Of a DNA stretch of 64,000 nucleotides, positions 1 to 64,000 are shown piece after piece. The notes beneath the pieces are model-generated. The model was given only the letters and a program-made list of their open reading frames with translations. It ran no database searches and had not been told where the DNA came from. The position numbers and the translations under genes were made by a program. Each line of letters starts with the position of its first letter. Within the stretch, counting starts at the first letter, position 1. The stretch is from Cheiracanthium punctorium (taxonomy: Eukaryota; Arthropoda; Arachnida; Araneae; Cheiracanthiidae), in contig JAWZYV010019433.1 in the NCBI GenBank assembly GCA_038373885.1, positions 62,001 through 126,000 of the forward strand, read 5' to 3'.

Positions 1-596
1 GAGGGGGGGGGCAATTAGTGTGCTACATTCGTAAAGTGGCCAGATGTCCTGCTTTTCGCGGGACAGTCCTGCTTTTTACCTTCATGGCCTGCTGTCCCCA
101 CAGAATCCTAAAATGCCCCGCTTTTCCATTCCTGTCCCGCCAATAAATAAATTAATTAATTAATGTAAAATAAATTGGGAATAAATTAACACGAAAATGA
201 TTGTGTTATTTACAAAGTTTGTTACTTGCATTTAACAAGAGTTTTTTTTATTATTATTGATGAAAATTATTGTTTTATAAAATGTATTAATACATACCTA
301 TAATCAATGGATGGTGATTCTATAATTAAGGTTAGAAAGCAAACTATTTTGAAAAGTTATCCAAAAATTAACTATAAAATAATTTAAAAACTAAGTTTAT
401 ATAATAGGCCTATTTTATGTGTATATTTGCTGTATTTTGTCAATTCCTTTTTCTCATAAAAGTTGAAAATCAGATTATGTGTAGAAAAAAAAAAAAAAAT
501 CTTGAGGGGGGGGGGGAGGAAAAATGGTCACTTTCTTCTTTCTTATCCTTAGCTATACTCAAATGAAAGATCTAAACTTAATTTAATATGGCGTAT
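1..596. other. AT-rich sequence, no gene seen
   Basis: The stretch opens with a G run. Bases ~40-145 hold a short block with repeated 'CCTGCTTTT' and 'GGGACAG' words, which looks like a fragment of a dispersed repeat. The rest is AT-rich with an A run and a G run near 485-515. No coding signal was found on either strand. Confidence 0.4.
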
Positions 597-914
597 TCCA
601 GCTACACACCAATGGTGCACCGTAGCATCCCCTGACGCTCTCTGCTGGAAATCAAATGTGACCGTAGCTCCCAGACTGCTCTGGCTAGACTAACAAGTGC
701 CCACCTTAAATTGTCTTTCCTTTAAGAGCGGCAGAAAAATCCCCTCCTCCCCAATTGTAAAAAGTGCTGTGACCATCCATCTTCAATGGATCACATTCTG
801 GGTTGCATCGGACTTTCTAAAGGGGACTTAATACCCGATCCCCAAATTATTATTCATTTTTTGGCGGTCAACAACCTTCTGGAGATGATCCGACGTATGT
901 CAGATCTTTCGAGG
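597..914 (+). pseudogene. Decayed non-LTR retrotransposon ORF2 tail (RNase H C-terminal region)
   Basis: One frame (first base of codon at 600, 603 and so on) reads through a recognisable protein tail interrupted by stops at 633-635 and 723-725. It contains QTALARLTSAHLK, then a Cys/His block (NCKKCCDHPSSMDHILGC), then IGLSKGDLIPDP and IIHFLAVNNLLEMIRR. In arthropod, and especially spider, Jockey-like elements, ORF2 ends after the RNase H domain with LAR-x-x-SGHLK, a C-x2-C...HIL-x-C knuckle and a closing DFLRVNGLMDLI-type helix, and the spacing here matches. The piece is too short and broken to be active. Reverse transcriptase and endonuclease parts were not seen upstream. The GT after 914 resembles a splice donor, but I attribute that to chance. 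Confidence 0.7.
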
Positions 915-3900
915 GTAAGCAACAACAGCATTAACAGGTTAGTGAAAACGACGTTTCTCTGAATCTTCTTTGCTCCTTCAAACAATCCTTATATTCTTTT
1001 TACAAGAGTTCTGAATCACCCTGTATATATACGCATACATATAGATATCATGTATTGCAGTTTATAACAGGACATACACTACAGAAGTCTGTAAAAAATT
1101 ATCCCTTTAAGGAAGTCTGTAAACTATTATCCCATTAAGTCAAGCATGCGTAAACCAAAAACACTACAAGCCGAAAAGTAAACAAGCAAAGCGAACAAAC
1201 CGCAGAATGTCGCAACGTAATTACCATTAATAAAATTTGCAGAAACTGCTAATCAACTTCCGCAAATAACATTTTAGAACTGGCGTGTGGTTTTTACAAA
1301 TGTTTTTAAGGCTAAATATATTGCCACACTGTGTTTACATTAATATCAAATGATAAAAGTTTGTTTACTTTAGAAAAAAAGAGTTATAATAAATCTGATT
1401 ACGAAGCATAAAACTAAATCAAGAATATTATTATTACAAATGAATTTATTTTTATCTTTTTATTTATTATTATTTTTTAAACTTTCAAAGAAAAAATGTT
1501 TACTTAATAAACATTTTAAATATTTCTTACTTTTAAGAAAGGTAAATATCGCATTTAACAAGAGATAATGGGAGACAATATCACAATTCTTAAAATTCGT
1601 GCGGCAATAACTTCGTTCTTCTATTACGAAAGATAATTTTATTTTATTTTAAAGTTTTAAAAACGAAGCTATTTTTAAAAACAGATAAATATCAACAGTA
1701 TTTTAAGAAAACCATATTATGTATAGTTTCCATTTTATCGAGTTAGTTTAACAGCTTTTAAATGAAACTGAATTTAGTCTTCTCACCTAATAATATCACA
1801 TTTAAACATATATTACATGAAACCTGTAATCAGCAAAATAGAATATGGGATCAAAAATCCTAAATTTAGGAAATATTTGGCTTACAAATATTCCTACATT
1901 AAGCACTCCAGTGGAAACAATACATACTTTACCTGCTCTGCGCATGTGACCCAACACAATTTTTTCAACTCACGTTAACAATTTTAGAACTTGAAACAAC
2001 TCGTGTAATTTAATCGAGGAGCCAGTCGAAAGTTTCAACAATACTATCAAAAAAATTATTAATAACAAACCATAAAACGTGTCCACAAAGATGTTATTAC
2101 ATTATATAAGCCCTAAATTAGTACATGGGATCAAAAGTTTGATTTACCTTTATATCGAAGAAATAATCAACAACCCGTTCGGGCGAAGTGGTTCCAAAAG
2201 ACTGGTCCAGGCCGTTGTTTTGTTTGCTGTACCGACACACAGCCCTTGTGTGAGGACAATAACTCCACGTTTTTTAAAGTCGACCCACTTACTTAAATCT
2301 GACCTTTAACCCAGGTATCGAATGAATGAAAGTGATTTCGTAGGCAGGTGTGTAAGGTCTTTTTTGAAAGAACTTGGTTCAGTTTCGCTAAACGGCCTCT
2401 GCAGCTATAAAACTCGAAAGCAGACCGACGAAACGCTTGCTTAGAAACGTGCAGAAAGAGAATCTGCGTTGCTAAATTCCACAAGAGGAATCGAGACAAC
2501 CCACGTTCTTTTTCTAATTCCTGCATCAGTATGTACGATGAATAAAATTAATCATTTGGAAAAAAGCAAACAAATTTTCTACAATTTTGTAATTTTGGGT
2601 GTGTGTTTGCTACACATGAAATGGGCTAGAGCGTTAATGGAATTTAGAGGTGAAAAAAAAATTAAGGTATGTTCTGTGAAAAACCGTGCATGTTACATGG
2701 CTCTTAAACTGAGTAAAAAAAAAAAGAGTCGCCCGCAAACTTATGTAAGTTGAATTGATGTGCAATCTTCCAAACGATACACCTGTGCACCTGCTTCTGA
2801 AAGTTTCATAAAACTCTTCTGAAAAAATTTCTTAGACAAGGAATTGCGATGCAATATTTGAAGAACGATATTTAGCAAAATACTGCATGTAGCAACACTT
2901 TATGAATGTTTTATGACAGTAACACACAATAAACCCTTTGTAAAAATGCATTACATAATTTGCGGTGTTTTGAAATCTCTCGTATTAACTTGATCCATGG
3001 GCGACCATATGATTCTTTCTAGTGTGTGTGGGGGGGGGGGGGGGGAAGTCAAGGGTCCTGCCCTAGAAATATAGTATATTTTAGCGTTGAACCACTTCTA
3101 TTTTATAACTTACAACAGTATGTAAATCATAAAGACATGGAAGGTAGAGAGGGGCGCACATGTCTCCTCCCTGCCTATAGGTATGCGCGTCCATGACTTG
3201 ATAAGTTTTTAAAACTAAGTTGTTTAAAAAACAGTCTTAAAAAAGCCTTTGAAAAGACAACTCGTCTGTATCTCTCTAGGTCTCTCTCGCTTTTTTTTTT
3301 AAAGAATTTTTAAAGAAAGTTTTCTGACAGAGAAAATATTTCTTCCCTAATCTGTAACCAGCAAAATTAGAATTAAAAAAGAAGCGCGACCACGATACTT
3401 TGTTTATTCAAAAAACACTGGACAAGTTGAAAATTCAGAACTAAGGGATGGATGCGAGACGATACAGACGTTTTATCATTTCTGTACAGGAATCTTGCGA
3501 GACGAAACACAGCTTTGTGACTGTCTTGAGAGGCGGGACAAGCATATAACTCAAGCGAAATTTTCTAATACCTGGATTAATTTTGCAATAAACGTTATTA
3601 AAAAAAAAATCCCATTTTCACTCGATTTACAAGTCAAAATTCAGACTCTTTCAAAATTCACATGCGCGCATGGGCGCCGGCAGCTCGTCTGTATCTGGCG
3701 CCGGCAGCTCGTCGGCAAAGATAGGCAAATGCCCCCCTTGTGCGAGGTAATCATAGAAAATTATATAAATAGATATGCAAAATCCGAAATTTAATTTTTT
3801 TTAAAGTTAATCAAACCATTAATTTTACTTAAATACATCGCAGAATAAAAATCTACAAAAATACGCTGTAGCGCGTGTGTACGTGCGCAAGCGTCTTCTC

Positions 3901-4798
3901 TGAGAATTTGCCCTAAGAATTGCTAATTGAGTTGCCTGAGAATTGCTAATTGAGAGAAAAAAAAATGTTCCGTTGCTCTCTCCATTGTGTTGGGGGACAA
4001 TGTTTTAAAGTTTAACACATTAATCTTTTGTTGGTAGATCCCGACTGGCCATTAAAAGTCGTAAATTTCGCCAGAAAAATGTCGCTTAACCCCTGTAGTG
4101 ACGACAAGACGTGGCTAATCAGCAACGGCAATTATTCATTTTGTTGTTCGCGGGCCCTACCCATTAACATTTTAGTGTGTACAGAGTACAACTGCTGAAT
4201 GCAATATTGAACCCATTTCACAGCCACCGTGCAATATACAGTGTTCACAGCATACATTTTCGCATTTTAGGATGGCATTAAGTTTTCCAGATTAAGTAAT
4301 TCCCGTCCTTTTCAGTGAGGACTGTAGTAAACCAACCTCAAATGCTATTTACAACTATTATCACTATTACCTGCTAATTTACAAGTTCAGCTTTCTTTTT
4401 TAAAACCAGACCAGCTATACATTGCCAGGTACTCGCTTTGTCTGACATCTTAGAATATGTTTTATTTTTATAATGAGGATTTGTACCCATACGTCTGGGT
4501 GGTGTGGACAACTTATGAGAGCAGTTGAAAGAATGAAAGCTGTACAAATTGCTTGAGGGTTGGATTGTTCGTCTATGCTTCAGCATCACTTAAGGCCGAT
4601 GCTGATTGCTGATGCGTCTAATTTGGCTGTAGTGGGTAAGAGAGTCATTCTCGTCGCGAATTTTACGACCTTTTAATGACAATTCGGGGTTTACCGATCA
4701 AAGATTTCTGCACTAAACCGCAAACTCCGTCCCCTATAAAATGGAGAGAGCAACGGAAGATTTTTTTCCGGTATCAGTGTGCCGTTGTCCATTCAAAT
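915..4798. other. Long AT-rich stretch without a supported gene
   Basis: Open frames here are short and of poor composition. Small structures visible are: a GAATCACCCTGTATA end near 1009-1025, typical of arthropod transposon termini; a G run at ~3030-3045; a 24-bp-period duplication of GGCGCCGGCAGCTCGTC at 3673-3689 and 3697-3713; and a duplicated GAATTGCTAATTGAG near 3918-3955. A block near 3440-3540 (ATGCGAGACGA) resembles one near 30725 and is probably an old dispersed repeat. Confidence 0.4.
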
Positions 4799-4952
4799 AT
4801 GGTGGAACCTGCTAAAACGACCACTTTGGTAAAGAGATCGTCTGTCTACAACTTTAATGCAATTTCGCTTTACTACCATCACACTTTACCACCTTTGTAA
4901 GGTGACCAGTTTTGTTCTTCCCAAGGGTAGTCCCATTAGACAGGCTCCACTG
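4799..4952. mobile_element. Short MITE with Tigger/pogo-like ends
   Basis: The left end reads GGTGGAACCTGCTAAAACGACCAC and the right end CAGGCTCCACTG followed by TA, making imperfect inverted termini of the CAGTGGAACCTGCT type. The interior carries repeated ACCAC(C)TTTGTAAAG-like words. The same termini bound the larger element at 9950-11242. Ends of this type with a TA target fit the Tc1/mariner-pogo (Tigger) group, but there is no coding sequence to confirm it. Confidence 0.6.
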
Positions 4953-5115
4953 TACAAATAAAACTGGGAACACTGCTCCAGCCACTGTGGCGATAGCGAG
5001 TCAAGAAAACGTGCCTCTCCTTCTGTTTAAAAATAAAAGATCTATATCATTTTTGTAAATAGAGAAATTACGTTTAGTCCACAAGGATTCAATTTGTATA
5101 TGTATAAATATTCTA

Positions 5116-5117
5116 GG

Positions 5118-5161
<44 letters not shown>
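5116..5161. repeat. TA-rich microsatellite
   Basis: An interrupted GTATAT run passes into a nearly pure (TA)n tract. Confidence 0.9.
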
Positions 5162-5162
<1 letters not shown>

Positions 5163-5579
5163 CATTACAAATCAGAAGCCCGCTAAAATCCCAAATTTCT
5201 AGAACTACACAGTTTTAATTCAGTTGGAACAAAGGAATCTGCTTTCAAAAGCTGCAATTACTACACGGTCCCTTGCAATTCCTTTGTAATTTTGTATACG
5301 GTCCCCGCTTCCAGTCAATCTGGCGTCTTAAAAGCCATAACAAACCTTGAAAAACAGCTGCCCAGATTTTGGGATCTGTCAATAATTGCAACTTGCATGG
5401 ATCATGTGACACGATCTCAAAAGTTAATAAAAGGGGCTGATGCAGCCCAGCAGCGACTTTTTTGCGTGACAGCAACTGCCAAGGAAAAATGTATCGAATC
5501 ACCCAATAAAATAATGTAACCGCAGTTCGACCGATTCTTCCACTGACGTTATAGCGGCCCAAGGATTTTTACAGCTCGC

Positions 5580-5755
5580 TCCAGGGCTTTGCCGGCCAGC
5601 GAAGACCGGCCAGGATCCCACAATAACGGTCCTAAGCCAGAGTCCCGAGCCGCCTCGACTAATGCTCAACCCCGAGAATGGGTCTCGAACAGCCTCGCGT
5701 CCTCCGGCACACGACTACACCTTCTCGTAACCGTTTAATGCTACACACAAGAATA
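5580..5755 (-). repeat. Possible tRNA-derived SINE fragment
   Basis: On the minus strand a box B-like GTTCGAGACCC follows a GTAGTCGTGTGCCGG stretch that could be a degenerate box A, at the spacing expected for an RNA polymerase III promoter. The downstream part contains a GC-rich inverted word pair (GGCCGG...CCGGCC). It differs from the other SINEs in the window and was assigned from the promoter-like blocks alone. Confidence 0.35.
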
Positions 5756-5762
5756 ACATTTC

Positions 5763-5955
5763 CCTTTACACTTTGGAAGGTGCCTGGTTCAAAACCATTT
5801 CGCGTCCGCCGACCTAACTGTTCGGAGTTTTCCGTGCTTTCCTCCGAAACTTAAGAGTAAATAGGGTTAGGCCCCTTAGAAAGACACCCAAGGAGTGCAC
5901 CTCACCCATCGGCTTAGATTCCATGTGCAGATAATTGGCCGTAATCCTACATCAC
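5763..5955 (+). repeat. SINE copy (family A), 5'-truncated
   Basis: It contains GGTTCAAAACC (box B), CGCGTCCGCCGACCTA, TTCGGAGTTTTCC, CCGAAACTTAAGAGTAAAT, CCCCTTAGAAAG, and the tail CGGCTTAGATTCC...GCAGATAATTGGCC. The same ordered blocks occur at 6340-6562 (minus), 23490-23985, 38310-38450 and 38722-38967 (minus). The box A half is mostly missing here. Confidence 0.7.
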
Positions 5956-6339
5956 GAAAAACAACCCTTTACACTTTACATTCTTAGGACTGTGAATATA
6001 TTTCTTGATATATTGGCGTGTTTAAAGATGTTACCCCTATTATCATTATATTATTTTATTATCCACAAAAAATTATTTTAAGTTACCTTAAAAAAAAGCT
6101 AGTAAAAACAAGCAATACAATAAAATTATGTTTCTTGAAAATCAAAATGAGTCGGTTGTTTCATTTTTCGCCTTCCCGTTATTCTTTCTTCCAGATTTTC
6201 TTAAATATGAAATTCACTGATTCCATTTTATGAATTTTTCTAGCTAACCAATCGAAGCCTGAAAATTTTGCATTCCAAATTTTTCTGCCAGAATAACAGC
6301 ACTGCAGTAATTGCTTGATTTTATTTTATTTTGGTAATA

Positions 6340-6562
6340 CGAACAATGAACAATTATCTACATGAGGGATCTAGGCCGAGTACGGGGTGCCCTACGTGGG
6401 GGGGGGGGGTTCTAAGGGGTCTTAATCCGTATTTATGAGAAGTTTCGGAGAAAACTGCATAAGACTCCGAACAGCTATACTGACGGACGCGCCCCGAGTT
6501 TGAACCAGGCACTTTTCTTCTCCCAGTTGCGAGCGCTATGCGCTCAGCCACTCGTCGGGCCT
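6340..6562 (-). repeat. tRNA-derived SINE (family A), near full length
   Basis: Read on the minus strand it begins GAGTGGCTGAGCGCATAGC (box A-like), then GGTTCAAACTCG (box B), then the body CGTCCGTCAGTATAGCTG, CTCCGAAACTTCTCATAAAT, a C run, and the tail GGCCTAGATCCCTCATGTAG. The head resembles a Leu/Ser-type tRNA, so transcription by RNA polymerase III is inferred. A second SINE (family B) adjoins it upstream on the same strand. The open frames overlapping it on both strands are not genes. Confidence 0.75.
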
Positions 6563-6574
6563 CCAGAAATTGGA

Positions 6575-6825
6575 GTTATGGGATTTGTGATGTTATGTGG
6601 CAAGCTTATACTAGAGGCATCTGCATTCTGGGGCGGTTGCCTTGGTCGGAGGATTTTTTCAGAGGTTCTGACGCGTATTCACGTTAAATCTGGAGAAAAC
6701 CATCTGGAAAAACTCCATGACTAGTTAGATCGAGAGTCGCGCGATAGGCCCAAACGCGGGACCTTCACACTTCAACCATCTATCATGTCGAGTGTCTTAT
6801 CAACTCGGCCATGGTGGGGCCCAGA
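6575..6825 (-). repeat. tRNA-derived SINE (family B)
   Basis: On the minus strand: CACCATGGCCGAGTTGATAAG (box A-like), GAAGGTCCCGCGTTTGGGCC (box B region), then TCTCCAGATTTAACGTGAAT, CAGAACCTCTGAAAAAATCC and GCCACATAACATCACAAAT. The same block order recurs at 59350-59600 (plus) and 49230-49392 (minus), which establishes a family. Confidence 0.7.
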
Positions 6826-7319
6826 AATTAGAATGTTGGATGCTCTTGCTTCATGCAACCATTTGCATGCAGAAGTGCCTTGGCAAACTCTTCCAATCGG
6901 CCACATTGACTTTTCGGCCGTTTGGATTTGGATCCCAAACTAAATTTTTGCGCTGCTTCAAGAATTTTATCTTTGCTTCTAAAATACCTTTGAAAATACA
7001 CTCAGGTAGTTGAGATTGTCTTGCGAATTGCACTTTTGACATTCCCCGACACTTTTTTCCCCACTCTTAAAAAATTTTTCCCTTGTTCCTGTAGCGTAAG
7101 ATGAAAAAAAAAAATCGTTGTTAAACAGAAACGACCTCGTCTTTGAATAGAAATTTTTTACGTTGGAGTTGCTGGGACTTTGAAATATCGTCTTTAGAAA
7201 GAGATCGTCGTTAAACAGAGAGTCAACTGTATATACAGTGCTACTTTTTTAAATTTCAGTTCATGTGAAAATTTACAATTTTTTTAAAAACTTCTTTAAT
7301 CCATAGTGTATTTCTAGCT
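6826..7319. other. No gene; fragment of a TIR element
   Basis: The segment 7130-7240 holds GACCTCGTCTTTGAATAG and GATCGTCGTTAAACAGAGAG and ends TCAACTGTATA, like one end of a pogo/Tigger-type MITE of the CAGT...TA kind. The matching other end was not found. Confidence 0.35.
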
Positions 7320-7371
7320 CTGGGGGGGGGCTCGAGCCCCCAGAGCCCCCCCCCGTGGATCCGCCACTGGG
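7320..7371 (-). mobile_element. One end of a hAT-like G-tract element
   Basis: A G9 run and a C9 run flank CTCGAGCCCCCAGAG, giving a strong small hairpin. The outer edge reads GTGGATCCGCCACTG, the complement of a CAGTGGCGGATCC terminus. A related CAACGGCGGATCC terminus occurs at 40955. No second end or target duplication was recognised. Confidence 0.45.
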
Positions 7372-7439
7372 CTGAGGGTAGGCAAAATGAAAAAAAAAAA
7401 AGTATTATTCATTTGATAAGCTACAGGAATTATTTGAGG

Positions 7440-8624
7440 CAAGGCCGTAGCCAGGAAATTTTTTCGGGGGGGGTTTCAAGTTTTATGTTTTAATATGGTA
7501 CTTTTTTCAGCACACTGAAATTAAAATTAAACAAAGTATGATCTCCAGCTTTGTGTTTTTTCATTTTTATTTAAAACGCGAAAATAATGCATCCAAATTG
7601 AAAGTGCTATGTAAGCAATATCCTATCGGCGTAGCGAACCTCTGTGTCAGTACAGCCTTTAAAGAATGACAAGCACTGTGTGACAGAGCAGGGCCGGCTG
7701 GACCATAAGGAAAACTAGGCGACTGCCTAGGCGCTGACTCGAGGGGGCGACACTAGCCAGGCAGCGGATGTTTTTTTTTTTTTTACTCCTGCTGTCCGCA
7801 GTGCCACTCTCTTTTTATTCTAAGGAGTAGCGGACTGGTTACGTGAATAATGCAACGTAGGATCTCCCTCCCGGTCCACATGGGTCGAGACTGGAGCCTA
7901 CATGTCCCAAACTCCAAAAATCACAAACTTATCACTCTGACTTTTTTATTTATAGAGGTCATAAACACGATACTGTGAAACTGTTTCGTGTTTCGATCTC
8001 CGATGGAATCGAGAGATGACTCACTATTTTTTGTGGAAAGAGAAATTTTTTTATTTACGATATTTCTTTTTTGTCTCTCTCTACGTGTAAGGGGGGGGGG
8101 TGAAAGAAGAAGAGAGAGAACCAATGTGGAGAAGCATTGAGACGAATGTGAGCTTTTGCTCCGATCATACTGCATTCTAATTATGGGAAATGTAAATACT
8201 GTGTAAAATTGTGTAAATAAAGCAGCCGTAGATAGTGTACTTAGGGCACATTTTTGCTACCACCTTCACAAATTCCTACTACTATGATACATTAAACACT
8301 GTTTATTTAAAGAATTATTTGATGAGAATGAGAAATTCTGCTTGCAAGTGCCACGGAAATTGCATTTCCTTTTGGCCATACTCAGAAGACAGGTATGCAT
8401 ATAACGTACAGAGAAAAGAGTAGCATATTTAAGTGAAATTTATCACTTTGCGATCCTCAGAGAAACACAAGTAAAAAATTACATGCGGTTTGAATGAACT
8501 GAAGTGCAATAATCGTAATTGGCGATACAAGGGATAATTTTTTTTTCTACGAACAGTAAGTTATGTGACTGAAAATTTCGGGGGGGGTTTGAACCCCCAA
8601 AACCCCCCCTTGGCTACGGCCTTG
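7440..8624. mobile_element. hAT-type nonautonomous element, GTAGCC family, 1.2 kb
   Basis: Inverted ends CAAGGCCGTAGCCAGG and CTTGGCTACGGCCTTG are bounded by the 8-bp direct repeat ATTTGAGG at 7432-7439 and 8625-8632. G and C tracts lie just inside the ends (GGGGGGG...CCCCCCC). An 8-bp target duplication with CA(G)-type ends is the hAT signature. The interior has no recognisable transposase. At 7688 a second hAT-like end (CAGGGCCGGCTGGACC) lies inside it without a visible partner. The 84-codon minus-strand frame at 7921-8175 looks like noise. Confidence 0.85.
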
Positions 8625-8632
8625 ATTTGAGG

Positions 8633-9949
8633 CATCGGTCACTTCGGAACACCGAAGTGTTATACTTTCGTGCAAACGAATAACAAATATGCTTTAAAAG
8701 TTTCTATTATTTAAACGCGGTTAAGAAAATAAAACGAAAGAAGTTAAAGGAAAAATATGCACGTTGCGAAAAATATGGGTCGTTCAGCATTCAAGGTTGT
8801 GGATGGGTGGTCGTGGGGGGAGGGGGGGGAGTCACATCAAAGAACCGCCGAGGACCGCAAAGATAATAACGATCCTCACTGGAAATAATAAACAGTAATT
8901 TTAATCAGGAAGTCACTATTTCGCTGGTTCTACCTTCAGTCACATCAACAATGGACAGTATCTATTTAAAAATAAAAAAAAGTCTTCAAGAGCCAAAGCA
9001 CAAAAGAAATCAGAACAAAAGGTAGCTGGAAGAGGAAAATTTCCAGAAACCTCTATTATTATTATTATTATTTTTATTATTATTATTGGTAGTTCCATTT
9101 CGAACTTTTATTTCAATTTCGAATGCTTTCTTAACAGAAAAATCTTTTAAAAGTTTCTCTGACTGATGTTGAAATTAAGAGTCAATACAATAAGTTTTTT
9201 TTTTTTTTTTTTTAATTTTGGGTTCGAGTACACTCCAGCTAGAAAGACAAATATTCCTAGAAAATGAGCATGAACTCGCCTCTAAAATATAATACACTGA
9301 CTAGCAGATGGTACGTCCACGCTCGGGATCTAAAACTGTAAAAGCCACGGAGTGCCCAGCTGGAATTTATTTGTACCTTGGATCTACTATATCAGTTTTC
9401 ATGCCCCTAGAAGTTGGTTCTACTAGATATAACCGATGGCTTTATGATTAGGATGTTCTCGTTTACTTTTTGAAAGAAAGAAGAAAAAGAAAAAAGAAAA
9501 GAAAAGAAGGTAGTAGAATATTTACCTGCAAGGGTAGTTTCTTTTATACATCCAATTTATTTCAGAATTTAGACTTTTTTTTTCCCATGTGTAAATAGTT
9601 TGCATGAATATATTGGTACAAAAAAAACCCATTTGAAATAAAAATAAATTTAAATTTTCATTGGTATTGTTCATCTAAAGATCGAGTGGTTCTTTCCTGT
9701 CGAATGTAAACTTTTAACCCTTTATGCACCGACAGAACTTTAAAGTCCCACCACTAAAATCTCTCAGTAGCACGTAACTTTGCAATAAGAATCCAATACG
9801 ATCTTTCAGCATCTGAATTTTAATATTTGATTTAATAAGACACAAGGGACAGACTGAATTCTCGGTTGGGGGCCATTGAACTTTTTACTTAGGTCTATAA
9901 ATTCTTCAAAACGCAAATTCAACGCGTAAAATCGTGAAGTATGCAAATA
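8633..9949. other. No gene; simple repeats and a TTAA-type end
   Basis: It contains a G-rich tract near 8815-8830, an (ATT)n microsatellite at ~9054-9087, a T run at ~9196-9214 and a GAAA-rich tract at ~9472-9508. TTAACCCTTTATGCACCGAC at ~9714 resembles a lone piggyBac-like terminus with its TTAA target. No partner was found. Confidence 0.4.
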
Positions 9950-11242
9950 CAGTGGAACCTGCCTAATGTGACCACCCTCGGGAACGACAAAACTGGTCAC
10001 CTTACAAAGGTAGCACTTTAATAAATTTGTTTATGCTTAAAATTCAAATAACACTTGCACAAACACTCTACAGTTGATTTATAACAAGATCTCAAAATCA
10101 ATAAATATCCATGAACAAAAAAGAGGAATGTAGGGAGTAAAATACTGATACATTAAAATGCACATTGCATACAAATTGTGTGCGACTTACGTTTCAATGT
10201 GTGTTTTAATACTTGGTCACAATGAATAATAAAAAATAATAAATATGAATAAAAAATATAAATTTCCATTTTGCAGCTTGACATATTACTAAAGTACAGT
10301 TTTAATGTTTGGGTTGTTTTCATGTTTGCACAAATATAGTTCATGATACAATTTTCACTAGTGTACATCAAGAGCACATTTTTTAGATAACACACTGTAC
10401 TGTAACAGCAAAGTTCTAAAAGGGCCGGTCGCCAAATAAATCGCCAGGTTGAAAAAATGAAAAGAAATGTTAGGCTTTATACATGTTTGTCAAAATTTAA
10501 ATGTGACTCGCCACAAGGGTGATCAGAATATAGCTTTTGTAGCCTATACAAAATTATTGTAATCCTGTGGGAAAGGAAGAAAATTAAATATATTCACAGA
10601 CTACAGACGCCAACAAAATGCATTGCAAAGGCTAAAACCAAAGTAAATTAAGAAACAGATAAATAGCATTATTGACAGATAGGGGATTTAAAATAGCAAG
10701 AGTATTACATTTAGAATAGGTAAAGGGAAATCAGAAGTACTCATAAATGCGTGATTAACTTTATCAAAAGTAATTGTAAATATGTGATTAACTGCATCCC
10801 ACACCTCTTACCGGAAACCACGCTGAATCAATTTTAGCATCAACAGAAATATAAAAGAATCTAGAATAAAACAAGTTTTCTTTTTTAATTTATTTATCTA
10901 ATTTTTTCTAAATTCATCTATTGAGAACAAGTGTTACAGAAGAGAGAATCAGTGTTGAGATCAAGTCTTGTGTTAAACAACTGAAAAGGGATACAGCATT
11001 CTATATTATCTGAAAGAGTTTTATATTTAAGAGGCAGTTTATAGTGGAAAGTGGTCACATTTGACAGGTTAAAAAACTTAAATTTGGCAGATTATCTGGT
11101 CACTACACAGTTTTCGCAGGTGGTCACTTTATAGGATATTTTCCCCATACATTTTTTATGAGTTACAATGAAATTTCATAAAAGTGTTCATTTTAGACAG
11201 GTGGTCTCTTTACCAAGGTGGTCACTTTAGCAGGTTCCACTG
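9950..11242. mobile_element. Tigger/pogo-like nonautonomous element, 1.3 kb
   Basis: The left end CAGTGGAACCTGCCTAATGTGACCACC and right end GGTGGTCACTTTAGCAGG, TTCCACTG are inverted copies, and TA flanks both sides (9948-9949 and 11243-11244). Subterminal words (GGTCACTTT and AAAGTGACC relatives) recur inside both ends, for example near 11050-11110 and 11195-11230. No transposase-like frame of useful length was seen in the 1.29 kb, so it is probably mobilised in trans. The same termini bound the shorter MITE at 4799-4952. Confidence 0.75.
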
Positions 11243-11244
11243 TA

Positions 11245-11325
11245 AATATAAAGTTGTAAAACAAAATTTCGAAGAGTGCCATGCTCCCCTCACTGAGACG
11301 CCCTTGATATGACATACCTTTAGTA

Positions 11326-11360
<35 letters not shown>

Positions 11361-12724
11361 AAAAAACATGATTTAATATGAGATGTTTCTAGAACATGAA
11401 AACACATAGTCACGAAAGCTTCAAGTCTCTCAATAGAATAATTTAAGATATAAAGGGCTAAGCTTAAGTCAATAGCTACTTTTACGAATTTGAGGTATAA
11501 TCAGCTACTTCTTTGCTTTAACGTATGCTAAAATTCATGCAAATAGTCAAAATTTCTATTTTGTTCTATCCAAGTTTCGAAAATGCATTTTTCATGCTGA
11601 GCATCGACTTATATAAAGAGGGATGTTCAGGGGGTCTGGACACCCCTTTAGTCAAAGCAAAAGCGCTAATTTTGGCCCGATATCCACCTTTTGTATGCAT
11701 GACTCAGAATAGAATGGGGTCAAAATATTTTTAATGCTCATATAACTTTTGAAAATTTTATATTAATTTTAAAAAATCATATTAACTTTTTGTAAACTAT
11801 ATACTTTAATAAGCAATAACTAATATTTGCTATGAAGATTAAAAATTTGTATTGTAATCGAAATTTTTTTACAAAATATTTGCAGTAAAATTTACTGTCA
11901 ATCAAATTTTATAGTAAGAATGGACACTCCCATTTGAAAGTTAAAGCTACGCCCACGAAGCTGAGACTTAGAAAAAATTAGAGTTTAGTTCCTTTTCCAG
12001 AGAAAAAGCAGAACTTTTTTTTTTTTTTTTTTTCTCTGGGGAAACTCTAGGGTACACGTACTGTTAAACATTTTTTTAATCTCGCAGAGATGACGTGAAT
12101 CGAGCAGAAAAAAATGCTCATTTTTAGTTAAACTAAGAGTACCCCTAAACATTTTTTAAGTGCAAACAAATATTAGATAAAGGAATATTGCGTAAAGAAT
12201 ATTAACAATATTTTCACACCATTTCCGGAAAACTGGGACAAAATAAATTTGAGCTCATCGGGAAACTGGCTAATGCCAGAGGTACCGGCATCGGTGTAAA
12301 TTTTCGTGTAACATTTGGGGGGGGGATACTATAGGATACTACCTTCAGGAACGGCCTATCTATTTGGTTTAAAGCCTGTTTTAGTTCCTGAAGTGTCCTA
12401 CTCTGCTGCTGAACCCTAGCTCTAGGCTCAGGTCCAGCAAGCAGCGGTTTCCCTCATTTTTATTTTATTTTTTTACAGCACAATTTTTGGATTACAATTG
12501 GTAAAATACATCAGTGTTATACAATATAAATGCAGTTAGTTTACAATGGTTTACAATTGCTCACAATATTGTTCTTAGTAACATTTCACCATAGATACAT
12601 ATATTTAACACGTTCTTTTTTTTCCCTTTTTTACAATTTTGAAAGTTAAAAAAAGTAAATAAATATCTAAAAGTAAACAATAGGCTTGAGATTTGGGGGG
12701 GGGGGGCAAAATGTTTCCTATTTT
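11245..12724. other. No gene; poly-A, poly-T and G runs
   Basis: The segment 11326-11366 has an (AC)n run grading into about 27 A. There is a T run near 12017-12033. G runs at ~12318-12326 and ~12696-12709 suggest remains of G-tract MITEs. Nothing coding was recognised. Confidence 0.4.
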
Positions 12725-12838
12725 AAAATTCAAATATCACTTACTTGAAAATAGTATTTTCTAAAATTTGGGGGGTGGGGGGCAAAATGTTTCCTATTTT
12801 AGAAAATACTATTTTCAAGTAGGTGATATTTGAATTTT
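12725..12838. repeat. Near-perfect 42-bp inverted repeat with G-rich loop
   Basis: The left arm 12725-12766 and right arm 12797-12838 are reverse complements with one mismatch, separated by a 30-bp spacer rich in G. The spacer word GGGGGGCAAAATGTTTCCTA also occurs in direct orientation just before the left arm (~12703-12723). The structure can fold into a long stem and looks like a foldback element or a templated inversion. Confidence 0.85.
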
Positions 12839-13859
12839 CTGGAATTTTAGGGGGGGGTCGGGGAATTGCCCCCTTGCTCTTACTAAGTTACGCATATGGC
12901 TACCCGTGTGACAGTCCAGATTTGTAGATGAAAATTTAACTGTAATAACAAATACTTATTTGTCAAACACAATATTTTTACGAACTAAACAAAAAAATAA
13001 AGTATACTAACCTGCACAAAGCGCTTTCTTAAAAAAGACGTGCAAGCTCTATCTTCCACGCCGCGAAATTTTCGTTACCCGACTGGCTTCAATCATAAAA
13101 AAATTGAAGAAAGGAAAAGGCAATCCGACCGCTACTGCGCATTACATAACACATTCAATTGTTTATACTTCACTTCCAATCACTATGCACACAAGACCTA
13201 CGGCAATTTATTTCTGATATGAAATCTCTAACGACACAAAGAAAGGAAGGAAATTACTTATTCAGATCATATAGTCTGCGGAGCAACGGCTATTACCGCT
13301 GACAAATGATTGTGCAAGTATACCCAGGGTGGTGCAGTTTCGTATGCAAAAATCTGCACTGTGAAGATACCATTACGAGGTGCAAATGGCAACATACTTC
13401 TTTTTCCTACATGTGCCGGCAAACAGAGAAAGCGTGGCTCATTTGCTCCAAGGATATCGCGTAATAATTAACAGAGCCACTCCTATACTTTAAAACTTGT
13501 GACTTTTGATTAGTTCTTTTCTTCTTCATTTTGCAGGATTGGATACAACGACTTTAATTTTTTTTTCTCCCAGTTCATGTTACTACTTATCTGTAGTGGA
13601 AATCTTACGAAAAGTAAAATATACGAAAAAGTATTACGAAAAAGTAAAATAACAAATATTCTCAATTTTACCCTATAAAAGCGCTACGAGCTTTTCTACA
13701 AGTACTCGTTTATAACGAGCAAATATCGCGGTTCCTTCGCACTCGTTATAAGCGAGTTCGACTATGTTTTTGAGAGTACAGGCCGCAATGCATGGCAATA
13801 CTTTTATGTAGCCCAGTAGAAAACCTTACACACACCAAAATCTAGACAGTATGTATCAC
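12839..13859. other. No gene; possible MITE end
   Basis: Near 13695-13770 lie inverted words (CTCGTTTATAACGAGC; CTCGTTATAAGCGAGTTCGAC) typical of one end of a pogo-like element, without a clear partner. A candidate acceptor at ~13538 (TTTTGCAG) leads into low-complexity frames and is not supported as an exon. Confidence 0.3.
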
Positions 13860-14420
13860 AGCTACCTTTAAAATGCGTATCTAATTTGAGCTCAATCAAA
13901 AGCACCATATAGATGCAAGCGCATTTTCAAGAATTTGCAACGTAATGTGTAAGAATTTTTTTGGAACCCCTACAAACACCAAAATCTATTCAGGTTGTAT
14001 GACGGTGGCTTATAATATGCATACGCAATTTGAACATATTCGATACACCACTTAGACATTAGCACACTTTAAATGATTTGCGTTCAAAGGCCGAAATATA
14101 TAAGAATTAGTTTTTGCAACCCGTGAACAAATTATCAGCTCTACACATTCAAAATCTATGCAGGTCATGCAGCCGTGACTTATAAATATACATACCGAAT
14201 TTGCGCTCCATCGAATGCACCGTTTAGGCGCTAAAACATTCTGAAGAATTTGCGTCCTTAGGCAAATAATGTAAAACAGTTTTTTTTTTGTAGCCCTGTA
14301 AAAACGCCATAAGTCCTATGCACACCAAAATCAATACCAGTCATGCAAGGGTGGTTTATAATATCTATACCAAATTTGAGCTCAATCGAATGCACTATTT
14401 AGGAGCTATCGTGTGTACTC
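13790..14420 (+). repeat. Four diverged tandem copies of a ~145-175-bp unit
   Basis: The block AATTTGAGCTCAATCGAATG followed by CACC(G/A)TTTAGG recurs near 13884, 14027, 14200 and 14371. Each copy is preceded by CACCAAAATCTAT and a (G)TTATAATATGCATACC block, and most are followed by AAGAATTTGCGT. The array ends with ACACACTCACA near 14415. A unit with a GAGCTCAATCG-type core near a CA-rich end is reminiscent of RTE-type LINE 3' ends. That link is inference. Confidence 0.7.
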
Positions 14421-15236
14421 ACACACTCACATACATAGTACATACACACATAGTAAAAATAGCATAAATGAATTCAGACCTCAAAACGTGTAAATACATC
14501 AAAATGTCAAAGATGAATTTCTTCATAATTATAATACTTTCCTTGCCTCTTACACGTTCGGAAAGTAAAAATGCTCGCTGGGTATTTATCTGCAAGGGGG
14601 TTTCCTTTTCTGCATCTAATTTTTGTTCAGATATTTTTTTTTTTTCGCCCCATGTAAGCATTTCTTTAAAATGTTCGCAGTGAAGCCACTTGAATAACTG
14701 TTTTTTTAATGGCTATGTCATTTTATCTCTCACCCCCCTTTACTGAAAATTGTCCGAAAAATGTGTCCCAAAAATGCGACATAATTTTACACATATATTT
14801 AAATACTATTAGTTCACAACAGCTTTAATCTATTGTTACAATATTTCGTAAGCTGTAGAATATGCATCACATGTATTTTTCTATAAATAGGTTACAATCC
14901 TAAAAATTTCAACATAGGATTATCAGGCGAAATACACGAAATATGAGAGATAAAATGACATAGTTAATTAATATCGTTTTAATATGGCAATAATGAAACT
15001 AAAAAATTAGGGGGGGGGGGTCTAACCCTGACGAGGCTTGAACAGCCGAGTTTTAGTTCGTACTTACTTATATTTAGCAAACGAAGTAGTGTAATCGCGG
15101 ACAATTTCGGTGTTCAGATTCTGACTGAAGAACCGATTTTCACCCTCTGTAAATTTATTTTAATGTGTTTCTGAGTGAAGCATCCCAACTTACGTTAAGT
15201 ATGTATGTACGCAAGTATATGTACGCAGTACGATCC
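14421..15236. other. No gene seen
   Basis: AT-rich, with a G run at ~15009-15018. The two short overlapping open frames at 14419-14683 on opposite strands are not coding-like. Confidence 0.4.
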
Positions 15237-15244
15237 ATTCTGAC

Positions 15245-15324
15245 CAGGCGCGTAGCCAGGAAAATTTTTCGGGGGGGGGGGATATGTCCCGATATCCCCC
15301 CCCCCCACCTTGGCTACGCCCCTT
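15245..15324. mobile_element. 80-bp hAT-type G-tract MITE
   Basis: The ends CAGGCGCGTAGCCAGG and CCTTGGCTACGCCCCTT enclose a G run, ATATGTCCCGATAT and a C run. The 8-bp duplication ATTCTGAC lies at 15237-15244 and 15325-15332. This is the shortest complete copy of the GTAGCC family here and is essentially one hairpin. Confidence 0.9.
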
Positions 15325-15332
15325 ATTCTGAC

Positions 15333-17305
15333 GACTAGGTTTTCTCGTGACACCTGTGCGTCTGAACATATGTATGTATGCGAAATATCGCCAAATTCGG
15401 CGCCAAAAATAAGTTTTTAAAGCTGTACTGGGATTAGCGATAGCTCTTATATTTCGCTAGAAATCACCAAATCTTAAAATTATTGAAGTATCGTATGACA
15501 CTTTCACACGAAATAAGTTTAAATGAAGTAAATCCAAAATCTGCATAATTTAATAGATGTACAAGGAAGGCGTGCGATGTCCACATCAAATACTTTTTTT
15601 TCTGTTTTTGAACGTTCATTTCAGCTTTCCTTCAAAAGTCAAATAGCTCTCCCCTGTCTACTTCTTTATGTTCTTGTTGGAGGAAGTAAAGGTTTTAATT
15701 ACTGTTTTGTGTGTTTTTAATGAGCATAAGTAGACCAACGGTCCTAATGTTCATTGAAGCCTCTTGTTGGCATCTAATTACGGCATTTGAATAAAAAACA
15801 TTGTAAGCTACAAAACACCTTAAACTGTATTCAACAAATGTCTTTTTAGTTACTGTGAACCGTTAAAGGTCAAATGTCAGTTCATCAGTACAATAGCTTA
15901 ATTTAAAATTTAAAAAATAAGCCACTCAATCCGTGTACTTTCATTTATCGAACTGCTACAGTTCATTTTGGTACAAAATATCGTATTTATAGTTAAAAAA
16001 AAAAAAATTCAACTTTCATTATGGACAATCGCAATAAAATGAAATGAACGCAAAGCGACCCCAGATAAGATAAGGCTGTTTGGAAGGCTACGGTCGCAGA
16101 AAACTTGGCAATTGCATTTTTAACGCAGATAAGCGATGCTGAAACTTATAACTCCTCACTTAGAGAACGATAAATTAACTTGACATAATAGTAACTGGTG
16201 TTCTAGCTTTCGCAGATGAATCATCAAGAAGCATGTTGAGGAGCAATAAAGAGTACGTAAGCTAATCTTATTTTATCCTAAGCAAATTGATCTTCTTTAG
16301 AGTAGTGGTAAACGATCGAAAGATAACTATTTACGTTTGAAATTTGTTTCAGTTTATAAGCAAGATGTAAATAATACACATTCCATGAGAGTTAAGTGTT
16401 ATCCTCTTTTCTTAAGCAAAATGGTTAGAACTATGGCTGCGTAAAAACTGGAGTTATTTTATTAGTTAATAAAGTACAGGTTAGGTGTACATATAAATCT
16501 AAATTTACAGTGCAACACGAACAACTTATTTTCTACAATAAAAAAGTGTTCCTCTTGGTCTTGTTTACATAAACAAAAAACATATAAAACAATAGAACTC
16601 TAAACCTAAATATTAAATGTAATAATTTTTTTAACGTATGAGACTGTTTCCTTCCATAATCTGAATTAACGTTAAACTTTTCACAACAACTACAAATAGT
16701 TATCATAATTGTGCCGTTCCTTCTTTCTTGCAAAGTTAAATTACTACTAATAATAATCTAGTGTTCGTTTTGATAAATTAATAAAGTCATTTGAAGATTA
16801 ATTAAAAATATTTGAATCTTTTAACTATTTTTCTTTGTTTCAATTGTTAACAGAAAATGTTGTTTAAGTTGTTTAACATTCAAACAATGTAGACATTCTA
16901 GTGGCTTTTTTTATGCTTAATATATTAAGATTTCTTTGGTAGAAATATATTGGTATACGTTAAGACAGTATTTGGTAAGGCAAAAGTTTAATAATAATAA
17001 GAACTACGACAATAATAATAACACAGTTCGTAGGCGATGGTGATAAAATGGTTTTAAAATGATATTTTACCGTTTTTCTTTTGTAAAACGTGTTTAATAG
17101 TAATCATTATAAAAGAGTACGATGAAATATGTTTAACACGAAAATGTTAGCATCAAAAATTGGTTAATACAAAATAACACTGATAGTATGCACTGTAGAT
17201 TGAAACACTCCCTCCACCACCCAACCCCTTAACACGATGCAAAAATAGCTTAATTGGAGAATCTTTTGCTTCTCTGCGAAATTGAAGACACGTTTAAAGA
17301 AAAAA

Positions 17306-17342
<37 letters not shown>

Positions 17343-17408
17343 AAAAAAAAAAATTAATTACGTATAAGGAATGTGCAAATAGAGTACGTTTAATATGATG
17401 TGTTGAAT
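15333..17408. other. AT-rich stretch without a supported gene
   Basis: No repeats with clear ends or coding frames were recognised apart from A/T tracts. A (GA)n microsatellite lies at 17311-17339. Confidence 0.4.
17311..17339. repeat. (AG)n microsatellite
   Basis: About fourteen AG units between A-rich tracts. A minus-strand open frame across it gives a run of Ser-Leu codons and is an artefact. Confidence 0.9.
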
Positions 17409-17421
17409 AGATATGCAAAGA

Positions 17422-17706
17422 ACGGAAAAAAACACTCAAAATACCGGAGTTAAACGATAAAATAAATAAAAAAGGTATATAAAAAGCACATATATAATTA
17501 TACTTATGTCAAGATATCCAATACGATCGTTTCGATTGAAAATTCGTTCAGTCTTCATCAGTTAAAACCCTGAACAGTGGGAACTGAAACTCAGTTCCTG
17601 CTGTTTTATGAGACGAAGGACTTTTTCAGTCGAACCGATCGTATTGAATATCTTGACATAAGTATCATTTTATGTGTGTTTTTTATACAAAGTTTTTATT
17701 TATTTT
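17422..17706. mobile_element. Foldback insertion with 13-bp flanking direct repeat
   Basis: AGATATGCAAAGA occurs at 17409-17421 and again at 17707-17719, as a target-site duplication would. The insert contains long inverted arms. The left arm around 17456-17545 includes ACTTATGTCAAGATATCCAA and TACGATCG; the right arm around 17620-17706 carries their complement (CGATCGTATTGAATATCTTG, ACATAAGT). A second internal palindromic block is GGGAACTGAAACTCAGTTCC near 17580. No coding sequence. The class is unclear because 13 bp is unusual for hAT, piggyBac or mariner. Confidence 0.7.
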
Positions 17707-17719
17707 AGATATGCAAAGA

Positions 17720-18640
17720 CTTACAGTATAGTTTATCTGTAAGAAGGGCTTTTTCTCTGGTGGAACGCGTACTCCTAAGCATTTTATAAATCTTACTGCA
17801 AAGAAGAAAATCTGACAGAAAAATGTTTTTTTTTTTTTTTTTTTTTTTTTTCCATTAGTTAATCTGAGAGTACTCTAAACATTTTGTTTTCAGAAAAAGT
17901 ACAGCCAATAAATACAAATTTGAGTAGATGTGAATTAATAAAATTAGACAACATCAAAAATATCTGTAATTTTTGTCCGCATGCATCAAGGACCTTTGAA
18001 GAAGACTGGACCTTTTATACCATCCGAAACGATTGCATTAGTAAATATCTTTCTTGTTAGTTATTTTACAAAGTTTTTACTTAATTTTTACCTCGTAAAA
18101 CTTGTTCTTTTGTTCTGTGTTCTAAGACAAAATAAACCCCAGCGAGCCATTTGAAAGTGAAATTACAGAAACAACGGTAGACGGTAGTGCTGCCATTGCG
18201 ACGGGATTACAAGATTAATTGCATGTTTTGAGTTCCGGCGTCTATAAAAAATTACTATAATCTGTTTGACCGCTCACTGCTAATGAACTAAGTTCCGTCT
18301 ACCAAAAATATGCTTGGAACTGGAAAGTTATTCTGTTATTTATCAAAGCCTCATACTTGTTGGGTCTCGAGTATAAAAAAGAAAAGGAGATTTTTTTAGC
18401 ACCGACTGTGACATCTGTGCAAAAAATTCTAAAAAAACTGGGCAAAAACGTGCACTGATAAACGTTAAAAAAAAAAATACTTATTCAATTCACGGAAATT
18501 TTACAGCCAGCAGTGCTGCCGGAATATCTCCGTAATTTGACGAATATCCGCTTCTTTTTCCTCCTGTGAATTGAAGAAACTTCTTCAGATTCAACGCAAC
18601 TTTTTTTCTCTTCTTCAGAATTCGGGAAGAAGAATTTTAC
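17720..18640. other. No gene; poly-T tract
   Basis: A T run of about 26 lies at 17826-17851. The remainder is AT-rich with no supported coding sequence. Confidence 0.4.
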
Positions 18641-19051
18641 TCTTTAACGTGCAGTGTTCCCGCTCTGGGAGCACCAAACTTTGACGTTTTGACTGTTGCC
18701 AGTCACGAAGAATAGATTTGAGTTCTATAAAAATAGTTGCGGGTGACATAGCTCCACGAGAATCCTTTACTTTTTAGCACCTCATTTCCCGTAAAAAAAA
18801 TAAATAAATAAATAAAATTGTCACGATTAATTTTAACGGCACTGACATCTGCTGAAAAATGGAAGAATGCGAGAACGTGCTGGATAGATTGACCAATGCT
18901 GAAAAAAGAGCAGCCGTTGTCATCGCTCGAGTTAACTACCAGCAAGATGGCGGACGATCGAAACGTTCATCGCGTGTCACAGATCCAGAGACCTTTTTTT
19001 GACTCAGCTGACTGTGCCTTCAGCATTGGGAAAGGGTTGCGCCTCAAAGGG
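18641..19051 (-). mobile_element. TTAA-targeting foldback family, copy 1
   Basis: It starts TCTTTAACGTGCAGTGTTCC, next to TTAC (a decayed TTAA), and ends GCGCCTCAAAGGG followed by TTAA at 19052. The ends and TTAA target match piggyBac-like MITEs. In this copy the second hairpin arm is almost wholly lost: the sequence jumps from CAGCTGACTGTGCC to TTCAGCATTGGG. A (TAAA)n expansion sits at ~18800. The overlapping 80-codon minus-strand frame ends in IYSS like the frames of copies 6 and 8. Confidence 0.8.
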
Positions 19052-19192
19052 TTAACGGAAATAATACGCTATCATAGAGTACGGAAATTATTCTTTAAAA
19101 ATTGAGGGATAAACTAGTGTATAAAGACCAAGTTTCTCTGAGTTTTCTGAGTGAAAGTTTTTCTGAGAGTGTTTTCAAAATTAAGGTGGCAT

Positions 19193-19822
19193 GCAACATC
19201 TGTAATAACTGAAGAAATACACGATTTTTTGTGACAAAATTTGGCTCAAAAGTATAGTATAGGAGAAAGAACACTGCAGCATAATAATGAAAAGAAGGCG
19301 CATTTTAGTTAATATACAAGTTACATCAAAAACTGTCTAATTATGTTTTTTTATATCTCGTGAAAGATCCACTTAATGCAGTGTGTGGCTACAGTGCACT
19401 TATACAAGCCGCAATACTCTTAAAGAGGGTGTATAGTATTTATACGGGGGGAGGGGGATGTTTTATTGATTCAACAAAATTTAGTGAGATATTTCAACCG
19501 AAAAATGTTTTTGGTTTTTAACAAAATTTATGTTAAATTATCAAATATTTCGTTGAATTGACAAAGCATTTCTTTTAAATACAGCCAACCAAAATTTTTT
19601 TGAATCAACAAAACATTTTTTTCAGTGTTGAGGTTGTTATCTTGATTAGACCGTTTTTGATGTAACCTGTATATTAACTAACAATTTACATTTTTTTTCT
19701 ATTGTTGTAGTTCTATATATTTTCTCCGATAATAATATGTCTATTTCAGTGCCAAATTTATTACAATAACTACCTAGTTTTTCTTCAATTAATTATTACA
19801 GATTTTGCGTTTGCCATACTTT
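19193..19822. mobile_element. Foldback element with ~150-bp diverged arms
   Basis: The left arm (~19193-19347) carries CATCTGTAATAACTGAAG ... TTAGTTAATATACAAGTTAC, ATCAAAAACTGTCTAAT. The right arm (~19643-19822) carries its complement (ATTAGACCGTTTTTGATGTA, ACCTGTATATTAACTAA ... TAATTATTACAGATTTTGCG). About 300 bp of AT-rich sequence with repeated ACAAAA words lies between. No coding frame; the class is not determined. Confidence 0.6.
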
Positions 19823-22800
19823 AAAAAAGTAACTAAATTTCACCCCGAAAGAACTGAGATAACTCCGAAAGGTTGAAAACCAGGACAATTTTGCCTCAAT
19901 TTCCAGTCCTGAGGGGCGAATTTTTGTTCTCTTTTTAAGACAACTTTTTCTCTAACCTTAATTTTGGACACCAGCGTGCATGGCTAAATTACTTTTTACT
20001 GAAGACTGAAATTTTTAGGGAATAGTAATTGTAAAATATCGTCTGAAACTGGTTGTCTAGAAAAACAACCAAGAATAAAATATTTTCTTGGTTATCAGTA
20101 CTGAGAAATGTTTTCATGCATACTTGCTATTTCATTTTAAGTTACTCCAATAGAATAAATGCTGTGAAGAAAGCATTCACAAGTTTCACGGGTATCTTAA
20201 AACTAAGGGGGAATGTATAGCAAAAGTTAAGTAAAGATATCTGGAGCCACATACTGGAAAAGTGGAACGCGTTGAGTAGAGTATTGTTTTCGGTGTACTT
20301 TTTGGCGCAAGGTGAATTTATGTCGTAACACTAGATATTGTGTGGGGAAGTATTTATTTGCCCTCTAAAAATGACAACTTGTTAAATGAAGCTACAACAG
20401 TCGACAGAAAAAATATATATATGTGGTTGTGATATTTTACGATTTCTTTTTTCTCTCTTTCTTTTTTAAACGAACAAAATTTCTTGATAGGCAGGTCATC
20501 AAGATACAAAGCTCGATAGTTTAAGTAAGTTGTTGCTCTAATATTGTTAGTTTTCTCCATTAAAAATGAGTCATGTAAACTATTTTTATAATTCTTTTTT
20601 CATTATCATTGAAAAATATATTATAAAATATTACACAAATACAAAAAAAAAAAAAAAAAAAAAAAAAACTTTAAAAATATTTTATATTGTAGAATACTAT
20701 TATAAATTGAAAATAAAGCGCGAAAAAAATCTTTAATTTATCGTGGTTTTTGGAGCTCGTGCGAAGATCACAATTTTAATTACACAATACAAAATTTAAT
20801 AAAGTTTAAAATTCAACACTAAGCAGTGATTCGTGAAAAAAAAATTCTGGAATTCAACCCCCCTTTTTCCCCCATGCACACATACACAACAGTGGGATAA
20901 AACGACCATTGAGTGAACACAGCCATGTTTTATAGAATAAAAAAAAAGTTTAAAAAGCTCTTTAATCAATGGATTGACAGCATCTATTTCCTTCCATGCA
21001 CTGGGAAGCTATTTGACACTTCACTGGTTACCCTCGTCACATACCCTTCCCCTGAAAAAATAACCATTTGTTAATGATGTGTATGTCCATTTACTGGGAA
21101 TGTTATGTAATTCCAGTAAATAAACAATGAAATGTCAGCGTCTGTTTATTTATTGGGCTATTGTACCAATCTGTGCATCTAGCCAGGCCTAATTGCATAT
21201 TCTGAATTATAAATTTTCAAGCTCTTAATATTTAAAGTTTGAACTATTGAGATCCACTTTATCCTGACGCATAAAGCACACAGCTTATGAGATATCTGCT
21301 TGAACTCTTCCAGCATTATTCCTCAAAATATAATCCTTAGGAAACATTTATTTTAATACGTTTGATTTTCTAATTATCGGTATAGTGTTTACAGAGTGAG
21401 TTAAGTTTTAAAATCCTGCATTTTTCTTTTAAAAAAAAGGAGAGAAAGTAAAAATTGTTTTTGGAAAAAAAAAAACCAGAACAATATTTTAATACTTTTA
21501 TTAGAATACAGAGAATGCATTTTTACATTCATCTACCGTAAGACAACTAAGTATATTACATCAATGACAAACATTAATTAAACTTCTCAATGATACAAAG
21601 AAAACCATCTAACAAATAAAAAATTACATTAATAACAATAAATTTACAGCTACTCTTTCGTAGACGTTTTTTATAGCAGATTTTTTTTCTTTCTTGGAGA
21701 GGACAGCTTTCTTCATCTAATGTGTTGTGTAGGTTCATATTTCCTCCTTGGAGTTTCCAACCGCAATTTCGATCCTTAACAAAGGAAGGAACTTCTGAAT
21801 CTTGTCTACTCTCGGAAATTGCTAGAGATCTCCTAGATGTGACTTGAAGTAAAAAATTCTAAAAAATCAAATTTCTCATGGGAAAAAAATAATTATCCTA
21901 CGTCACGGATTTTTCAACCGGTAGAAAAAATTTCCATAAAGAAGTACAAGAAAACAAAGTAGGAAAATTAATTGCACCTAAATAATGTACAGACCATAAG
22001 GAAAATTTACTATAATACTACGAAAAGTAGGATGAACACAATCCATAATTTAATATTCGCTTATTGAAAATAAATAAATAAAAGTAATGGAAATAATGAG
22101 AAAATGGGGGGGAGAGAAATAGAAGAGACAGAGGCTCATTAATAATAATTTCGAGAAAGAGAAAGACGGATTTCACTGCACAATAAATAAATGAAACCTA
22201 GTTTTAACATTATTAACTCTCGTACAAGGTAATTGGTACATTAACAGAAAGCAAAAATTTCTAGAAATAAATCTTACGTAAAAAAAAAATCAAGATTATT
22301 TGAAGAAATTAACAATCTCAAAATATACCTAGACATTATTCTACAAGATGTTTTGCTAGTACTAGCATGATTTTTGCTGTTAAAGAAAAATTTTAGTACT
22401 GAATTGGAATTGAGATAATTTCGAAAATATTACATAGTAAAATTATGCCTAGAATTTAAGATGAAAGCCAGAGCTAGGGACTCTAGACATTTTTCAGCTT
22501 TAAAATCCTATTTAAAGGGAGCTGGAAAATGTTGGATATATAAAAAATAAATGTGTATTTATGGTGTTTATGTAAAATGCAAAAATAGTACATATAACTT
22601 AAACATACGCAGCAAATATAAGCGTTGGTACAGAAGTTATCAGAATCTGCCTTTCTACTATCTCCACCCCCCACCCCATTTTCATTAGGTCATCATTTAA
22701 CTCATAATTAAATAATTAATAAGCCTTATATATTCTACAAATATTTTCTTAACAAAACTTTTTAACAACATTCAATCTAAGCATAATTAATTAAAAGCGA

Positions 22801-23489
22801 AGGCCTTCTGTTAATAGATATCTGTTTTATGCATAAATGTTTTAGTAACATTTACAAGAAATTTGTTACTAAATAAATGCCAAATCTTAGACATTTAATA
22901 TTTTTTAATTTAATCTAAGAAGAATTCATTTAAAACATTTTTAACTTCAATCAGTTTATAACTCACAGGCTTCGAGATACTGGATAAAATGAAATACGTT
23001 TAAAACAAACGCTTTTAATTTGTACATCAATGGTTTCATTTTCACTTTTTATGGATGACCACCATATTGATGATTCATTTTTTATTGATGATGAATTTAA
23101 AAAGCTGTAAACTGTTTCTGTACAATCTGCATTAACATTAATAAGCAAAAATAAACAAAAAATAGGGTTGTGTAATAATAAACAATAATAAACAAAAAAT
23201 AGGGTTGTAAAATTCCTGGATAATATTATTACATTCACAACTAAAATGAAGCAAAACATGCTCACACTGAAATGACACAAATTTGAAATAAACATCATTG
23301 ATTAAAAAAAAAAAATTGTACGGTTGATTTATAAGATGATAAGATTTTTTCCGAGCAGAACTTTTATGAATACGTTAATATTTTTTAAGGGGAAGAAGGA
23401 AAGGGAATTCGTTAAGAATAATTTCGAGAAAGAGACAGAAAGCCTAAAACATTTCTTTGCAATAATCAATGAAAAGCCTAGGCAAAAAG
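19823..23489. other. 3.7 kb of AT-rich DNA without recognised genes
   Basis: An A run of about 27 lies at 20642-20668. CCATTTACTGGGAATGTTAT...CCAGTAAATAA near 21088-21123 is a small inverted pair. A duplicated AACAATAATAAACAAAAAATAGGGTTGT block is near 23150-23207. Frames of up to 111 codons at 22963-23298 are low-complexity and do not look coding. Confidence 0.4.
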
Positions 23490-23985
23490 ATCCCTGCGAT
23501 ACGAGTCTCGGGTCTGACTTCATATCATCCGAAACTTCGAGTAAATACAGGTTAGGATTCCTTAGAACAGCGTTCTCAACCTGTGGGGCGCGACCCCCAA
23601 GGGGGGTGCAGGGGGGGGCGAGAAAAACCAAAGAGCAAGTAGTGATGCATGTTTTTAAAAAAATCATCTTATATATTCTCATTTTTACTCAAAAATGTAT
23701 CCATTTTCGCTTTAAATGTTCATTCAAACTTTACTGATAGCATTATTTTCTATAAAATTCGACTAAATGTTCATTATTAAATATTAAAAAGCTGAATGTA
23801 TGCTGAAAAATGTGAGGGGGGGGGGCGCCACTGTAAGTTAGCCTTTGTTGCGGGGGAGCGAGGTTAAAAAGGTTGAGAACCGCTGCCTTAGAAAGTCCTC
23901 CACGGAGGTCAACACCCCCCAACCCCCACTAGGCCTAGATCCCTCGCGCAGATAACTGGCCTGTAACTGCACATTTCATTTCTGA
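23490..23985 (+). repeat. SINE (family A) split by a hAT insertion
   Basis: The family A body blocks appear in order as TCATCCGAAACTTCGAGTAAAT and TAGGATTCCTTAGAA before 23567, and resume after 23886 with CCTTAGAAAGTCCTCCACGG, CTAGGCCTAGATCCCTCGCG and CAGATAACTGGCC. The interruption is exactly the 8-bp-flanked element at 23568-23885. Removing one duplication restores the continuous SINE body. Confidence 0.8.
23568..23885. mobile_element. hAT-type MITE inserted in a SINE
   Basis: The ends CAGCGTTCTCAACCTGTGG and GGTTGAGAACCGCTG are inverted, and the duplication CCTTAGAA is at 23560-23567 and 23886-23893. CAGNGGTTCTCAACC is a widespread hAT terminus in animals. The interior contains GGGGCGCGACCCCC and GGGGGGGGCGCCACTG. 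It has no transposase. The long frames overlapping it on both strands run through it by chance. Confidence 0.92.
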
Positions 23986-24613
23986 CTGCTTCATATCAAA
24001 CAATCAAACACAGATGAAAATAATTTTTCTTGCTTTCGAATTTTCTTTAAACACTTCAATTCATTGGGATTTTCTCTCTATCTGTCTTTTATGAAAAGAA
24101 AAATAATATCCCTATTTACAACAAAACATACAGTTTCCTTCGCTTAGTCTTTATGCAATCTGCACATCTTGTTACAATAATAGAGAATCCCTGACAACAT
24201 GAAATACCACAAAACTGGTAATATAATATGTTTTTTAAAGGATAAGTGATTAGGACTTAACATTCAGGTTTCGACTGTCTTCGTCATTTGACGAGTCTTT
24301 CAGAAACATTTTAAAGTTTTCCGCCATGTACAGCGGTGCAGCTGTGGAATGGAAGCTCACAAAATGTCGAGTATGTGTGGTAAAGCAGTATCGATAAAAA
24401 ACATAAAGAAATGCGTGAAAAGGGACTGTTGGACCAATTAGTTCCTTCATCTCATTTTTCTGCCCCTAGCCTCAGAAACAGTAATTAAAAATACCTCAAA
24501 CTGTTATTAACTAGGTGCGTTATTTTGGAAACAGTTCTTTTTTTTTCCCGGACATTTAAAAGAGAACGGAGTATCGGAGACGGAGTAACGAACGGAAAAA
24601 CGGAAAGGAGTAC
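23986..24613. other. No gene seen
   Basis: AT-rich sequence. The short minus-strand frames here are not coding-like, and the one at 24507-24692 enters the foldback element. Confidence 0.4.
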
Positions 24614-24617
24614 TTAA

Positions 24618-25128
24618 CCCTTTGAGGCGCAACCCTTTCCCAATGCTGAAAGAAGGGCAGCCGTTGCCATCGCTCGACTTAACTACCAGCAATATGGCGG
24701 ACGATCGAAACGTTCATCGCGTGCCACAGATCTAGAGACTCTTTTTTGACGACAGCTGGCTGTGCCGCACAGCCAGCTGTCGTCAAAAAAGAGTCTCTAG
24801 ATCTGTGGCACGCGATGAACGTTTCGATCGTCCGCCATCTTGCTGGTAGTTAAGTCGAGCGATGGCAACGGCTGCCCTTTTTTCAGCATTGGGCGAACTA
24901 TCCAGCTGTTCTCGCCTTCTTCCATTTTTCAGCAGATGTCAGTGCTGTTAAAAAGAATCGTGACAAATTTTTTTGACGGGAAAGGACGTGCTAAAAAGTA
25001 AAGGATTCTCGTGGAGCTCTGTCACCCGCAACTATTTTTATAGAAATCCAATCTATTCTTCGTGACTGGCAACAACCAAAACGTCAGAGTTGGGTACTCC
25101 CAGAGCGGGATCAGTGAGCCTTAAAGGG
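24618..25128 (+). mobile_element. TTAA-targeting foldback family, copy 2 (complete)
   Basis: Flanked by TTAA at 24614-24617 and 25129-25132. It opens CCCTTTGAGGCGCAACCC. Two arms of about 130 bp (AATGCTGAAAGAAGGGCAGC ... CAGCTGGCTGTGC and its complement) meet at ~24773. The unpaired tail carries CAGCAGATGTCAGTGCTG, GATTCTCGTGGAGCT and TCCAGAGCGGG-like words (CCCAGAGCGGGATC), closing CCTTAAAGGG. CCC...GGG ends with a TTAA target fit the piggyBac superfamily. No transposase is present. Confidence 0.88.
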
Positions 25129-25249
25129 TTAAAAGAGAACTTTCACCCAAGTCTAGGGTCCGATCTTTTCAGATTTGAAATTAAAAATATCCCGGTTGAG
25201 GAGAAGAAAATTCGTAAAAGTTGCGGGCCAAACTTCAGGATGTTAGAGA

Positions 25250-25391
25250 CAGGGGCGTAGCCAGGGGGGGGGGATATCGGGATATATCCCCCCCCCGAAA
25301 TGTTTGGATTAGTGATGAAATTCCCTCTATTTATACACATATAAGTTCATATCCCCCCCCCCCCCGAAAAATTTTCCTGGCTACGCGCCTG
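25250..25391. mobile_element. hAT-type G-tract MITE, 142 bp
   Basis: The ends CAGGGGCGTAGCCAGG and CCTGGCTACGCGCCTG are bounded by GTTAGAGA at 25242-25249 and 25392-25399. Inside are G9, GATATCGGGATATA, C9, a short AT-rich spacer and C14. It is related to the copy at 15245-15324 and to the pair at 26264-26919. Confidence 0.92.
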
Positions 25392-25489
25392 GTTAGAGAA
25401 GTCGCGGGCCGTATAATTGGGATTTATATGGGAGTTTGAATGGCTTGTATAGGTTTTAAACGGGGTTTTGATATGTTCCGCTGGCCGGA

Positions 25490-25665
25490 GGTTGCCCACA
25501 TGTGTGCTAAAGTGACTACCTTAGTAAAGAGACCACCTGTCTAAAGCGACCACAATTTTACTTCACAATCACATCACATTTTACCGCTTTCGTAAAATGA
25601 CCACCTTTATAAAGATCACGAGTTTTACTCTTTCTGAAGGTAGTCACATAGGACAGATTGCACTG
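25490..25665. mobile_element. Tigger/pogo-like MITE, left end decayed
   Basis: It carries AAAGTGACTACCTTAG, AGACCACCTGTC and AAATGACCACC words like the element at 9950-11242. The right end reads ACAGATTGCACTG followed by TA. The left end near GTTGCCCACATGTG is too diverged for exact placement. Confidence 0.5.
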
Positions 25666-26255
25666 TATGTATATGAATGATTGAAAAAAATATATATTAC
25701 AATAAATTAAACCACACTAACAGCATGATTCTGATACTGAATTACAAACTGATAGATTACATACAACAAACGTAGATTGCATGATGAGCAGGGGGTGGGT
25801 GGGGGGAGACTGTTCCTTGAATTGTTAATGGTATGCAAAAGTGCCACGCATACGTTGAAAAGAATGTAGTCTCTTTTATTATCGAGTCTGCTGAATAAAC
25901 TTGGAGAGGAAAAGAAAAACGAACACTTTTTTTTTTTATGATGATGACTCAAATTGTACGAAAACACCTTTTTCCCGGTGTATCATATATTTTGCAAATA
26001 ATATAAAATACGAATACGAAGTACGTAGAAACATTGTAAGCAATATTTTGAATAAATATTTTTGCGAGTTTAAACATAACTTTATTATCAACTACTCATT
26101 ATAGGAAATTCGGATAAAGTTTTTTTAACTGCACGGTTTTTGATAGTTTGTTAGATTTGTCTAATAAATGCCTGAGTCTCAATAGCGCCGATAAGGAAAG
26201 GGGAGGAGTGCAAATTTCTTAGAATTTTATCAAAAATTCCTGAAATCCGGTATCA
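25666..26255. other. No gene seen
   Basis: AT-rich sequence with a G-rich tract near 25792-25807. Short frames on both strands at 25707-26104 overlap and are not coding-like. Confidence 0.4.
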
Positions 26256-26263
26256 TTTAGGGG

Positions 26264-26919
26264 CAGGGGCGTAGCCAGAAATTTTTCATGGGGGGGGGTT
26301 ACGATTACTGCAACTCATATATATGTATACATATGTGCGATAATGTAGTGAAGAATATACATTTTGTATGGCAAAAAATTTCTCATAGGGGGGGATATGA
26401 CCCTCTAACCCCCCCCCCTTGGCTACGCCCCTGGGCGACAATAATATTGGATAACTTTTCTAAATAGATATACTTAGTTTAAAGTACTAAATAAATACTG
26501 AAGTATAAGAATATAACCGTGTTTAGTTTTTAAAGTGTTTATAAAATTGTGAATACTTTATTGAGGATTGTGTTGGAATTACCTTTAAAAACATTTGTTA
26601 GTAAAACCTTTGTAAATAGAAAACTTTTAAATAGCATTGCACTAAGCTTAATTCTCCTGATTTTGTTAACAGTTAAACTAATTTACGTGTAAAATATTCA
26701 TTTTAAAAAGTTGTTATATTTAAAAATTGAAAACAGACGTTTCAGACATCGAATCTTATTAAGACATCCTCATACACAGGCGCGTAGCCAGAATAATTTT
26801 TCGGGGGGGGGGGGATATGACCTTACATGTGTATAAATAGACGGAATTTCATCACTAATACAAAAATTTCGGGGGGGGGGGATATATACCGATATCCCCC
26901 CCCCCTGGCTACGCCCCTG
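26264..26919. mobile_element. Composite hAT insertion of two GTAGCC MITEs
   Basis: The outer ends CAGGGGCGTAGCCAGA (26264) and CTGGCTACGCCCCTG (26919) are flanked by a perfect 8-bp duplication TTTAGGGG at 26256-26263 and 26920-26927. Within this span are two complete G-tract MITEs, 26264-26433 and 26777-26919, separated by 343 bp of AT-rich sequence. Neither inner edge carries a copy of the duplication (GGCGACAA after 26433; CTCATACA before 26777). The parsimonious reading is that the pair plus spacer moved as one unit. Confidence 0.85.
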
Positions 26920-26927
26920 TTTAGGGG

Positions 26928-28321
26928 ACTAAGAGAACCTTTTATATACTTTTATACATGCAACACACCCCTAAGATGTGTTCTATAGGACCAGAAAATA
27001 ATTTTTGAGCCTGTTTTAGACAGTTTTATTTTTATAGATCTGAGCTAGAAAAGTGAGAGAGAAATTCAGAAATGTTTAAACACTTACAAACATAAAAGAA
27101 TGACATTATGCAGATAAGTTATGACAAATCTTTAAATAAAAATATGTAAGAAGCATGTTAGAAATAGATAATACTGGGAAGAGATTTTAATTAAAATTTT
27201 GGAAGGGTGTACTTAGAAGCAGCCCATTGAGAGCAGTGTGAAATACGAAGCTTACTACGGGGATTTGGATATCGCGGATGAATACACTTATTTTCCTCTC
27301 ATTCTTAGAATGAGCTATGTAAATCGCCTCCATCCCTCCAAAAATATAAATAAATAAACATAAAAATAAATTTTTTAAAAACTTCATGTGAAAATAATAT
27401 ACACAATGATAGTGGTTTTGCAATGAATTAGCAGAAAACACTCTTGACACATACTTCTTCGAGGCAACAATCGTATTGCATTCGCCACACTTTGCGCATT
27501 GGATGATTTCAAATGGTGCATTGCATCCTTGAGCCTACGTTTTGTTTTGAGACAGATTGAAGACCTCTCTAAAGTAATTCCGTGCACGGAACTATTTTAT
27601 TTCTTATTAATTACATGTAACCATTTCTGATTTTCAAGGGCATGAGAAATTCTTCAAAAATCGAACCATTTCTTATCCCCTACCGAACATCCGAAAAATT
27701 ATTTCTAGAATCCCTTTTTCAATCAACAATTTCAGTCGCATAGTCATACGGTGTAACTTTTCCTCCCCTAAATTGAAGCCTATCCCTCTTTATATTTCCC
27801 AACTGTAACCCTGAACGAAGTAAAAAAGATGCTACTACCTAATCGAACTTCAGTATATTTTCATGCTATCATAATTATTTCGAAGTTAATGCCAAACAGT
27901 TATTTGGATATCTGAGGACATTATAAAATGTTGTATGCTCGAAATCCTCTAGAAAAAATATTTTTTAAGGAAGATAAGGCTAACACATCCACTGCCTTTT
28001 CAAGAGCCTTTTATGCATTTAGATCAGAATGCCTTTTAAGAAAATGGTTCAAAAGAGAAATTAATATAATAAGTAAATAAATAAATAACAATTAGTTTGG
28101 TCATTTAGAGGAATGACTTAAGTTGTTTTCATTACAATTAGCAGAAGTGGTCCACGAATGTTTTCTATATAGCGTATAACAGTGTTGTGCTCATAGTTTC
28201 ATAGAGGGGCAGGATGTTAACATTTAACTGCATTTTTATCCGATTGATGGCATCTCATTCAAATAAAATTTGCAAGATTATTGTGAAGAAGGGTAGACTT
28301 CTAAACATACATTTTTTCCCC
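26928..28321. other. No supported gene
   Basis: A minus-strand stretch at ~27430-27540 reads CNAPFEIIQCAKCGECNT then IVASKKYVSRVF in one frame and could be a relic with a Cys-rich motif. There is no start, splice support or family match I can name. Confidence 0.3.
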
Positions 28322-28500
28322 CTAATGGCCGGCCTCTGCCTTGACGGCTTTGGCCTAGTAGGTGGACCAACGTCACCCCTATGAAGGGACGGACACATTG
28401 ACAACCACGCCCAGTCGGGGATCGAACCCCAACCGCTTGGAATTGAACCCGAAACCGTAGTACGGTGCTTTACCCAACATACAATCCGGTCGACACTAAT
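28322..28500 (-). repeat. tRNA-derived SINE (family C)
   Basis: On the minus strand: GTATGTTGGGTAAAGCACCG (box A region), CGGGTTCAATTCC, and GGGGTTCGATCCCCG, a near-ideal box B. The body follows (GTCAATGTGTCCGTCCC, GGTCCACCTACTAGGCC, AAAGCCGTCAAGGCAGAGG). It differs from families A and B. The single copy here means family assignment rests on the polymerase III boxes and the GC-rich body. Confidence 0.6.
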
Positions 28501-28516
28501 ACATCCATAAAGTGCA

Positions 28517-28699
28517 CAGTAAAATCTTGTTGCAAAGAATTTTGACGCATATTCTAGGTTAGGGAATAAAATATTTTTATTGAAAAAAAAATTCTCAATC
28601 GTACAAATTTTGTTATAATGGATTTCACTTTTAACGAGTTCTTCAGAACGGCGAATTTCATCTTCGGTCCTTCAAATTCGTTATACCGAGATTTTACTG
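28517..28699. mobile_element. Short pogo-like MITE
   Basis: The inverted ends CAGTAAAATCTTG and CGAGATTTTACTG are followed by TA on the right. The interior has TAACGAGTTC and CGTTATACC words common in TA-targeting MITEs. 183 bp, noncoding. Confidence 0.65.
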
Positions 28700-29919
28700 T
28701 ATATAACTGTGTAGACTCATAGACTATTAACCCCATCAGTGTGATGAAAATAGGCAAATAATGTAAAACTGTTTTCACAGTAAATTTTTCATGCAGCTTT
28801 AAAATTATAAAAAGTACAGCAGATAGGTAAAAAGATTTATAATTTAAAAAAAATAACCTCTTAAATTACTTAAAAACTTTAATGCATATTTTATAATACT
28901 TATGTGTTTTAAATAATATAAATTGTAGATGCATTACAGTGAAAACTTTAATCAATGGACGAAATCTCATGTCTGAGCTGTTTTGAGGGTTAAAAAGGCT
29001 TAGCATTTTTTAAAAGAGGGAGAAGGGGCGGAGGAATCATCTACATTTATACATATGGATATCAATTCTCGCAACAGGATTTCACACAATTCTCATTCTC
29101 TGTAATTGTAACTAATTTTATAAACAAATACACACACACGTATAAATAACTGTCACTATTATCTCAACTTCTGCTTTTTCTAAATTCGCCGTATTGCAAA
29201 CCAAACACAAAACATTGTGGATAGTATTTCGTTCTTGCGGAGGAAATGGGAAATACTTCTCAGCAAATAATGTAGAAATAATTATTTTTTTTTTTTAAAT
29301 CTACTTCATCACTTCGAAATAAAAGAAAATATACGTGAGGCCATTTGTATTCAAATGATGGCATTAAAAAACAAACACACAGACAAAAGAAAAAAAAAAG
29401 TAAAAAGCTGTAAAATTAGATATCTAAAAACATTTTTTCCTTGTAAAAACATTCATTTGGAAGGAAGAAGTTGCAGCTATTATTTCTCAGTAACTAAGAA
29501 AACCAGAAATGATGTCTTTTAAATATACGGAAGCGAATATTTAATTGGTAGATCTGGGAAACAAAGTGATTAGTTTGGAATTTTATTTTGAAATGAGAGT
29601 TTACGGATTTTTTTGTCCCCAATTCTTTATGCGTCATCCTAAACATTTAAATGGACAAAAAGTAATTTAGATAAGAATTGGGTTATTTATTTTGCTTTAT
29701 AAACGCGCTAATTTGCTTTTTCTAAAAATAGCTTTTAAACAGTTTAGAAAAGCAAGATATTTTAAAGCCAAAATTTATGCAATTTTGCTTCGCCTCTTAA
29801 CCATCCAATTCGACATTTGGATATTATGTAAACATTGAATTATTTTTCTGTTTTTACAATGAAGTAGGATTTTTATTCTAATGTCTTTAGTGAACTTGTG
29901 AGTGGGGGAGAACGCATTT
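28700..29919. other. No gene seen
   Basis: AT-rich sequence. TTAACCCCATCAGTGTG near 28729 and TTTTGAGGGTTAA near 28993 could be decayed ends of a TTAA-type insertion, but the inverted match is weak. Confidence 0.3.
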
Positions 29920-30030
29920 TCAATGCTTTTTCGATGCTTGAGCTGACGCATTTTCGAATTCGATGCTTTCAACACTTTTGAATGTACTCGATGCTTTTGA
30001 ATGCATTCAATGCTTTTGATGCTTTTTGAC
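29920..30030. repeat. Minisatellite of ~17-18-bp units
   Basis: Repeated ATGCTTTT-GAATG-(T/C)A(C/T)TC words, about six diverged units. The long minus-strand frame across it (repeated SIE/SK-x-IE-x-IQ residues) reflects the repeat and not a gene. Confidence 0.65.
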
Positions 30031-30501
30031 TCTGCACACATTGAGGCTTATACAAGCAATAGAAGAAAAAGAATTTACACATCACATGTGGATGGCGCCC
30101 CCCCCCCCCTTTTTTTGATTATCTTGTAGTTTTTCAGTTGTTAAGGTCTAAATTTGTAAAGATAATTTATGGAGAACCTGAATAATTTATATATTCTGTA
30201 GATCTTATTACCTTTTAAGTCTTAAGTATATGTATGATGATCAAAAAATATTATTCATATTTTTGTTGTATCACAGTATTAGCAGTAAGCTAATATGCTT
30301 TGACTAGTTTCATATTTTTAAGAGGTTTCCCCATCGACTGATGCTTCATGTTTTCCTTCTGTACGTTCTTGTATGCGCTAATACACTTGAAACCATTTCC
30401 ATGCAATATCGACTTGTTATTATTTTCATAAAATGGGCATGCGGACACTAACATTTCGAGACTTGTTTCACAATTACGTCACAAGCTCCGACTTCTTTCA
30501 G

Positions 30502-30609
30502 CTCGCTGAAGGGTATTCCGGCCGAAGTCCGCCGCTCCCTGGAATTTCTGGACACTCTTTTAGATGAATTGGATGACCAGGAGGATAGAACACCAGCACC
30601 AACTTTAAG
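30502..30609 (+). CDS. Internal coding exon A of an unidentified gene with LD-like repeats
   Basis: The acceptor GACTTCTTTCAG precedes the exon and the donor AAG|GTAAGC follows. The exon is 108 bp. With one leading base and two trailing bases it reads SLKGIPAEVRRSLEFLD then TLLDELDDQEDRTPAPTL. LDTLLDEL fits the LDxLLxxL pattern of LD motifs, the short amphipathic helices in paxillin-type adaptors that bind FAT domains, parvin or GIT. That functional link is inference. Exons B (31976) and C (36580) share the phase, the SLE-x-LD core and the acidic follow-on, so the three probably arose by exon duplication and join in frame into one protein. Intron 1 (1366 bp) is loaded with foldback copies. 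The protein family is not recognised, and paxillin itself does not fit the spacing. Upstream exons were not found. Confidence 0.72.
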
Positions 30610-30785
30610 GTAAGCCAGGACTGTTGATTGAAAATATCGTTTAAATCAGAATTGTCGTGTCCGACTCTCGAGCCGCTGCTGTTGTAATATACGTATATCG
30701 CATGTAAGAGCTCACGGATTAGGAATGGATGCGAGACGAGACAGAAATTTACAACTTTTTTGCGAGACGCGACAAACATTTTTAA

Positions 30786-30962
30786 CCCTTTGAGGCGCAA
30801 CCCTTTCCCAATGCTGAAAAATGGGCAGCCGTTGCCTTCGCTCGACTTAACTACCAACAAGATGGCGAACGATCGAAACGTTCATCGGGTGCCACAGATC
30901 TAGAGACCCTTTCTTGACGACAGCTGGCTGTGCCGGCACAGCCAGCTGTCGTCAAGAAAGGA
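30786..30962 (+). mobile_element. TTAA-targeting foldback family, copy 3 (half)
   Basis: TTAA at 30782-30785 precedes CCCTTTGAGGCGCAACCC. The first arm is complete to CAGCTGGCTGTGCC, then the second arm stops after about 23 bp (GTCGTCAAGAAAGG). What follows, CATATTTTTGTCAAATG then TTTTTTTCTAGCGCCCG, matches (inverted) a block near 55366-55412, a separate dispersed repeat. The element lies in intron 1 of the exon A-C gene, 176 bp after the exon A donor. Confidence 0.8.
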
Positions 30963-31393
30963 CATATTTTTGTCAAATGTTTTTTTCTAGCGCCCGTCCT
31001 AAATGCCTAGACAACGGGCTTTATCTTCTATAGTAAAACTATTCACTGAAATTGTGCTTCAATATTTATTTTTAAATACAATGTCATTCTAAAAACAAAA
31101 CAAAACAAATCTATAAGTATATTTATACACATTTAATTATGAAAAAGATGGGGTAATGTAAAAAAAGAAACCTTTTCATGTACAAATTGTATGCAGCTTC
31201 TGAGCTTTTCCACCTCCTTCTTAACATTTAGCAAATGTATAAATTTTACTTTAACAGTTTTCGTTTAAATGTTTTCCCCCCAATTATGTATACAATTAAT
31301 TAAAATAATTTACTTAAAATTTTTATACGAATGATCAGAAATCCGATTGGTCGAAAGGTTAAATTAGTGTTTCCTCAGTTCAATCCTTATTAA

Positions 31394-31773
31394 CCCTCTA
31401 CCTCTGGGAACACCAAACTCTGACGTTTTGACGGTTGCAGTCACGAAGAATAGATTTGATTTCTATAGAAATAGTTGCGGGTGACATAGCTCCACGAGAA
31501 TCCTCTACTTTTCAGCACGTCATTTCCCGTCAAAAAATTGTCACGATTATTTTTAACAGCATTGACATCTGCTGAAAAATGGAAGAAATCGAGACCAGCT
31601 GAATAGATTGCCCAATGCTGAAAAAAGGGCAGCCGTTGCCATCGCTCGACTTAACTACCAGCAAGATGGCGGACGATCGAAACGTTCATCGCGTAGCAAG
31701 ACGGCGTGGTAAGTAGAGCGATGGCAACGGCTACCCTTTTTTCAGCATTGGGAAAGGTTTGCGCCTGAAAGGA
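31394..31773 (-). mobile_element. TTAA-targeting foldback family, copy 4
   Basis: Flanked by TTAA at 31390-31393 and 31774-31777. The orientation is opposite to copy 3: it begins with the tail end (CTCTGGGAACACCAAACTC) and closes with TTGCGCCTGAAAGG. The central arm is deleted from ATCGCG to a short GTAAGTAGAGCGATGG remnant. It lies in intron 1 of the exon A-C gene. Confidence 0.82.
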
Positions 31774-31975
31774 TTAAAGAAACACTATGATCGGCTTCAC
31801 AGCGAAAAAGTCACCGACAAGACACTTTGGGTACAAGTTATCGGAGAAGTTTGAGAACCTCTTGAATAGTCGACTAGTGCTGTTCTAAACAAGTGCGATA
31901 TTTGAATTCCAATAATAAATAGTTTTTTTTTTTGTTGTTGTTATGCTGATGATACGCAAAGCATGTTAATTACAG

Positions 31976-32095
31976 AACCATGAAAAAGGTTCCCCCTGAT
32001 GCACGGAAATCCTTAGAAATCTTAGACAGCGTTCTTGGAGAATTCGACTTAGAAGACAAAGAACTCCGTCGCTGCGAATCAGCTGATAATTTAAA
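31976..32095 (+). CDS. Internal coding exon B of the LD-like repeat gene
   Basis: The acceptor TGTTAATTACAG and donor AA|GTAAGT bound a 120-bp exon of the same phase as exon A. It reads (R)TMKKVPPDARKSLEILD then SVLGEFDLEDKELRRCESADNL. Aligned with exon A, the shared positions are V/I-P, R-(R/K)-SLE-x-LD, (V/L)L and E(F/L)D. The in-frame ATG near the exon start is internal in this reading, although a start codon in an alternative transcript cannot be excluded. The pyrimidine tract upstream is weak near the acceptor, but T-rich sequence lies 40 bp before it. The copy is unlikely to be a pseudo-exon because phase, length and motif are all kept. Confidence 0.75.
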
Positions 32096-32222
32096 GTAAG
32101 TACACTTCTGCTTTTTTTCTTTTCTACTTTTTTAGTAAGAACAATTAAGGCAGTTACAGGAGCAAAAGACTAACATATTTGGCTGTCGTTTATCATACAA
32201 AGTTATTCACAATCACTTACAG

Positions 32223-32937
32223 CAGCGGTGCGCAAACTATTTTCATCTGCGACCCCCTAATTTGCGTAACATTTTGTCGCGACCCCCTATTTTGAGTAAA
32301 ATTTTGTCGTGACCCCTGCATAGACAGTAGACATTTTGTTTAATTCAAAACGAAGTTACATTGAAATTCTTTCTGGGAGTTGCTCTTACAGGGTGTTTTT
32401 AAAAGAGTGTCGCATGACGTCATCGGTTGAAATAACGCGTTTTTAAAATAGCGCACCATACTTATAAACCACCATAAAAAATGTTATAAAAGTTGTAACA
32501 TCATTAAAATCAGTTAATGAATCAACAGATAATTTTATGAAACAATGCTTTATTTATGCATATGTATATAAATACTTTTAATGAAAAATACAAAAGTATT
32601 TTTCATTACACCATAAAAAGTCAATATGAAATATGTGCTTGCAAAGAGCTCATGATTGCTTCTATGTTCGGACCTGTATTGGAAATCGCAAGTCGTAAGT
32701 CATCCTCTGGATCCAATCGAGATCGATGTTTTGTGTTAATGGAACATAGTTTTGAAGATCACTATGCATGATCAATTTGCAGATCACTATGCATGATAAC
32801 GTGGTTCTGAAGCCCCTTCTCTTGTATTATTTGAGTTCCTTGAAATGAATAATTGTAGATTTTTCATAAATTCGAATCTCTTTGAATTTGGCGACCCCCA
32901 AAAATTTTCTCGCAACCCCCCGGTTTGCGCACCGCTG
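32223..32937. mobile_element. hAT-type nonautonomous element, 715 bp, in intron 2
   Basis: The ends CAGCGGTGCGCAAACT and GGTTTGCGCACCGCTG are inverted, with the duplication ACTTACAG at 32215-32222 and 32938-32945. Subterminal GCGACCCCC words repeat inside both ends. The 71-codon plus frame at 32556-32771 is not transposase-like. It lies 127 bp after the exon B donor. Confidence 0.93.
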
Positions 32938-32945
32938 ACTTACAG

Positions 32946-33407
32946 GATGTTAATAATTAAAATTTGCCTATTCATAGAGCTGTACAGCGAAAACTACTAG
33001 TCAGAATGCTGTCAAACTTGCAGGAAACCTTAAAAAGACCATGAGAGAGAGATTTGGGGGATTAAAAAGAAAGTTCAGAAAACTATCACCAAGTGGCAAA
33101 GTTTAATGCGAATAAAACGGACAAATAACCATTCTCAAGGGAAGAAAAAGAATGTTGAAGTTGTCAAGAAGATGCTTTATATTTCTGCGCAATATTAGAA
33201 TTTTCATATTAGCACCTATAACATTGTAAAACGTCATCTAGTGGGGACTTTTTGAACTAATTTTTTCCACCCACATTTCTCTCTCATAGTAATATTTAGG
33301 TTTCTTGCAAAGTCGGTAGCATTCTAACCAGTAGTTTTCGTCGTCCAAATTCCAAATTTCGCTTTCCAAGTCCAAATGTCAACAAGCTTGGTAATTTTTT
33401 TGGAGCA
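32946..33407. other. Intron sequence, nothing further recognised
   Basis: AT-rich sequence. A TCAGAATGCT(G) word near 33001 and its complement near 33327 (CATTCTAACCAGTAG) form a weak inverted pair around AGAGAGA-rich DNA, possibly another decayed TIR insertion. Confidence 0.3.
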
Positions 33408-34668
33408 CCTTCGATATACCCCCTACCTTGATTTTTGGCGCCAAGGCCGTTTTCGACGGCGCCAAAAAGGAAAGAGAAGTGGCCAAAAATGCCGTTTTTG
33501 ACGGCGCGAAAAATAAAAAAATGGCCGTGAAACCACTTCCGAAAGCGGAAAAACTATAAGAATTAGAAGATTTCCACAAAAAAATTTAGGGTTAAAATGT
33601 AAAAATGTCTAGAAATCTTGGCTAGTAGCAACGTTTTCAGAACCGAAAAAAACTATGAGAATTAGAAAAATTCTACAAAAAATTTAGGGTTAAGAATGTA
33701 AACAACAATAAAATCAAGAAAATTTAAGAATTCATGAACGTAGAATTCGCGTTTTCGAACAAGAAATTAGAAATAGAAAAATTGCAGAAATAATTAAGGG
33801 TTAGGAATCTAAACACGAATAAATTCAAGGAAATTTAACAATTGATGGACACAGAAATCGTGTTTTCTAGCAAGAATTTAGGGTTAAAAATTTGAAGAAA
33901 ACCTAAATTTCACAAATAATGGGATTTTTATGTGAGGGGGGGCTCTGCCCCCCTCAACCCCCCGTTTTTTTTTTTTTTTTTTACGAAAAAGGTAGTTGGG
34001 GAAACTGGAAAAATAAGAAATCGAGTAGAGCGTTTTAAGAAAAAAGCCAAAAACTGTGAAGCCATTCGCCTGTACAAATAGTGCAGTTACCACGATGTAT
34101 AACGCGAAACAATATTATACGTTAGCAAAAATATCTCGGAAAGGTTAAGCTCACACTCCGAAAGGATGTCTCCCTCAAAAAATCCAAAAACTTCTCCTGG
34201 TCCACTAACAAATAGCTCATAACAAAAATTATATTAGCTACACCTTTCTTCCCACACGTGGGATTTTTATCAGACCACTTTAACGTTAAATTTTGTTCAA
34301 AAATACCCTGCTAATTTTCAATTACATTAGCTACGGAGGTTCTTAAAAAATCATAAAATCCTAACCAAAAATATAAAAAAAGTACAGTAAAATATCAAAA
34401 GATCACAGTACCTTTGCAGAAGTGCTTTCGGTCAACTTACTACCTCTCTCTAAAAATGTGAAAAAAAAGTTCTCACAAGCTTCCACGTGCAGGAGCTATT
34501 GCATCACGGCGCTCTGTCATTGGCCGGCCGGCCTAGGTTGCCATAAATAGCCTCCCCCCATTCTTGCCAACGAAATTCGTTTGAGAAACCAGAAAATCCC
34601 TTTTATCGCCAAGCTTGGCGCAAAAAACGCAATCCTTGGCGCGAAAAAAAGGTAGGGGGTATATCGAA
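33408..34668. mobile_element. Inverted-repeat element of 1.26 kb with internal tandem units
   Basis: The left end CTTCGATATACCCCCTACC then TTGATTTTTGGCGCCAAGGC is mirrored at the right by GCCAAGCTTGGCGCAAAAAA ... GGTAGGGGGTATATCGAAG. Inside, ~33540-33900 holds three diverged ~115-125-bp tandem units, each with GAATTAGAA-x-ATT and ATTTAGGGTTAA(G)AATGTAAA. A G7/C6 hairpin (GGGGCTCTGCCCCC) and a T run lie near 33936-33982. No coding sequence was recognised; the superfamily is not determined. Confidence 0.6.
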
Positions 34669-34787
34669 GCTAAGCCATTTTGGAGAGAAGCGGGAAATTT
34701 GACGACAAAATTAATTAATATTGGGAAAAAAACAATTTTTATGTTACATTCTGTTAATGTATTTTCTTTGGTGCATGGAGTTTTTAA

Positions 34788-35294
34788 CCCTCTCGTCACC
34801 GAATTATGAAAAAACAGAGAAAAAAAAACTGTCTAGCATTTAATGCATCTGAAATACTATTAGAAATCATGCAAAAATATTTTTTTCTAATTTCGATTAA
34901 TATTAGATTTTTCTAATATTAATTTCTGCATTTTCGAAGCATTTTGTTATGCTAAAATTAATTTAAAAGGATGCACATATTAGGTAAAGGTTGGGGAATA
35001 AGAAAAAAACTGTACTTACCTTAAAAAGAAAAACAAAACGGTAAAAAGCAGCGTAAATATTTTCTTAATTTTCCTCCTGAAACAATGAAGCGAAAACTGA
35101 AAAAATGATCTAAATTGACTAGTACTGCAATCTAGGCACGATTTATGCATCTAGTTAAGAGCATCATATACTTTCTACATGAATTAATGATATTGATATC
35201 ACTGAAAGAAAAAAATACTAAATTTAATTGTTTTCTCTCTAAATATTGGTATTTGAAGTAGGAGCCTCATATGAGGTTCAGGGTGACGAGAGGG
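34788..35294. mobile_element. piggyBac-like MITE, 507 bp
   Basis: TTAA at 34784-34787 and 35295-35298 flanks the inverted ends CCCTCTCGTCACCGAA and TTCAGGGTGACGAGAGGG. TTAA targeting with CCCT...AGGG ends is diagnostic of piggyBac-type elements. The interior is AT-rich and noncoding. Its ends differ from the eight-copy foldback family. Confidence 0.85.
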
Positions 35295-35766
35295 TTAATT
35301 CTTATTTAAGTGTGTTTGGAAAATATGGCTTACGTTTTTAGTAATAAAAACCTAACTAGAGATTGAATTACCCTGAAAACTTCGTTGGAATGATGATCCT
35401 TAAACAATTTAATGTAAAAATCTCTTTAAAATTAGCTTTAAATCGCTTTAAGAAAACGAAAACGGAATTCTGATTTTTTGAAATTTGTTCACCCGAAATT
35501 TCATATAAGAATTAGGTTGTGGCTATGTAAATGCAATATAACGCAATCTACGCAAAACTACAACTTCAAGATAATGTATATACTAATAGAAGTACTGTAG
35601 ATAATAGAAGATACTGTAGAATAACTGTAAGATCTGTAATTAGTACCTTCTGATCGAAACGCAAAAGTCATATCCGCATATCTCGTTATTTAACTGTATG
35701 GCATATCAGCAGTTTTAACCGGCAAAAAAATTTTAGCGGTCAGTTTCCCATATCGTGGAGTATATA

Positions 35767-36431
35767 TAGTGAAACTTCGATTTAACATTACCCGTATTCA
35801 ACATTTTCCACCTATAACGTCATTTTCTAAAAAATCCCGTTAATAAAGTTACATTTCCGGTATTTATTTTTTTTCCGAAATCGGATAGCTCGTATGAGGC
35901 TCGAAATGCCAATAAGAAAACACAAATAATTTCCTCAGCGATTGAAGCTATCCAAGATTCCCCCCCCCCCAAGAATTGAAGATCAAGATAGTGGCAAGGA
36001 AAAGGAAAGGGGGGGGCTGAGGGGGCTTGAGCCCTCCCCATACCCTTGGAAGAAGGAAGAAATTAACCACAGATCATTTTTAGATTCCAGCATTGATAGC
36101 AACATACTGAGCCCCTCCCAAACTTATTGAATTGATACGCTACTGGGTCAAGAGACAAATTTACAAAAACTCATATGTATTGAAAATAAAATTTGTGACG
36201 CAATAGTAAAAGCAGAACAGAAAGGAGGAAAAAAAACTATTTCTTTAAAAAACAATTTTGAAAACCAGCGTTTAAATTATTTTATGGGAATACATAAAAG
36301 TTGTATAGCATAAATTGCAGTTTAATTTATTGTCAGCACTCTGTTTTTGTCTAACCCCGATTAAGATTTTTCCCGCTTATAAAATTATTCCTTTTCGGTC
36401 CCTTGAATGCCGTTAAATCGGGTTTTTACTG
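35767..36431. mobile_element. pogo-like nonautonomous element, 0.66 kb
   Basis: The left end TAGTGAAACTTCGATTTAAC and right end CGTTAAATCGGGTTTTTACTG are inverted relatives, with TA on both sides (35765-35766 and 36432-36433). CGATTTAAC-type ends are common on TA-targeting pogo/Tigger MITEs. A nested C-run/G-run block at ~35960-36045 resembles another G-tract insertion. It ends about 150 bp before exon C. Confidence 0.6.
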
Positions 36432-36579
36432 TATCCGGATCGCAGACAGTGAGAGTTGGAGGTTAATTCAACCAAATAATCTTGGCTTTTAGTCAAATAC
36501 TTTTATGATCCTGCATAAAACATTAGCCTCCCCCCCCCACTTCTGCTAAATACTTATTGTTCTTTCCGCGTAATTTCAG

Positions 36580-36723
36580 AGTACCATCCGACGTAAACGA
36601 AGAAGTAAATAGGTCCTTAGAAGTTCTCGACAGAGTGCTGGACGAATTCCAACATGAAGGTGGCAGGCCGACCGTGGAAAAGCGACCAAAAGTCGTCAGG
36701 GACGAGTCATTGCAAAAGCCAAG
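36580..36723 (+). CDS. Internal coding exon C of the LD-like repeat gene
   Basis: The acceptor TTTCCGCGTAATTTCAG and donor AG|GTAAGA enclose 144 bp, again one leading base and two trailing bases. It reads (K)VPSDVNEEVNRSLEVLD then RVLDEFQHEGGRPTVEK and RPKVVRDESLQKP. The motif VP-x-D...RSLEVLDRVLDEF aligns with exons A and B after a four-residue insertion (NEEV). The tail is longer and basic (EKRPKVVRD). Splicing A-B-C keeps the frame, and each exon could be skipped without a frameshift. Intron 2 is 4484 bp and full of MITEs. Downstream exons were not recognised in the remaining 27 kb. Confidence 0.75.
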
Positions 36724-38309
36724 GTAAGATTTCGACTAATGAACTCCATGATTGTGAAGATGACAGTTAAAAATTAAAAGTAATGCTACATGAAAAAGTT
36801 CTTGAGACCATCGAGTTTTAGCACTAGTCAAAATCACACTCGAAATCCAATCAACATTCAGACTGTGATTGGGAATTTGATTGTAGTTCAGGCTTAGGTT
36901 ACACTGGAAATTCCAGATCAAAGGTTTTGACGAGAAATTTGCATTTAATCTTATACAAAATAATTCTTCAACTGTTCCTTTAGAAATTCGAGGAATTGTA
37001 ATAAAACTTACAGAGAATAAAATTCAGGTTTGTAATATTCCGTGCTGAATTATCATTGAGGACAACAGTTTGGGCAGAAATATTCCAACTTTATTGGACA
37101 TTGAACTTTACAAAATTTTCGGAAGCTACAATAACGTACAGCCAACAAATTTTACAGATGAGCATTCATTGATTGCAAAAAACAGTACACTCCAAGCACA
37201 AGTGGTGCAAGGCTACAGAGCCATAACCTGACATAAACCTGGGGAAAAAAAAGAGTGCTCTCCGTGGTAGGTTTCTCAGGGCAAATACTTTCCGTTTAAT
37301 ATAGTAATTGTAGTGCAGCTAAGAAGCGTGAGTTTTTTCGAGTTGCTGGTGCAAATATTTCAGATTTGATTTGTGTTCACACACACAAACAAGGGCTGCG
37401 CATGGACCCCACAGGTTGGGCATGGATGGGTGGACCCCTGTGTCCAGGGCCCGATCTTGGGGGCGGGGGGGGGAGTCTATCCCTACGAAGTTTCAACTTT
37501 CAATTATTATAACTAATACAAACTAGAAAAAATATTTTGAATATATTTTTTATCCAATAAAATTTTAGAAGACTACGGATAATTGTAGCTTAAAATTCAA
37601 AATAACCTATTTATGATAAATCGTTTATCATAAAGATTTAGTAAAATTGTCATTGCGTGAGTTGTGTGAACTTTTGTGTGTACTATCTCCATCCTTTCTT
37701 CGTGCCAGACCCTCCGAGAGAGTGGGATAGGAGGGGCAATTAACCTCGAGCCCGGGCTTCATTTCCATCTCGTAACTGGATGGAAATTTTATCATGTATA
37801 AGCTAGGTTTTGTTTTAAATAAGTCAAATGTAACTATTACTAGTAATTCTAAAGTTTAGCTCTTTTAGTATGAAACTGAATACATTCATGTATTTAACTC
37901 TTGTCATTTTGTAATTTTTAAGTAACATATTTTACAAATATAGTTTGGACTTTTGTTTCCATATTTGTTTCCCATATATTTCGGGTTTAAATTAAATTCT
38001 AAACAGTGCATGGGTAAGAAATAAGTGATATTTTAATGCAGCACACGACTGGGAAAAAAAGGGGGGGTAGGGCCCAGCTCTGATCCTAGGTCCAGTGCCA
38101 GTAATCGAATGTGGAGGCCATGGGGCTGAGACATCAGTTTTGTTTCACAAAACACCATTTAACGAATACACTAATAAAATGGCTCTTCTGGTCCAGACAC
38201 ATAGCTTGATTGATTTCTCTCATCTAATGCGACCGTTGCAAATCACAGAAAAGTGATCTTTAGAAATGGCAATTGGCAGGGATGTAGTAAATGGAGCCGA
38301 AAAACCGTC
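36724..38309. other. Presumed intron or flank; hAT-like end fragments
   Basis: No further exon was found. CCAGGGCCCGATCTTGGGGG near 37444, with a G run, and TAGGGCCCAGCTCTGATCC near 38073 may be ends of a degenerate G-tract hAT element, but no 8-bp duplication was found. Confidence 0.35.
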
Positions 38310-38450
38310 CCGGCATTGCTTTATAAAGATTTTCTCCCTCTTCCTAGAAAGTCCTCCACGGAGGGCACCAACCCCACCCCCACCCCTCGGCTTAGATCCC
38401 TAGTGTAGATAATCAGTCGTATTCCTCAAATCAAATCACTCAATTCTTTC
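38310..38450 (+). repeat. SINE (family A) 3' fragment
   Basis: It contains CTAGAAAGTCCTCCACGGAGG, a CCCCACCCCCACCCC tract and CGGCTTAGATCCCTAGTGTAG then ATAATCAGTCG, matching the family A tail near 23890-23965. Confidence 0.65.
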
Positions 38451-38721
38451 ATAAGGTCCAGTTTCCTACACAGCCATAAATGTTTTACAAATGTATTTCA
38501 TGTATGACTGTGAAACTCAGCCCCTCCTTCTCCCTTACATAATTTTGAAAATTAAACGTGTGGTGCATTTGTATTCAAAGAAAAAAAATAAAGTAAAAAT
38601 ATCAAAGATAATTTAATATATTTGAATTCTGATTTGAGGAAGATTGATAATGGGACAATTTTTGCACATTTCACTTTAATAAATCTAATCAAAGTGTACT
38701 AAAAATGAAATGAAATAAAAT

Positions 38722-38967
38722 GTGGTAATTCGGCCGATTATCAACGAGAGATTTAGGCCGAGGAAGGGGGGGGGGCGTGCCCTCCGTGGAGGGACTTGTA
38801 TTTACGCGAAGTTTCGGAGAAAACCACGGAAAACTCTACGATAACGAAACTCTACGAAACCCACGGCGACCTAGAAAAGCTAGGTCGACGGACGCGACCT
38901 CGGTTTGAAGCAGGCATCTTCCGACTCCCAGTTGAGAGCACAATTCCTCTCGGCCACTGGTGGGACG
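38722..38967 (-). repeat. tRNA-derived SINE (family A), near full length
   Basis: On the minus strand it starts GTCCCACCAGTGGCCGAGAG (box A, like Leu/Ser tRNA), has GCTTCAAACCG (box B), then CGCGTCCGTCGACCTAGCT, TTTCTCCGAAACTTCGCG, CCTCCACGGAGGGCACGC, a C run and CTCGGCCTAAATCTCTCG. The 76-codon plus frame at 38796-39026 is antisense noise. Confidence 0.78.
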
Positions 38968-39459
38968 GAAATATACAAATAAACCAAAAAAAACTGTACA
39001 AAAGAAGCACAATTTCCACTATTTGATTCTTCCTTTTTGGAAAGAGGGCTGAAGCATCCAGCCGCCAGATATGCTACTGAAAAGGAAGGTTGTATCCAGA
39101 AAATATAGTTTCAGAGAGTATCCGAGAAGAGCTTAATATGCATAGGAGCTCAGCTCTTGTACTTCTTTTATCAGGACGAATTTTTACATATTAGGCAAAA
39201 CCCAGCGGAGCTCATGAATATTGCGTCCCAGAACACGCACAAACCGATTGCATGGGACAAAGTAATCAAGACTCGTTTCGCCACGAACCTATCCGAGAGT
39301 TCTGAGACCCACAGATTTTGATTCTTCAACTGTGTATTGCTATGATTTCTTCGTGGTTATTTCAAGCTATTTCATTGTTCTGTGAAATAATGAAAATATG
39401 TACTGTACTATTCATGGGTAAATAAATTATCATTATGTTAATAGAATCAGAATGTATTA
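38968..39459. other. No gene seen
   Basis: No repeat ends or coding frames recognised. Confidence 0.35.
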
Positions 39460-40092
39460 GGTGTACCGGAAAAAAATGTCGTTGTTTTACATAAAATTCA
39501 AACAAATGAATTTTCATCAATTATTGAATTAACAAACAAGCTGTGCCTAAGCACAGGACTCATAATTTCAAAGCGAGAATTCTATAGATAATATATTTTT
39601 TTTTTCCCTCTCCCCTAGTAGCACAGTTAGTCTAAAAGACGTTTAAAACACGTTTTTTAACGTCAAAAAACGTGTTTCCAACGTAATTTAAACGTTTTTT
39701 GAACTTTTTTGAAACGTTTGTTGAAACGTTTGTTGTGCTACTAGGGTCAGAGAAAAATGGCCACCCTCCCCCTTTTTTCACGTCTACCCTCCTTGGAGTA
39801 TTCTATTCGAAATGTTCTGAAATCTATTTTTAGGTATTCGTGAGCATTGTATTTTAAGGCAAGAATTTTATGGATATCTCTTTTCTTCTTTGAGATCACA
39901 CAGGATATCTATCTGAAAAGAATGTTTTGGCTCCCTATCCCCCATGAGTTACAAATTTTGGAAAATGCTCTGTTTTCTAGCGCCTATGTTATAAAACTCA
40001 CGAACCTGGCAAATTTCGTATTATAAGCTTCTGTAGTTTTGGCTAGGCAAAATATTGACATACGAAAAAACGACAATACTTTCCGGTACACC
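39460..40092. mobile_element. Tc1/mariner-like relic, 633 bp
   Basis: The ends GGTGTACCGGAAAAAAATGT and the complement of CAATACTTTCCGGTACACC are inverted, with TA at 39458-39459 and 40093-40094. The left end continues CGTTGTTTTACATAAAATTC then AAACAAATGAATTTT. A related AAATTCAAACAAATAAAATTT block occurs near 56891. No D,D34D transposase remains. A small inverted-repeat insertion lies inside at 39613-39746. Confidence 0.7.
39613..39746. mobile_element. 134-bp palindromic MITE inside the mariner relic
   Basis: The ends CCCTAGTAGCACA and TGTGCTACTAGGG are perfect 13-bp inverted repeats. The interior alternates AACGTTTT/AAACGTGTT words (ACGTTTAAAACACGTTTTTT, CGTCAAAAAACGTGTTTCC), giving further self-complementarity. 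Noncoding. Confidence 0.75.
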
Positions 40093-40094
40093 TA

Positions 40095-40954
40095 CCGACA
40101 CCCGTATTGCAGGGCTCGTGGGGCTTCATAGTAAGCCACTGAGTATAAACATGATCTCGAGAATATTGGGGCTCCAGCACTTTTTTTTTTTGCTAGAAAT
40201 TAAGCCCTGTATCCAAGCGGTGGAGAAGTCAGAATTTTTTCCGAAAAGAAAGGCAGAATTTTTTCATCGTTATCATTTTATTAACAAAAATTGAAATTTT
40301 GGTGGGTATCCGGACTCTCTGCCCCCTCCCCCAACTTAAAAACGTCCTTACGAAATTACAAATTTAATTCGTGGTCTGCTATTAAAAAAAATATCTCTTG
40401 ACAATAAATAATAAAAAAAATTATAAGACGAGAGATTTACTAGATCCGCAAGTGCAGTGCAATAAGCATTTGTCTGATCTCAAGATCGTGACGCATTTTA
40501 TCCCAAAAACAAGTTCCTTTGTCTTATTACACAGGTACGCTTTTGCTTTCGATGAATCATGTATTGGAGATTATGTATTTCGAAAGTTTTTCCTCCTTAC
40601 GTAATGCTTTCTGCAATACGTATACCATTAAGAGACTCATTCTTTTTTTAATCTTCCTTCCCCATCCATTTATTACACAAAGAAACAAGTGGTGGCGCCA
40701 TCTTAAAATACATTTTAGAAATAAGATTAAATCAAGAGCGCGATCGGTCATTTCAATTCTTTGTTTTCTATTTCAAAGGGATAAAAATACATGTACACTA
40801 TAATAATAATGATAATAACAAAGTATTTTATTGCCGTTTTTAATAAGTCATTTTTAGTAAAACGGTCTAATTTTATATAGTTTAAACAACCCTAGAATTT
40901 TATTTTTCAATTTATAGATATCGTTTACTAACTGTCTGTCAAAGTTATAATTCA
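40095..40954. other. No gene seen
   Basis: Three open frames of 64-94 codons overlap on both strands near 40398-40803. None shows a recognisable motif or splice sites. Confidence 0.35.
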
Positions 40955-41190
40955 ACGGCGGATCCAGAAAAGTTTCAAGGGAGAGGTGATAAGTATGATG
41001 AAATAAATTATCAGAGATGGGTCGAACTTTTTTGTGCTTCAGTTTCACCTTTTCATAATTAATATTAAATTTATATTTAGCGTGCTCGTTCGCTCTTGAT
41101 GAGAGCGAACGAGCACGCTAAACATGAATGTAATATTAATTATGAAAAGGTAAAACACAAAAGGTTCACCCCCCCCCCAGATCCACAACT
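40955..41190. mobile_element. Foldback element with a hAT-like left end
   Basis: The left edge CAACGGCGGATCCAGAAAAG resembles hAT ends CAGTGGCGGATCC. The right edge CCCCCCCCCAGATCCACAAC is a decayed mirror. In the middle, 41047-41151 is a long palindrome: ACCTTTTCATAATTAATATT ... AATATTAATTATGAAAAGGT surrounds the perfect inner stem TTTAGCGTGCTCGTTCGCTC / GAGCGAACGAGCACGCTAAA. No target duplication was found. Confidence 0.6.
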
Positions 41191-41688
41191 TCTTCAATCA
41201 TAAAATTTGGTTTAACTTCTAAAAGAATAAGCTTAAACAACAAACTCAGGCGCCAATACAGAATTTTTTTAGGGGAGATGGGGGTCCTCAAACTTCTAAC
41301 AATTTCGGATCCGATTTTGTTAGTGATGCATTTTTTTTTTAATGTGATCAGGCAATATATTGAAAATCTTCGTGGGAGGGTCAGCGCCCTTACCTTGCTC
41401 CCCCCCCCCTCCTTATGGTCGTCCGTAACACACCAGTTATTGTTTCACTCTAAAAGTAGGTGAAAAAGCATTTTCAAGAATCAATTATTTGAATTATTAA
41501 ATATCTGTGTGTAGAACCGATACATGGTGAGCGATACTGTGCGGTCGCAGACATGCGATTTTGGGAAGTGCGCCGAAATTAATAATAATAATAATGATAT
41601 TAAACATTCTAATTTTTATATAATTTTAAATACAAATTAGCTACTTGAATAGGATAAAACTTTTGTTCGACAAATAAAAATGTGCGCT
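41191..41688. other. No gene; C run and (AAT)n
   Basis: A C run lies near 41400-41409 and an AAT-rich tract near 41579-41595. Nothing coding was recognised. Confidence 0.35.
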
Positions 41689-41692
41689 TTAA

Positions 41693-42169
41693 CCCTTTGA
41701 GGCACAACCCTTTCCCAATGCTGAAAAAAGGGCAGCAGTTGCCATCGCTCGACTTAACTACCAGCAAGATGGTAGACGATCGAAACGTTCATCGCGTGCC
41801 ACAGATCTAGAGACCCTTTTTTGACGACAGCTGGCTGTGCCGATCTGTGGCACGAGATGAATGTTTCGATCGTCCGCCATCTTGCTGGTAGTTAAGTCGA
41901 GCGATGGCAACGGCTGCCCTTTTTTTCAGCATTGCGCAATCTAGCCAGTTGTTCTCGCATTCTTCCATTTTTCAGCAGATGTCAGTGCTGTTAAAAATAA
42001 TCGTGATCATGTTTTTATGGGAAATGACGTTCTGAAACGTAAAGGAATCTCGTGGAACTATGTCACCCGCAACTATTTTTATAGAAATCAAATCTATTCT
42101 TCTTTACCGGCAACAGTCAAAGCGTCAGAGTTTGGGGTTCCCAGAGCAGGAACAGTGCGCTTTAAAGGG
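41693..42169 (+). mobile_element. TTAA-targeting foldback family, copy 5
   Basis: Flanked by TTAA at 41689-41692 and 42170-42173. The first arm is complete. At the centre, CAGCTGGCTGTGCC jumps to GATCTGTGGCACGAG, so about 30 bp of the second arm next to the loop is missing. The unpaired tail is intact and closes GTGCGCTTTAAAGGG. The frame at 42017-42256 reads ...SWNYVTRNYFYRNQIYSS, like the tail frames of copies 1, 6 and 8. Confidence 0.88.
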
Positions 42170-42173
42170 TTAA

Positions 42174-42469
42174 TTACAGTAAGAGACAGTCTCCAAGCAT
42201 TCAGCTCCGTCACTTGGAAGAATTGTTATGTTGATGTGCCTTTTCTAAAAAAGTGACTACTTAAGTTAAGTTTATATTCCTAAACTTTTTCGAATGCACT
42301 CAGACATAACTTTTTTAAACTATAATAAATTGGAACTGATATGTATTTTTACTGAATGAAATGAAATGAAACTTTTCTTTTGATTAAAAAACGTGTCATT
42401 TGTCTTCGGCCAGAGAAAACAATAAACTATGACTTGATACAGATGAGTAAGATTGGCATGGCGGTTACA

Positions 42470-42502
<33 letters not shown>

Positions 42503-43161
42503 GTTAAAGGGCTTAGTTAAAAAAAGAAAAATGGAATAATGCTTTATTGTAACATTATTGCACATTTTGTTTTAGATTGAATAGAGCTTTTTCTTCTTTT
42601 TTCCTTTAAACTAGGCTATCCTCCAAAAACTATCTTATCAGCACTTTAGTGCACGTATGACGCCATTTTAATTTTTTCCCAGACATACGGAAAATGTAAA
42701 ATTAATTCATAAATACAGAAGTCTGATAATTTTCCATGTCACACTTCTAGATTTTCCAACTTGTTAGTAAAATTTGCAATTTTACCTGACATTTTTCTGT
42801 TAAACTAAAATTTCCTTACTGTTAAAAGGTTTTCAGTTTTTCTTGACCGCTGGCAACTTTGTATACGGGAAAAAAGAAGAAGAAGAAAAAAAAAGCCCCT
42901 CGCATCCTGAACTAGTAGTATGATCATTACCCACATCCACGTTTCCATGAAGGCAAGCAATAGTGGTCTCTCACTTATACGAGTTTTAAGGGGACTGAAA
43001 GGGCTCTATTTGAGCACTCTTCATCTAAATTATGAGAGACAAAACATTTGAAGAAAAAATATGTTTGATAATATTTTTTCACTTAAAAAAAGTAACATAC
43101 TTTAAAATATTAAACTATACAATTAAGGCTGTTCTTCGAAAAAAAAGAACTCTGTTTTAGT
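42174..43161. other. No gene; poly-T tract
   Basis: A T run of about 30 lies at 42471-42500. The remainder is AT-rich with no supported feature. Confidence 0.4.
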
Positions 43162-43169
43162 CTCGGTAC

Positions 43170-44216
43170 CAGTGGCGGCCCGTGGTAAAAACTGTTAGTG
43201 CAGCCGGAAGCATATGAGCCCCCCCCCCCCCGTCCTCCGGACAGGAAAGGAAAATCTTTGTTATTGAATTCGAAAGCTGGCGGATTAAGCCCTCACCGAG
43301 GAAAAAAAAAAAAAGAAATTACATAAAAAATGTAAGAGATCCTTTTTACTTTTCCATAAAATGGACATAAATTTCAACCAGCCGCTCTTATCCTCAAAAT
43401 TGCATTAATCCGTGTCTGATTCGAACTTTCCTTAGAATTTTCTTTTGTAATGATAGCTTGAGAAGAAAAGAAAAAAAAAAGAAAACGTACTTATTTTTAT
43501 AAGTCAAATCAATCCTCCTTTCTTTAAAACTTGTGAATCGGTCAGTGATGCCCTCATAAAAAGGCGTTGTTTTAATTCAGATATCAATAATTTTAAAAGC
43601 TCTTTAAAATTTCCTATGTTTAAAGAATTTTTTCGCTCGCCATGCCCTCTAAATGCCAGTTCTTGCTTACTTAAAAACAAAAATGATTTGATGGGTAATT
43701 GTCCATTCATAAGCGTCTATTCAGGCTTACCTTCTTGATAAATTCAGCAATATAAAGTCCAGAGTTTGCCGAACATATATTCTCCTTACCCCCTCTCTCA
43801 CTTCTCGAGCCAATCAGTGAGTTGAATTCACAAGTGCTGCCGACCTTTCAAAATCTTGAATGAGCTGAGTCTTAGCTGCGTACCCCCATTATAGCCTATG
43901 CCGGAGGAAATGCTTACGTAACCGTTGTCATGGCAACGGTGCTGCCAATTTTCTTATCAGCGTTCTGGGCTGAACCAGAGATTTTCCCAATTGAATTGCG
44001 GGAAGATTAAAGTGCTTTTTTTTCTGAATGAGCGATCTGGCCACAATACGTTTTTTTTGTTTGGGTTTTTTTTTGAGATTTTGTTAATTTATCATAGGAA
44101 TTCCATAATTCTAATCTGAATTTAGGAAAATTAGTAGAATAAATTATTTTAAAGTATGTGCTGATAATTCCAAGTGCAGTCCGGCTGTACTTGCTGTATC
44201 CCACGAGCCGCCACTG
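43170..44216. mobile_element. hAT element, 1.05 kb, with transposase remnant
   Basis: The ends CAGTGGCGGCCCGTGG and CCACGAGCCGCCACTG are perfect inverted 16-mers, with the duplication CTCGGTAC at 43162-43169 and 44217-44224. Just inside the left end is a C12 run. The minus strand carries a hAT-like protein piece at 43504-43710. The element is an internally deleted derivative of an autonomous hAT. Confidence 0.95.
43504..43710 (-). pseudogene. hAT transposase fragment (ZMYM/DUF4371-like segment)
   Basis: The 68-codon frame includes QELAFRGHGERKNSLNIGNF then KELLKLLISEL. In hAT-derived proteins of the zinc-finger MYM / DUF4371 type, a conserved stretch L-(A/P)-FRGH-(D/E)-E...S-x-N-x-GNF-x-ELL occurs near the start of the transposase core. 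Just upstream on the same strand, another frame reads ENICSANSGLYIAEFIKK, ending at a GTAAGC that could be a donor or a frameshift site. The DDE catalytic residues and dimerisation region are missing. It lies inside the bounded element 43170-44216, which supports the call. Confidence 0.7.
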
Positions 44217-44224
44217 CTCGGTAC

Positions 44225-44589
44225 ACAAATTGAAATAAACTAATAGCACCATGGTCTCCAAAAAATTCCAGATGATTCTTCATTAGCTGTTTTACACACT
44301 ACGATAAGCGAAAACGCTGTGGCTTTTGTGAAATTTTCAGAAAAAATTCTTAAACATGGATTTGTGCAAGATTTTTCGAAGAGTGACACGCTTTGCGAAA
44401 ATTTCCGATTTTTAAGAATTTTTTCTAAAAGTACTGAAACTGATACAGTCTTCGCAGTATGTAATACAGCTTGTAAAGAGACAGTTTCAAAATTTTGAAG
44501 TGCCTGGCATAATTAGTTTATTTGTAATTATGTACCAAAATCACATGATTTTTTTCGGATAACGCCGTTAACTTTTAATTAAAAAATAC
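44225..44589. repeat. Diverged inverted repeat
   Basis: CTGTTTTACACACTACGATA ... CAGAAAAAATTCTTAAA on the left is mirrored by TTTAAGAATTTTTTCTAAA ... CGCAGTATGTAATACAGC on the right (about 44288-44476), giving a foldback of about 190 bp. No target duplication was identified. Confidence 0.5.
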
Positions 44590-44597
44590 AATGAACG

Positions 44598-44778
44598 CAG
44601 TGACGTAGCCAGAAATTTTTCATGGGGGGGGGTTACGACTACTTCAACTCATATATATGTATAGGTGTATGTGATAAGGGAGTGAAGAATATACATTTTG
44701 TATGGCAAAAAATTCCTTACAGGTGGTTAGGGGGTTATGACCCCCCTAACCACCCCCCCACACTTGGCTACGCAACTG
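44598..44778. mobile_element. hAT-type G-tract MITE, 181 bp
   Basis: The ends CAGTGACGTAGCCAGA and TTGGCTACGCAACTG are flanked by AATGAACG (44590-44597) and AATGAAGG (44779-44786), a duplication with one mismatch. The interior block GTTACGACTACTTCAACTC then ATATATATG is shared with 26264-26433 and with 58099-59022. Confidence 0.85.
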
Positions 44779-44849
44779 AATGAAGGTATTAAGTCATTTA
44801 TGTAGGAAAAACTTTAATTGAATTAACATTCCTCTGTCATTCCTCTGTC

Positions 44850-45252
44850 GTCGCGTGCCACAGATCTAGAGACCCTTTTTTGACGACAGCTGGCTGTGCC
44901 GCCATCATCAAAAAAGGGTCTCTAGATCTGTGGCATGCGATGCACGTTTCGATCATCCGCCATCTTGCTGGTAGTTAAGTCGAGCGATGGCAACGGCTGC
45001 CCTTTTTTTCAGCATTGGGCACTTTATCCAGCTGTTCTCGCATTCTTCCATTTTTCAGCAGATGTCAGTGCTGTTAAAAATAATCGTGACAATTTTTTTG
45101 CGGGAAATGAAGTGCTAAAAAGGAAAGGATTCTCGTGGAGCTATGTCAACCGCAACTATATTTATAGAAATCAAATCTATTCTTCGTGACTGGCAACAGT
45201 CAAAACGTCAGAGTTTGGTGTTCCCAGAGCGGGAACACTGCGCGTTAAAGGG
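44850..45252 (+). mobile_element. TTAA-targeting foldback family, copy 6 (left end lost)
   Basis: It starts inside the first arm at CGTCGCGTGCCACAGATC, keeps the loop (CTGGCTGTGCC), the full second arm and the tail, and ends GCGCGTTAAAGGG followed by ATAA, a decayed TTAA. The frame at 44935-45189 spans the second arm and tail (VVKSSDGNGCPFF ... NRNYIYRNQIYSS) and is the longest version of the frame seen in several copies. Confidence 0.82.
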
Positions 45253-45366
45253 ATAACTGAGAGGTCGCTGTATTTTTGGCGCACAATTTAACTGGCAACA
45301 GTATTACTGCCAAAATTATATGTCAACTTTATTTTGTCGACACTGCAGCCGCCATCTTGAAGACCG

Positions 45367-45501
45367 TTTTTCGGGGTGGTCACGCGGTCGAATGTCAGCC
45401 GATTTCGGATACGTTGTCCAGCAATGATTACTGATTAAAAATCCACTCAAAATGGTCCTGTTGTAGTTTTAACCATCCACATTCACATATTGCATGGACT
45501 A
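45367..45501 (+). repeat. Dispersed repeat, copy 1 (partner at 47078)
   Basis: GTTTTTCGGGGTGGTCACG, GCCGATTTCGGATACGTTGT, GATTACTGATTAAAAA and CACATATTGCATGGACTA recur in the same order at 47078-47220. The copies differ at scattered sites. The identity of the repeat is unknown. Confidence 0.7.
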
Positions 45502-45542
45502 GCTGTAGATGAACTCCTTAAAAGTTTCCCCGTTAAAAAAAG

Positions 45543-45693
45543 TGCAGTAAAACTGAGCGACCACCTCTATTAAGTAACTCTCTTCGACGACGACAAATTT
45601 TTTAAGTCACTGATTTTTAACCCTATAAACTTAAAAGATTCTCTAGAAGAGACCACACAACCCTCCATAAAGTGACCGGATCCGGTCCCCTGT
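45543..45693. mobile_element. Fragment of a Tigger/pogo-like MITE
   Basis: CAGTAAAACTGAGCGACCACC and repeated GACCAC/AAGTGACC words resemble the elements at 9950 and 25490. The right edge was not resolved (TCCGGTCCCCTGTCC near 45695). Confidence 0.4.
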
Positions 45694-45696
45694 CCA

Positions 45697-46500
45697 AAAA
45701 TGTTTTGGCATTTCTTCGGAACTGAAGTATACACAAAAGCCACATTCCAAACCAGTCTCTCTGTTGTAAATCGACAGCAGGTGCAAGTAAACGCACAAAT
45801 CTTGTAGAATAGAAAAGAGATATGTCTTAGAAACGAGTGATTTACGTTGGAACAGCTGACTGATGTGATCGAGTTACACGAAAAAGGAAATTCGGAGGCG
45901 AAGTTGGCGGTTACTTTTGGTTGTGGGAAAACAACAAAAACAAATAGATTTCACTATGGCAAATTCAGAATTCATGAAGAATATCAGAATAAACGCGCTT
46001 TTGTCAGATGTAAAAAATAAAGTAGAAAGAGAGGTACTCTCGGAGAGGGGGGGAAAGAAATGAAACAATTCGAAATCTCATCCATTTTATTAACTGCAAT
46101 GTACTTTTCAAGGGTGTGTGCTAATTTATACATTTGTAACAGAAAAAAAAATCTTGTAACTATTTTAAATTAGTTTACTATTTGTTAAACATTTCAAAGA
46201 TTTCATGATTCAACTTTTCATGAATTAAAAATGTAGGCATAAAATTGAAAATAATTGCGCTTTCCTGAAGGAAAAACGGATAAACTGGACATACGCAACA
46301 CACTTCAGCTGTCATTATCTCCTATTACCCCCAGATAAACAGTCTCGTTGCAAAGAAGCAAGCTCAGGTTTCTCATTGATTTAGATTTCTAGTGAGTAAA
46401 AATGTAAAGGCACTTTTTTAATGTAAATGCAGTTTATTTTGAAGGCACATTTTAATACAATTAAATTAAAATTGTTAAATCAAAACAATCTGAAATATAA
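45697..46500. other. No gene seen
   Basis: AT-rich sequence with no supported frames. Confidence 0.35.
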
Positions 46501-46578
46501 ACAATCAACCCCCCCCCTCGGCGGACCACCGTAAAATTATCAAACGCTGACCGGCTGTAAAAAGGTTGAGGAGCATTG
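46501..46578 (-). mobile_element. One decayed hAT end (TTCTCAACC family)
   Basis: A C run, GGCGGACCACCGTAAAA and CGCTGACCGGCTGTAAAAAG end in GGTTGAGGAGCATTG, related to GGTTGAGAACCGCTG at 23871-23885. The opposite end was not found. Confidence 0.4.
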
Positions 46579-46700
46579 TTCTATATAATAAAAAAAGTGA
46601 TTGATTGTTAAAGTTAAACTATATTTCCGAATAAAAGCAAGAACAAAAGTGACTTCGCCTTGATTCGAGAAAAAGTACTCCGCCATCTTTAACCCTTTAA

Positions 46701-47077
46701 CCCTTTAACGCGCAGTGTTCCCGCTCTGGAAACACCAAACTCTGACGTTTTGACTGTTGCCAGTCACAAAGAATAGATTTAATTTCTATAAAAATAGTTG
46801 AGGGTGACATAGCTCCCCGAGAATCTTTTACTTTTTAGCACGTCATTCCCCGTAAAAAAATGGTCAGGATTATTTTTAACAGCACTGACATCTGCTGAAA
46901 AATGGAAGAATGCGAGAACAGCTGGATAGATTGCCCAATGCTGACAAAAGGGCAGCCGATGCCATCGCTCGACTTAACTACCAGCAAGATGGCGGTCGAT
47001 CGATACGTTCATCGCGTGCCACAGATCTAGAGACCCTTTTTTGACACAGCTGGCTGTGTCGGCACAGCTAGCTGTCG
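46701..47077 (-). mobile_element. TTAA-targeting foldback family, copy 7 (truncated)
   Basis: A tandem TTAACCC TTTAACCC run precedes CCCTTTAACGCGCAGTG, so the TTAA boundary is at 46697-46700 or 46689-46692. The tail and first arm read to the loop TGGCTGTGTCGGCACAGC, then the second arm stops after about 16 bp. The truncation point abuts the dispersed repeat that begins at 47078. Confidence 0.82.
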
Positions 47078-47220
47078 TTTTTCGGGAAGTTCCCGTGGTC
47101 GGATTTCTGCCGATTTTGGATACGTTGTTCAGCAAGGATTACTGATTAAAAACTAACTCAAAAAGCGCCTGTTGCAGTTTTGCCCATACCTCCACACTCA
47201 CATATTGCCTGGACTAACAT
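47078..47220 (+). repeat. Dispersed repeat, copy 2 (partner at 45367)
   Basis: It matches the order of blocks listed for 45367-45501 (GCCGATTTTGGATACGTTGT, GATTACTGATTAAAAA, CACATATTGCCTGGACTA). CCGCCATCTT lies immediately before foldback copy 7 and also before the intact sequence at 45352-45361, suggesting copy 7 entered this repeat. Confidence 0.65.
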
Positions 47221-48557
47221 AAGAACAGAATTCGAATAACGAGTCTATACCAGGAAACATTAACCAAGCGAAAGGAAACCCAAAACGTCTCTCAAGCAAT
47301 CAGTCTTTGAAGCATGGAATCCCAGATAGAAATCAGCTGCACTAGCTTTCATTAAAAGAAAAAGAAAAAAACTAGATACTTTAAGGAGAGAAGGAAAAAA
47401 AGAGATTCTTTTCGGAAGATATATATCTTGCAGGCGCGGGATCCAGCCAAGTGGCTTAGCTCAACGTGAAAGCAGTACAGCACAACCAACGATCTGCGAT
47501 ACAGACTGGATTCCGGGTCATTTTTGTTTTATAGCACAACGGTACAAATATTACAGCTGTGCCTGGTGTCAACATCATGACGCTTTTAATCCCAGACTTA
47601 GCAACAGACAATGGTGCTTTGTATAAACGAGAAGGTGTTGTTCCATTACTGAAGAATTATATCAAATTATTGTAACTAAGCTGAACATAGGGAAAAAAGA
47701 TGGACAAAAAATACGTCAAACAGCGACAGTGAAAAAAAAATAAAACTTTCAGTAAAAACAAAAATTGTTAACGTTTCTTTTCTGTCGGCGAAAATTTGAT
47801 CATACTGGACGCAGTTAAGAGCAAAATTGAACTATTTCTTGAACCAACTCTTCTTTAATTTAATTAAAGCAATGCTGGTACAGAATTGTAAGTCTTATCT
47901 GAAAAAAGAAAATTTTCTTTAAAAATAAATAAACAATCGCCCGTCAAAGGAAATTGTAATATATTCCAAAAACCATATTATCATACCAATTAAAGAAAGA
48001 AAACGCCTCGTAAATTTCAATCTTCGAAAAGTACACAATTTTCCACAGTTAGAAACTGACTAATTTCCCAAGTATCTGGGTTTTTCACAATGAGAAAATG
48101 TCTGAATACCAACTCTCTTTCCCTCCACGTAAACAGCTATGCTCTTCAACAGACATTATAAAACTGGATCTACTTTTAATTAAATGCGCTCTGCTTATAA
48201 ATTCAAACTCATTTTAATTCAAACTGACAACAATGACACAAGTCATTAATATGGACTTACATAATACCTTTAAGAGCCATAAGCTGTGACAGAAAGACAA
48301 GCTGTAACACAATAAGCTGTGAGATGTCATTTCGTGGATTTTTCTCTTTCAGTAAGCTCTTGAGAAGGAAATGAAAACTGCGAAAGAATTTTTTACTCGC
48401 TAGAGTTCGAAAATGTAACTGGGGTATTAGTTTGAAAGTAATGGTATAACACAAGTTGCTGTTAATTTGTTAAAATAATTTGTAATTTGAACATAATAAT
48501 AAAAAGGACGTTTAAAAAATTTAATCAAAACAGTTGTTAGATTATCACCTGTACATG
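47221..48557. other. No supported gene; possible tRNA-like relic
   Basis: At 47440-47520, GTGGCTTAGCTCAACG followed about 45 bp later by GGATTCCGGGTCA resembles decayed box A and box B of a tRNA-derived sequence. Evidence is weak. The rest is AT-rich. Confidence 0.3.
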
Positions 48558-48561
48558 TTAA

Positions 48562-49068
48562 CCCTTTGAGGCGCAACCCTTTCCCAATGCTGAAAAAAGG
48601 GCAGCCGTTGCCATCGCTCGACTTAACTACCAGCAAGATGGCGGACGATCGAAACGTTCATCGCGTGCCACAGATCTAAAGACCCTTTTCTGACGCAGCT
48701 GGCTGTGCCGCACAGCCAGCTGCGTGAAAAAAGGGTCTCTAGATCTGAGGCACGCGATGGACGTTTCGATCATCCGCCATCTTGCTGGTAGTTAAGTCGA
48801 GCGATGGCAACGGCTGCCCCTTTTGCAGCATTGGGCAATCTATCCAGCTGTTCTCGCATTCTTCCATTTTACAGCAGATGTCAGTGCTGTTAAAAGTAAT
48901 CGTGACACTTTTTTTACTGGAAATGACGTGCTAAAAAGTAAAGGATTCTCGTGGAGCTGTGTCACCCGCCACTATCTTTATAGAAATCCAATCTATTCTT
49001 CGTGACTGGCAACAGTCAGAACATCAGAGTTGGGTGTTCCCAGAGCGGGAACACTGCGCGTTAAAGGT
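48562..49068 (+). mobile_element. TTAA-targeting foldback family, copy 8 (near complete)
   Basis: TTAA at 48558-48561 precedes CCCTTTGAGGCGCAACCC. Two full arms meet near 48711 (GGCTGTGCCGCACAGCC), then the tail runs to GCGCGTTAAAGG and TATAA, a decayed right target. It is close in structure to copy 2. The tail frame at 48823-49005 ends ...RNPIYSS. Confidence 0.88.
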
Positions 49069-49229
49069 ATAAACCCCTAAAACATCGGATTTTAAAATTT
49101 TGAGCAAGCTTTCTAAAAACCATAAGAGGTTACTATTAGCGCGAAAAGGTCCGAAGCTGTTCGACCTCAGTGACAGTGCGTGTATATGAATTGTTTTACA
49201 CATAAACAACAGTTCGCGTTGTTATGTTG

Positions 49230-49392
49230 CATTAAGGCAAACTTACAACAGGTGTCTTTGGCGGAGGATTTTTCTTATGAATTCTACAGCTTATTCGCGT
49301 TACATCTGAAGAAAACCGTACGAAACTTCAGGTCGTTTAATGGGCAGCCGCGGAGTAGGACAGAGCTCTGGACCTTCACTTCATTAGAATAG
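49230..49392 (-). repeat. SINE (family B), diverged fragment
   Basis: Plus-strand blocks GTGTCTTTGGCGGAGGATTTT, TTCGCGTTACATCTGAAGAAA and GGACCTTCACTTC follow the order of the minus-oriented copy at 6575-6825 (CTTGGTCGGAGGATTTTTT, TTCACGTTAAATCTGGAG, GGGACCTTCACACTTC). Confidence 0.5.
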
Positions 49393-50048
49393 GGGGTGAG
49401 AAGAGATACAGCTATGTTTATTATTTCCTTTTCTCTTCTTGGAAAAGAATACCGAATCTTGTAAAAACACTCCACTGTTGTATTTTCTTAAAAGAGACCT
49501 AAGCGAAATCGAAAGATTGGAATTAGAAAAACAGTGCGCTAAATAAGTCATGATAAGAATACAGCTAAGCATTACACCCAAACAGGGTCGCAACTAGGGG
49601 GGTAGCAAATGGGGCACGTGATCCGGGCGTCGTGCTGATGGCGCCCCGAAATCATTTATGCCGAAGAAGGGGGGGGGGCTCCAACATTGGGGTTTGCAAC
49701 AGGAGGCGTGTTGAAGGGGGCGTCAAAATTAGGATTTGCTCCGGGTGATGCAATCACTAATTGAGGCACTGTATCCAGATTAAGGACTTTATTTAAACTT
49801 CAATTGGATTCAAAACAATTCCCTTTGTAAGGCATTTCCATCCATAATACATGCTTCATAACGCCGGAAGTCCCGGTTCCGCACCTCCTTCAGTGTCAGT
49901 CTGGTTGGCCACAACACATAGGATGCTTTCATTCAACGTCACTGAATAATTACCCCTTTTAAATCATGATTAATTTTCGGAAACAGAAAAAGTCCGCATG
50001 CTTCAAATCAGGCAACTAGGGTGGGTATTCGAACACACAGTTATTTTC
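49393..50048. other. No gene; possible G-tract repeat fragment
   Basis: CAGGGTCGCAACTAGGGGGG at 49583 starts a G-rich block with two GGGGCGTC/GGGGGG runs and GATTTGCTCCGGGTGATGC, like one end of a hAT-type MITE. No other end or duplication was seen. Confidence 0.35.
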
Positions 50049-50326
50049 TCTCTATTCTAAAAAAAAGTAAAGGCCGCTGTCGCCGTCAATAGCTTGTGGA
50101 CCTACCTCCTCTTAAACCGTGGGGATTTGAGTTTCGACTAAGGTGCCCACAGATTCAATAAATTCCGAGGAGCCTGCTAAGCTGACTTAAATTTCGAAAA
50201 TCGAATTATTTTAGAAGATATTAATAAAAAACTGAAAAAATAAACCGAAAGGTTGCCAGATTTGGCATAAAATCATTCATTCCTTTGCAACAAAGCGTTT
50301 CCAAGTATCTAGAATCGCGTGAAATT
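50049..50326 (+). repeat. Long direct repeat, copy 1 (partner at 50737)
   Basis: TCTCTATTCTAAAAAAAAGT, AAAGGCCGCTGTCGCCGTC, ACCGTGGGGATTTGAGTTTC, GTTGCCAGATTTGGCATAAA and CAAAGCGTTTCCAAGTAT occur in both copies in the same order, with only a handful of substitutions over about 278 bp. The spacing start to start is 688 bp. No TG...CA ends argue for LTRs. A tandem duplication with a diverged spacer, or two insertions of one repeat, is possible. Confidence 0.8.
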
Positions 50327-50736
50327 TACAAAGTTAACACAAAAAGCCTAATAACTTCTTCACCGTTTGCACGATCCGCTTGAAAATTTTCATGATCATG
50401 TATAAAAATATAGAAAACAATCTGCACTTCTTTAAAAATCTGAAAATCCACCCGTTCCCTCCTTTTTAAGCGATTTTTCGCAATTTTCAGCACCATTTTA
50501 TTTCCGAGAGTCAAAAAAGTAAATCATTTGCGTGACAAAATTACCCTTTTCAAGTGAATATGACGTCATACAATTGGGATTCAAATTCGTTTAAAAAAGC
50601 TTTTCCAGATTACACAGTTTATTATCTTTTTTTTTTTTTTTTTTTTTTCACAAATAAATCGTTTGCATGGACATGAGAATAGCTGTGTACACAAAACGAA
50701 ATCTTTCGATTGCGAAAAGATTTTAATTTGGGTATC

Positions 50737-51013
50737 TCTCTATTCTAAAAAAAAGTAAAGGCCGCTGGCGCTGTCAAAGCTTGTTGGCCTATCTCCTCCT
50801 AAACCGTGGGGATTTAAGTTTCGACTAAGGTGCCCACAGATTCGAAAAATTCCGAGGAACCTGATGAGCTGACTTAAATTTCGAAAATCGAATTATTTTA
50901 GAAGATATTAATAAAAAACTGAAAAAATAAACAGAATGGTTGCCAGATTTGGCATAAAATCATTCATTCCTTTGCAACAAAGCGTTTCCAAGTATGTAGT
51001 ATCACGTGAAATT
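50737..51013 (+). repeat. Long direct repeat, copy 2
   Basis: Partner of 50049-50326. It is close in sequence but the flanks differ: TACAAAGTTAACAC follows copy 1 and GTCAAACATGAAG follows copy 2, so the shared unit stops near the given ends. A T run (~50630-50648) lies between the copies. Confidence 0.8.
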
Positions 51014-51454
51014 GTCAAACATGAAGTAGAAATACACCCATTTTACGCCAAAATAAAAACTACATGAAATAAGTAACTCAAAATGTGTTACACAAAGTTG
51101 ACAATTTTCAAATAGTAAGTTCGCTTAGACAACAGGAGTTTAGAATTAGCGATTATCCGTTTTTCCAAAACAGAATAACTAATATCTTGAAAATGAAAAA
51201 TAATTAAAATGCAGATTATTTTAAAGCCGGTTCGGTCCAGCTGGATTATTTGCTACCAGTAGAAATATTTGGCGGCGTTAACTATGCCATTATAGCAGTT
51301 ACAGTACACTTTGGATATTTGCTAGCGCGACGAGATGGTATAATTCGTGGTGCTAAGTACGCCAATCTGCAAACGATTATGTAAATGAAAATATGGATAA
51401 CGGTTTTCCGGTAACCTTAAATGAACAGTAATTATAGGTTGTGAGCATGTGTAA
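51014..51454. other. No supported gene
   Basis: A 58-codon plus frame ending at ~51383 (…VQLDYLLPVEIFGGVNYAI) has ordinary composition but no start, splice site or recognisable motif. It is left uncalled. Confidence 0.3.
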
Positions 51455-51590
51455 ATCACCAAATAATGAAAAGTCGCCATTGGTGGCAAGCTATCGTATC
51501 TGTTCCGTAGCTTTTATTAACTTTACATGTACGCAAGTCGCCAAATAATGAAAAATCGCCATGGGTGGCAAATTCGCAAGGTGTCCAATA
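51455..51590 (+). repeat. Two-copy ~88-bp tandem repeat
   Basis: CACCAAATAATGAAAAGTCGCCATTGGTGGCAA and CGCCAAATAATGAAAAATCG, CCATGGGTGGCAAA occur about 88 bp apart, each preceded by ATGTGTAAAT or ATGTACGCAAGT. Confidence 0.7.
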
Positions 51591-52586
51591 GGTTTTACAT
51601 TATTAAAAATACAGCTGAAACACATGTTCTGATTTTATTATGCTTTAGCTCCTAATTAATATAACTTTTGAATGGCAACATTAAATATCATTGTGTTTCT
51701 GAGGAGTGCAAATAATTTTTCCAGCGATTATAAGCGGAGTCCGCACTCCAGGTGGAGTATAGCTCAGGACCCGTACAACACGGATTCCCATAACAAAATA
51801 TCTTCCGTGTTATGAGGGGGAGGGGATCTACTGTAGTGTGAAGTTTAAATTTTTATGTACCAATGAACCTGCAAGAACCAAGCAATGTGTAGCTGAGTAA
51901 CATTCTATCTGATCCAATCTTCGGGTTTTGTCTGTTGAAATTGTGTCTTTTTTACGAATAAGCCTTATTAGGGGACGAATGCCTAATACGAAAAGCGAGC
52001 GTAGCGAGTCTGGGGGCCTTGGTCCCTATTGAAGCAAAAAATTGTTTCACAGCTAGTCGTAGTGTATTGTCAACCATTGCATTGTCCGCAATCAGGCCTT
52101 CCAACGTTCTTACAAGGTGATCGATCGATGTTAATACCGTGTGTAGGAGCAAAGGGATTATTTTGAATTTATGTACCTGCCAAATAAAAATAAATGTTCT
52201 TAGTTTTGGTGTAATAGGTTTTTTTTTTTTTCTCATTTAGCACACTGTGTAACATCACGGAAGATGGCGTGCATAAATTAGAATTTCGGAAAGTGCCCAT
52301 CTCCGTGCATAACTTCTTTTCAGAGAAAATTCTGTTGTTTATGGTAATCAGGCATTTGTGGCCCGGACCGGGCCCTGTGCACACATGCAGAAATATGCCC
52401 GAAAAATGGAGTTTAGAGTTATATCTATAGAAAACAAAAATGGAGCCAGCTATAAATAGGGGCACAAAATTCGAAAAGTGCAAAAATGTTACATAGTCAT
52501 GCCCTGGTAGCTGCTCCATTGCGAAATGGACAGTACATGCAATGGTTTTGAATTACGTATTTATTTATCTTTATTAATAAAAATTA
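51591..52586. other. No supported gene
   Basis: GCGAGCGTAGCGAGTCTGGG near 51997 is a word common in animal transposon ends and interiors. CACGGATTCCCATAACAAAA near 51780-51835 may be a pogo-like end (…GGATCTACTG TA). Overlapping minus-strand frames at 51952-52519 are not coding-like. Confidence 0.3.
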
Positions 52587-52594
52587 CAATAAAG

Positions 52595-52966
52595 CAGGCC
52601 CGGGCTGGCTTCTTTGGGGGCCCTCGGCTACAGACTGAAAAGGGGCCCCTTACTGATCAATGTAGAGGGAACAGAATATTAGAATATGTGCTATTTGGAA
52701 TTTTGCCTTACGTTCCTAAAAACCACATTTAACTATTTTAGAGCTTTTGGGGCCCCTGGCTTTCAGGTGGCCCCCTCGAGCGGCGGGGTTCCTGGGGTCC
52801 TCTGCTGCGAAAATAAGATTACTGGTAAAGATATTAAGATTACTGCGAAATAAATAATCTAATTACTCTGATAAATATATCAAATTACTCTATATTTTGC
52901 GAGCCTCTGCGGGGACCCTTGAGCCGGGGGCCCTCGGCGATCGCCAACCTGACCAGTCCTGGCCTG
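52595..52966. mobile_element. hAT-type MITE, 372 bp
   Basis: The ends CAGGCCCGGGCTGG and CCAGTCCTGGCCTG are inverted, and the duplication CAATAAAG is at 52587-52594 and 52967-52974. The interior has repeated GGGGGCCCTCGGC blocks near both ends and AT-rich centre words (AGATTACTG, AAATTACTC). Noncoding. Confidence 0.92.
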
Positions 52967-53128
52967 CAATAAAGTCTTTCACACTTATATTTAATTGGTA
53001 AAAAACTATATGAAGTTTTAACAAAGTATTACAATTTTTTGGGAGGGGTTCACACATCTCAGTTGAGGGCGCACACTTTTGATTGGTGGATTAAACGAAC
53101 TGCTTACATCAAAAGTCTTTGCACAAGA

Positions 53129-53131
<3 letters not shown>

Positions 53132-53165
<34 letters not shown>
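53132..53165. repeat. Poly-T tract
   Basis: About 34 consecutive T. Confidence 0.95.
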
Positions 53166-53166
<1 letters not shown>

Positions 53167-54449
53167 GTAAGTCCCTAAACATTAAAAATATGTTGAAAAA
53201 TTGCAGTGTATTTAAAAATGTACGTTACATTAATTGTCGAATTATATGAGCTTCAGTACATACATAAACTACATTAAATGCAAATTACGTGCGAACTGCA
53301 TTTTTCTCTTCTACATCATCGATTCCAAACTAGTTGGTGTAATGTGAAAACAATGGAATAATACGCAAAAGCAAAACACTTTTTTGTTTACACGTCAAAC
53401 TGGGAGGAACAAAAGTTACGGGAAAGGTGGGGAAAAAATGGAATTTTAAAGTTCAATAAACTGAAAAAAATTTTGCTCACAATGGGATTTGTCAGAATCG
53501 TCATAGACTGTTTAAGAGTGTTACACCCTTTTCGTTGAATTAAGTTGCATTTAAATTTTGAAAAAGAAAGCATTCACAATAATAGTAATAATAATACGCT
53601 ATTCATGAGTTCAATATTCTTTATTCAAATTAAGACGACTGGTTAGAAGAGAGGATATCAGCTTTTTAAGCAACAAAGGACTGGGTAGTTTACGTCAAGG
53701 TTGATTTGAGAGGAAGAGAAGGGTGGTAACTCGTTTAAAAGTGAAATAGTCGTAGATTAGAAAGTCATTATCAGCATTCTTTGCAAATCAGTTAACTTCT
53801 GAGTCACGTCACACGGCACGCGTTTCTTTGATATGAATATAAATTTAACAACTTCAACAGGCATTCGCTATGTTTAGTTATTTTATCTGTGAGAGCTAAG
53901 AGGATTAAACACACTGAGAGCAGGGATATATCCACCATGACTGAACTATATGTACTAGATTAACTAAATTAATTATTTATTTGTGTAATTAATAGTAACT
54001 GAAATATTTCTACCTTTAAAAATCTGCTGTTTTTGTTTAAAAAGGAGGGGGCGCCTATACCCTTTACATTTCTGACGTGTAATAATCCCCTGTATATGTA
54101 ACTTAAAAATATTAGTTTTATAAATGCATATAATTTTAATGATTTATATACTGTAGTTATTTACCTATCTGAAAACTGTGCTAATTATACCGGGTGATTC
54201 AAAATAGATGTTAAGGCGATTATTTTTTAAGCCGTAAGGGATCGAAACATTCGTCCAATTAAGAGTAGCTTTCAGATATGGCATTTTTTTTACTGGGGGT
54301 TGTATACATATTAAAATACGAAATTTAATTTTTATACGGTCCCTCCTATCTTACCCTTCATATTTAGAAGAATGTTGCTCTTTGCCTAAGAAAATTAACA
54401 AAACAAATCCCGTGTCTCTACGCGGATAAAATAACTAAACAACATACTC
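53166..54449. other. No gene seen
   Basis: AT-rich sequence. TACCGGGTGATTCAAAATAG near 54189 resembles an arthropod transposon terminus (GGGTGATTC, also in inverted form near 1010), leading into the tandem-repeat fragment that follows. Confidence 0.35.
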
Positions 54450-54720
54450 CACAACGTATTTTTGTTCGCGCATCACTCAAAAAGCAATTGAAATGAAATT
54501 TGCTATCATGATAGGTGGTCATTCAACTTAAATTATATGATTCGAATTTTTTTCAAAATTTTTATCAGAATTTGAGATTTTGCAGAAATATATTCAAAAC
54601 GTGTAAATTTTTGTTTGCGCATTACGTAAAAACCGCATAAAAGAATGAAATCAATCAATTTAATATCAGTCAATTTACTGAGTGGTAGCCGCATTAAGCG
54701 TTGAAAATTTCCCTAAAATT
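54450..54720 (+). repeat. Fragment of the ~165-bp tandem repeat family
   Basis: It carries GCGCATCACTCAAAAAGC, TGAAATGAAATTTGCTATCATG, ATAGGTGGTCATTCAACTTAAA, TTTGAGATTTTGCAGAAAT and again GCGCATTACGTAAAAACCGC. The block order equals that at 57725-58090 and 62760-64000. Confidence 0.65.
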
Positions 54721-54956
54721 CTGAGATTTCATAAAAATTGCGCAAACCTTCGATCAGACATTATTGAATACATAAAATTAAAATAAAATAAAATAAAACA
54801 TACGGAAATAATCAGCTTCCAAATACGTCCGTAGTTCATGAAATCATCTTAATAATTTGCCATGCTTTTCAAAATTGTCAATATGTCATGAGACGCAACT
54901 TCAAGGTAGCGTGATTCATACGATTTAAACACTACACACAAAAAACAAAAAACAAA

Positions 54957-54964
54957 AGAGAGAG

Positions 54965-55014
<50 letters not shown>
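54957..55014. repeat. (GA)n microsatellite
   Basis: About 58 bp of GA/AG with one interruption. The minus-strand Ser-Leu frame across it is an artefact. Confidence 0.95.
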
Positions 55015-55018
<4 letters not shown>

Positions 55019-55688
55019 AAAAGAATTGCAGGGAGAAAAAAGAATAGAAAGATGAAATTTTGATAAGGGAGCTATCTGTCATTTTGAGAAACATTGCGGA
55101 AGTAAGCATGCTTGTCGGTTAGCTTGTCTTCAGCCTACCGACATTTAGTCAAGCTTACTATACATTTTTGTTTTTTTTTCATAACTTATTTTAATCTTTC
55201 TAAGGAATGTTGAGTATTTCATCACTTAAACCTTTACATGAACAGGCAGCTAATGTAAAAACATTTAGCAAAATAAAATGAAACTATAAACTTATCAATG
55301 CTTAGAACTTATTCAAATACTGTGTGTTGTTTGTTACTAGAATTCAAAGTCCGTTGTGGAGGCAATAACAACGGGCGCTAGAAAAAACATTTGACGAAAA
55401 TATTTCTACATTCAATATATTTAATCTTCGTCCACCACGTAACATTACATGGCTGTGCGAAATTTCAAATTTTTACGTACAGTAGTTTAATTTATATTTT
55501 AAAAAAATGTGTTATTTTCATGAGTTAAGGGACCATATATAAATTTATTAAGCGACAATTTTTTGAAAATTGCTTAAAATAAATGTAAATTAGATTTCTT
55601 TTGCACAAAAAAACATTAAAAGTTAGCGGTATTAAAAAATAGCAAATTTTGAAGCAAATTAATTGAAAGTTTGTACAGTTTGATGGTG
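55015..55688. other. No gene; short dispersed-repeat match
   Basis: GGGCGCTAGAAAAAACATTTGACGAAAAT at 55373-55401 matches, inverted, sequence at 30963-31016 after foldback copy 3. The match is split here at 20 bases: GGGCGCTAGAAAAAACATTT. Confidence 0.45.
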
Positions 55689-55696
55689 ATTCTATA

Positions 55697-56515
55697 TACG
55701 GATACAACGGATATCTGGCAAACATACTGCATCCGGCCAATATGCCGGATAATTGGCAGTAGTCGGATATTAAAAATATCCGGCAGTACATCCGGCCTAA
55801 AATTATATACTGAGAAATAACATAAATAAAGATAATAAATGAATAAACTCTAAAGACTGCATTAATAGAAAATGAGAAAAAATAAAAGTTTGTAAAATAT
55901 TTCGTTTTAAATACTTTTTAGAGAGCATATTTTTTTTATCATGTATAGAAAACTGAAAAAAAAAAATTAAGCATTTCTATCTTTTTTTAAGATTGGTAAA
56001 TTTATGGAGCAAAAACACTAACAGTTTTGCAATCTTTGTTAGAATTCGGTTACTTTTTTTTCCTCATAAATTGACCCTGCTTATAAGAAAAGTCTACTTC
56101 CTGTAGCACTGAGAGTTGGTGAAAAGTGTTCCCCGCCACCTAATTTTGATAAGTTCGGAAATTTGTTACTTTGATTTTCCAACAATTGAATGGAGATGTT
56201 TTTCTTTCAATAACTGATTTTGTAAGATATTTATCTAACTCTTGAAGGAGAGCTCATTCAATGACATTGTTATTTGTATAAACTTTAATTGCAATAGAAT
56301 TGGTACTAATTTCATGGAAACAATGCCAAAAAGATTTCTGATTTTTGAATTAAATGAATTGAAATTAATGAGAAAAAATATATAATAAGATAATAGCTGA
56401 ATAATCTAAGAAAACTAGCGAAAATAAAACTGAATAAAAAGAAAACATACTGCTGCTGGATTACCGGATATTCGGTATCCGGTATCTGGCCAAACTGATA
56501 TCCGTTGCATCACTA
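55697..56515. mobile_element. hAT-type nonautonomous element, 819 bp
   Basis: The left end TACGGATACAACGGATATC and right end GATATCCGTTGCATCACTA are inverted relatives, with the duplication ATTCTATA at 55689-55696 and 56516-56523. CCGGATAT/ATATCCGG words repeat inside both ends (55730-55790 and 56460-56495), as subterminal binding sites would. No transposase frame was recognised. Confidence 0.88.
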
Positions 56516-56523
56516 ATTCTATA

Positions 56524-57022
56524 AAGCGTCTATTGTTGCGTCCTCTACTATTTCCCCCCAAAATAAAATATTTTCCATGTACATAATTAGATTCAGTAGA
56601 TGCTTGTCTTCTAATACAACGTCTTATTTCTGAAAAACTAACATCCTCAACATTCTAGGCATGAATTTGAAATTTTTAATATCTGAAACAACAGGTCTTT
56701 GGACTTCCCCATATTTTATCAAACATTCAAAGTCACATTTCCCTGTCTAAATTTTCTTCTGACTTTAAATTAAAATGTCGCCAAAAGTCTTATAAAAATA
56801 TTGCACACTGCAGGCGATAGTATTAAATGAAGAAATTGAAATAACAAACACAGTGATAATATCGGCAAAAAAGTAATTTTTTTTACATGAAATTCAAACA
56901 AATAAAATTTCGAGCATGAAACCATTCTTCAAGTTCGACCGTAGCTGAGTAAGATTCATGCTTGTATTCAGAAGTGCAGAGAACAGATTTTTACTCCTGG
57001 CAACATTTCAAGTGTCTAAATG
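56524..57022. other. No gene; mariner-like 5' relic
   Basis: At 56871-56915 CGGCAAAAAAGTAATTTTTT, TTACATGAAATTCAAACAAAT resembles the left end of the mariner relic at 39460. Confidence 0.35.
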
Positions 57023-57079
57023 GCAGGGTTGGGTTTCTTCCGGGAGAAACTGATTTCTTCCAGGACAGTGGAAGCAGAG

Positions 57080-57420
57080 TTGGGCAAAAATTAACTTTCA
57101 ACTAACAACTAAAACTAATTTAGTTAGTTGACAGGTAAATGACAACTAAACTAATAGTTACTTAGTTGTAAGGTTCAACTAATGCTCAACTAAATTAGTT
57201 TAGTTGAACAGAAAACTAAAACTAATTTAGTTGGCCAACTAGTTGAACCTTCAACTAACAACTATTAGTTTTAGTTGTAAAGTCAACTAACTCGGCTCAA
57301 CTAAATTAGTTTTAGTTGAACAGAAAACTAAAACTGATTTAGTTGAGCCGAGTTAGTTGGACCTTCAACTAAAACTATTAGTTTTAGTTGTAGTTTTCGA
57401 ATAACAACTAACTGTAATCT
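57080..57420. repeat. Left subterminal array of short inverted words
   Basis: Many head-to-head copies of (A)ACTAAAACTAA/TTAGTTTTAGTT and TTCAACTAA/TTAGTTGAA give multiple possible stems. The mirror-image array is at 60610-60950. Confidence 0.85.
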
Positions 57421-57428
57421 ATCTGTAC

Positions 57429-57644
57429 TTAGGGGCAGAGTTGGGCATCATTATGTAAAGTATTAGCTGTCATTCTGAGCTTTGTTAAAACTGTGGTATT
57501 CAGTGGACATTTTTCTAAACCGTTATGTTTGTGACCGTTATGTTTGTGAATTGTGCTGTGCGGATTGTTCAACGATCTCGTAGAAGCAATAAAATTTAAG
57601 TTTTGTCCTGACATCTGGAATAGTTTCTCAAGCTTTCTATACAC
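57429..57644 (-). pseudogene. Possible hAT transposase C-terminal scrap
   Basis: The minus-strand frame begins MYRKLEKLFQMSGQNL then NFIASTRSLNNPHSTIHKHN. In hAT transposases the C-terminal dimerisation region has E-(K/R)-LFS-x-x-G-x-(I/L)-x...R-x-x-L-x...K-x-N; EKLF, G-x-x-L, R-x-L and a final K-x-N can be lined up. Its position next to the left end of the 3.9-kb hAT, pointing outward, is where the 3' end of a transposase gene would sit. The match is short and could be chance. Confidence 0.3.
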
Positions 57645-57724
57645 CCGTCAGCTCTCGTCCCATTCAGAAACGGAAGAACTCCCAAATTCACAGTAATATA
57701 TATTTCATGTTTAGAAAATTTTGA

Positions 57725-58090
57725 TATTACTTATATAAAAACAATTAGAATTTTGTCTGTCCTTTACTTGGAATCCAAAAATTTTGCGATTTCTATCCGT
57801 TTCAGGAACCTGTGAATCCAGTACTACCATAAAAAAAAGTTTGCCTGTCATTCTGTTGTTCTGTCCGAGACAATTTTTTTGTTCACGTATCACGTAAAAA
57901 TGACTGAAGCGAATGAAATGAAATTTAGTGAACTTAAAATATAGGCGTCGAATTAGAAAAAAAGTTATTCGATTTTGAGATTTTTCGAAAATCATTTCAA
58001 CATGCATAAATATTTGTCCATTACGTATAAATCACTATAGCGAATGAAAAAAAAAATTGGTATCGTCACAGGTCGTCAGTTGAACAATAG
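57725..58090 (+). repeat. ~165-bp tandem repeat family with its 5' lead
   Basis: The lead ATTTTGTCTGTCCTTTACTTGGA, AAAATTTTGCGATTTCTATC and AAAAAAAAGTTTGCCTGTC matches 62765-62860. It is followed by one and a half repeat units (CGTATCACGTAAAAATGACTG, GAATGAAATGAAATTT, TTTTGAGATTTTTCGAAAAT). The leads shared by two loci suggest a defined element rather than a free satellite. Confidence 0.7.
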
Positions 58091-58162
58091 GCATCGGCCA
58101 GTGGCGTAGCGAAAAATTGTTCACGGGGGAGGGAGGTTACGACTACTGCAACTCATACATAT

Positions 58163-58909
58163 CAGGGTTTAACCTGGGCTAAAACTTTCTTTAGCAAAAA
58201 AGCTAAAATGAGAAAAAAAGCTTTAGCAAAATGCTAAAAGACCAATATACCTATAAATTCACATTCCCCCACTTTCTCGACATCTTGATGCGTTTGATTT
58301 TCATTTGCTGACTTACCTTTAAAAATCAGCCACATATGTAAAGGATTACATATTTACAAAACATTCTTAATGACAAAGTAATTCAAATCTGCACTTAACA
58401 GTGAGACCATTGTTTGACTAAAAGCTATTGTAATATATGTAATATTTGTTATGATTAAATGACAAACAAATAAAAAATAATGTTAATTTGATAAAAGGAT
58501 TTTATTGTTTTTCCAAACTGTTTTTACATGTTACTAGTTTTCTTTGTTTCATATTCACCCACTTTTCAAAAGCCTTATTAAAGTTGAAAAATTCCCTTTC
58601 ATGACCTTCTATATTTATCATTAGAAGATTATCAATGTTTTCTATAGATAATCGGTTTCTAATGTTAGATCTTACAAGATTCAGTCGCAATCAACTGTGT
58701 GCATTGGGATGGTTGCACAATATTCAATAATGGAACACATTAACATTCTCTACGCGTTCTTGTAAACAAAGCATGGAAAAGCCGTTATTCCACTGCTCGC
58801 TAGTATTTTTCCAAATATGTTTTCGCAAAAAAGCAAAAACCCTCTCGTTCATTTCGCATTTAGCAATCTTTCGCATTTTGCGAAAAATGCAACCGTATTT
58901 TAAACCCTG
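58163..58909. mobile_element. hAT element, 747 bp, nested
   Basis: The ends CAGGGTTTAACCTGGGC and GTATTTTAAACCCTG are inverted, and the perfect duplication ATACATAT is at 58155-58162 and 58910-58917. Subterminal TTAGCAAAAAAGCTAAAA and CGCATTTAGCAATC words occur in both halves. It carries a transposase C-terminal piece on the minus strand. Confidence 0.93.
58502..58690 (-). pseudogene. hAT transposase C-terminal fragment
   Basis: The frame reads MRLNLVRSNIRNRLSIENI then DNLLMINIEGHEREFFNF and NKAFEKWVNMKQRKL. hAT transposases end with (L/M)-x-x-(I/V)-(K/R)S-x-(I/L)RN(R/K)L-x...L-x-x-L(M/L)-x-I-x-x-(E/D)GP, the last part of the dimerisation domain, followed by a short charged tail. SNIRNRLSIENIDNLLMINIEG fits that closely (split: SNIRNRLSIENIDNLL, MINIEG). 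The RNase H-like catalytic core is absent. It lies inside the bounded hAT element 58163-58909 and probably marks the family that mobilised it. Confidence 0.75.
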
Positions 58910-59022
58910 ATACATATACGTGTGTGTGATTAGAGAGTGAAGAAAATACATTTTGTATGACAAAATTCCTCATTGGGTGGGGGTTGTAACCCCCTAACCC
59001 CTTCCCCATGGCTACGCCACTG

Positions 59023-59349
59023 ATGTCGACGTACTTCAAAGTTTTTTTTATAGATTTTGAAACTGAAAATTGTACGATTCCTGAAAAATGACAATGGAAT
59101 AGAATGAATTTAGGAATAATGTTAGATGGCACGAAAACTGGTCACCTTTTCATTATAAAGTGACCAATTTTCTTGTTCCCGAGGGTGAGGGTTGTCACCT
59201 GCGACAGCATCCCCTTTATTTAGATTCTGAAAAGAACGAAACTCTACAGAAATATGAAAAATCATAATTCGGCATAACTTAATTAATATGTCATGATCAA
59301 TAATTTTAATATGTGAAAACAACATAGTAAGTTTGATATAATACGTTTT
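59023..59349. other. hAT interior; diverged pogo-like words
   Basis: Near 59138-59195, AACTGGTCACCTTTTCATTA, TAAAGTGACCAATTTTC and CCCGAGGGTG resemble the subterminal words of the element at 9950, so a fragment of that family is likely here. Confidence 0.4.
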
Positions 59350-59600
59350 TGGTCTCACCATGGCACAATGGCCTTACCATGGCACAGTGATTACGCCACT
59401 GAAAATGGTAGATGGCCGAAGTGTGAAGGTCCCGGGTTCGGGTTCCATCGCTTGTCTGTCGATCTAATGGTCCGGAGTTTTGGTAGGTTTTCTCCAGATG
59501 TAACGTGAATACACGTTAGAACCACTTAGAAAGTCCTCAAAGATTCCCCATCCTTGGCAGATCGCCCTTGCGTAGCGTTGCCATAATCACACAAACAAAT
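59350..59600 (+). repeat. tRNA-derived SINE (family B)
   Basis: CACCATGGCACAATGGCC (box A region, partly duplicated), GAAGGTCCCGGGTTCGGGTT (box B), CCGGAGTTTTGGTAGG, TCTCCAGATGTAACGTGAAT and GCGTTGCCATAATCACACAAA. The same order is seen at 6575-6825 on the other strand. It sits inside the 3.9-kb hAT. Confidence 0.7.
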
Positions 59601-59673
59601 AATACGTTTTTGAGAAGGTGTAAATAAATTTTTTGTTTCAAATAGCCGAATACTTTTAAAATATGCTTTAAAG

Positions 59674-60016
59674 TAACGGTTTTCAACCTTTCAACGTCGC
59701 CCTCCCAAGTAAGACTAATTTACGGTGGCGCCCTCTTCCCCTCCTTCAGAATTTTAAGCATACATTCAGTTTTTCATTCTTCAACAATGAACATGTAGTG
59801 TAGTCGCTTTTTCTACAAAATAATATTATCAATAGAGTAAACATTTTAAACGGAAATAGATATGTTCTGGAGTAAAAATAAGAATAAGTGAGATGATTTT
59901 TTTTAAACATGCATTATCACTTGCCCTTTACTGTTTTTCTAGCGCTCCCCCTGCAAACGCTCTCCGCCTCCCTGTGGGTGGGGTGTGGGGGGCGCCCAAC
60001 CGGTTGGGAAACGCTA
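59674..60016. mobile_element. Decayed hAT MITE (TTCTCAACC family)
   Basis: The left TAACGGTTTTCAACCTTTC and right CCGGTTGGGAAACGCTA are relatives of the ends at 23568-23885. The interior shares ACGGTGGCGCC, TAAGCATACATTCAGTTTTT and GAACAT words with that copy. The target duplication is no longer clear. Confidence 0.65.
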
Positions 60017-60609
60017 CTTGCCTGTAGAGCGCAATGTGTTTGGGTGCTCCAGTAAAATATCTATTTAAGCTATATGTAAATTTCAATAGATTCCTGGATG
60101 CGGTATATATATAATATAGAATAGCTAACTTACGAAATATGGAATCCCAAGATAATCCATCGAGCAAGTGAAAAGTAAACTTAAGTAGTAAGGAAATCCA
60201 GGTAGCACTTGATACCAATTAATAAACTGAAGCCGAGAACAAATTTAGAAAATGGTGGCCATAAATATTGTGTAATCGGAGCCTTCAAAGCCAAAGAATG
60301 GTTATGAATTTGTTTCAAATAGCCGATTGGTAATCAATATATTTTTACGTCAGTAATTATACGGATAGACGAAGAGAGAGACAATCCAAAATCCTTGCTG
60401 GAAAGTGCTTAAAAAATCATACTTCGTTTTTGAACTAAATAACTTCTAAATCCTTAAAAAAAGTGCCTTAACATAATGAAACTGTTAACTAGAATGCAGA
60501 AACGTAATAACAGCCATTGGTAAAGGAACAGGAATACACAGCTTTGTTCTCTCACAAGTAAAAAGCGGATAAGTTTTCTTTATCTGTCGGCATTATAGTT
60601 ATTAGTTTT

Positions 60610-60950
60610 TATTCGACAATTACAACTAAAACTATTAGTTGTAGTTGTGAGGTTCAACTAACTCTGCTCAACTAAATTAGTTTTAGTTGAACCTTCAACT
60701 AAAATTAATTTAGTTGGGACGAGTTAGTTGAACCTTCAACTAAAACTACTAGTTGTAGTTGTAAGGTCCAACTAACTCGGCTCAACTAAATTAGTTTTAG
60801 TTGAGCACTAAACTAGAACTAATTTAGTTGAGCCGATTTAGTTGAACCTTCAACTAACAACTATTTTAGTTGAAAATTTAGTTGTGTTCAATTAAAACTT
60901 TCCTAGTTTTTAGTTGAATGTTTAGTTCAATTAAAATTTTAGTTACTCAT
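60610..60950. repeat. Right subterminal array of the 3.9-kb hAT
   Basis: Alternating TTAGTTTTAGTTGAACCTTC and AACTAAAACTAATTTAGTTG words, the mirror image of 57080-57420. Confidence 0.85.
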
Positions 60951-60969
60951 GCCCATCTCTGAGTGGAAG

Positions 60970-62714
60970 AAACTGGAAAAAACCGGAAGAAACTGGAAGG
61001 AACGGAAAAAACTGGAAGAAACCAACAGAAAATAAAACATATGCTCAAATTTAAAATATATTAACTATGTAAAGCAATTAAATGTATTGAATATTATTAT
61101 ATGAAATCTAAAATGAAAAATTAATATTAAAAAGTTTTTTAAAGAAGTTACTTTTAAAAAATTCAGATTCAACAAGTATTTACAGGTGATGGGTTTTATA
61201 ACTTTAGAGAAGGTGTGTGTGTTTGTGTGTATGGGGCGGGGTGAAATTGTTCATGCATCTTTAGAAAAGAAAATCTTCCAAATTTTTATTTTTCATATAA
61301 AAGTGCATTATTTTAAAGATTCTCTTCCCCAACATATTAAAATTTGTAATTATTTATTCTAGCATGCATGCCTCACAGTCGATATTAAACGTTTTGTCTT
61401 GTTACGTTATGCTGCACTGTAGTCAGAAAAATGAGGGTTTTGATTAAATAGTTTAATAGAGAAATCATAGTAAATTAGTTCCTTTAATAAAATGGAAGTA
61501 AAAAAACAAAGAAAAAAAAAGTTTCATTCTATAACAGATAAACAATCCATCAATACTATTTAATGTTATAGAAGTTAAATTAACAAACAATACACTGATA
61601 AACTTGAAGTGTATAATTTTAATTGATTTTGTGCTTTTTGATTTTTTTTTTCAGTATCCTCATACTCGAAAAGCTTTAGTCAAATGAGTAATCTTGGATA
61701 AAAACATGTAATACTTAATTTAATATACATAATTAAATGCTTATATATCTAATTATATTTTCTTGGGGTTTTCTATAAGAATTTTTTGAGCATTTATTGT
61801 ATCTTCCAAAGTTGGAACTTAGATGGCGAATTCTTATTGAATAACAGTTTCTTCCATTTCTTCTATTTGGAAGAAACTTGCCAACTCTTGAGTAAGAGAA
61901 CCTTCAAATACTCAATAACAGTTTCAAAATTAGAAAGATTTTCAAAATCGTCAGTAGTCGTTTTGCATTTTTTCTTTAAATCATGTATATGGACCAAGGA
62001 AGTTTTGGAGTCACGGTTCATTTAAACCACTGACTAAATATTCTAATTTCTACCCCTGATATTCTCAGTACAAAAAACTTTAAGACTAGAAACAGTAATT
62101 TTCCTGTAAAAGAAATATTTATTTCTTTTAACTATCGCGAGCGAAATTAATGAAAGGGGAAAAGTTCGGTACCTACAAAAGCGTTTTACAATTTGCAGAA
62201 AGTCCCTTAAAATTGCGCAAAAAAGAATTCGCAATATCTGCGGAAATTATAGTAGAAAATTCATGAAAATTTATATTTAGGGTAATTTGAAGGTTTCCTT
62301 TCGTTTAATAAAATCAAAAATAGAGTGCTGCCATTGAGAAAAACGAAGTTGATGGAGAATTAAATATGAAGAAGGCCCCTTATGTAAATCAAATTATTAG
62401 TAAATTAAAGTATACGTTATTTGCAAACGAATGGTATATATAACTTTACTGTACGACGAACGGCGCCAAATAAAGAGCAAATAGGCCGGTTTTTTTTTTT
62501 TTCCTGCAGCTGTACCTAGACCATAAATGGTATTTCAAATATGAAATATATAGTTGAATACAAACATATTAATCAAAAGTAAGATGAAAAACTGTTAGTA
62601 CTCCTTGAATATACATCAGTTTAAGCAACATTTTGTATTATAATGTGAAGCCTTTTCCTCACATAAAAACTGACAAGAAAGCCTGAAAGTGAACCATTTA
62701 CAATGCTTTATACG
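60970..62714. other. No gene seen
   Basis: GGAAGAAACTGG microsatellite-like words at 60964-61025, a GTGTGTGT tract near 61215-61230, otherwise AT-rich. A TTTTTTTTTTCAG near 61642-61653 is acceptor-like, but following it in the phase of exons A-C gives an immediate stop. Confidence 0.35.
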
Positions 62715-62715
62715 T

Positions 62716-62753
<38 letters not shown>
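62715..62753. repeat. (CA)n(TA)n microsatellite
   Basis: About ten CA units followed by about eight TA units, just before the ~165-bp tandem array. Confidence 0.95.
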
Positions 62754-62759
62754 GATAAA

Positions 62760-64000
62760 TTAAACTGTAATTATGTCTGTGCATTACTTGGAATTCAAAA
62801 ATTTTGCGATTTCTATCTGTTTCAAGCACTTGGAAACCTAGCAAGACCGTAAAAAAAAAGTTTGTCTATCTGTCGCTTTGTTATTATGTCTGTAATGCTT
62901 TTTTAGTTTGTGCATCACGTACAAAAGACTGAAGAGAATGGAATGAAATTTGGTTGACATGATAGGTGGTCACTCAACTTAAACTATAGGCGCCAAATTT
63001 TTAAAAGATTTTGAGATTTTGCGAAAATTGCCCCGAATTGCGTGCATTTTTCTTTGCGCATCACGTAATAATCACTAAACAGAATAAAATGAAATTTGGT
63101 GACATTATAGGTGACCATACTTATGTCGTGACATGACAACACAAGTTGAGAATTCAACTTGTGTTGTCATGTCATGTTGCCAGTTAAGTTGAGTTGTGAT
63201 AGGTTGTCACAACTCAACTCAAACTACAAGCTTCGAGAAAGTTTTTTTTAAAATTAAATTTTGAGATTTTCCGAAAATCGTTTCAAAATACGTAAATTTT
63301 TCATCATCACGTAATAATGACTTAAGAGAGTGAAATGAAATTTGTTGACGTAATAATTAAAAATAGAACTTAAATTATAGACACCAACTTTTTACAAAAT
63401 TTTGATTCGATTTTAAGATTTTGCAAAAATTTATTCCTAATTCTTTGCACGCTTATTACGCAATAACGACTAAAGCGAATGAAATGAAATTTCGTGGCAT
63501 GATAGGTTGTCACTGAACTTAAACTGCAGCCGCCGATTTATTGGATATTTATATTAGGTTTTCAGATTTTGCGAAAATCGATTCAAAATGTGTGAATATT
63601 TGCTTGTCCATCACGTATAAACCACTGAAACAAATGAAATAAAATTTAGTATCATCATAGGTGGTCACTTAAACTATAGGCATTAAAGTACTTCAAAAAA
63701 TTTTTACAGGTTTCGAGATTTTGTGAAAATTGATTAAATGTTTGTTCCATTCCTGAAAAAAGTAGCAATAGAATAGAATAAAATTTGGAATTATGCTAGA
63801 TGTTAATTTAATTTATACCACAGATGCCAAAATTCTTTTAAATATTTCACAGATTTTGTGAAACCATGTAAATGTTTGTTCTCTCAAACGGCTTTAGAGA
63901 ATAGAATGAAATTTGGTCATATGATCGGCAAAGACTGAAACAATAAACGTCTGATTCTTTCAAAAATGTGAATTAATTTTAAAATTTTGCAAAAATTGCA
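62760..64000 (+). repeat. ~150-170-bp tandem array, running off the window
   Basis: After a ~170-bp lead shared with 57725, a unit repeats at least six times: CATCACGTAATAATCACT, (A)GAATGAAATGAAATTTGGTG, CATGATAGGTGGTCACT, AACTTAAACTATAGGCGCC, TTTTGAGATTTTGCGAAAAT and a variable link. Units are diverged but in constant order. No coding role is evident. Confidence 0.75.
63129..63219. repeat. Two consecutive perfect hairpins in the tandem array
   Basis: Arms 63129-63149 and 63154-63174 are perfect 21-bp complements around a 4-nt loop. Arms 63187-63199 and 63207-63219 are perfect 13-bp complements around a 7-nt loop. Both are built from the AACTTAA / GTCAC part of the unit and are absent from neighbouring units. 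Confidence 0.85.

Follow-up and report, generated by a model that had tools for sequence, protein, structure and literature searches.

Duplicated symmetric exons encode tandem predicted LD-like helices, putative docking motifs of a mostly disordered spider protein

Introduction

Docking motifs usually arise singly and are hard to trace. Paxillin, leupaxin, Hic-5, DLC1, and EPB41L5 carry LD motifs, which, like the repeats described here, are short LD.. helices in a disordered region, and paxillin itself has several such helices per protein, as does the present gene product. A second parallel is the SARA/endofin helix (5MJY), which resembles the repeats in its LDxVLDEF core and in the spacing of its hydrophobic contacts. 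SARA has a single helix at the extreme N terminus, accompanied by an MxxYF element; the title of its record also gives it a FYVE domain, of which no counterpart was found in the protein described here.

In this spider gene, one motif has been duplicated as whole symmetric exons and kept, in varying numbers, across spider proteins that are about 40% alike. The window, that is, the whole stretch of 64,000 nucleotides that was analyzed, contains repeats 1–3 of four such exons; in the most probable reading, these encode a series of docking helices in a disordered scaffold protein of spiders, with a valency set by exon use. The locus offers a natural system for asking how motif valency alters scaffold function, in a protein to which no role has been assigned.

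Results

Three symmetric repeat exons and a fourth copy

The features of the gene are collected in Table 1. The three in-phase exons of the original prediction were confirmed in position, length, and common phase, with AG acceptors and GTAAG donors throughout; the acceptor of exon 2 is weak (score −1.4). Each exon opens with one codon-completing base and closes with two and is therefore symmetric. The observation of three in-phase symmetric repeat exons holds. In the window, a blind scan for exons placed exons 3, 1, and 2 first, second, and seventh among the candidates listed; when 256 kb was scanned, their places were 6th, 10th, and 46th of 60, and repeat 4 came 4th. The pattern LD.[LIVM][LIVM].[DE][LFIM], applied in six frames, matched three times in the window, always in repeat exons 1–3, and four times over 256 kb, the fourth match being a new copy. 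A looser pattern over 256 kb also matched three unrelated sites.

Table 1. Features of the repeat gene; plain positions are those of the window
Feature	Position	Strand	Remarks
Candidate first coding exon, long form (MLRSNK + 2 bases)	16233..16252	+	uncertain, weak donor
Exon, repeat 1 (SLKGIPAEVRRSLEFLDTLLDELDDQEDRTPAPTL)	30502..30609	+	108 bp, one base in / two out
Intron, repeats 1–2	30610..31975	+	GTAAG...ACAG; repeats joined in homologues P0006–P0008
Exon, repeat 2 (TMKKVPPDARKSLEILDSVLGEFDLEDKELRRCESADNL)	31976..32095	+	120 bp, phase as repeat 1
Intron, repeats 2–3	32096..36579	+	GTAAG...TCAG; repeats joined in homologues P0006–P0008
Exon, repeat 3 (VPSDVNEEVNRSLEVLDRVLDEFQHEGG...)	36580..36723	+	144 bp, phase as repeats 1–2
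Alternative first exon like that of P0001 (MTNGIMMKWRVRREGRCNSV + GA/GTGAGT)	C14294:134116-134177		
Exon, repeat 4	C14294:215878-216000 (= 153878-154000 from window start)		in phase, beyond window
Further exon	C14294:221365-221473		frame continues
Further exon	C14294:228705-230007		434 codons; frame continues
Further exon	C14294:234460-234690		frame continues
Further exon	C14294:255000-255083		frame continues

The search of the flanks for more copies, which the original prediction had proposed, yielded this fourth in-phase copy, 117 kb downstream of the three exons, together with four further exons. Each of the eight exons is bounded by AG and GT, and together they make one frame of 740 codons without a stop; the donor of the bridging exon is weak (gttggt). 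In the 44.5 kb scanned upstream, only two short ML[RK].. starts had a positive donor score; the candidate first exon of the long form is one of them, and its length fits the MLRRQNRT/MLRNNNRK starts of homologues. Joined to repeat 4 and the later exons, the alternative first exon gives 637 codons, again without a stop. A short pattern searched as far as base 306000 did not reveal the last coding exon, and a narrow pattern for a first exon like that of P0009 had no match between exons 2 and 3.

Homologues and copy number

A 713-residue join of the exons matched 12 proteins with E values from 4e-256 to 5e-100, covering 57–99% of the query; six of the 12 are named, and all six are from spiders. 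A profile search returned 13 proteins, five of them new, and the three named among these five are likewise from spiders. The restriction to spiders applies to the named matches among the roughly 8,000 candidates, those sharing most words, that the protein searches scored. A single locus in the genome of this species matched the gene, and the joined protein is 40–70% identical to unnamed proteins, in agreement with its earlier description as an unnamed protein. The uncharacterized spider proteins LOC118188521 isoform X3 (Stegodyphus dumicola), HNY73_023075 (Argiope bruennichi), and LOC129235177 isoform X2 (Uloborus diversus) belong to the same family, sharing the aligned repeats, an SPPP[IV]PKR block (SAPPIPKR in Uloborus), a TIED[LI]..L.PTDALxRP block, and a C-terminal basic stretch, whereas identity to these three is about 40%, and repeat number and linker lengths differ.

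Repeats 1–3 are aligned and joined in P0006–P0008, the repeat 1 exon with repeat 1 of these spider homologues, in support of the proposed junctions. Four tandem SLExLD repeats stand at the N terminus of P0006, P0007, P0008, and the product of this gene. Among the 17 homologues, these three have four copies, two have three (P0010 and P0015, the latter with one degenerate), one has two (P0009), four have one (P0001 and P0011–P0013), and seven, which start later, have none. These numbers derive in part from gene models (P0006, P0008–P0013, and P0015 are named in annotation sources), and the differences could reflect missed or lost exons rather than splicing. P0007, with four repeats in 783 residues, is encoded on a contig of 2,442 bases. 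The one-repeat form P0001 comprises 662 residues, and its contigs are no longer than 2,206 bases. These lengths leave no room for introns, so the four copies of P0007 are joined without introns. A retrocopy could be intronless as well. The idea of modular isoforms with varying motif number stands in part: relatives contain one to four motifs, and this comparison supports putative isoforms of different valency.

Likeness between the copies

The repeat peptides resemble each other beyond shuffled controls in all six pairs (0 of 5000 shuffles in five pairs and 1 of 5000 in the sixth). At the DNA level, exon likeness beats shuffles in four of six pairs (the score was reached by 0, 0, 0, and 2 of 500 shuffles); for the other two pairs it does not (105 and 57 of 500). 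The copies are probably old, judging from the way they correspond one to one to the repeats of other spider proteins; the DNA comparison does not enter into this.

The repeat consensus is roughly P-x-[ED]-V-R-x-S-L-E-x-L-D-x-[IV]-L-x-E-[FY], with S, D+1, and E+6 near-strict across copies. The copies examined (A4) are 17 of the 28 repeat copies counted in this gene and its homologues; omitted were seven near-identical copies of repeat 4, the three from P0010, and the first copy of P0015, which is degenerate and whose omission raises apparent conservation. The P-x-[ED] start was correctly read in exons 1 and 2, but the "VP-x-D" of exon 3 lies four residues out of register; the register position for P in repeat 3 is N in this gene and P in P0006, P0007, P0008, and P0009.

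Conservation and predicted structure

The mean majority share per column was 0.72, 0.73, 0.68, and 0.90 for repeats 1–4, higher than in the intervening linkers (0.55, 0.45, and 0.42). Elsewhere in the protein, blocks with shares of 0.82, 0.90, 0.87, and 0.91 equal or exceed the repeats, which are therefore not its only conserved part. An AlphaFold model of P0006 has helices at 14–33, 47–72, 90–115, and 133–159, with 569 of 819 residues below pLDDT 50 and a pTM of 0.27, that is, with low overall confidence. The earlier description as helices agrees with this model, in which each copy is a predicted helix in a mostly disordered chain. The helical moment exceeds that of shuffled sequences for repeat 1 (27 of 2000 reach it) and repeat 3 (2 of 2000); it is weak for repeat 4 (63 of 2000) and no better than shuffles for repeat 2 (315 of 2000). 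Paxillin LD2, a known motif, also fails this test (777 of 2000).

Database and literature searches

The concatenated peptide of the three exons (124 residues), which had been suggested as a query, gave nothing significant: the best PDB match had an E value of 0.2 and was coil-like, Pfam gave no match, none of 26 candidates in the protein database matched, and phage records gave none. Pfam searches with the three forward frames of window positions 1–60002 (stops as X) produced three sub-threshold matches only. For the 434-codon exon, the best Pfam E value was 0.16 and PDB gave no match; a PDB search with one frame of 30–45 kb was likewise empty, and Rfam and tRNA searches gave zero matches. In the 17 homologues, Pfam at E ≤0.1 returned two matches, each in one member, with best E values of 0.011 and 0.049. 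Literature searches matched neither the repeat peptide strings nor the accession-like names of six homologues, and a search combining LD motif with spider terms had no "LD motif" among the matches listed.

Discussion

We propose that the gene encodes a mostly disordered protein of about 750–800 residues and carries, close to its start, four duplicated exons of symmetric phase, repeats 1–3 lying in the window, each of which encodes one predicted helix of some 20 residues. The helix is most likely a docking motif that would insert its hydrophobic side into a partner groove, as LD motifs or the SARA helix do. Alternative first exons combined with exon inclusion could yield products that differ in helix number, from one to four, through which the gene may set scaffold valency; the copy number of helices may tune how many partners the product binds.

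More specific readings concern the partner. True LD motifs, docking on FAK FAT, parvin, talin, vinculin, or GIT in a spider focal-adhesion scaffold, seem unlikely to us. The LDTLLDEL of exon 1 is an exact instance of the LDxLLxxL consensus quoted in PMC7703752, and the repeats also resemble paxillin LD2 (NLSELDRLLLELNAVQ), as given there, in L at −3, the acidic residue at +1, and the spacing; their predicted disordered context fits what the same paper asks of LD motifs. On the repeat profile, the LD2 core of paxillin has a score of 9.0, a value reached by 29 of 200,000 random 9-mers. The paxillin-type label is nevertheless only partly supported. Exon 1 alone fits the consensus exactly, and the remaining 16 of the 17 copies depart from it: V or I occupies +3 in 16 of 17 copies and F or Y occupies +7 in 12 of 17, and F or Y at +7 occurs in none of the 19 LD-type peptides listed in PMC7703752, in the register used here. 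The best of these 19 on the repeat profile is CH037 (C8orf37) with 16.9, which the paper rates as the least likely LD candidate, followed by one at 10.7; paxillin LD4 scores 2.7, against 17.6–26.3 for the repeats, from which the profile was built. Unlike paxillin-family LD motifs, the repeats also have a longer conserved start, P-x-[ED]-V-R-x-S-L-E, and Pfam found no LIM domain at E ≤0.1 in the 17 homologues. The SPPP[IV]PKR block, which resembles an SH3 ligand, would favor a focal-adhesion scaffold.

Docking on a Bro1 domain (HD-PTP/PTPN23 or ALIX) in the manner of the SARA/endofin N-terminal helix, with a link to endosomal sorting, appears similarly doubtful. At E ≤10, the repeat profile matched a single PDB sequence, the SARA peptide LDKVLDEFEQ of 5mjy, but this SARA/ZFYVE9 match has an E value of 0.27 and is not significant; its profile score of 21.8 lies inside the repeats' own range but is a selected one, the best of 177,635 sequences. 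The SARA residues in contact with HD-PTP (L12, D13, V15, L16, D17, F19, and E20; PMC5501724 Table 2) map to L0, D+1, +3, L+4, +5, +7, and +8 of the repeats, and A9 and F5 correspond to the conserved L at −3 and to V/I/A at −7. Each of the four repeats of this gene, however, lacks one residue of this common site: repeat 1 is without F+7, repeats 2 and 4 are without D+5, and repeat 3 is without the acidic +8. The MxxYF part, which PMC5501724 describes as needed for tight HD-PTP binding, is absent; position −8, where SARA has Y, is E or D in the four repeats of this gene. We consider very unlikely the combined reading in which promoter choice and the inclusion of symmetric exons determine how many near-identical docking helices, one to four, a spider-lineage scaffold carries, and in which these helices form a new multi-copy class of Bro1 (HD-PTP/ALIX) ligands; if true, this would tie the scaffold to ESCRT sorting.

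That the helices serve as CRM1 nuclear export signals is quite unlikely. L-x2-L-x3-L-x2-F/L, present in all four repeats of this gene, fits the class 3 pattern Phi1-x(2,3)-Phi2-x(2,3)-Phi3-x2-Phi4 given in PMC4596688, which would predict export activity, and export-signal and LD sequences can overlap (PMC7703752). The pattern is, however, a weak guide, as two class 3 signals bind otherwise than it predicts (PMC4596688), and up to four copies with near-strict S, D+1, and E+6 would go beyond what export is expected to need.

That the repeats associate among themselves, forming short coiled coils or a bundle of four helices, and have no outside partner, we hold to be improbable: the hydrophobic spacing of 4-3-4-3 from −7 to +7 is heptad-like, but single-repeat proteins exist (P0001 and P0011–P0013), and the repeat they carry is the best conserved one.

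Exon structure of the gene

The original prediction placed three exons encoding successive LD-like repeats in the window (bases 62001–126000 of a 793-kb contig; assembly 2.53 Gb), and its positions were correct for all three, which have AG/GT splice sites and one common phase. A blind exon scan of both strands, combining splice scores with a codon score, ranked exon 3 first, exon 1 second, and exon 2 seventh in the window, and sixth, 10th, and 46th of 60, respectively, over 256 kb. All three matches to an LD-like pattern in the six frames of the window lie inside these exons. The search for more copies in the flanks that had been proposed yielded a fourth repeat, the pattern occurring four times in six frames of the 256 kb.

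Features of the gene and its surroundings (C14294, the same contig in its own coordinates)
Feature	Position	Strand	Remark
Candidate first exon	window 16233–16252		Uncertain
Exon 1	window 30502–30609	+	Repeat 1
Exon 2	window 31976–32095	+	Repeat 2; weak acceptor
Exon 3	window 36580–36723	+	Repeat 3
P0001-like start	C14294:134116–134177		Donor GA|GTGAGT
Repeat 4 exon	C14294:215878–216000	+	Downstream; 123 bp; phase as in repeats 1–3
Bridging exon	C14294:221365–221473	+	Downstream; shifts phase as required
434-codon exon	C14294:228705–230007	+	Downstream
Two further exons	C14294:234460–234690; 255000–255083	+	Downstream
Transposase-like frame	C14294:248733–249389	−	Within intron
Zinc-knuckle-like and RNase H-like peptides	window 735–914 (+); C14294:61370–61588		Second directly upstream of window
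112–114 bp repeat arrays	window 57143–57392; 60623–60863		Related units

Joined, eight exons give 740 stop-free codons over a coding span of at least 162 kb. For the last exon, a short pattern had no match up to C14294 base 306000. The bridging exon was picked by phase first, and support from homologues, which bear it out (TDGSTSHDSGLSLQEQ), came afterwards. The 434-codon exon, repeat 3, and repeat 4 each matched one place in the genome; because the same searches missed the sister repeats, distant copies elsewhere could have been missed.

Homologues

The 713-residue spliced conceptual protein matched 12 proteins, six of them named (Stegodyphus dumicola, Argiope bruennichi, Uloborus diversus, Larinioides sclopetarius, Nephila pilipes, and Trichonephila inaurata). 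A profile search returned 13, five of them new, including Caerostris extrusa, Trichonephila clavipes, and Oedothorax gibbosus; the named species are all spiders. Homologue P0007, whose 783 residues comprise four repeats and the remaining protein, is encoded on a contig of 2,442 bases, which leaves no space for introns. In P0002 and P0003 (2,422- and 2,700-base contigs), intron reading enters homology at the position of the 434-codon exon acceptor, which supports that acceptor. The gene models of P0012, P0014, and P0015 continue into a stretch rich in hydrophobic segments, probably a fused neighboring gene.

Copy number differs among relatives: four repeats occur in three of the 17 homologues, three repeats in two, two in one, and a single repeat in four, while seven begin downstream of the repeats. 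Some of these differences could be gene-model faults; two records are named as isoforms (P0006, X3; P0009, X2). P0001 begins MTNGRMMKWRVRKENRYNAVE, followed directly by repeat 4, and the similar start in C. punctorium gives 637 stop-free codons when spliced to repeat 4 and the exons after it. It is therefore likely, on sequence grounds, that two species make a one-repeat form by way of an alternative first exon. Repeat number may serve to control valency.

Conservation and predicted structure

The 17 chosen copies, numbered from L0 (the first L of the LD core), all share S and D+1, and nearly all of them keep L-3, L0, and E+6. The repeats score 0.68–0.90 in conservation, with few sequences behind repeats 1–3, versus 0.42–0.55 for the linkers between them. 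Other blocks (the SPPPIPKR, PPSFVPP, TIEDLP, and SLSTF stretches) reach 0.82–0.91, and the repeats are thus one among several conserved islands. Pfam gave two weak matches among the homologues, each in one member.

AlphaFold, run on the four-repeat homologue P0006 with 17 sequences, placed four helices at the repeats and gave pLDDT <50 for 569 of 819 residues; the repeats are thus predicted to be helical and most of the chain disordered. Conserved SPPP[IV]PKR and KPPSFVPP stretches occupy P0006 residues 226–233 and 466–477, the former SH3-ligand-like. Cysteine pairs (CxxC, CxC, and CxxC at P0006 residues 309–312, 435–437, and 572–575, with matching places in the 434-codon exon) are kept in most homologues within a chain otherwise mostly predicted to be disordered, and are possibly a metal site.

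Comparison with known docking helices

The proposed LD-motif label fits exon 1, but V/I at +3 in 16 of 17 copies and F/Y at +7 in 12 of 17 depart from the motif as described in PMC7703752. A non-significant repeat-profile match to SARA (E 0.27) prompted comparison with its Bro1-binding helix. The common-site contacts given in PMC5501724 map well onto the repeats, although each repeat of this gene lacks one, and the S-site tyrosine is absent. The spacing of class 3 export signals, as described in PMC4596688, also fits. From these three comparisons, we infer that the repeat acts like a docking helix, with no single partner favored.

Other elements near the gene

The open frame in the intron between two exons of the gene looks transposase-like and resembles those of the Tc1/mariner type. 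The zinc-knuckle-like and RNase H-like peptides are probably what remains of a non-LTR retrotransposon. Within each unit of the two arrays, TAGTTTTAGTTG-like motifs are abundant and occur in both orientations.
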